From NCBI GenBank assembly GCA_021776435.1, contig JAJFFW010000059.1:1-32849 (forward strand): a stretch of 32,849 nt of DNA, read 5' to 3'. Under the pieces are notes generated by a model. The model was given only the letters and a program-made list of their open reading frames with translations. It was not told the origin of the DNA and did no database searches. Both the position numbers and the translations under genes were made by a program. The stretch comes from Parvularculaceae bacterium. Lineage in GTDB: Bacteria > Pseudomonadota > Alphaproteobacteria > Caulobacterales > Parvularculaceae. Below, piece after piece: positions 1-32,849 of this stretch (positions are counted from its first letter, which is position 1; each line of letters starts with the position of its first letter).

Positions 1-296
1 ACCGGCGCGCCGATGACGATGAGATCGGCGGCCTTTAATTCTTCGACGAGCGCGTCGGAATAGCCAAGCGTCGCCGACTGCGCCGCCGTGCGCTCTTCGG
101 GCGGCGTGAAATTGGCGCCGATCCACGCTTCATCGACGAACGGCATGCCGTCGGCGAGGTCACGTTCGATCACTTTCACCGCGCCGAGCGCCCCGCGCAG
201 GGCGGCGAGAAGATCGCCGGCGAGCGCCCGCGAAGTCGATCCGTTCCGGCGTCCGCTCGAGTGAACGACGAGTACATTCAGGGGTGTGGCGGTCAT
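1..296 (-). CDS. azoR: FMN-dependent NADH-azoreductase, N-terminal part (cut by window edge)
   Basis: Flavodoxin-fold quinone/azo reductase of the AzoR/AcpD family, a cytosolic FMN enzyme that reduces quinones and azo compounds with NADH. Only about 98 N-terminal residues are visible. They begin MTATPLNVLVVHSSGR, a first beta strand followed by the Ser-rich phosphate-binding loop of the family (usually VxxSPR). Also visible are the family-typical FTPPEERT segment and the second strand ending LIVIGAPV, which leads into the FMN-binding region lost past the edge. The ATG follows an AAGGA-type ribosome binding site. It lies 32 bases after doxX on the same strand and probably shares its transcript. 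Together with the divergent LysR gene this resembles a quinone or electrophile stress cassette, which is inference. The family call is confident; the substrate is not known. Confidence 0.85.
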   Translation of the reverse strand, partial: MTATPLNVLVVHSSGRRNGSTSRALAGDLLAALRGALGAVKVIERDLADGMPFVDEAWIGANFTPPEERTAAQSATLGYSDALVEELKAADLIVIGAP

Positions 297-328
297 GGGG
301 GGAGTCCTTTTTTGAAATTTGAACAAGA

Positions 329-742
329 TTATTTATCGCTGTCGAAGCTGAATGCGCCGGGGCCATGGGCGACGATCATCAGGAAGCCGCCTGCGATCGC
401 GATATTTTTGAAGAACATGAGCGACTGAATCTGGTCGCTGAAATCGGCGTGAAAAATCAGCGCGGAAACGATCGAAAATCCGGCGAGAAGAAAGGCGGCG
501 ATCCGCGCCTTGAAGCCGACGATCACCGCGAGCGGCGCGAAAATTTCGAGAGCGATAACGGCCGGCAGCAGCCCGCCGGGCACGCCGAGCGCCTCCATAT
601 AGCCTTGCGTCCCTTCAAAACCGGCGAGCTTGTTCAGGCCCGACACGATGAAAAGACTTGCGATCAAGACGCGGCCGGCGGGCGCCGCCAAGCGGGTCAT
701 AGGACTGGTTAATGCGGCGAGTCGGGCGGTTTGAGCGGTCAT
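329..742 (-). CDS. DoxX family membrane protein
   Basis: Small integral membrane protein of 137 residues in the DoxX/DUF417-like family, usual length about 130-150. Four hydrophobic segments are visible. The first begins around residue 22 and carries the typical RVLIASLFIVSGLNKL pattern, followed by a conserved Gly-rich turn. The last reads MFFKNIAIAGGFLMIV. The start is supported by AAAGGAGC about six bases upstream of the ATG. Family members are often linked to thiol or quinone redox homeostasis, but this one has no proven reaction. It is the first gene of a doxX-azoR unit, divergent from the LysR regulator. Confidence 0.9.
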   Translation of the reverse strand: MTAQTARLAALTSPMTRLAAPAGRVLIASLFIVSGLNKLAGFEGTQGYMEALGVPGGLLPAVIALEIFAPLAVIVGFKARIAAFLLAGFSIVSALIFHADFSDQIQSLMFFKNIAIAGGFLMIVAHGPGAFSFDSDK

Positions 743-836
743 GGCGCGGGCTCCTTTTACTTGCGCGTGAGGGTCATCTCACGGGCCGTTAGATAATTGT
801 TTCCTGAATGATGGGAAGTATGTGATTTAGAAAATA

Positions 837-859
837 ATTGTTCTTGTATAGAGAACAAT
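837..859. promoter_or_regulatory. Palindromic operator candidate between doxX and lysR
   Basis: Perfect 8-base inverted repeat ATTGTTCT/AGAACAAT separated by seven bases, in the only A+T-rich part of the divergent intergenic region. It begins 36 bases before the LysR GTG start and about 95 bases before doxX. A TATAAG box overlaps its right edge on the plus strand, and TTGTTC with TATTTT at 16-base spacing can be read on the minus strand. Size and position fit an autoregulatory LysR-type binding site controlling both directions. Binding itself is inference. Confidence 0.5.
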
Positions 860-872
860 ATAAGATCGCGCC

Positions 873-1793
873 GTGAGCCGCCTCAGAGAAATAGAAGCCT
901 TCACCCAGATCGCGCGGGCCGGTTCGATCAGCCGGGCGGCGGCGCGCCTGTCTGTCGCCAAATCGGCGGTCAGCAAACGCCTCGCCGATCTCGAAGCGCG
1001 CCTTGGCGTTCAACTCGTCAACCGGACGACTCGCGCCGTCTCGCTCACCGACGCCGGCGCGAACTTTCTGGCGCGCGCTTCCGTCATCCTTGACGACCTC
1101 AATGAAGCGGAGGCGGCGGCGAGCGCCGGCCAGAGCGAACTTGCCGGCAAGCTGAAAATCGCCGCGCCGGTCTCTTTCGGGCTGAATTATCTGACCGACC
1201 TGATCAGCAGTTTTGCGTGCTCACACCCGCATGTCAGCGTCGAGGCCGATTTCTCAGACCGCTGGGTTGATCTGCTGGCGGAAGGGTTTGATCTTGCGAT
1301 CCGGATCGGCGTCCTGCCGGATTCGAGCCTGATCGCCCGCAAGCTCTGCCCGGTGCGCCTCGCGGTCGCCGCCGCGCCGAAATTCTGGGACGCTCATGGC
1401 CGCCCCAAAACCCCGCAAGACCTCGCCGGGCTTGACTGCCTGCGCTATTCAAACCTCGCGCGCCCCGGCGCAATCCCGTATTGGGGTCCGAAAGGGGCGC
1501 GCGGGGCGATCGAGCCGCCGATCCGCCTGCTCGCCAGCAATGGCGAGTTCATTACGCGGATGGCGGTCGACGGCTGTGGCTTCGTGGTCGAACCGACATT
1601 CATCATGGCCGACAGGATTCGCGACGGCAGCCTCGAATTGGCGCTCACCGATTACGCGTGGTCGAACTTTCATCTCTACGCAGTGTATCCACCGACACGC
1701 CAATTATCGGCGCGGGTGCGCGCTTTCGTGGATGTGGTGATCGCAAAATTCGGGTCCAACCCCTATTGGGATGACGGGCTCGGCCTGAATTAA
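873..1793 (+). CDS. LysR family transcriptional regulator
   Basis: DNA-binding regulator of 306 residues, the standard LysR length. The N-terminal winged helix-turn-helix covers about residues 1-60, with the family signature FTQIARAGSISRAAARLSVAKSAVSKRLADLE read as overlapping short blocks. The substrate-binding type 2 effector domain follows from about residue 90 (LKIAAPVSFGLNYL) to the end. The start is GTG, giving MSRLREIEAF, because no upstream in-frame start fits the domain. It is divergent from doxX-azoR and likely controls them through the palindrome just upstream. The subgroup resembles single-gene regulators next to quinone reductases, but the effector is unknown. Codons are strongly G+C-rich compared with the rplKA region that follows. 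Confidence 0.92.
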   Translation: MSRLREIEAFTQIARAGSISRAAARLSVAKSAVSKRLADLEARLGVQLVNRTTRAVSLTDAGANFLARASVILDDLNEAEAAASAGQSELAGKLKIAAPVSFGLNYLTDLISSFACSHPHVSVEADFSDRWVDLLAEGFDLAIRIGVLPDSSLIARKLCPVRLAVAAAPKFWDAHGRPKTPQDLAGLDCLRYSNLARPGAIPYWGPKGARGAIEPPIRLLASNGEFITRMAVDGCGFVVEPTFIMADRIRDGSLELALTDYAWSNFHLYAVYPPTRQLSARVRAFVDVVIAKFGSNPYWDDGLGLN

Positions 1794-1795
1794 AA

Positions 1796-1820
1796 AAAGC
1801 GGCCCGCAAAGGGCCGCTTT
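1796..1820 (-). terminator. Intrinsic terminator of the rplK-rplA transcript
   Basis: Perfect 10-base stem AAAGCGGCCC/GGGCCGCTTT with a five-base loop. On the minus strand it is followed by an uninterrupted run of T, so it is a strong terminator for rplA. Two bases after the LysR stop codon, it can also serve the plus strand, where the T tract is only three bases long. Confidence 0.85.
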
Positions 1821-1851
1821 CCAGATTTTCGCCATGACGTTCGGCGGGAGA

Positions 1852-2556
1852 TCAGGCGGCCGTCGCTTGCGCTGAAGCCGTATCGATTTTGACACCGGGA
1901 CCCATCGTTGAAGATATCGCGATCTTCTTAATATAAGTCCCTTTAGCGCCTGCAGGCTTCGCTTTCGCCACCGCGTCAACGAACGCTTGCACGTTCTCTG
2001 TCAGCGCGTTCTCAGCAAAGCTTACCTTTCCGACACCCGCGTGAATAATACCCGCTTTTTCTACTCGAAACTGTACTGCGCCGCCTTTGGCGTCTTTAAC
2101 AGCCTGAGCAATATTGGGCGTCACCGTACCCACTTTCGGATTCGGCATAAGCCCTCTCGGACCCAACACCTTACCAAGCCGGCCAACCAGCGGCATCATA
2201 TCCGGAGTGGCGATAACACGATCAAAATCCGTAAAACCACCTTGAATTTTCTCGACAAGATCTTCAGCACCGACAATATCGGCGCCAGCTTTGGTCGCTT
2301 CTTCTGCTTTCGCATCTTTAGCAAAAGCAACCACACGCACCGTTCGACCTGTCCCATGGGGAAGATTCACAACACCACGCACCATCTGGTCCGCATGACG
2401 AGGGTCAACACCCAGGTTAATGGCCACTTCGACCGTCTCATCAAACTTTGCTTTCGCGTTTGACTGAACAAGTTTTACGGCCTCTCCAATTCCATACCGC
2501 TTCTCACGGTCTATGGTTTCACGGGCTGCTTTAATCCGCTTACTGAGTTTTGTCAT
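1852..2556 (-). CDS. rplA: 50S ribosomal protein L1
   Basis: Ribosomal protein L1, 234 residues, the usual bacterial length. It binds the L1 stalk of 23S rRNA and in many bacteria also represses its own operon. The sequence begins [13 protein letters not shown] and includes the conserved blocks [28 protein letters not shown], the signature [11 protein letters not shown] and the C-terminal [10 protein letters not shown]. The reading frame stays open further upstream, but that extension overlaps rplK and does not match L1, so this ATG is chosen. It lies four bases after rplK and ends at a strong terminator, so rplK-rplA form their own unit. rplJ-rplL, usual downstream neighbours, are absent here. 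Confidence 0.97.
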
Positions 2557-2560
2557 TGCC

Positions 2561-2989
2561 TTAACCCCTGACCTCAATACCCATTGATCGCGCAGAGCCC
2601 ATAATAATCTTTGTCGCTGCATCAAGATCGTTGGCGTTTAGATCTTTCATTTTCGTTTCGGCGATCTCACGGCATTGAGCCACGCTCACAGCGCCAGCGA
2701 CGATTCGACCCGGCTCAATGCCGCCTTTGTCGAGTTTTGCAGCTTTTCTAAGAAAATATGATGCAGGAGGGGTCTTTGTCGCGAATGAAAAAGACTTGTC
2801 CGCAAAGATCGTAATGATGGTAGGGATCGGCATCCCCTTTTCCATTTCCTGTGTCGCCGCGTTAAACGACTTACAGAATTCCATGATATTGAGGCCACGC
2901 TGACCAAGGGCGGGGCCAATAGGCGGCGACGGCGTCGCAGATCCCGCTGGCACCTGAAGCTTCAGGTAGCCGGTTATTTTCTTCGCCAT
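2561..2989 (-). CDS. rplK: 50S ribosomal protein L11
   Basis: Ribosomal protein L11, 142 residues, full length. It forms the GTPase-associated centre with 23S rRNA and L10/L12. N-terminal [32 protein letters not shown] matches the family (read in overlapping blocks), as does the C-terminal RNA-binding domain with the typical [14 protein letters not shown] ending. A Shine-Dalgarno-like AAGGTTAG precedes the ATG. It is co-transcribed with rplA. Upstream it has a long leader instead of secE-nusG, which is unusual for this gene. Identification is secure. Confidence 0.97.
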
Positions 2990-3183
2990 ATTTCTAACCT
3001 TACTTTTGGGCGCCGCTTCTTAGGGAAACGGAACGCACCGGATTGAAGGAGCGCGGTACGACCATCGGGCTGGACTTTGCCCGTCACCTTCCGCGCGATG
3101 AGGGCGCGTCCATAGCCGATCTGCGCACCGCCCGCAAGATCGCGACTCCGTCATTTCTAGTGTGACAATTGAAGAGGAAAAAG

Positions 3184-3200
3184 GGCGGTGACTATCCGCC
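3184..3200 (-). terminator. Second, weaker terminator-like hairpin in the rplK leader
   Basis: On the minus strand the arms GGCGG and CCGCC enclose a seven-base loop and are followed by C and five T. It lies immediately after the stronger hairpin in the same direction, so the two look like a tandem terminator or an attenuator of rplK. Confidence 0.45.
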
Positions 3201-3208
3201 GAAAAAAA

Positions 3209-3250
3209 GGGTCGAACGTCTCCGTTTAAAAGCACGAAGACGTCCGACCC
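3209..3250 (-). terminator. Intrinsic terminator or attenuator upstream of rplK
   Basis: Thirteen-base-pair stem with arms at 3238-3250 and 3209-3221 and a 16-base loop. In the minus-strand RNA the only non-Watson-Crick pair is G-U. The stem is followed by seven T in the minus-strand direction, a textbook intrinsic terminator. No recognised minus-strand gene ends here: the nearest, the J-domain gene, stops about 650 bases upstream. It may therefore attenuate a long rplK leader or end an unannotated transcript. Confidence 0.7.
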
Positions 3251-3527
3251 CAATACGCAACCGATACTCAACTAAAAAAAACGCTACAATCGCTACAAAT
3301 TGACACCCCACCAAGGAGGGCATGTGTCTCACGAAACCTTACTACCGAAATACGCAGGCATCAGGCTAGTGATGTTATAAACTTACATCGAATGGTTAAC
3401 AAGACCAGTTACCGAAAAGTTTTTCCAATACGGAAATCTCTCAGCTTTGTGATGGCTACGATGATTTTGTGACCGTCTCGAAGGCTGATTTACGGATTCT
3501 CACAGTCTTTGATGCGCTCTATCCGTC

Positions 3528-3620
3528 TCAGTGTAATCCTGCCGCGAGGATACCAAGGGTCATAAAAATCGGCACTGCAATAAATGACGCACATACGTAC
3601 GAAATGAAACCATCACGCAT
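3528..3620 (-). CDS. Possible 30-residue hydrophobic peptide
   Basis: Short ATG-to-TGA frame for about 30 residues. After the N-terminal MRDG it is almost wholly hydrophobic from residue 5 to 29, including IAVPIFMTLGILAAGL, so it could form one membrane helix. No clear Shine-Dalgarno sequence precedes it. Its main support is that it lies on the strand that ends in the orphan tandem terminators, in an otherwise empty stretch. Chance is a realistic alternative, since short hydrophobic frames are common. Confidence 0.2.
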   Translation of the reverse strand: MRDGFISYVCASFIAVPIFMTLGILAAGLH

Positions 3621-3897
3621 TCGATGTCATCGTCACAAACCGTCAAAAATATTGGTGAGACAAACACAACGCGGGGGAGAGAATACGCGATATCTGCCTC
3701 ACCGGTTCACCCAAATGCATTCTCCATTCAGGCGATGAAGGGCATATCGGGATCAACCGAAGCAATCCCATGGCAGCAATACGGCCAAATCGTGATACTT
3801 TATCACAAAACCTGGTAAACTGCAGGCGTTCAGACAAACAGGTCAGGCCCAGCCTTCGCACTGCTCCCGTTCAGCATGGTCCTAACCGCCACTTTGG

Positions 3898-4386
3898 CTA
3901 TTTTTCAGGTGCATTGGCGCTTAATAAAATATCGCGGGCGTCATTGATTTTCGCCGCGAGATAGTCGGTGCCTCCCCTATCAGGATGAAGCTGCCCGATC
4001 AGCTTTTTGTGGGCTGCACGAATATCCACCGCCTTCGTCTGACTATCAATGCCCAGAACCGCCGCCGCTTCCACCACTGTCATAGGCGTACGGGAAGACA
4101 GATTCCGTCCCGCATTTTGCCCTCCATTGAGTTTGTCCGCCTGGATTGCGCGATCCCGCCATAATTCGATGGCTGTCACACCACCGGCCGCAATCAAAAT
4201 CATGAAAGCAAGCGGCCATAACCGAGCGGCAAACATTGCAGCCGCCAGGCCCAGCCAAACCACACCCTTCAGGATCGCGACAGAGCGCCCGCCACCGTTC
4301 ATGGGCTCATGACTCCGAGCCGCCCTCATGAGGAGCCAGGCCGCGGCAGCTGTGGCCAAGACCAGAGCGACAATTCCAATGCCCAT
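3898..4386 (-). CDS. Membrane-anchored J-domain (DnaJ-like) protein
   Basis: About 162 residues. Two or three hydrophobic segments fill the first 75 residues (IVALVLATAAAAWLLM, VVWLGLAAAMFAARLWPLAFMILIAAGG). A linker then leads to a C-terminal J domain (about 102-156) carrying the invariant HPD motif at about 134-136, followed by RGGTDYLAAKINDARDIL. Such proteins stimulate an Hsp70 (DnaK) at the inner membrane, and the architecture resembles Tim14/Pam18-type J proteins. The ATG is preferred over a GTG five codons upstream because GAAGGG sits seven bases before the ATG. It lies downstream of mipZ on the same strand, separated by about 95 bases. Confidence 0.85.
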   Translation of the reverse strand: MGIGIVALVLATAAAAWLLMRAARSHEPMNGGGRSVAILKGVVWLGLAAAMFAARLWPLAFMILIAAGGVTAIELWRDRAIQADKLNGGQNAGRNLSSRTPMTVVEAAAVLGIDSQTKAVDIRAAHKKLIGQLHPDRGGTDYLAAKINDARDILLSANAPEK

Positions 4387-4481
4387 CGATAGGCCCTTCA
4401 CATACGGCAGACATGAGTGGTTCGAGCTTCAACACGACGAAGGCTTGTTAACCATGCCCCAAGCGAGCGAAAGATGAAAGC

Positions 4482-5348
4482 TCAAGCCGCTTTTTGAGCC
4501 TCATCAGGGCCCTTGGTGTGCTCACCCGCCCCATCCGCAGCCTTGATTTGCGGCAGATTTAACGCCGCCACCAGGGACCGAATTTCGATCCGCGCAGTGA
4601 CATGGCTCATCGTCGAAAGACGCAACGGCGCATCCCGTCCGCCAAGATCCAGCAAAGTCAGCCCCATCGGGAAAAGTTCCCGGTAAATTACCCGGTCTCC
4701 AAATCCACGCACCATACGAAAACCGATCCGGCCAGCCAGATCTTCCAGCCTCTCTCCCATCACGCGTTTATTGTTAGCCCGCGTCGCCGATAATCGGTTG
4801 CGCATCACAATCCAATCAATCCCTCCCGGAACACCGGACATGGCCCGTATCTTACGCGCGTTCCATACCAATTCACTGTAAAGGCTGGGCCCAAGCACAG
4901 CGCCGGTGGTCGGATCAAGTCGGGCCAGGAGATCAAAATCGACAAAACTGTCATTCAACGGCGTTACGATCTTGTCGGCATGGGCATGGGCCAAACGCGA
5001 CAAATGGGTGTTCGCTCCGGGGCAATCAATGACAACAAAATCGCAGCCCTCCATTGATTGGAGGGCCTCCTGGAAATGATCCGTCTCGGTCAGCATAGAG
5101 GCTTCCCGACTATCGAGAGCGGAGGCTTTCACTTTGGCGACCTTCGGAAAATCCAGTCTCGTGCTGGCGCCTTCTGCGAATTTCATGCGGTTTTCGATAT
5201 AGCGCGTTAAGCTCTTTTGGCGGAGATCGAGATCGATCGCACCGACTTTGCGCCCGCTTTTCATCAAGGCAATAATCAGGTGCATGGCGGCCGTTGATTT
5301 TCCAGAACCACCTTTTTCATTTCCAAGGACAATGACCTGAGTCAACAC
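4482..5348 (-). CDS. mipZ: Division-plane positioning ATPase MipZ (ParA/MinD superfamily)
   Basis: Deviant-Walker P-loop ATPase of 288 residues. In Caulobacter and relatives MipZ forms a polar gradient from ParB-bound origins and inhibits FtsZ, placing the septum at midcell. The sequence opens with VIVLGNEKGGSGKST (P-loop about residues 12-19) and continues with IDLDLRQKSLTRYIENR, VVIDCPG, TPLNDSFVDFDLLARLDP and GDRVIYRELFPMGLTLLDL, all close to Caulobacter MipZ as I recall it. The start is GTG followed directly by TTG, so either codon could be used; AGGACGAG lies upstream. It is divergent from the chaperone gene. The family-specific blocks make an ordinary ParA or MinD unlikely. Confidence 0.93.
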   Translation of the reverse strand: MLTQVIVLGNEKGGSGKSTAAMHLIIALMKSGRKVGAIDLDLRQKSLTRYIENRMKFAEGASTRLDFPKVAKVKASALDSREASMLTETDHFQEALQSMEGCDFVVIDCPGANTHLSRLAHAHADKIVTPLNDSFVDFDLLARLDPTTGAVLGPSLYSELVWNARKIRAMSGVPGGIDWIVMRNRLSATRANNKRVMGERLEDLAGRIGFRMVRGFGDRVIYRELFPMGLTLLDLGGRDAPLRLSTMSHVTARIEIRSLVAALNLPQIKAADGAGEHTKGPDEAQKAA

Positions 5349-5437
5349 TTAGCTCGTCCTTTAAATTTGAGGTTCATAGGATTTCATTCACCTTGTTTGC
5401 TTACCGGCATGAAACCAGCTTCGTGTAATTTTTCACC

Positions 5438-6307
5438 ATGAAGCGATTCTTGGCGGTCAGGGCGGTATTCAATAAGGCGGTGGCGGCAATTTTTTTGTCG
5501 ATCGCGATATGCATCAGTCCTGTCAGGGCGGAGTTTGTACTTTCGCCGTTACGCCAGGTTATCACTAAAGACGCGCCGGTCGCCTCATTTACTGTTCTCA
5601 ATCCATCCGATCGGATCCTCGAAGGCCGCGTCACCTGGATTGATCTCACTGCTACTCAAACCGGCTATACCGCCGCTCGACCGGAAGATCGTGCGGCTCT
5701 TAGCGCCGCGCCATTTCTCACCGTTTCACCTGCGCAGTTCCGGCTCGAGCCTGGGGCTCAAACGATTATCAGTGTTCGCTTACGAGAGCATATGTCTGTT
5801 CCTGAAACTGAGCGACGATCGCATCTTCTGATCGAGGTTGCGGCTGCTCGCACCCCAATCCGTAAGACCAAACAAGGCGGCATAGAACTCGATATCGGGC
5901 TTGGAGTATCCGCCCCAGTGATTTTACGGGGCCCACGGGGAAAAGCGCGCGCCAGCATCGAGGAAACCAAACTCCTCAGAAACTCCCAAGGAAGTCTGGA
6001 ACTTCAAGCCATGATTCAGTCTCATGGAGTATATTCTTCATATGGGAGGTTAACTGCACTGATGCAGCCGGCCGAAAGCGGCGCCCCCTCCCTGGTCCTC
6101 GCCGAGCGCAGGAATATCGCCGGATATTTGGATGCTCCCATGCGACAAGTCACCCTGCCGCTCAATCTCGCCGTGCTGCCGCCAGGAAAGCTGGAGCTTC
6201 GATACGAAGGAGAAGCTGAATTTGAGGGAGAGCTGTTCGCCCGGCGAATTTTCACAGTCGCCCCGCCAGAACCATCACCGCCCGAAGAATTGCCGCCTGA
6301 ACATTAA
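5438..6307 (+). CDS. PapD-like periplasmic chaperone (fimbrial biogenesis type)
   Basis: Exported protein of 289 residues. The signal peptide covers about residues 1-31, with the cleavage region ISPVRA/EF. An N-terminal immunoglobulin-like domain follows, including FVLSPLRQVITKDAPVASFTVLNPSD, the typical first strands of bacterial pilus chaperones. A second domain carries LEPGAQTIISVRLR and ends with the Pro-rich tail PPEPSPPEELPPEH. Chaperone-usher chaperones donate a strand to pilin subunits in the periplasm. No usher or pilin gene is adjacent, so its client is unknown. It is convergent with the SPOR lipoprotein gene, with only six bases between the stops and no terminator visible. No strong ribosome binding site precedes the ATG. 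Confidence 0.8.
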   Translation: MKRFLAVRAVFNKAVAAIFLSIAICISPVRAEFVLSPLRQVITKDAPVASFTVLNPSDRILEGRVTWIDLTATQTGYTAARPEDRAALSAAPFLTVSPAQFRLEPGAQTIISVRLREHMSVPETERRSHLLIEVAAARTPIRKTKQGGIELDIGLGVSAPVILRGPRGKARASIEETKLLRNSQGSLELQAMIQSHGVYSSYGRLTALMQPAESGAPSLVLAERRNIAGYLDAPMRQVTLPLNLAVLPPGKLELRYEGEAEFEGELFARRIFTVAPPEPSPPEELPPEH

Positions 6308-6313
6308 TCGGCG

Positions 6314-7174
6314 TTAATCGGTGTTTTTGGGTAATAAATTCTCACCCTCAAAATCCGCAACCGAACAAAAAACACCCCTCTCTTTAAGTCGCTCACATAG
6401 GGCGCTGGCTTTTTGTTCGCTGGAGAGACCTCCGGCAATCATGCGTAAGAAAACGCCCTTGTCAGGCAGATTCACACGTTTGATGCGCACATCAAGTGGA
6501 CCCAATTCTTCCGGGTTTTCCCGTTGAAGTTTCGCCCATCCCAAATGAGCGCTGGCAATGATGCGATATGACGCGAGATGAACGCCGTACAACACGCTGC
6601 TCATCTCGAGCGGGCTCTCGATCACGGTATCCCGGTCAATCTCCTCAACGGCCGATGCGAAGCTGGATTGAACAAGTCGCGGTGCGGGCTGCACAGGCAC
6701 ATTCGCGTTCGTGAGAGCCTCATTCGCGGCATTCCGGACGACTGCGGGGGCGACTGGGGGGACGACTGGGGGTTGGGTCAATTTTATGGGCGACGGCGTC
6801 GACAAAACTTCATTTGCGGCTGCCGCAAGGGCCTGAACCGCGATATCAGAGGTTGTGTCTTCACCCAATTCACTGCCACGCAATTCCGTCGAGCGCTCTT
6901 GCGCTTCACTCAAGCGCTGCAACTCCATGACGCGGGTCTTCAGCCGTGCATTCTCCGCTTTGAGACGTGCAATTTCCGTCTCGGATTCCGCCGCTTTCGC
7001 ACTATGAGACCAATCTCGTTCCTCATTGACATCACTGGTGAGATCGGGAGTGGTTTTACCGGAAATCACACTACATGCAGAAAGTACGATGGCGGCGAAA
7101 ATCATGCCCGCGATCTGAAAAAGAGACTTTGAGAACGCCGTGAAATACTTGCGCTGACTGTTGTGTTGGCGCAT
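6314..7174 (-). CDS. SPOR-domain lipoprotein with coiled coil
   Basis: Predicted lipoprotein of 286 residues. The N-terminal hydrophobic stretch ends in the lipobox LSAC, with Cys34 as the lipidation site. A coiled coil with regular charged heptads spans about residues 58-95 (EIARLKAENARLKTRVMELQR), followed by a Pro/Ala-rich linker. A C-terminal SPOR domain covers about residues 203-278 (YGVHLASYRI ... VFLRMIAGGLSSEQKASALCERLKERGVFCSV). SPOR domains bind denuded septal peptidoglycan, so a role in division or envelope constriction is likely. The start has GGGAGAG upstream. It is divergent from panC, 48 bases apart. Nearness to mipZ supports a division-linked function but does not prove it. 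Confidence 0.8.
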   Translation of the reverse strand: MRQHNSQRKYFTAFSKSLFQIAGMIFAAIVLSACSVISGKTTPDLTSDVNEERDWSHSAKAAESETEIARLKAENARLKTRVMELQRLSEAQERSTELRGSELGEDTTSDIAVQALAAAANEVLSTPSPIKLTQPPVVPPVAPAVVRNAANEALTNANVPVQPAPRLVQSSFASAVEEIDRDTVIESPLEMSSVLYGVHLASYRIIASAHLGWAKLQRENPEELGPLDVRIKRVNLPDKGVFLRMIAGGLSSEQKASALCERLKERGVFCSVADFEGENLLPKNTD

Positions 7175-7222
7175 TAGGCTCTCCCTTTGAAACCACTCAG
7201 TCGCAATAGCGGTCTTTGATCA

Positions 7223-8122
7223 ATGACGCCAGTAGGAACTGATTCTCGCCCTCCCGCAGGATCACCAATAAAAGTTGTCCACACCGTCCAAGCACTCCGC
7301 GTTCAAGTTGATGCATGGAGGTCGAAAGGGCTGAAAATAAGTTTTGTCCCAACAATGGGCGCGCTCCATGCAGGCCATTTATCATTGGTGCGCAAATCAA
7401 CGACAATTGCAGATCGCACCGTGGCTAGTATTTTTATCAACCCAAGACAATTTTCTCCTACGGAAGACCTGGAAACCTATCCGCGCAATGAAGAACATGA
7501 TCTCAAGCAGTTGGCGGCTCAAGGTTGCGATCTTGTCTATGTTCCATCGCGAGACGCGATGTATCCGAAGGGCTACCAGACAAGCATCGTCGTACCCGAA
7601 CTTTCACAAGGCCTTTGCGGGACGTCACGACCTCATTTTTTTGGCGGCGTGGCGACTGTTGTCTGTAAACTCTTAAATCAGTGTCGGCCCGATCTCGCTG
7701 TATTCGGTGAAAAAGATTACCAACAATTGCTGATCATCAAGCGCATGGTGACCGATCTCGATATCGATGTGAAAATCATTGGTTCCGCCATCGTGCGCGA
7801 GAAGGATGGTCTCGCAATGTCTTCACGCAATGCATATTTATCATCACAGGATCGTGCGACAGCGGGACACTTAAATCGCGTTATCGCAGAGGTGGCGCGC
7901 ACTATCGCAAGCGGTGCGCGTGCTGATGAAGCGCTTTGCCGCGGGCGTGCCGCCTTACTGAGTACGGGGTTCCCTTCTATCGATTACATTGAGGTCCGAT
8001 CAGCCGATGACCTCACCCTGCTCGGCCCAGGTGTGATTGATCAACCGGCAAGGGTCTTCGTCGCAACGGTCATTGGCAAAACGCGGCTCATCGACAATTG
8101 GCCAATTGACAAAAACCAATAA
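7223..8122 (+). CDS. panC: Pantothenate synthetase (pantoate--beta-alanine ligase)
   Basis: Cytosolic enzyme of 299 residues that joins pantoate and beta-alanine with ATP to make pantothenate, the precursor of coenzyme A. Diagnostic motifs are PTMGALHAGHLSLV (nucleotide-binding HxGH), INPRQFSPTEDLETYPR, GEKDYQQL and the KMSKS-like MSSRNAYLS. N-terminal IKVVHTVQALR aligns with the usual protein start, so the 16 residues before it are an extension. No better in-frame start is present, and no strong ribosome binding site precedes the ATG. coaX, the next committed enzyme toward CoA, lies 6 kb away in a separate operon. panB is not adjacent. Confidence 0.95.
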   Translation: MTPVGTDSRPPAGSPIKVVHTVQALRVQVDAWRSKGLKISFVPTMGALHAGHLSLVRKSTTIADRTVASIFINPRQFSPTEDLETYPRNEEHDLKQLAAQGCDLVYVPSRDAMYPKGYQTSIVVPELSQGLCGTSRPHFFGGVATVVCKLLNQCRPDLAVFGEKDYQQLLIIKRMVTDLDIDVKIIGSAIVREKDGLAMSSRNAYLSSQDRATAGHLNRVIAEVARTIASGARADEALCRGRAALLSTGFPSIDYIEVRSADDLTLLGPGVIDQPARVFVATVIGKTRLIDNWPIDKNQ

Positions 8123-8173
8123 CACCAAGAGCGTCGAGCGAAAAGTGCGCAACGCTTATCGCCTATATAGGCT

Positions 8174-8605
8174 TTACAAGAGCCCTAAATCTGCCAGTTT
8201 TGCACGCAATTCCGGCGGCGCCTGGCTGGCTTTTAAAGTGCTGAGATCAGAAGGCGCATCTTCTGATCTTAAATAGCGCCAGCCTTGAAATGCACGCCGC
8301 GGCTGCGCCTCAGTCGCCGACAACTCAGGTTCGAGCAGGATCGCACAACGCTTAATCCCGTCACTCCCAGTCACCGGTTCGAACTTCGCGATGCGCTGGC
8401 GGACTAGGATGACGCCTTTAATCACCCAATAGAGCGACCCACCATCAAGGAGCTCACTCATCCGACGCGGCGACATGCGAGTCACATGCTCGCTTACAGC
8501 GCCCCACGCCGTGCCTTTATTCACAGCGACTCGCCGATGAACCCAGTAAGCAAGGTCATCAACAGTCTCCGCGCCGACACAAAGTTTGACGAGATTCAGA
8601 CCCAT
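8174..8605 (-). CDS. DUF1489 family protein
   Basis: Cytosolic protein of 143 residues from a family almost confined to Alphaproteobacteria, with no established function. The start MGLNLVKLCVGAETVDDLAYW is the family's typical opening, and RMSPRRMSELLDGGSLYWVIKG is its conserved centre. AGGGGCGG lies directly before the ATG. It is convergent with panC, and the 51-base gap between them holds only a short GCCTATATAGGC palindrome rather than a clear terminator. The lysozyme-like gene lies 23 bases upstream on the same strand and is probably co-transcribed. Confidence 0.85.
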   Translation of the reverse strand: MGLNLVKLCVGAETVDDLAYWVHRRVAVNKGTAWGAVSEHVTRMSPRRMSELLDGGSLYWVIKGVILVRQRIAKFEPVTGSDGIKRCAILLEPELSATEAQPRRAFQGWRYLRSEDAPSDLSTLKASQAPPELRAKLADLGLL

Positions 8606-8628
8606 CCGCCCCTGATCAATTCTAGTGG

Positions 8629-9600
8629 TTATTTCGCGATGCGCAGTCGCGCCACTTCGCGCGATCGCTGGCGCTTTAGATCATGGCGAGTCGTTCGCTT
8701 AACAAGAATGTACAAAATAAAATAACACATGGCGGCGCCGATCGCGGCCAGCCACATAGGCAGATGTTCAAATAGCACTGCAAAGCGATCGTAGCTCAAG
8801 CCTAACGCCTGTGCGAGACCGGGTAACTCCTGGCCGATCAGCAATACAGCGCCAAGGCCCGTCAGCAAAAACGCCAACAAGCCAGCGAGAATCGCCCCGA
8901 TCGTGACCCCCATATCCGCATGTTCTTCTGCTTTGGAAATAATCATCTTCGTCTGATCGCCAGAGAGCGCCTGAGTCGCAGCAAAAAGCGCACGTGCGCG
9001 CGCAGCCGTTTCTTCCGGTGACAATTGGTTTGTGTCTTCACGGCGCAATGCCTCAAAATCGACAACAGGCATCGCCTTTAATTCCGCGTCGGAAACATAA
9101 TCCAGTTCGCACTCAGGGGCCGGTTGCACATCCGCTGTGGGCACCACCAAAGACGCATCTGTCGGCATAAGAAATAATGACTTCTCAGCTGCGCGGCGAC
9201 GCACCAGCCCGTCCAGCATTACGAGTTCATTGTTGACGCGCGCCTTCGTCCACATTTCAAAAGCCTGAGCCGCAGACAACTTGTCGCCTTCGTTGAGCTT
9301 GCGCAATACAGAGGAACGCCGCCAGTTCTCTTCGCCGATATTGTAAACCAAAGAAACGAGTGCATCATTCTCATTCTGATTAAGAGGCGCGCGAACTGTA
9401 TCAGCAATCAATTGCTCAATCGGTGCGATATCATCTTTAAGAAGACGCTCAGCATCACCTTCGGTGACGCTCATTCCATGGCGAGCCGTTGAGGTATGAC
9501 CGTAGCCGACAGTCCACTGCTCACTGGGCGCATAATGGGCCGACATACGCAGCCCCTCATAGCCCTTGATCAGATTAAGACCTGTCTCTCCCGTTTTCAT
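8629..9600 (-). CDS. GH24 lysozyme-like protein with C-terminal membrane segments
   Basis: 323 residues. The N-terminal domain (about 1-145) is a phage-type GH24 lysozyme fold: LIKGYEGLR with the catalytic Glu15, WTVGYGHTS with Thr30, then NQNENDALVSLVYNIGE and RRRAAEKSLFL. The second catalytic position, Asp or Cys nine residues after the Glu, is Ala24 here. A linker rich in acidic residues follows, then two hydrophobic helices at about 230-256 and 281-300, and a basic tail. There is no N-terminal signal or anchor, so the lysozyme domain may face the cytoplasm unless exported by holin-like action. No phage genes surround it. Peptidoglycan hydrolase is the family activity, but it may be inactive or regulatory here. 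Confidence 0.8.
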   Translation of the reverse strand: MKTGETGLNLIKGYEGLRMSAHYAPSEQWTVGYGHTSTARHGMSVTEGDAERLLKDDIAPIEQLIADTVRAPLNQNENDALVSLVYNIGEENWRRSSVLRKLNEGDKLSAAQAFEMWTKARVNNELVMLDGLVRRRAAEKSLFLMPTDASLVVPTADVQPAPECELDYVSDAELKAMPVVDFEALRREDTNQLSPEETAARARALFAATQALSGDQTKMIISKAEEHADMGVTIGAILAGLLAFLLTGLGAVLLIGQELPGLAQALGLSYDRFAVLFEHLPMWLAAIGAAMCYFILYILVKRTTRHDLKRQRSREVARLRIAK

Positions 9601-10129
9601 GGCGGCAACCCGATCCCCTCGTTATGCCAAATTCACACAGCCTGCGTCGTCACTTGCAGACAACTCCATACCTCCACTGTCGAGAGAAAGCGCCTTGGAA
9701 AGCCCCTTCTCCGCCAGCGCCACCGGCCCACAGCTTACCCTCAAGCTGCGATAACCAACTATTTAGCACGCTAGGCCGCCCTTGTGTAGGCGCAAAGGTC
9801 CCTCAGGTTTTTCGGACTCACGGCCTGCTGTTTCAGACTGGTACACGCAGGATAGCAAATGTGACCACAGGGCGCTCAAATTCCGCCTGAAACCGCATCC
9901 GAGAAACCCTCGTTGCGGCCATTTTCAGTCATTGAAGCCGCTCAGAGAGCCTTTCTTATTGCCCATCGACTGGTTTTTTAGCTACGGCGGGCACTGCACC
10001 GTCGAATGGCATGATAATTGGTTCTATTTCGCTATGCGTGGGCCCGGCTTGCTCGGACGAGCCCCCGTGTAGCGGTGGGAATAAGCGCTTCGCTATTAGG
10101 AATTAGACCGGGCAAGCAGGGTGACGCAA
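9601..10129. other. 529-base stretch without a recognisable gene
   Basis: Reading frames on both strands are short and lack recognisable motifs or ribosome binding sites. Local stem-forming sequences occur near 10040-10075 but without a T tract. A weak sigma-54-like site is noted separately. No tRNA or known small RNA was recognised. Confidence 0.5.
10007..10021 (+). promoter_or_regulatory. Weak sigma-54-like promoter candidate upstream of the PEP-CTERM gene
   Basis: TGGCAT-N5-TTGG resembles the -24/-12 consensus TGGCAC-N5-TTGC, with correct spacing but the -12 C replaced by G. It lies about 110 bases before the PEP-CTERM N-terminal piece. Sigma-54 control of PEP-CTERM genes is known in other bacteria, which is the only reason to list this imperfect match. 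Confidence 0.2.
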
Positions 10130-10348
10130 ATGTTAGGCAATGGAATGGCAAATATTGTCGCCGCAATCATCATCGCCGCAGCGCTTCTATGGAGTGGGGG
10201 CTTCGGTCAATCCCGCACATCGGATGTAACGGAAGATGAGTTTGCGCGGTTTTACGCACGGGCGGTGGGTGACATCCGCAATGACATCGTAGTGAATTGT
10301 GGGTGTTGCGGTGACGGGTCCGGGGGGGCCAAAAAAGGTTCTTTTTAG
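10130..10348 (+). CDS. N-terminal piece of a probable frameshifted PEP-CTERM protein
   Basis: About 72 residues. A hydrophobic N-terminal segment (ANIVAAIIIAAALLWSGGFG) looks like a signal peptide or anchor. A polar region follows, with an unusual CGCC motif and a Gly-rich end that stops just after seven G and six A bases in a row. AGGGTG lies six bases before the ATG; a GTG three codons further upstream is an alternative start. The next frame opens at 10315, before this one ends, and encodes a PEP-CTERM tail. The simplest reading is that the two were one secreted protein of roughly 190 residues, now broken by a one-base change in a homopolymer. As a stand-alone gene it is unrecognised. Confidence 0.5.
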   Translation: MLGNGMANIVAAIIIAAALLWSGGFGQSRTSDVTEDEFARFYARAVGDIRNDIVVNCGCCGDGSGGAKKGSF

Positions 10349-10503
10349 GAGCCCGCCCCGTTCCGACCCGGATCGCCGGTTATAAACCCGGCCTTCCGAC
10401 CGAAACGCGGCGGGCGCCAGAACTCCTCACCAAAGAGGCTCTTGTCGTTCCGGAACCACCGGTTGTTACAGACGAGCGCGTATTTCCTCCGGCGCGACCA
10501 ATC

Positions 10504-10692
10504 GTGCTGCCGGGACCGTTTTTCCTGGGACCACCGCCAATACTCGTCGTTCCGCCGACGGAGGAGCCGCCTATCGATGTGCCGGAGCCAGCCACATTGT
10601 TCATACTTCTTCTTGGCCTCACGATGCTTTATTTCGGCCAGACCGCAATTTTCAGACGTCGCCAAGGATATGACGGAAAAATGAGCGGCTAA
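10504..10692 (+). CDS. C-terminal piece carrying a PEP-CTERM sorting signal
   Basis: The last 35 residues read DVPEPATLFILLLGLTMLYFG followed by an RRR-containing tail. That is the full PEP-CTERM signal: the PEP motif, a hydrophobic helix and a basic end recognised by exosortase. The segment before it is strongly Pro-rich (PPPILVVPPTEEPP). The listed start is a GTG without a ribosome binding site, and the same frame is open back to 10315 with coding-like Pro-rich sequence and no start codon. The piece therefore lacks its own signal peptide and most likely belongs to the preceding frame, joined across the G7/A6 tract. Exosortase is not encoded in this window. Confidence 0.6.
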   Translation: MLPGPFFLGPPPILVVPPTEEPPIDVPEPATLFILLLGLTMLYFGQTAIFRRRQGYDGKMSG

Positions 10693-10737
10693 AACTTTCG
10701 TCGCTCTCGATAAACAGTCACTTGCTCTGCTATGAGG

Positions 10738-10757
10738 CCGGCCCCTTCGAGGGCCGG
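10738..10757. terminator. Hairpin between the convergent PEP-CTERM and mgtE genes
   Basis: Seven-base perfect stem CCGGCCC/GGGCCGG with a six-base loop, followed by TTT on the plus strand. It sits 46 bases after the plus-strand stop and about 20 bases from the mgtE stop. The T tract is short, so it is a moderate terminator that may act on both strands. Confidence 0.5.
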
Positions 10758-10775
10758 TTTCGTATCAAGGTGTGA

Positions 10776-12233
10776 CTACATCAGCACCAGGGCGGCCAGA
10801 CCGAGAAAAACGAAAAACCCCACGACATCCGTAACAGTTGTGACGAAGACCGCCGAAGAGACAGCGGGATCCGCTCCAGCACGCTGCAAGCTTATCGGGA
10901 TGAGAATGCCAGCAATGCCGCCAGCTAATAAATTAATAATCATGGCGACACCGACAACCAGGCCTAATTGCAATGCAGCAGATCCATTCTGAGCCCCGGT
11001 CGTCCAATAATACCAGACGCCTGATAAGACTCCGAGCATGAGCGCGAATAAAACGCCGTTCACACCGCCAACCAGTGTTTCTCGCCAGATAATTCTCGCC
11101 GCATTCGACGGCGTCAGATCTTTTGTTGCGAGCGAACGTACTGCCACAGTGAGCGTTTGCGTACCCGCATTTCCACCCATCGACGCAACGATAGGCATCA
11201 AAACAGCGAGCGCGACGATCTGCTCAATGGCGCCGCCAAACAGCGCAATCACCAGAGAAGCGAGAATCGCCGTCGCCAGATTGACCGCGAGCCACGAAAA
11301 CCGCGAACGGACGGTCTCCAACACAGAGTCAGACAGGCCTGTATCCGCTTCAACCCCTGCCAACGCCAGCATATCTTCATGAGTTTCTTCGTGAACAATT
11401 TCAACAACGTCATCAACCGTGATCATGCCGACGAGTCGCTGCGCATCGTCGACCACAGGGGCTGAAATCAGGTTATATTGCTCAAATAAATAAGCGACTT
11501 CTTCCTGATCCAGGCCGACCGGTATGCGCTTAACGTTCTGATCCGTCATAATGTCTTTAATGACGGTATCGCGTTTCGACCTCAGAATTGTTGAAAGAGG
11601 TACGACCCCGACGGGCTTAAAGGACGGGTCGACTACAAAAACTTCATAAAACCGATCCGGGAGTTCATCGGCGCCTCTGAGGCGATCGATAATTTGTCCA
11701 ATGGTCCAGTAAGCGGGGGCGGCAAAAACCTCCCGTTGCATCAAACGACCCGCGCTATCCTCTCCGTACTCAAGCGCAGCGCGAACCGCCATGCGTTCCG
11801 TAACGGGAACTTCGGCGAGAATCTCGGCGCGTTTCTTTTCGTCGAGATCCTCAAGGATAAAAGTGGCGTCGTCTGTTTCGAGTTCCGTAACCGCTTCCGC
11901 GACCTTGTGGGGCGCCATCGCGCCAACAACATCTTCGAGCAGATCGTGCTCAAGCTCCGCCAGCACGTCCGGATCAAGTCCGCCGTCGAGCAATTCAATC
12001 AGCCGCGACCGATCGTCATCGCTCAGCAAACCAAGAAGATCAGCCATATCCGCCGGATGAAGGCCTTCACAAAGCTTGGCCGCCGCCGCTGCTTCTCCGC
12101 CCTCAATGGAGCCGGACACAGCTCGCACAAAAGCTGTTGTCAGCGTCTGATCTTTGGCGAACTGATTTTCGACCTCCGGAAGCGTACCTTCGGAAGGAGG
12201 AATACTCTCATCGATGGAAGTCGGCTCGTTCAT
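10776..12233 (-). CDS. mgtE: MgtE family magnesium transporter
   Basis: Inner-membrane Mg2+ channel of about 485 residues, typical family length. An N-terminal helical superhelix domain (FVRAVSGSIEGG ... LHPADMADLLGLL) is followed by two CBS domains (IMTDQNVKRIP, YNLISAPVVDDAQRLVGMITVDDVVEIV) and five membrane helices with the conserved pore segment MGGNAGTQTLTVAVR. The N and CBS domains normally close the pore when cytosolic Mg2+ is high. ATG is chosen as start; a TTG two codons upstream is equally possible, and neither has a strong ribosome binding site. It is the last gene of the minus-strand block, 184 bases after DUF1467, where alphaproteobacteria often have proS (inference from memory). 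Confidence 0.95.
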   Translation of the reverse strand: MNEPTSIDESIPPSEGTLPEVENQFAKDQTLTTAFVRAVSGSIEGGEAAAAAKLCEGLHPADMADLLGLLSDDDRSRLIELLDGGLDPDVLAELEHDLLEDVVGAMAPHKVAEAVTELETDDATFILEDLDEKKRAEILAEVPVTERMAVRAALEYGEDSAGRLMQREVFAAPAYWTIGQIIDRLRGADELPDRFYEVFVVDPSFKPVGVVPLSTILRSKRDTVIKDIMTDQNVKRIPVGLDQEEVAYLFEQYNLISAPVVDDAQRLVGMITVDDVVEIVHEETHEDMLALAGVEADTGLSDSVLETVRSRFSWLAVNLATAILASLVIALFGGAIEQIVALAVLMPIVASMGGNAGTQTLTVAVRSLATKDLTPSNAARIIWRETLVGGVNGVLFALMLGVLSGVWYYWTTGAQNGSAALQLGLVVGVAMIINLLAGGIAGILIPISLQRAGADPAVSSAVFVTTVTDVVGFFVFLGLAALVLM

Positions 12234-12417
12234 CGACAAACACTCGCCCAGTGGAAAGTTTCGGGGGAAGTTCGAACTCAGTAGCTAGGGCAAGCTGCAT
12301 CCCATAGGCAAGATCCAAAGGTGAGTCGCCATATATTTTTCACGATTTCTTTCCGCATTCGATACGTTCGCATGGCGTCGCCGCGTCCCGGACCTGTTTT
12401 TCCCGTTATAGCTGGAA

Positions 12418-12663
12418 TTAGTCTCGAAAATTGACGACACCACTCAAAATGACGCCAATCGTGATTGCCGAGAGCACAGACGCAACGACAGTCGTCATGA
12501 TGACTTTCTTTTTAAGGTTGGGGGCGACGGGGGCGCCAGGGTCTGCACCTTTAACGCCGTCTTCCTCTCCCTCCCAACGTCCGGTGACACCTATCGGCAG
12601 CATCGCAAAAAACACCAGCCACCAGATAATAATGAAGACTACAACAGCACTGAAGGGATTCAT
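12418..12663 (-). CDS. DUF1467 family small membrane protein
   Basis: 81 residues with two membrane helices (SAVVVFIIIWWLVFFAMLPIG and the C-terminal VASVLSAITIGVILSGVV) joined by a polar loop with the typical GVTGRWEGE segment. This alphaproteobacterial family has no assigned function and is usually found next to rnj. The ATG overlaps the rnj stop codon by four bases, so translation is probably coupled. Identification rests on this sequence pattern and position. Confidence 0.85.
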   Translation of the reverse strand: MNPFSAVVVFIIIWWLVFFAMLPIGVTGRWEGEEDGVKGADPGAPVAPNLKKKVIMTTVVASVLSAITIGVILSGVVNFRD

Positions 12664-14327
12664 CGCTCGGTCCTATGAATGATAATCGATAGGACAGAGC
12701 GTTTGCCCCAGACCGACGTCAATCGATTACGAACAGCCCTGCGCACAGCAATCTCGACGGCGGCGTCATCAAGACGTTTCTTCTCACTAAGGTGGGAGAT
12801 CGCGTCTTCGGCGTCGTCTTCCAGAAGCATAGAGATTGATCCGCCCTCTTCAGTCTCAGCCGGAGCGCCAAATAACATCGCCACGGCTGGCCCCGCCATC
12901 CTGCCCCTCTCATCGAGAACCAACGAAATCGCCACATAACCGCCAAAAGATAACTTCCGACGCTCCCGCATCGGCGATGAACCTTCGGGTAACAAACGAA
13001 CGCCATCAAGATAGAGCCGGCCAGCCGGTACTTCATCAATGACCTCAGGCTTGCCAGGCGCCAATCTGATAAGGTCGCCGTTACGCGGTGCTATTGCATG
13101 GACCGCCCCTAGCTCTTTTGCAAAATCGGCGTGCTCTTCGAGATGGCGAGCTTCGCCATGGACAGGTATTGCAATGCGGGGGCGCGCCCACTCATACATT
13201 TTCCGCAACTCATCCCTGCACGGATGACCAGAAACATGAATAAATTCATCCTTTTCCGTAATCACCTTCACACCTTGATCGACAAGTTCATTTTGGAGGG
13301 AATAAATATCGCGCTCATTACCGGGGATAATCTTGGAAGAAAAAATAACCGTATCGCCTGGTGAAAGGGCAATATCGGGGTGGTCATCACGGGCAATACG
13401 CCCAAGCGCCGCCCGGGACTCTCCCTGACTTCCCGTACACAGATAGAGAATATTTTCTCGCGGCAGGAAACCGGCTTGCTCAGGAGCGACAAATTCGAGA
13501 CCTTCCGGCAAAAGCCCGGTTTCACGCGAAACGTCTACGATACGAAGCATGGACCGCCCGAGCAGACACACACTGCGGTCCGCCGCCTTCGCCGCTTCAC
13601 AGATCGACACCACGCGTGAAACGTTAGACGCGAAGGTGGTCACCGCCACCCTGCCCTCTTGTTTGGCGATAAGCGCCGTAAGCGAGTCTTTTACACCCGC
13701 TTCTGAACCCGACTCCCCATCCGACAAAACATTCGTCGAATCACAAACCATTGCCAGCAATCCGTCATCCCCTAACTTTTTGATCGTCGTATCATCAGGT
13801 GTCGGTCCGAGAGTGGGAGTCGAATCTATCTTCCAGTCGCCTGTATGAAACGCTGTGCCAAGCGCCGTTCTGACAATGACGCCATTGGGTTCGGGTATGG
13901 AATGAGTGAGGGTCACATATTCAAGATCAAATGGGCCAAGCGTAAATCGCGCGCCCATGTCAATGATGTTCAAGTTCGCATCACTCAGCCCCTTTTCTTC
14001 GAGCTTACGACGCACCAATGAGGCGGTAAAAGGCGTGGCGTAGATCGGGCAATCAAACTGGGGCGCTAATAATGCCACGGCGCCAATATGATCTTCGTGG
14101 CCATGAGTCAGTAACAGCCCTAAAAGGCGATCCTTTTCTTCGATGATATAAGATGGGTCTGGGCAGATCAGATCGACACCCGGCGTTCTCGCATCTCCGA
14201 ACAGCACCCCACAATCTATCATAATCCATTGGCGCGCGTGGGCGGGACCGAACCCGTAAAGATTCATGTTCATGCCAATTTCGCCAGACCCACCCAGCGG
14301 CAGGAACACAAATTCATCTTTTTTCAC
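12660..14327 (-). CDS. rnj: Ribonuclease J
   Basis: Metallo-beta-lactamase/beta-CASP RNase of 555 residues, cytosolic, with 5'-3' exonuclease and endonuclease activity in mRNA decay and rRNA maturation. The zinc motif HGHEDH lies at about residues 75-80, followed by FHTGDWKID, the beta-CASP block (CDSTNVLSDGESGSE, TTFASNVSRV) and PVHGEARHL. The C-terminal domain ends in VWGKRSVLSIIIHR. The start is GTG with AAGGGG six bases upstream, inside the coaX stop region. It lies two bases after coaX and overlaps DUF1467, all in one operon with birA and nuoN. Confidence 0.95.
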   Translation of the reverse strand: MKKDEFVFLPLGGSGEIGMNMNLYGFGPAHARQWIMIDCGVLFGDARTPGVDLICPDPSYIIEEKDRLLGLLLTHGHEDHIGAVALLAPQFDCPIYATPFTASLVRRKLEEKGLSDANLNIIDMGARFTLGPFDLEYVTLTHSIPEPNGVIVRTALGTAFHTGDWKIDSTPTLGPTPDDTTIKKLGDDGLLAMVCDSTNVLSDGESGSEAGVKDSLTALIAKQEGRVAVTTFASNVSRVVSICEAAKAADRSVCLLGRSMLRIVDVSRETGLLPEGLEFVAPEQAGFLPRENILYLCTGSQGESRAALGRIARDDHPDIALSPGDTVIFSSKIIPGNERDIYSLQNELVDQGVKVITEKDEFIHVSGHPCRDELRKMYEWARPRIAIPVHGEARHLEEHADFAKELGAVHAIAPRNGDLIRLAPGKPEVIDEVPAGRLYLDGVRLLPEGSSPMRERRKLSFGGYVAISLVLDERGRMAGPAVAMLFGAPAETEEGGSISMLLEDDAEDAISHLSEKKRLDDAAVEIAVRRAVRNRLTSVWGKRSVLSIIIHRTER

Positions 14328-14329
14328 TA

Positions 14330-15112
14330 TTACCCCTTGGCCTCAGAGACCTTGATGCGTCGATGAATTTCGAGTAGGCCACGGATCGTCAGCTCACTGT
14401 CAAAAATATCGATGCAGTCTGTGGCGCCGTCAAACAAGGCGGCAATGCCCCCCGTGGCGACGACCTTAATCGGTTGTGGATATTCATTTTTGATACGCTC
14501 AACCAGCCCTTCAATCAGACTGATATAGCCCCAGAAAACACCTGACTGCATCGCACCCACCGTATCCGTCCCAATCACAGAGGACGGACGTTCGATCGCA
14601 ATGCGCGGCAGCCGCGCCGCTGCTTCATGCAGCGCCTGCATGGAAAGATTGATGCCTGGCGCTATGATACCGCCTTCAAATCCGCCATCGGCGCCAACAA
14701 TGTCGAAATTGGTCGCCGTACCAGAATCAACAACGATCAGCGGCCCGCCATGGGCGGCATAGGCGCCGACAGCATTGACGAGCCGGTCGGCGCCAGCCTC
14801 TGACGGCTTGGGAATGCGCACCTCAACGCCAGGAATATTATGGGGACCGACAACAAACGGCTCACATCCAAAATATCTCCGGGAAAGATTTCGAAAATGA
14901 AACAGAGATTGAGGAACAACATTCGAAATGATGCAATCATTGACTTCAGTCAACGCGTGCCCGGCCATCGTCATTAATTGCGAGAGCCAAACGGCGTATT
15001 CGTCAGCAGTCCGGACACTGGATGTCGACGTGCGCCATTGCGCAATCGTCTTATCCCCATCGCAAAGGGCGATGACCGAATTTGTATTTCCCACATCAAT
15101 CGCTAAAAGCAT
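14330..15112 (-). CDS. coaX: Type III pantothenate kinase
   Basis: 260 residues, ASKHA-fold kinase that phosphorylates pantothenate in the first step of coenzyme A synthesis and is insensitive to CoA feedback. Visible motifs: [14 protein letters not shown] (phosphate 1, from residue 6), [26 protein letters not shown] (phosphate 2) and [18 protein letters not shown], with [11 protein letters not shown] near the end. AGAGGATAGGCG lies before the ATG. An 89-base gap separates it from birA, and two bases separate it from rnj. Its substrate is the product of PanC, encoded elsewhere in this window. Confidence 0.95.
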
Positions 15113-15201
15113 CGCCTATCCTCTAAACCTCTCATGCACAGTTACGGGCGAACTGCACACAATGTATCGTTTATGAAACGAGCATACTGCATATCGTAAC
15201 A

Positions 15202-15948
15202 TTACGCGCGCGGCTTCGTAAAAAACACATCCCCCGCAGCGATAACCCGCCTGTGATCACCCATACGCAAAATGAGCCCTCCTGAGGGGTCGATGTCTTC
15301 GAATACACCTTTCAGATCCTGACCCGGCAACCGCACTGTAATCCTCTGGCCCCGACCAGCAGCATATTCAAGCCAGGCTTCTCGTACGGGTGCGAAACCC
15401 TGATCAAGCCAAACCTTCCTCCAGGTGTTCATCCGGTCGTCTAATGTATCCAGCAATGCCATGGGAGAAGGCGGCGCGGACCCGTCCAACGCGTCAATGA
15501 GGCGTGCAGATTGATAGGAAACATCCTCAGGTTTTGAAATGATGTTGATGCCAATACCCAATGCGATCATGCGCCCCGCCGGAGTATCAAGAAGCTCAGG
15601 CAAGATCCCCGCGACCTTCCCGCCATTGAGTAAGACATCATTGGGCCATTTGAGAGTGAGCGCCACGCGGGGTATGTGCGCCCGTATCGCCTCAGCCACC
15701 GCAATCGCCGCAACAAATGAAATCTGCCCTGCGTCTTCAATTAACCCGTCCGGTTCGATTAGCAATGTCGCGGCAAAATCGCCCTCAGCCTGAATCCAAC
15801 GGCGTCCTCGACGGCCATATCCTGCGGTCTGGCGCAACGCGACAATCCATAATGGCCCACGGGCTCCGGTGTTCGCGCGTCGTTTGGCTTCCAGATTTGT
15901 TGAGTCTATCGTTTCGAAGAGTTCGACTGATGAAAACCGTTTTGGCAC
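15202..15948 (-). CDS. birA: Biotin--[acetyl-CoA-carboxylase] ligase, monofunctional
   Basis: Cytosolic enzyme of 248 residues that activates biotin with ATP and attaches it to carboxylase carrier domains. FETIDSTNLEAKR, the biotinyl-AMP loop GYGRRGRRW, LTLKWPNDVLLNGGKVAGIL and GIGINI are all present, with a C-terminal domain containing GVFEDIDPSGGLIL. The N-terminal helix-turn-helix of the E. coli repressor form is missing, so this is ligase only. The start is GTG, three bases after the nuoN stop, without a clear ribosome binding site, which suggests coupling. This placement behind nuoN is common in Alphaproteobacteria. Confidence 0.93.
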   Translation of the reverse strand: MPKRFSSVELFETIDSTNLEAKRRANTGARGPLWIVALRQTAGYGRRGRRWIQAEGDFAATLLIEPDGLIEDAGQISFVAAIAVAEAIRAHIPRVALTLKWPNDVLLNGGKVAGILPELLDTPAGRMIALGIGINIISKPEDVSYQSARLIDALDGSAPPSPMALLDTLDDRMNTWRKVWLDQGFAPVREAWLEYAAGRGQRITVRLPGQDLKGVFEDIDPSGGLILRMGDHRRVIAAGDVFFTKPRA

Positions 15949-15951
15949 GGA

Positions 15952-17394
15952 TTAAAACAATGCGGAAGCCGCGTGATTCGCAGCTTCACGTAAAGGCCCG
16001 ACCAAAAAGAGCGTCAGCGGAAACATTAAAAAAGCGGCGCCTGCTGCGGTAAATCGCAATGCCGGTTTTACTTCACGTTCAAAGGTCGGCGCAGGCTCAT
16101 CAAACCAGATAACCCAGATGACCTTGAGGTAATAAAAAGCGGAAATGACACTGGCGACAGCGCCGGCAATAGCCAGCCATACAAGATCCGCATTCACAGC
16201 AGCCAGGAAAACATACCACTTACCGAAAAAACCGCCGGCCGGAGGTACGCCCGCCATCGAGAACATAAAAACCGTAAGCATCAATGCAAGGGGCGCGTTC
16301 GTTTTCGACAGGCCGGAAAGATCAGCAATTTTCTCAGTCAGACCGCCGCGCCTACGCATCATCAAGATGCAGGCGAAGGCGCCGATCGTCATCACCACAT
16401 AGATCGTCATATAAATGAGGATCGATCCGATGCCCTCCGGAGTGCCTGCTGCGAGACCAATCAGCGCGTAACCCATGTGCCCAATCGAGGAATACGCCAT
16501 CAGTCGTTTGATGTTTACCTGAACGATGGCGGAGAAAGCGCCAACAGTCATCGAGGCGACAGATATAATTGCGATAATAGGCCGCCACTGATCGATGATG
16601 TCGGGCACCGAGGTGACTAGCACACGTGAAAACAAGGCGATGGCGGCGACCTTCGGCGCGGCGGCGAAAAACGCTGTCACCGGCGTCGGCGCCCCCTCGT
16701 AAACATCCGGCGTCCACATATGAAATGGCGCTGCGGAGACTTTGAACGCTAATCCTGCGATCAGGAACACGACGCCGAAAACAAGGCCAATATTGGTCTC
16801 GCCTGAAGTCGCAATCCGCGCGATCGTTTCAAATTGAGTTGACCCGGTGAAGCCGTAAATCAATGAGGCGCCATAAAGCAAAAGCCCTGATGACAAGGCG
16901 CCGAGGACAAAGTATTTCAGACCCGCTTCGGTTGACCGGCGGCTGTCGCGATTAAAGGCTGCGAGGATGTAGAGCGCCAGGCTCTGCGTCTCGACCCCCA
17001 TATAGAGTGAGATCAAATCGCTCGCCGACACCATCAACGACATGCCAAAAACAGCCAAAATGATCAGGATCGGATATTCGAACCGGCCGAGCTCCTCACC
17101 CGGAAGAGTGCCGATTGACATTAAAATGGCGAATGCAGCAGCGACAAAAATAACAATCTTCGAAAAGACCGCAAAATCATCGATACGAAAGGCGCCATCG
17201 AAAAGCGCGTTGGCTGACGCGCCTTGACCCAACAGCGTTAGAATCGCTGCGCCGATCATCAGGGCGACGGCAATCAGGGAAATATGCCGCGAATATCGAT
17301 CGCCGAGAAAGACACCGGTGATCAAAAGGATCATCCCACCGAGGACCAGCAGCAACTCCGGAAACGCATGTGTAAGGGTTTCAATAACGCCCAT
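15952..17394 (-). CDS. nuoN: NADH-quinone oxidoreductase subunit N
   Basis: Antiporter-like membrane-arm subunit of complex I, 480 residues with about 14 helices. The Proton_antipo_M region includes LYMGVETQSLALYILAAFNRD with the conserved helix Glu, LKYFVLGALSSGLLLYGASLIYG, FHMWTPDVYEGAPTPVTAFF and VNIKRLMAYSSIGHMGYALIG. It carries out one of the proton translocation steps. The ATG overlaps the last base of the nuoM stop codon, typical of coupling within the nuo operon. Full length and intact. Confidence 0.96.
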   Translation of the reverse strand: MGVIETLTHAFPELLLVLGGMILLITGVFLGDRYSRHISLIAVALMIGAAILTLLGQGASANALFDGAFRIDDFAVFSKIVIFVAAAFAILMSIGTLPGEELGRFEYPILIILAVFGMSLMVSASDLISLYMGVETQSLALYILAAFNRDSRRSTEAGLKYFVLGALSSGLLLYGASLIYGFTGSTQFETIARIATSGETNIGLVFGVVFLIAGLAFKVSAAPFHMWTPDVYEGAPTPVTAFFAAAPKVAAIALFSRVLVTSVPDIIDQWRPIIAIISVASMTVGAFSAIVQVNIKRLMAYSSIGHMGYALIGLAAGTPEGIGSILIYMTIYVVMTIGAFACILMMRRRGGLTEKIADLSGLSKTNAPLALMLTVFMFSMAGVPPAGGFFGKWYVFLAAVNADLVWLAIAGAVASVISAFYYLKVIWVIWFDEPAPTFEREVKPALRFTAAGAAFLMFPLTLFLVGPLREAANHAASALF

Positions 17395-18977
17395 CAGCGT
17401 ACTCCTGCAGCGGCCAGCGCTGAATCATAGTTTTCAATCATCAAATCGACCGCTGGAGAAAATATGGAAAGCGCCGGCCCCGGATTAACGCCGAGATAAA
17501 GAGACAACACCAGCAACACGCCCAGGATGCCAAGCTCTCGTCGACTGACATCTGTTATTTCCATCAATTCCGACTTGGTCATATCGCCGTACATCACCTG
17601 CCTGAACAGCCTTAACGCGTAGGCTGCCGACAAGATGACTCCAAACGCCGCGAAGAAAGCGATCCAGCTATTGGTGATGAACGCACCGGTCATCGTCAAA
17701 AACTCTCCAACGAACCCGGAGATCCCCGGTAAGCCGACATTGCCCAGCGTAAAGAACAGAAAAATGAACGCATAAAACGGCATTCGATGCACGAGGCCGC
17801 CATAAGCGGCAATTTCACGCGTGTGCATGCGGTCGTAAACGACACCGACACATAAGAAGAGCGCCCCGGAAATAAAGCCGTGGGAGAGCATCTGAAAAAG
17901 ACCGCCTTCGATCCCCTGCTCGGTCCCCGTGAAGATACCCATGGTGACGAAGCCCATATGCGCGACTGACGAATAGGCAATGAGCTTTTTCATGTCATCT
18001 TGAGCGAGCGCCACCAGCGAGGTGTAAATAATCGCGACAATCGACAGGGCAAAAATGAACGGAGCGAAATCAGCACTCGCGACTGGAAACATGGGAATTG
18101 AGAAGCGTAAAAATCCGTACCCACCCATCTTTAGAAGAATGGCCGCAAGGATGACTGAGCCGGCAGTCGGCGCTTGTACGTGTGCATCGGGCAGCCAGGT
18201 ATGCACTGGCCACATTGGCATCTTCACCGCGAAAGAGGCGAAGAAGGCCAACCAGAGCCACTTCTGAGCGCCGACCGGAAAGCTAAATTGTTGTAAAGCT
18301 GGGATATCCGTCGTGCCCGCCTGAGAATACATCCACAAGATGGCAATCAGCATCAGGACGGAACCAAACAATGTATACAAAAAGAATTTGAGTGCAGCAT
18401 AGATGCGACTCGGCATCTCGACGCCCGCAATGACTTTCGTTCCTTTGCTACCCCAAACGCCAATAATCAGGAACATCGGGATCAGGCTGCCCTCAAAGAA
18501 GAGGTAAAAGACAACCAAATCAAGCGCACAAAAAACGCCAATCATCAACGTTTCCATGACCAGAAACGCGATCATAAAATCGGCGACGCGATCTGTGATG
18601 GAGCGCCAGGACGCCAGGATACAAAGCGGCGTGAGCAGCGTCGTCAACATCACGAACAAGATCGAGATGCCGTCAACACCCATTTTATAACTAATGCCGG
18701 CGCCGATCCATTTCGCTTCTTCAACAAGTTGATAACCGGCCAGCGTCCGGTCGTAGAGAACAAAAACACCAAGCGAGACAAGAAAGGTTCCCACCGTGAA
18801 GGAAAGCGCAACATATCTGGCGATACTGTCCAGCTGCGCCTGTTCTTTCGGATCAAGCACACCATTGTCATCAGCGCGCACCATCATACGTCTGAGGGCA
18901 ATAACAAATGCCCCGACCAATGGCAGGAATGTGACAAGGCTGAGCCAGGGCTGCTGAGCGAAACTCTCAGTCATCAT
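17394..18977 (-). CDS. nuoM: NADH-quinone oxidoreductase subunit M
   Basis: Antiporter-like membrane subunit of complex I, 527 residues, about 14 helices. Diagnostic segments: [23 protein letters not shown] with the key Glu, [42 protein letters not shown] with the conserved Lys and the discontinuous helix, and [18 protein letters not shown]. The start codon overlaps the nuoL stop codon (ATGATGA), and GGAGGG lies just before it; the second ATG could also serve. Intact. Confidence 0.96.
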
Positions 18978-21175
18978 CGCCCTCCGCCCGTCGTGAACAA
19001 CACGAACGTAATGAACACGGCAATACCGACAAGCATGGCAAAGGCGTAATGATACATGTAACCAGTCTGAACCCGGACAATACGTTTTGCACTCGCGGCG
19101 ACGACCGCCGTTATGCCATCGGGACCAACACCGTCAATGGTGCGCTCGTCACCTTCTTTCCATAAAAACCTGCCCAGCGCGAACGCCGGACGAACAAGGA
19201 GAAAGTCGTATATCTCATCGAAATACCATTTGTTTTTCAAAAATGCGTAGATCATGCCGCCCTCACGGAGAAGACCTGGCTTGAGGGGATCACCACGCAG
19301 ATAGTGCCAACCCGCCGCAAGCGTGCCCGTCGCCATTGCAAAGAAAGGCGCCCAGATGACCCAAAGGGGGAAGCGATGCGCATCATGGTCTCCAGATTCG
19401 TCGTGAATGACGATCTCATTGGCGACACCATGAGTCTCATCAGGAGAAGAATGAAGATTGGCGTCCGCATCAAGGTCGCTTATGACCTGATGATCTCCGC
19501 TGACCGCGTTGACGCCATGATCAAGCAGCGCCGTCGCGTCCATAGAAGCGCCCGCATGAAGGCTCTCAGCCGCTTCGATCTCAGCACGTGAAAAGAATGC
19601 GCCATTCCAGAATTCATCGGATTTTGGTCCCACGAATTGGCTGTAAAAGAGCATACCAGACGCGAGCGCGCCGATAGCAAGCGGCGCCAATGGCCAAAGC
19701 ATAATATCGGGAACCGCGTGGGGGTGTTTTCTGACGTTCTCTGGTGCGCGTGACCGTCCCCAGAATGTGAGGAAGATCAATCGCCAGGAATAGAACGCCG
19801 TAAACACTGCCGCTATGAGGCCAAGCACGAAAGCATAATTGCCGTACGCCGCACCCGCCTGTCCGGCAGCATAAGCACTCTCCAGGATCATATCCTTTGA
19901 GACGAAACCTGCGGTTCCAACCGGAACGCCAAACAATTTCAGCCCCGGTATGCCAACGCCAGTAATGGAAATCGTCCCTACAACCATTAAGATATGAGTC
20001 AATGGAAGCAAAACTTTCACATCACCCATCTTCTTAATGTTCTGTTCGTGGTGCATGCCGACGATCACCGCTCCTGAACCGAGGAAGAGAAGCGCTTTGA
20101 AAAAAGCATGGGTGAAAAGATGGAACATCGCTGCGTCATAGGCGCCGACTCCAGCCGCAAAGAACATATATCCGAGCTGGGAACAGGTCGAATAGGCGAC
20201 GATCTTTTTGATGTCATCTTGCAGCAGCCCGACTGTCGCCGCAAAGAACGCCGTCGTCGCGCCGACAAGCGTCACCATGGCAGCTGCGTTCGGGGCAAAC
20301 TCATAGATCGCCGAACACCGGCTGACCAAAAACACACCGGCTGTCACCATGGTGGCGGCATGGATGAGCGCCGAAACAGGCGTCGGGCCTTCCATCGCGT
20401 CGGGAAGCCATGTGTGGAGCATAAATTGCGCAGACTTGCCCATGGCTCCGATAAACAAAAGCACGCCAATCACAGTGAGCGCATGCCAGTCGTGACCGAT
20501 GAAAGTAATCGTCAAATCGCGTATTGGCGCGCCCATACTATAACCGAAAGGGACTGCATCCCCATTGGCGGCGATCACACCAAAGACCGTATCAAAATCA
20601 ACCGATCCGAATACGAAAAAGATCCCCATGATTCCGAGAGCAAAACCGAAATCGCCAACCCTGTTGACGACAAACGCCTTTATTGCTGCGTCGTTGGCGG
20701 ATTTTTTCTTGAACCAAAAACCAATGAGCAGATAGGAGGCGAGCCCAACACCTTCCCAACCGAAAAAGAGTTGCAGGAAGTTGTCGGCTGTCACCAGCGT
20801 CAACATGGCGAATGTAAACAACGATAAATAGGCGAAGAAACGGGGCTGTTCGCCATAGCCCTTCATATAGCCGATGGAATAAGCGTGAACGAGGAAGGAC
20901 ACTGTATTCACGACAACCAGCATCACTGCCGAAAGTGTGTCTAACCGAACCGCCCAGCTCGCTTCAAATCCGCCTGACGCAATCCAAGTGTATAAGGGTA
21001 TGGTTTCTGCGGCGCCGCCAATGGCGACGCGAAAAAATAAAACCCAGGCATAAATGCAGGCCAGGGCGAGGAACGACGTCGTCAGCCACTCCGCCGCCCG
21101 AGCGCCAAATGCCCGCCCGACAGGCATCGCCAGCATGGCGCCAAAGAGAGGTAAAAGGACGACAAAAGGTTCCAT
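18974..21175 (-). CDS. nuoL: NADH-quinone oxidoreductase subunit L
   Basis: Distal membrane subunit of complex I, 733 residues, longer than the roughly 613 of E. coli NuoL. The N-terminal domain includes [29 protein letters not shown] and [21 protein letters not shown] with the key Glu. The central antiporter block contains [32 protein letters not shown] and [21 protein letters not shown]-terminal lateral helix region follows. Much of the extra length is a periplasm- or loop-facing insert at about residues 529-600, very rich in Asp, Glu and His. GAGGCG precedes the ATG. Nine bases separate it from nuoK. Confidence 0.96.
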
Positions 21176-21185
21176 CTACGTCGCC

Positions 21186-21494
21186 TCAGTGCTTCATCAG
21201 ATTGGCGTCATCGACTGAAATGTCGCCACGATTACGGAAATAAGCGACCAATATCGCCAGGCCCACCGCCGACTCTGCAGCCGCCACCGTGAGCACCATG
21301 AAGGCAAAGACTTGACCCGTCATATCTCCCAGGAACTGGGAAAAAGCGACAAGGTTGATGTTCACTGAAAGAAGCATCAGCTCAATCGACATCAAAATAA
21401 CGATGACGTTTTTACGATTAAGAAAAATCCCCGCCATGCCGATCGAGAAGAGAATCGCCGCGATCGTGAGGTAATGTCCGAGCCCTATCTCCAT
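21186..21494 (-). CDS. nuoK: NADH-quinone oxidoreductase subunit K
   Basis: Small three-helix membrane subunit of complex I, 102 residues. [51 protein letters not shown] and [21 protein letters not shown] (in blocks) carry the two conserved membrane Glu residues used in proton transfer. The frame is open 17 codons further upstream, but that part is read from the palindromic repeat, so the ATG giving MEIGLGHYL is chosen by family match. It is separated from nuoJ by 123 bases containing that repeat. Confidence 0.96.
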
Positions 21495-21512
21495 TCGACG
21501 TACTCCATTTCG

Positions 21513-21607
21513 ATCCTTCGAGGCTCGCAGCTTCGCTGCTCGCACCTCAGGATGAGGGTCAGGGCTCCCCTCATCCTGAGGTGCGAGCGAAGCGAGCCTC
21601 GAAGGAT
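21513..21607. repeat. Long palindromic intergenic repeat between nuoJ and nuoK
   Basis: Two nested perfect inverted repeats: a 16-base outer arm (ATCCTTCGAGGCTCGC at 21513-21528 with its complement at 21592-21607) and a 21-base inner arm (21538-21558 with 21568-21588), with small asymmetric bulges between them. The whole 95 bases would fold into one very stable hairpin in the nuo mRNA. The words CCTCATCCTGAGG and TCGAAGGAT are typical of dispersed palindromes in alphaproteobacterial genomes. A degenerate relative lies at 30862-30984. Confidence 0.85.
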
Positions 21608-21617
21608 GGCGACCATG

Positions 21618-22250
21618 CTATAGTCCCTGCCCGGTTTTAACTTTAACGACCTCTACGCCTTCAGATCGTTTTCGACCAATCTGTTTGACGGCATCCTGTT
21701 TTTTAACGCCCTTACGAGTGCGGAAAGTGAGCACGATCGCGCCAATCATGGCGATCAAGAGAACGACCCCCGCAATCTGGAAATAATGAATATAATCCGT
21801 ATAGAGGATAAGCCCCAGCTGTTCGATATTGTTCGGGCCGGAGGGATCTGAAACGATTTCCATCGCCTTCGGAGAAGGATGTGCTCGCGCCAGTTCCGCA
21901 TCCGATGGGAACACCCACACCGAAACAACCATAATCAACTCGCCGACGACAATGGCCGCTAACGTTCCTGCTATCGGTACGTAACGAAGGAAGCCCTGTT
22001 TGAGCTCCACAAAGTCGACGTCGAGCATCATCACAACGAACAAAAACAATACGGCGACTGCGCCGACATAAACGACGACCAGGAGCATGGCCAAATATTC
22101 CGCGCCCATCAGCACGAAAAGGCCCGCCGCCGATATAAAAGTTATGATCAAGAACAGCACCGAATGGACCGGATTCTTGGAGGAAATAACCATCAGCGCC
22201 GCGATAATGGCGATGCTTGCAAAGATATAAAATGCGACGGCAGAGATCAT
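21618..22250 (-). CDS. nuoJ: NADH-quinone oxidoreductase subunit J
   Basis: Membrane subunit of complex I, 210 residues, five helices. AFYIFASIAIIAALMVISSKNPVHSVLFL and the pi-bulge helix region EYLAMLLVVVYVGAVAVLFLFVVMMLD are diagnostic. The C-terminal tail is basic (RTRKGVKKQD, IGRKRSEG) and likely cytoplasmic. A GGAACC-type site precedes the ATG. It is 99 bases downstream of nuoI, without a strong hairpin in that gap. Confidence 0.95.
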   Translation of the reverse strand: MISAVAFYIFASIAIIAALMVISSKNPVHSVLFLIITFISAAGLFVLMGAEYLAMLLVVVYVGAVAVLFLFVVMMLDVDFVELKQGFLRYVPIAGTLAAIVVGELIMVVSVWVFPSDAELARAHPSPKAMEIVSDPSGPNNIEQLGLILYTDYIHYFQIAGVVLLIAMIGAIVLTFRTRKGVKKQDAVKQIGRKRSEGVEVVKVKTGQGL

Positions 22251-22349
22251 GGCGGTTCCGGCAGGCTATGCGCCTGTTGATTTGTTTATTCGTTCGTTGG
22301 TGGACCGGTCGAAAAGGATTCTAACTCCGACCGTCGAGTCGCGCTTCTT

Positions 22350-22838
22350 TTATCGATACGGGGCGTCTAGTTCTAGATTCTTTGCGATTTCCCTTTCCCA
22401 GCGGTCGCCATTCGCAAGCAGGCGCGCCTTATCATAGAAAAGTTCTTCACGTGTCTCAGTGGCAAATTCAAAATTTGGCCCCTCGACAATAGCGTCAACC
22501 GGGCAGGCCTCCTCACAAAACCCACAATAAATGCACTTGGTCATGTCAATATCGTAGCGGGTCGTCCGGCGTGAGCCGTCATCGCGTGGTTCCGCCTCGA
22601 TCGTAATGGCCTGGGCCGGGCAGACGGCCTCGCAAAGCTTGCATGCAATACAGCGTTCCTCACCATTGGGATAGCGTCGCAGGGCATGTTCTCCGCGAAA
22701 GCGCGGGCTGAGCGGGCCTTTCTCAAACGGATAGTTCAATGTCGCTTTGGGGCGCACAAAATATTTCAAGGCGAGCATAAACGCCTTCACGAAGTCCAGA
22801 AGCGCAAAGCCCTTAATCGCCTGTGCGATACGCGCCAT
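22350..22838 (-). CDS. nuoI: NADH-quinone oxidoreductase subunit I (2x[4Fe-4S])
   Basis: Peripheral-arm ferredoxin-type subunit of complex I, 162 residues. Two complete [4Fe-4S] motifs, [12 protein letters not shown] (Cys63/66/69/73) and [12 protein letters not shown] (Cys102/105/108/112), hold clusters N6a and N6b, which pass electrons toward the quinone site. The N-terminal amphipathic helix with [11 protein letters not shown] is also typical. GGAGG within the end of nuoH serves as ribosome binding site, and only three bases separate the two genes. Confidence 0.97.
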
Positions 22839-22841
22839 CTT

Positions 22842-23918
22842 TTATGACCTCCAGCTCTGGAAGTGGCCCGCCAGGTCCGGAAAGAGAAGCAACATGCCCG
22901 CGACCAAAACAACATAAGCAAGCGAAAGGGGCAGGAAGATCTTCCAACCGATCCGCATCAACTGGTCAAAGCGATAACGGGGCACGATCGCCTTCACCAT
23001 AGCGAACAGGAAAAAGAAGAAAATCACTTTCAACCCGAACCACAGCAAAGCAAGCCATGGCGCATTCAGTGGATACACATCAATCGGTGAATGCCAACCG
23101 CCGAAAAACAGGATCGTTAATAACGCACACATCAAGACGATGTTCAGGTATTCCCCGATCATGAACAGCAGATAAGGCGTCGAGGAATATTCCACCTGGT
23201 AACCTGCGACGAGTTCCGACTCAGCTTCGGGCAAATCGAATGGCGGCCGGTTGGTCTCCGCCAGCGCTGAAATGAAAAACACTACAAACATCGGAAACAA
23301 CGGAATGAAATGCCAGTTCAATATGCCCATACCGCGGTCCTGGCTTTCGACGATCTCGGTCATATTGACGGAGCCGACCAGAAGCAAAACCGTAATGATC
23401 ACGAAGCCTAAAGAGACCTCATAAGAGACCATCTGCGCTGCGGACCGGAGAGAGCCGAGAAATGGATATTTCGAGTTCGACGCCCACCCGCCCATGATGA
23501 TGCCGTAAACACCGAGTGATGAAACCGCGAAGAGATAGAGGATGCCAACATTGATATCAGATACGACCATTCCCGGCCCGACTGGCACCACCGCCCAGGC
23601 AATAAAAGCGAGCATGAAGGAAATCAGAGGCGCGAGGATAAAAACCGTCCGGTCGGCGCCTGCGGGTATGACGATCTCTTTGAAAACAAATTTCAAGAAA
23701 TCTGCGAAGGATTGCAATAACCCGAACGCACCAACGACGTTCGGTCCTTTGCGCATCTGCACCGCCGCCCAGACCTTACGATCGAAGAGAAGGATGAAAG
23801 CGAGCGCGACGAGGAGGACCACCATCAGTGTTACCGTCTGCAGCACTGTAGGGATCAGCCAGTTCAACCACCCCGCATCGGTGGGTCGAGAGATCAGATA
23901 ATTCCAAAGGTCATCCAT
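22842..23918 (-). CDS. nuoH: NADH-quinone oxidoreductase subunit H
   Basis: Membrane subunit of complex I at the quinone-binding cavity, 358 residues, about eight to nine helices. Signature segments: [32 protein letters not shown] and the acidic quinone-loop block [35 protein letters not shown], shown as overlapping blocks. The start ATG has no strong ribosome binding site. It is the first nuo gene after the GIN-domain insertion, with a 173-base gap that contains a 17-base tandem repeat. Confidence 0.96.
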
Positions 23919-24046
23919 GGGCCCGCGTCATAATGCGGAACGTGACCATAGTCACCCGATTTTCGTCGAAAATCTGAATGATTGAGGTCAGTCTCGCAAG
24001 ACGAGCCTATACGCCAGCCCCCTTAAGGGCATTGCCAACTATAAAT

Positions 24047-24097
24047 CCAGGGATTGCCTAGTGCCAAGGATTGCCTAGTGCCAGGGATTGCCTAGTG
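24047..24097. repeat. Three tandem copies of a 17-base unit over a stop codon
   Basis: The unit CCAGGGATTGCCTAGTG occurs three times head to tail, with one base differing in the middle copy. Each copy contains CTAG, which reads TAG on both strands. Because 17 is not a multiple of three, the three copies place TAG in all six reading frames. The copy nearest the gene supplies the actual stop codon of the GIN-domain protein. Confidence 0.9.
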
Positions 24098-24742
24098 AAT
24101 GGAAATGTCCGCGAAAAGCCCTCCACGCTTCTTCACGTTTTTCGGAGAACCATAAACGTTGATATCGCCCATGCCTGAAACTGCCGCATCGACTGATTCA
24201 GAGGCATAGACATTCGCCTCCCCAACACCTGACACACGCACTTTAACGGTGCGACATTGAAGATCCTCGGCATCAAGTTCTCCGACGCCTGAAACATAGG
24301 CTTCGAGCTCGGTGCACGTTCCGGCAACCTCGATATCGCCAACGCCGGAAATTTCTATTTCAAAATGTTGGGAGTCAATGCCGGATATTTCCCCATCGAC
24401 GACGCCTGATACACGAAAGGCTTCTAAAGATGGCAGTGAAATTGTCGCCAGCACACCCTGACGTCTGCGCCTTTTCTCTCCGCGTTTGCGGCTACGCTGA
24501 TCAAGGTCAAGCACATTGCCGCGGACCTTGACATCAACACGGCTCATTTCGCTCTCGGGGCCGGACAATTCGATGGCGTATCCACCGCCTACCCTTACAT
24601 CGATCTCATAAACGCCGGATATCTCGATCTTCTCAAACCCCGTAAAATCGAATGTCTTGTTGACCTCATCATCTGAAGCCAGAGCTACACTGAGCGCACC
24701 CGCCGCGACCGTCGCCAATCCCAATCCTATAATGCTCTTCAT
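24092..24742 (-). CDS. GIN-domain (DUF2807) secreted protein
   Basis: 216 residues. A signal peptide (about 1-22, MKSIIGLGLATVAAGALSVALA) precedes a domain of the putative auto-transporter head GIN/DUF2807 type. FDFTGFEKIEISGVYEIDVRVGG opens it, and five repeats of about 21 residues each follow, marked SGVVDGEI, SGVGDIEV, SGVGELDA, SGVGEANV and SGMGDINV; such repeats form a beta-helix. Odd features are a basic stretch at residues 83-94 with nine Arg/Lys and a position between nuoH and nuoG. AAGGAG lies before the ATG. The function is unknown; envelope or surface location is inferred from the signal peptide. Confidence 0.8.
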   Translation of the reverse strand: MKSIIGLGLATVAAGALSVALASDDEVNKTFDFTGFEKIEISGVYEIDVRVGGGYAIELSGPESEMSRVDVKVRGNVLDLDQRSRKRGEKRRRRQGVLATISLPSLEAFRVSGVVDGEISGIDSQHFEIEISGVGDIEVAGTCTELEAYVSGVGELDAEDLQCRTVKVRVSGVGEANVYASESVDAAVSGMGDINVYGSPKNVKKRGGLFADISIH

Positions 24743-24905
24743 CGGGGGCTCCTTGAGTTACCATGACAGATGTAACGCTTGGGATGCGCCCAAGCTAGCC
24801 GTTTGGACGTGAAGACAAGGCGGTCCGGCGCAAAAGTGGCCTTTTAGACGGCAAGTGGGGCCCGAAGGGCGCCAAACCGATCCCCTGCGAGGCCTTTCCC
24901 ACAAC

Positions 24906-25406
24906 TCAATTCAACCGGAGAATATTACTGCTCGGGGCAGGTGATGCGGCTTTCTCAGCCGCCCGCCAGAGAGGCGCCATGAGCCGACCGAAAATAACCG
25001 CAATAATCGGACCGGGAAGGAGCAGAGCGATGCCAGTGAACACTGGCGCCCCTAAAAAGAAAAACAGATCGCCTTTGACGATGGCGAGAAAAGCGAGCTC
25101 CACAACAACCACGGCGACAAAATAAGGCCAGACTTTTCTGTGCCGTCGTTTTTCAAGTGTCATGAAAAGCGGAATCGCAATCACCACAGCCGCCGAAAAG
25201 CCAACAAGAAAGATCATGAATGTATATAAGAGCCCACTCAAAACTGAGCTAAGGAGCCCTGAAAACGACAGGCCGCCAGTCACCGTCATCAGTACAGACA
25301 CTATGACATAGACCGCCCCGCACCCAAGCGCGCCATAAAGCACTGCAACCACCATTTGCTCGAAAGCAAGGTTAGCGCGGATTTGAGCGATCAATTCCTC
25401 ATTCAT
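24906..25406 (-). CDS. Four-helix membrane protein of unknown function
   Basis: About 166 residues, not recognised as any complex I subunit. A short polar N-terminus (MNEELIAQIRANLAFEQ) is followed by four hydrophobic segments (VAVLYGALGCGAVYVIVSVL, LLYTFMIFLVGFSAAVVIAIPLF, VWPYFVAVVVVELAFLAIV, FTGIALLLPGPIIAVIFG) and an Ala-rich cytoplasmic tail. A basic EKRRHRK loop lies between helices two and three. The frame extends upstream into nuoG; this ATG is chosen because it lies 29 bases after the nuoG stop, but a GTG six codons earlier is possible. It lies between nuoG and the GIN-domain gene on the same strand. Confidence 0.65.
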   Translation of the reverse strand: MNEELIAQIRANLAFEQMVVAVLYGALGCGAVYVIVSVLMTVTGGLSFSGLLSSVLSGLLYTFMIFLVGFSAAVVIAIPLFMTLEKRRHRKVWPYFVAVVVVELAFLAIVKGDLFFFLGAPVFTGIALLLPGPIIAVIFGRLMAPLWRAAEKAASPAPSSNILRLN

Positions 25407-25435
25407 CTTGTGCTCAACCGACACTCTGCTTTCCC

Positions 25436-27547
<2,112 letters not shown>

Positions 27548-27892
27548 CGTTTCTGCGCTCTTTTGCTCGAAAATGCGGTTCGAAAAATCTGGCGATTTCA
27601 TAAGCGCCTTTGCCTGCTGACGCTAGAGCGCCGGGCGAAAAAGTGGAATCCGGTTTTTCGCGAAACCGGCGCAACCATAAAGAAAACGATCGCATTGGGT
27701 GATCCCGATTTATCGCCCGATGCTATAGGTCTATCGCAATTCAAAGGTGCAACTTTGAGTCGTCGAAAATAGCGGCTCCAGAAATTCACGCCAGAAATTC
27801 AAGACCGACCGCCAAGAAATCTCCCCCCACGCGGCCAAATGGTCTCAGCTTAAATTTTGCGAGAGGTGAGGCCTGAAAACCTGTCAACTGCG
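27548..27892. other. 345-base gap between nuoG and the 48-residue peptide gene
   Basis: No coding sequence is supported. The part next to nuoG contains a palindromic repeat (listed separately). The rest is featureless, with no recognisable promoter. The gap separates nuoF from nuoG, genes that are normally adjacent. Confidence 0.5.
27628..27672. repeat. Dispersed palindromic element between nuoF and nuoG
   Basis: Contains CCGGTTT at 27650-27656 paired with AAACCGG at 27663-27669. GCGCCGG at 27628-27634 is complementary to CCGGCGC at 27666-27672, so two alternative stems are possible. The central words AAAGTGGAATCCGGTTTT resemble a dispersed intergenic element I recall from other alphaproteobacteria. 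Only one copy is in this window. Confidence 0.45.
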
Positions 27893-28039
27893 CTATCGCC
27901 GGGCAATCATCCGCTGCACAGCTTCACTGCCCAAACCCGCGGTGGTGGCCAGAACAATTCCGATCCAAAGGTTATCCGTCGCTAACCAGCACAGGCTGAA
28001 AACCACGGCGAAGATCGCAAGATTGATCACAAGCCTCAT
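27893..28039 (-). CDS. Small 48-residue single-helix membrane protein
   Basis: Short gene with an exceptionally good ribosome binding site: GGAGGTGA, fully complementary to the 16S 3' end, three bases before the ATG. The peptide begins MRLVINLAIFAVVFSLCWLATD, one hydrophobic helix, then has a second mildly hydrophobic stretch (LWIGIVLATTAGLG) and ends in the basic tail QRMIARR. It lies between nuoF (63 bases upstream) and nuoG on the same strand and would be co-transcribed with them. I do not recognise a family. Small single-helix proteins inside nuo operons could be accessory or assembly factors, but that is inference. Its length explains why standard gene finders may miss it. Confidence 0.7.
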   Translation of the reverse strand: MRLVINLAIFAVVFSLCWLATDNLWIGIVLATTAGLGSEAVQRMIARR

Positions 28040-28102
28040 TGGTCACCTCCAAATATACTGTATCCGAACACCCTACCATAAGGGAGCGACGGTGTGAGCG
28101 GA

Positions 28103-29404
28103 TTACTCCGCCGCCGCCATCGCCAAGAGAGGGCGGTCGTTACGGTATTGATTGATCCGTTCTTCGATCTCGTGGCGGAAATGGCGGATAAGGCCCTGCA
28201 CCGGCCAGGCCGCCGCATCGCCCAGCGCGCAAATTGTATGACCTTCGATCTGGGTTGAAACCTCAAGCAGTTTGTCGATCTCTTGCGTGGTCGAGTTCCC
28301 TTCAGCCATGCGCTCTAACACACGCCACATCCAGCCGGTGCCCTCGCGACACGGCGTGCACTGACCGCAGCTCTCATGCTTGTAGAAATAGCTGATGCGG
28401 GCGATGGCGCGCACGATGTCTGTCGACTTATCCATGACGATCACCGCCGCCGTGCCGAGGCCGGATTTGACATCCTTCAAAGCGTCGAAATCCATCAGAA
28501 CGTCGTCGCAGATCTCGCGCGGAAGCAAGGGCACCGACGATCCGCCCGGAATGATCGCTTTCAGATTATCCCAGCCGCCGCGCACGCCGCCGCAATGGCG
28601 CTCGATAAGGGTTTTGAGCGGTATGGACATCGCTTCTTCGACATTGCATGGGCGCATCACATGGCCGGAAATGCAAAAGACCTTCGTACCCGCATTATTT
28701 TCGCGCCCGAAACCTTTGAACCAGCCGGCGCCGCGCCGAATGATGGTCGGCGCCACTGCAATGGATTCGACATTGTTGACCGTTGTCGGACAACCATAAA
28801 GCCCCGCTCCCGCCGGGAAAGGCGGCTTCAAGCGGGGCTGGCCTTTCTTGCCCTCAAGACTTTCGAGAAGGGCAGTTTCCTCTCCGCAAATATAGGCGCC
28901 GGCGCCATGGTGGACATAAAGGTCAAAATCCCAACCCGAACCACAGGCATTCTTGCCAATCAATCCGGCCGCATAAGCTTCGTTCACCGCAGCCTGTAAA
29001 TGCTCGCGCTCATCAACAAACTCACCGCGAAGATAAATGTAACAAGCATTCGCGTTCATCGCATAGGAAGCGATCAGGCAGCCCTCGATCAGGAGATGCG
29101 GATCGTGACGCAGGATATCCCTGTCCTTGCAGGTGCCTGGCTCGGATTCATCGGCATTGACCACGAGGTAATGCGGCCGTTCACCGATCTCTTTGGGCAT
29201 AAACGACCATTTAAGGCCTGTTGGAAAACCGGCGCCGCCACGCCCGCGCAGTCCTGAATCCTTCATTTGCTGGACGATCCAGTCCGGCCCCATTCGGATG
29301 ATGTCCGCTGTGCCATTCCAGGCGCCCCGCTGTTTGGCGCCTTCGAGACGCCAGTCGTGCAGGCCGTAGAGATTCGTGAATATCCGGTCTTTATCTTCGA
29401 GCAT
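28103..29404 (-). CDS. nuoF: NADH-quinone oxidoreductase subunit F (NADH and FMN binding)
   Basis: Catalytic NADH dehydrogenase subunit of complex I, 433 residues. The Gly-rich NADH/FMN loop [16 protein letters not shown] lies at about residues 51-66, [15 protein letters not shown] follows, and [17 protein letters not shown] is the FMN site. An SLBB-type segment precedes the [4Fe-4S] N3 ligands Cys346, Cys349, Cys352 ([12 protein letters not shown]) and Cys392. It works with NuoE and NuoG in the N module. No strong ribosome binding site is seen, and the PLP enzyme gene ends 59 bases upstream, separating nuoF from nuoE. Confidence 0.97.
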
Positions 29405-29463
29405 GTTACATTCTTAAGTTTGCGCCAGATGGGTAGATACACCAGAAGTGTTTGCCCGTGCTC

Positions 29464-30765
29464 TTAAATAGTTTCAAGGGCCTGGGCGAGGTCCGCGATC
29501 AGGTCTTCCGGTTTTTCTACCCCGACAGAGAGGCGTATCAGTGAATCCTTGATGCCCAATCGCTCGCGATCGGCGGGTGGGACGTCGCTATGGGTCATCG
29601 CCGCCGGATGAGAGGCAAGCGTCTCGGTCCCTCCCAGGCTGACCGCCAGCTTGATGAGCTGCAGGGCATTGAGCACACGAAAGGCTTCCGCCTCGCCGCC
29701 TTTAACCTCGAAAGAAAAGGTCGAACCGGGCGCTAGGCATTGGCGTTCGAACACTTCACGATCCGGGTGGGTGTTGGGCAGATAATCCAGATACCAAACG
29801 GCGGAGATTTTTTCGTGTGAATTCAGATAGGCAGCGACTTTTCTTGCCCCTTCAGTGGATGCTTCCATGCGCAGTTTCAGGGTCTCCAAGGAACGGAGCA
29901 ACATCCACCCCGTCTGCGGATCACCGATCGTGCCGAGAATGGTGCGCATGACCTGAACCGGTCCGATCATCTCAAGCGAGCCTGAGGATGACCCCGCAAT
30001 CAGATCGGAATGCCCCCCGACATATTTGGTCAGCGAGGTTATCGTCAGATCGCCTCCATGATCCGTCGGTGTCTGCCAGAGCGGTCCCAAAAACGTGTTA
30101 TCGACCATCACCGGCGGACGATGACCGTTATTAAGAAGGCTATCGGACAATTCACGCGCATGGGCGATATCGACCAGCCCATTGGTGGGGTTGGCCGGCG
30201 TCTCCAGAAAAATCGCCCCGACGCGACTGCCATTTTCTGCGACATGGTGGCGGGCTTTTTTCATGGCGGCATCCATGCCTTTGGCGCCATCTTCTGCATT
30301 AAAGCCGATACGAGTCACGCCAAATTCCGGCAGGATATTGTGGATCAGATATTCGCTGCCGCCATAGATCGGCTCAGAATGCACCAATACGTCGCCAGGT
30401 CGTAAATACGCCCAGAGCGAGGTTGAGATCGCCGCCATACCGGAGGCAAACACCAGGCTCTTCTCCGCCTTGTCCCAGACCGCCAGCCGGTCTTCGAGCA
30501 CTTCAAGATTGGGATTGTTGATACGCGAATAGATCAGCCCGATTTCCTCGGCCTCTTCTTTTTCGCGCAGCCCATAGGCGAGCTCAAAAAACGCCTTACC
30601 TTCTTCCGCAGACTGAAAAACGAAAGTCGATGTCTGGAAAATTGGCGGCTTTAACGACCCTTCCGACAGTTCAGGCGAAAATGCATAACCCATCATCAGC
30701 GTTTCCGGCGCCAGTTCATGGTCGCCGATGGTGCGGGATTTGTAGGGTTTTTTGCCGGTGTTCAT
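29464..30765 (-). CDS. Cystathionine gamma-synthase family PLP-dependent enzyme
   Basis: Fold type I PLP enzyme of the Cys/Met metabolism family, about 433 residues, 40 or more longer than typical MetB. Visible are KPPIFQTSTFVF, YSRINNPNLEVLEDRLAVWD, the cofactor-clamping SGMAAIST, VMVDNTFLGPLWQTP and the Schiff-base lysine in SITSLTKYVGGHSD-like context (TSLTKYVGGHSD, Lys247 from this ATG). The extra length includes an acidic insert FELAYGLREKEEAEE. It could be a gamma-synthase, gamma-lyase or sulfhydrylase; the sequence alone does not decide. A GTG two codons upstream is an alternative start. It sits between nuoE and nuoF, an unusual place. Confidence 0.88.
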   Translation of the reverse strand: MNTGKKPYKSRTIGDHELAPETLMMGYAFSPELSEGSLKPPIFQTSTFVFQSAEEGKAFFELAYGLREKEEAEEIGLIYSRINNPNLEVLEDRLAVWDKAEKSLVFASGMAAISTSLWAYLRPGDVLVHSEPIYGGSEYLIHNILPEFGVTRIGFNAEDGAKGMDAAMKKARHHVAENGSRVGAIFLETPANPTNGLVDIAHARELSDSLLNNGHRPPVMVDNTFLGPLWQTPTDHGGDLTITSLTKYVGGHSDLIAGSSSGSLEMIGPVQVMRTILGTIGDPQTGWMLLRSLETLKLRMEASTEGARKVAAYLNSHEKISAVWYLDYLPNTHPDREVFERQCLAPGSTFSFEVKGGEAEAFRVLNALQLIKLAVSLGGTETLASHPAAMTHSDVPPADRERLGIKDSLIRLSVGVEKPEDLIADLAQALETI

Positions 30766-30861
30766 TGACACATTCCGATACTGAATTATTTCTAGCCGCT
30801 ACTCACCTTGAGTTTTAATGCGGATTTTGCTCGCGGTCTTCAGGCATGGCGTTAATTCCCA

Positions 30862-30984
30862 CCCTCATCCTGAGGATGTCCGAAGGATCACCTCGAAGGA
30901 TCGGCCGCGCGCTCTGCACTTTGTTTCCATCCTTCGTGACGAATGATCGCTTTTGATAAAACCGATAATTCCCTCAGGATGAGG
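30862..30984. repeat. Degenerate palindromic repeat related to the nuoJ-nuoK element
   Basis: CCTCATCCTGAGG at 30863-30875 is complementary to CCTCAGGATGAGG at 30972-30984. Between them CGAAGGAT occurs twice (30881 and 30894) and its complement ATCCTTCG once (30929). These are the same words as in the longer perfect palindrome at 21513-21607. The copy is longer, imperfect and fills the gap between the lipoprotein gene and the PLP enzyme gene. Confidence 0.75.
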
Positions 30985-31006
30985 AGGAGTGAGTTCAAAG
31001 TCATAA

Positions 31007-31534
31007 CTATTCCACCAACACCATGGGCGGCGCATTCAGAGATTCCAGAAGCTGTAAACGAGAGATTCCGTTCTCACTGGAAAGCTCCGTAACGAGCGCC
31101 GCACGTTCCAGAAAAAGCTTCAATTCCACAGTATCAGAATCCCGGTTCTCCTTGCACAGCTCATTGTGACGGTTAATCCAGTAGTGGATATTTATATCTT
31201 TTAACGGAGTCTTTATCGAGGGATCATCTAATTCCGGCACGAGGTATTCCATTTGGATATCGACGCAATTGACTTGCACGGAGAAAGGCCCCCCGATGTC
31301 ATAAGGGAATGACGAAACCCTCCGCATTTTCGCAAGAGTATTCGCGTTTATTGGCTTGAGCGGAATAATTTCTCCATCAGGCATTGTAATCCAGTCACTT
31401 AGCGTAAGCGGCGGCGTACCTTTGCTCGCCTGATCGGACACATCACTGGCGCAGGCGCATACAAACAAAACGGTTAAACTTGCGGCAATTATCCCCGCAC
31501 GACCTGGCGCCATATGTGAACGAGCTTTTTTCAC
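31007..31534 (-). CDS. Predicted lipoprotein of unknown function, coupled to nuoE
   Basis: 175 residues. A basic N-terminus (MKKARSH) and hydrophobic stretch end in the lipobox VCAC, with Cys28 as the likely lipidation site. The mature part is mostly polar, with two further Cys (in QVNCVDIQ and NELCKENR) and a helical C-terminus. No domain is recognised. The GTG start overlaps the nuoE stop in a GTGA arrangement, implying translational coupling, and there is no separate ribosome binding site. An ATG seven codons downstream is the alternative. A role in complex I is not shown; only the linkage is seen. Confidence 0.7.
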   Translation of the reverse strand: MKKARSHMAPGRAGIIAASLTVLFVCACASDVSDQASKGTPPLTLSDWITMPDGEIIPLKPINANTLAKMRRVSSFPYDIGGPFSVQVNCVDIQMEYLVPELDDPSIKTPLKDINIHYWINRHNELCKENRDSDTVELKLFLERAALVTELSSENGISRLQLLESLNAPPMVLVE

Positions 31535-32211
31535 TCAGCAGGCGCAGGCGGCGTTGAGTCCGGCAATTCTCTAAGCGGCTGGGCGCGAGATCCATCGTAA
31601 AGCGTGGGATCATTCAGCGTCGTGTTATCGCCTTCCGGGTCGGACGTGTGGCGCCGAGGATTAGCAGTACCGATAGACACTTCCTCACCGCGCCGCAACT
31701 TGGAGAGCATTTCTTCGAGAATATCCGCCGTCAGGTCTTCGTAATAATGATCGCCGTCTTTGGTCGAAATCTGAACCATCGGCGCGTTCACACAAGCGCC
31801 AAGACATTCAACCTCAAGCCAGGAAAGTTTGCCGTCTTCAGAAACGTGGTTCTCGTCGCCAATGACTTTTTTGCAGACCTCGCGTAGTGCATCCGATCCG
31901 CGCAGCACGCACGGCGTCGTGCCGCAAACCTGTACAAAATGCTCGCCGACCGGGGTGAGGTTGAACATCGTATAAAAAGTCGCGACCTCGTAAATACGGA
32001 TAAAGGGCATAGAGAGCTGACGCGCGATCGCCTCCATCATAGGAATGGAGATCCAGCCTTGCTGCTTTTGACCCCGCCACAAAAACGGAATCGCACAGGA
32101 AGCTTCACGCCCTGGCGGGTATTTCTTCATCTGCTCAGCGCACCAGACCAGATTCTCCGACGTCCATTCAAACGACGCCGGCTGGTCTTTTGAAGGTTTA
32201 CGGCTCGCCAT
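31531..32211 (-). CDS. nuoE: NADH-quinone oxidoreductase subunit E ([2Fe-2S])
   Basis: Thioredoxin-like [2Fe-2S] subunit of the NADH module of complex I, 226 residues. Cluster N1a ligands are Cys96 and Cys101 (VCGTTPCVLRG) and Cys136 and Cys140 (VECLGACVNAPM). SMPFIRIYEVATFYTMFNL is also diagnostic. The C-terminal tail after about residue 175 is extended, polar and Pro-rich. AGGAG lies eight bases before the ATG. The preceding gene on the strand is an unrecognised one instead of nuoD directly, and a lipoprotein gene overlaps its stop codon. Confidence 0.97.
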   Translation of the reverse strand: MASRKPSKDQPASFEWTSENLVWCAEQMKKYPPGREASCAIPFLWRGQKQQGWISIPMMEAIARQLSMPFIRIYEVATFYTMFNLTPVGEHFVQVCGTTPCVLRGSDALREVCKKVIGDENHVSEDGKLSWLEVECLGACVNAPMVQISTKDGDHYYEDLTADILEEMLSKLRRGEEVSIGTANPRRHTSDPEGDNTTLNDPTLYDGSRAQPLRELPDSTPPAPAE

Positions 32212-32228
32212 GATTTCTTCTCCTGCCT

Positions 32229-32849
32229 CTAGCCCCCGGATGGTCCCATGACATCGATCCGGGATATTTTTTCAAAATTCTGAGAGGCCGGGTCCGCATC
32301 AAAAGTAAACAACGCGACGCGATCTAAGCCGCCCTCCCGTCCGGGAATTCCGACGAACACATACTGCATATATTGAGAAACGAAAGCGTCTTGTCGCCAC
32401 GCCCCCTCACCCCATTTGAAAACGAGCACGCTGGCGGCGTCTGCCGCGCCGGTGATTACTGGCTGATGGGCTTCAATATTCACAGGAGGATAGGCGAAAA
32501 TCGCGGCGTCATCGGCAAAAAATTCGGCCGCTGCGGCAAATTCTTTATTCGCCAGCGCTGAAAATATCGAATCGAAACGCGCCTCCATCGCCGTCGTCGG
32601 CTCATCCACCGATATCCCTTGGATAAAAGGAGCGTAGGCAATCTGGGTGTATGTGGCCTCGATTTTATCGCTGGTCTCGTTCAGGTCGAAGATAATCATC
32701 AACGGCGCGCGCTCATCCCCATTGATCGATTCTCCGAAAGTCGCCCATTTGTCGGTCCCAATGCGGAAACGATGCGGCATCTCAGCCCAGGCGTTCGGGC
32801 GCCCCTCAAAATCCCCGCGAAGCCCCGATTCAGCCGCTTCAATTCCTCG
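32229..32849 (-). CDS. Unrecognised protein, possibly SnoaL/NTF2-like (5' end beyond window)
   Basis: At least 206 residues. The frame is open to the window edge, so the ATG inside it (32780) need not be the start. A central segment, ARFDSIFSALANKEFAAAAEFFADDAAIFAYPP, has the look of an NTF2/SnoaL-like fold, with a following hydrophobic-strand pattern (QYVFVGIPG, RVALFTFDAD), but this is a weak assignment. No signal peptide is visible in the available part. It ends 17 bases before nuoE, where nuoD would normally end, so it is probably another accessory gene within the nuo cluster. Confidence 0.5.
   Translation of the reverse strand, partial: RGIEAAESGLRGDFEGRPNAWAEMPHRFRIGTDKWATFGESINGDERAPLMIIFDLNETSDKIEATYTQIAYAPFIQGISVDEPTTAMEARFDSIFSALANKEFAAAAEFFADDAAIFAYPPVNIEAHQPVITGAADAASVLVFKWGEGAWRQDAFVSQYMQYVFVGIPGREGGLDRVALFTFDADPASQNFEKISRIDVMGPSGG

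Follow-up and report, generated by a model that had tools for sequence, protein, structure and literature searches.

How can two overlapping reading frames yield one protein when the second of them has no start codon where it begins? This question is raised by a locus of a Parvularculaceae bacterium, which we analysed within a stretch of 32,849 nucleotides, here called the window. The initial annotation had described two real frames, the second of them startless, Pro-rich and ending in a PEP-CTERM tail, and this description holds: the open stretch of the -1 frame spans 10315-10692, and its first ATG, GTG or TTG is the GTG at 10504. The same annotation had placed the break at a G7/A6 homopolymer, which is not where the frame change lies. 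Both runs (G7 at 10322-10328, the sole run of at least seven G or C across the window, and A6 at 10331-10336) are in register inside ORF1, no indel being needed, and the frame must change only past them, at TCT TTT TAG (10340-10348), where five T run into the stop codon. Of the four explanations offered at the time (sequencing error, recent mutation, phase variation and ribosomal frameshifting), the last is the one that our comparison supports. We propose that the locus is very probably one gene in two frames, joined by programmed -1 ribosomal frameshifting at a 'shifty stop', and the break looks like a built-in switch, not a damaged gene. The features are collected in Table 1.

Table 1. Features of the split gene and its neighbours, with positions in the window; functional roles are those proposed here.
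Feature	Position	Strand	Remarks
Lysozyme (phage-type) domain protein, divergent neighbour	8629..9600	-	Pfam
ORF1	10130..10348	+	72 aa + TAG (ATG at 10130, TAG at 10346-10348); hydrophobic segment (transmembrane helix) near the N-terminus, conserved ARAVGDIRNDIVVNCGCCG block, ends ...GSF*
G7, putative internal Shine-Dalgarno-like stimulator	10322..10328	+	13 nt upstream of the slip tract
Candidate slip site T TTT TAG	10342..10348	+	TTTYTRR in 38/38 loci
ORF2 (-1 frame)	10342..10692	+	FLGARPVPTRIAGY..., Pro-rich spacer, PEP-CTERM; stop 10690-10692
ORF1 stop codon TAG, part of the proposed shift site	10346..10348	+	stop at the same place in 38/38
Putative downstream stimulatory RNA, long interrupted hairpin	10351..10415	+	RNAalifold, folding, synonymous-codon control
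PEP-CTERM sorting signal (DVPEPATLFILLLG...RRR)	10579..10659	+	TIGR02595
MgtE magnesium transporter, convergent neighbour	10776..12239	-	Pfam

An Rfam scan of the window gave no match, and a promoter and terminator scan found nothing. ORF1 of the window belongs to no family in NCBIfam or Pfam; a search of the same two collections with 16 ORF1 members returned one weak, unrelated match, and a profile search of the PDB with ORF1 returned one weak match of no use. AlphaFold2, given ORF1 with 36 sequences, produced a weak model with two helices (residues 5-21 and 35-55) and a mean pLDDT of 67.

Comparison with relatives, as the initial annotation had proposed, showed that the split arrangement is present in all 38 distinct Parvularculaceae loci. 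These are the window, 36 loci from a profile scan of genome contigs and the locus L016; one of the 38 (L041) was missed by the motif search and added by eye. The 36 scanned loci come from Parvularculaceae, Marinicaulis, Parvularcula, Amphiplicatus or unspecified Alphaproteobacteria. Many of the 38 are from metagenome assemblies, and the split is found as well in the isolates Amphiplicatus metriothermophilus (L033) and Marinicaulis flavus (L047) and in a 3.47-Mb single-contig genome (G029). When 61 genomes were searched at the DNA level, 17 had matches, all of them from the window's own family. With a profile search, the gene was found in 38 of 62 genomes of the family, with three further weak matches in genus g5. 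The ORF1 profile matched 40 of 398 genomes sampled from the order, every one of them Parvularculaceae, and its sole match among 385 genomes sampled from the class was the window's own genome. ORF1 is uninterrupted up to the slip site in 37 of the 38 loci, and ORF2 is complete in 37, being cut by a contig end in L052. No fused in-frame homologue was found, which would have shown the fusion to be the required product, and there is no in-frame variant among the 38 loci; ORF2 without ORF1 was seen only as a contig-edge fragment in genome G027.

Single loci depart from this pattern in ways of their own. In L032 (genome G062, a metagenome assembly), ORF1 carries a further in-frame TAA 24 nt upstream of the slip site; both its slip site and its ORF2 are unaffected, and the extra stop may reflect damage to this copy or an assembly error. 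The CGCCG block that is conserved elsewhere is partly deleted in L041 (6001-6204), which keeps the slip site and the PEP-CTERM signal, and the ORF2 spacer of L035 (6252-6761) is lengthened by tandem repeats of the PPPEGPPPDG type.

That both frames are coding is indicated by their substitution patterns. Pairs with an identity of 80-99.5% give dN/dS values of 0.14 in ORF1 (32 pairs) and 0.24 in ORF2 read in the -1 frame (16 pairs), compared with 1.6-2.7 in the wrong frames; by these ratios, both frames are under purifying selection. ORF2 has no conserved start codon, a TTG overlapping the ORF1 stop solely in the ten loci with TGA, and the family does not consist of separate genes that each have their own start.

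The frame change is confined to a short and strictly kept site. The stop codon at the end of ORF1 is TAG in 22 loci, TGA in 10 and TAA in 6, and TAG is thus commoner than among 208 long ORFs of the same loci (29%; binomial p 2e-4, relatedness ignored), so that stop identity perhaps matters for shifting. The last residue of ORF1 is Phe in 38 of 38 loci against 3 of the 208 long ORFs, which is far beyond chance. This Phe is encoded by TTT in 37 loci and by TTC in one, with about 45% TTT in neighbouring genes. A run of five T is found in 37 of the 38 loci, the window reading TTTTTAG, and the nine-nucleotide slip sequences are TCTTTTTAG in 13 loci, TCTTTTTGA in 10, CCTTTTTAG in 6 and TCTTTTTAA in 6, with GGTTTTTAG, GCTTTTTAG and CCTTTCTAG in one locus each. 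In the window, the Phe-tRNA would move from TTT at 10343-10345 to TTT at 10342-10344, and the next codon would be TTA (Leu) at 10345-10347. In L013 (TTTCTAG), the Phe-tRNA can still re-pair on UUU, giving F-L. After the slip, the -1 frame reads F-L-x-x-R-P in 37 loci and has R-S in place of R-P in one. Going upstream from the shifted Phe, a stop in the -1 frame comes after a single open codon in L034, L038 and L057 and after two in L010 and L051; in these five loci the frame change has to fall at the last codons or the stop.

A canonical X_XXY_YYZ heptamer is absent from most loci: the window has U_UCU_UUU, and C_CCU_UUU is found in only 6 of the 38 loci. What is conserved is a U_UUY tetramer followed by a stop, as in the tetramer motifs described in excerpts of PMC4066793, which rank U_UU.Y with the shiftiest tetramers of E. 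coli, at a low level of shifting. The strict adjacency of Phe and stop in 38 of 38 loci favours a role for the stop.

Upstream of the site, the ribosome would meet an element that can pair with the anti-Shine-Dalgarno sequence. The G7 of the window forms such a duplex with an energy of -9.9 kcal/mol at a gap of 13 nt. In 27 of the 38 loci, there are 13 nt between the T run and the end of the octamer that binds the anti-SD most strongly; in 32 this gap is 9-14 nt, and in six (L006, L008, L011, L012, L032 and L040) the octamer is weak or lies elsewhere. In 22 loci the element is CGGAGGGCC, read in frame as CGG AGG GCC, and it is G7 in the window and L056 only. AGG is a rare codon, with 4.5% of Arg codons in neighbouring genes; counted over the final 18 codons of ORF1, 31 of 68 Arg codons are AGG. 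The mean anti-SD energy is -8.7, as compared with -3.4 ± 0.34 in 60 synonymous shuffles drawn from each locus's own codon usage; 28 loci fall below the 5% level of their own shuffles and 10 do not. According to PMC5009743, stimulatory SD elements stand 9-14 nt from the slip site for -1 shifts and 3 nt for +1 shifts. The gap found here is within the published -1 range, so that the spacing also points to the direction of the shift. G7 itself is more plausibly a Shine-Dalgarno-like stimulator that stands at a conserved position.

Downstream of the stop, RNAalifold on the 38 sequences predicts a helix that starts 3 nt past the stop and pairs CCCGCC with GGCGGG (10352-10357 with 10409-10414 in the window, the outer helix conserved in the family); it is extended by GUUC with GAA-C and encloses an inner hairpin. 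Across the alignment, 97.4% of the 532 cells of the helix are paired, with two-sided changes at 4 of 14 pairs, in 5 cells. Pairing is best at slide 0 and falls to 62% or 48% when one partner is slid by one base. With the helix columns shuffled, 96.7% of the cells still pair, and the covariation term of RNAalifold is -0.48; covariation is modest because most helix columns hardly vary. The evidence from codon shuffling is stronger. A 75-nt stretch has a mean minimum free energy of -41.6, and of -30.4 ± 0.84 once its codons are shuffled synonymously; in 29 of the 38 loci at most 10 of 200 synonymous shuffles are as stable as the native stretch. The mean fold z is -2.2, compared with -1.0 for a control stretch in ORF2 (37 loci), itself somewhat more stable than its shuffles, and -0.4 for a second control (38 loci); single-sequence folds of 10 of the 38 loci give z from -1.5 to -6.9, with -4.69 in the window. 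The helix arms show no variation in codon choice for Arg (CGG in 38/38) or Val (GTT in 33/33), and codon identity is raised in general, at 0.55 against 0.42 expected in ORF1 and 0.61 against 0.39 in ORF2. In ORF1, the Asn codon of NCGCCG is AAT in 36 of 38 loci, although the two Asn codons have about the same share in nearby genes; this may be a further constraint at the RNA level.

We argue that these elements could act as follows. A ribosome would first translate the 72 codons of ORF1. The internal GGAGGG or G7 would pair with 16S rRNA and the hairpin 3 nt past the stop would stand ahead, and both would strain and slow the ribosome at the point where the A site holds the stop codon and Phe-UUU occupies, or is moving into, the P site. 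From there, the Phe-tRNA would slip one base back on the U run, and the A site would become UUA, UUG or CUA, all read as Leu. Ribosomes that slipped would continue into the Pro-rich PEP-CTERM frame, and those that did not would terminate, giving a short peptide with the membrane segment and the CGCCG block and a long form with the exosortase sorting signal. That the shift occurs in cells, and at what efficiency, we infer from sequence; the slip may take place either once the tRNA is in the P site and the A site holds the stop, or at an earlier step. As to what the two products do, our guess is that a fixed ratio of unsorted to surface-sorted form is produced.

The U run that would let the tRNA slip could instead let RNA polymerase slip, inserting one U on T5 so that the long protein is made from an edited fraction of the transcripts. 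Such an insertion would restore the right frame, and T5 is there in 37 of 38 loci; we nevertheless consider this quite unlikely, because L013 has TTTCT, because the anti-SD element and its spacing have no transcriptional role, and because the phase of the Phe and stop codons is kept in all 38 loci. Five T are also short for transcriptional slippage. Termination at the ORF1 stop followed by reinitiation at or near it, with ORF2 translated separately, would likewise make use of the SD-like element ahead of the stop and, in the ten TGA loci, of the overlapping TTG. This, too, is very unlikely: in the other 28 loci the overlapping codon is TTA or CTA, ORF2 lacks a conserved start, and a separate product would be without the N-terminal membrane segment needed by an exosortase substrate. 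The spacing from the element to the TTG is, in addition, long for initiation. The presence of both homopolymers in the window suggested phase variation through slipped-strand mutation at either of them, an explanation that has hardly any chance of being right when, among the 38 loci, G7 recurs only in L056 and an A6 upstream of the slip only in L008 (each run thus in 2/38), the more frequent element stands in place of G7 in 22, TTTYTRR is kept throughout and no in-frame variant is seen. Sequencing error, gene decay or a recent mutation, for which the many metagenome assemblies and the extra stop of L032 might speak, is practically excluded by the same split in all 38 loci, isolates and the single-contig genome among them, with both frames under purifying selection.

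If ribosomal frameshifting joins the two frames, as we propose, the protein so made would carry the marks of an exosortase substrate. The tail of the window scores 18.4 bits against TIGR02595 in a genome search (cut-off 16) and 17.1 bits in a second search, and 17.5 bits against PF07589, below the 20.7 of Pfam. In a profile of 35 of the 38 ORF2s (leaving out L052, which is truncated, L035, which has long repeats, and L016), TIGR02595 matches 26 and PF07589 27 members at E<=1. All 37 complete ORF2s have an EP motif and a hydrophobic stretch of eight or more residues and, close to their end, a basic residue. A hydrophobic N-terminal helix is found in 38 of 38 loci, and in none of them does Lys or Arg precede it, which is unusual for a Sec signal peptide. 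The 'signal peptide' of the initial annotation is a hydrophobic helix that lacks a basic start, and 'normal exosortase substrate' is slightly too strong for such a protein.

The annotation had also suggested looking for exosortase genes, and the window's genome has one (PF09721 match), which TIGR03109 assigns to XrtA and which has a domain of the EpsI type. A tree was built from 100 of the stronger domain matches of the family, its root placed by us; in it, the exosortase clade of the window (support 0.95) is represented in 34 of the 38 genomes with the gene and in 2 of the 24 without it (Fisher p 1e-10, relatedness ignored). The two are G027, with the ORF2 fragment at a contig edge, and G082, which is 76% complete. 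In G063 the gene is absent and the one exosortase lies outside the clade; its matches to the lysozyme-domain gene and mgtE are about 445 bp apart (L097). Two genomes of genus g5, G004 and G012, have no member of the clade in the tree, which does not include the single, partial exosortase match of a third, G018. In two of the three g5 loci, the place between mgtE and the lysozyme-domain gene is taken by an ORF of 380 aa (L088) or 361 aa (L089) whose N-terminus is related to ORF1 and which, by reading, shows neither a frame change nor a PEP-CTERM signal. It is possible that these ORFs are an orthologue that left the exosortase pathway. Judging by the co-occurrence with the clade, by G063 and by the g5 pattern, the recoded arrangement seems to accompany the exosortase.

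We do not claim an exosortase with a single substrate: the window's genome (G000) has one TIGR02595 match and relatives have more, for example 11 in G074, 6 in G029, 4 in G015 and 2 in G001 among 7 genomes. On contig C132 of G000 (L111, 7917-11358), the exosortase gene is followed by a gene for an asparagine-synthase-type amidotransferase, with a glycosyltransferase nearby; the gene ahead of it is, by eye, acetyl-CoA synthetase-like. At the split gene itself, the lysozyme-domain gene adjoins in 38 of 38 loci, and the slip site and mgtE are no more than 1.2 kb apart in 27 loci and 3.0-4.6 kb apart in 4; mgtE was not seen in 7, three of which have short flanks. The g5 relatives of the lysozyme-domain protein have, by eye, hydrophobic stretches near the C-terminus.

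The E. coli dnaX frameshift signal includes a 3' stem-loop. Our locus has, in the same order as dnaX, an internal SD at -1 spacing, a slip site and a predicted downstream stem-loop. Two products that share their N-terminus would be made here, as for dnaX in excerpts of PMC5009743. Unlike dnaX, our locus lacks an A_AAA_AAG heptamer, has its stop directly behind the slip codon and would yield the longer product by shifting; in the same excerpts, a few dnaX genes have a stop immediately past the shift site. The +1 shift of prfB at CUU UGA resembles ours in having a shifty stop, an internal SD and a U-rich P-site codon beside the stop. The term 'shifty stop' reportedly appears in the title of Weiss et al. 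1987, and PMC5009743 uses it as well. Here the shift would be -1 and not +1, with an SD gap of 13 nt in most loci as against 3 in prfB (same source), and all three stops occur, unlike in prfB, so that no single release factor is an obvious sensor. As in XrtA PEP-CTERM substrates, the C-terminus has the EP motif, a hydrophobic stretch and basic residues, and the genome an exosortase; unlike in other PEP-CTERM substrates, the sorting signal would be reached only after a frame change.

The alphavirus 6K/TF shift raises a more speculative thought, namely that sorting is gated by translocation, the pull on the nascent chain, as its own N-terminal helix enters the membrane, driving the frameshift. 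The transmembrane segment lies 45-57 residues ahead of the slip codon in 37 of 38 loci (of the 38, 45-50 in 26 and more than 50 in 12), near the roughly 45 active codons reported in excerpts of PMC12776465, and the tail would then join only chains engaged by the translocon. We regard this as unlikely. In the same excerpts, no product was seen at 35 or 55 codons, and indels flanking the conserved block do not compensate the distance from helix to slip (r 0.02 without L014), which counts against gating. Unlike 6K/TF, this is a bacterial gene with a putative SD stimulator and a slip at the stop, and coupling to the translocon is putative here. If true, gating would be a bacterial shifty-stop counterpart of the membrane-coupled alphavirus shift.

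Mobile elements aside, few chromosomal genes of bacteria have a conserved programmed frameshift. A handful is named in the section list of PMC5009743. We found no published case of frameshifting with PEP-CTERM or an exosortase in a search of largely open-access literature, and the main text of the GeneTack survey (PMC3711429) does not mention exosortase, PEP-CTERM or Parvularcula. The locus would combine a shift at a stop, with all three stops in use, and both classic stimulators, and the shift would decide whether a protein receives its surface-sorting signal. The 38 natural variants across the family could serve for measuring -1 frameshifting at shifty stops. Because no start codon belongs to the sorting tail itself, annotation will probably overlook such genes or label them broken. 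Our findings suggest that exosortase substrates can be dosed by recoding.
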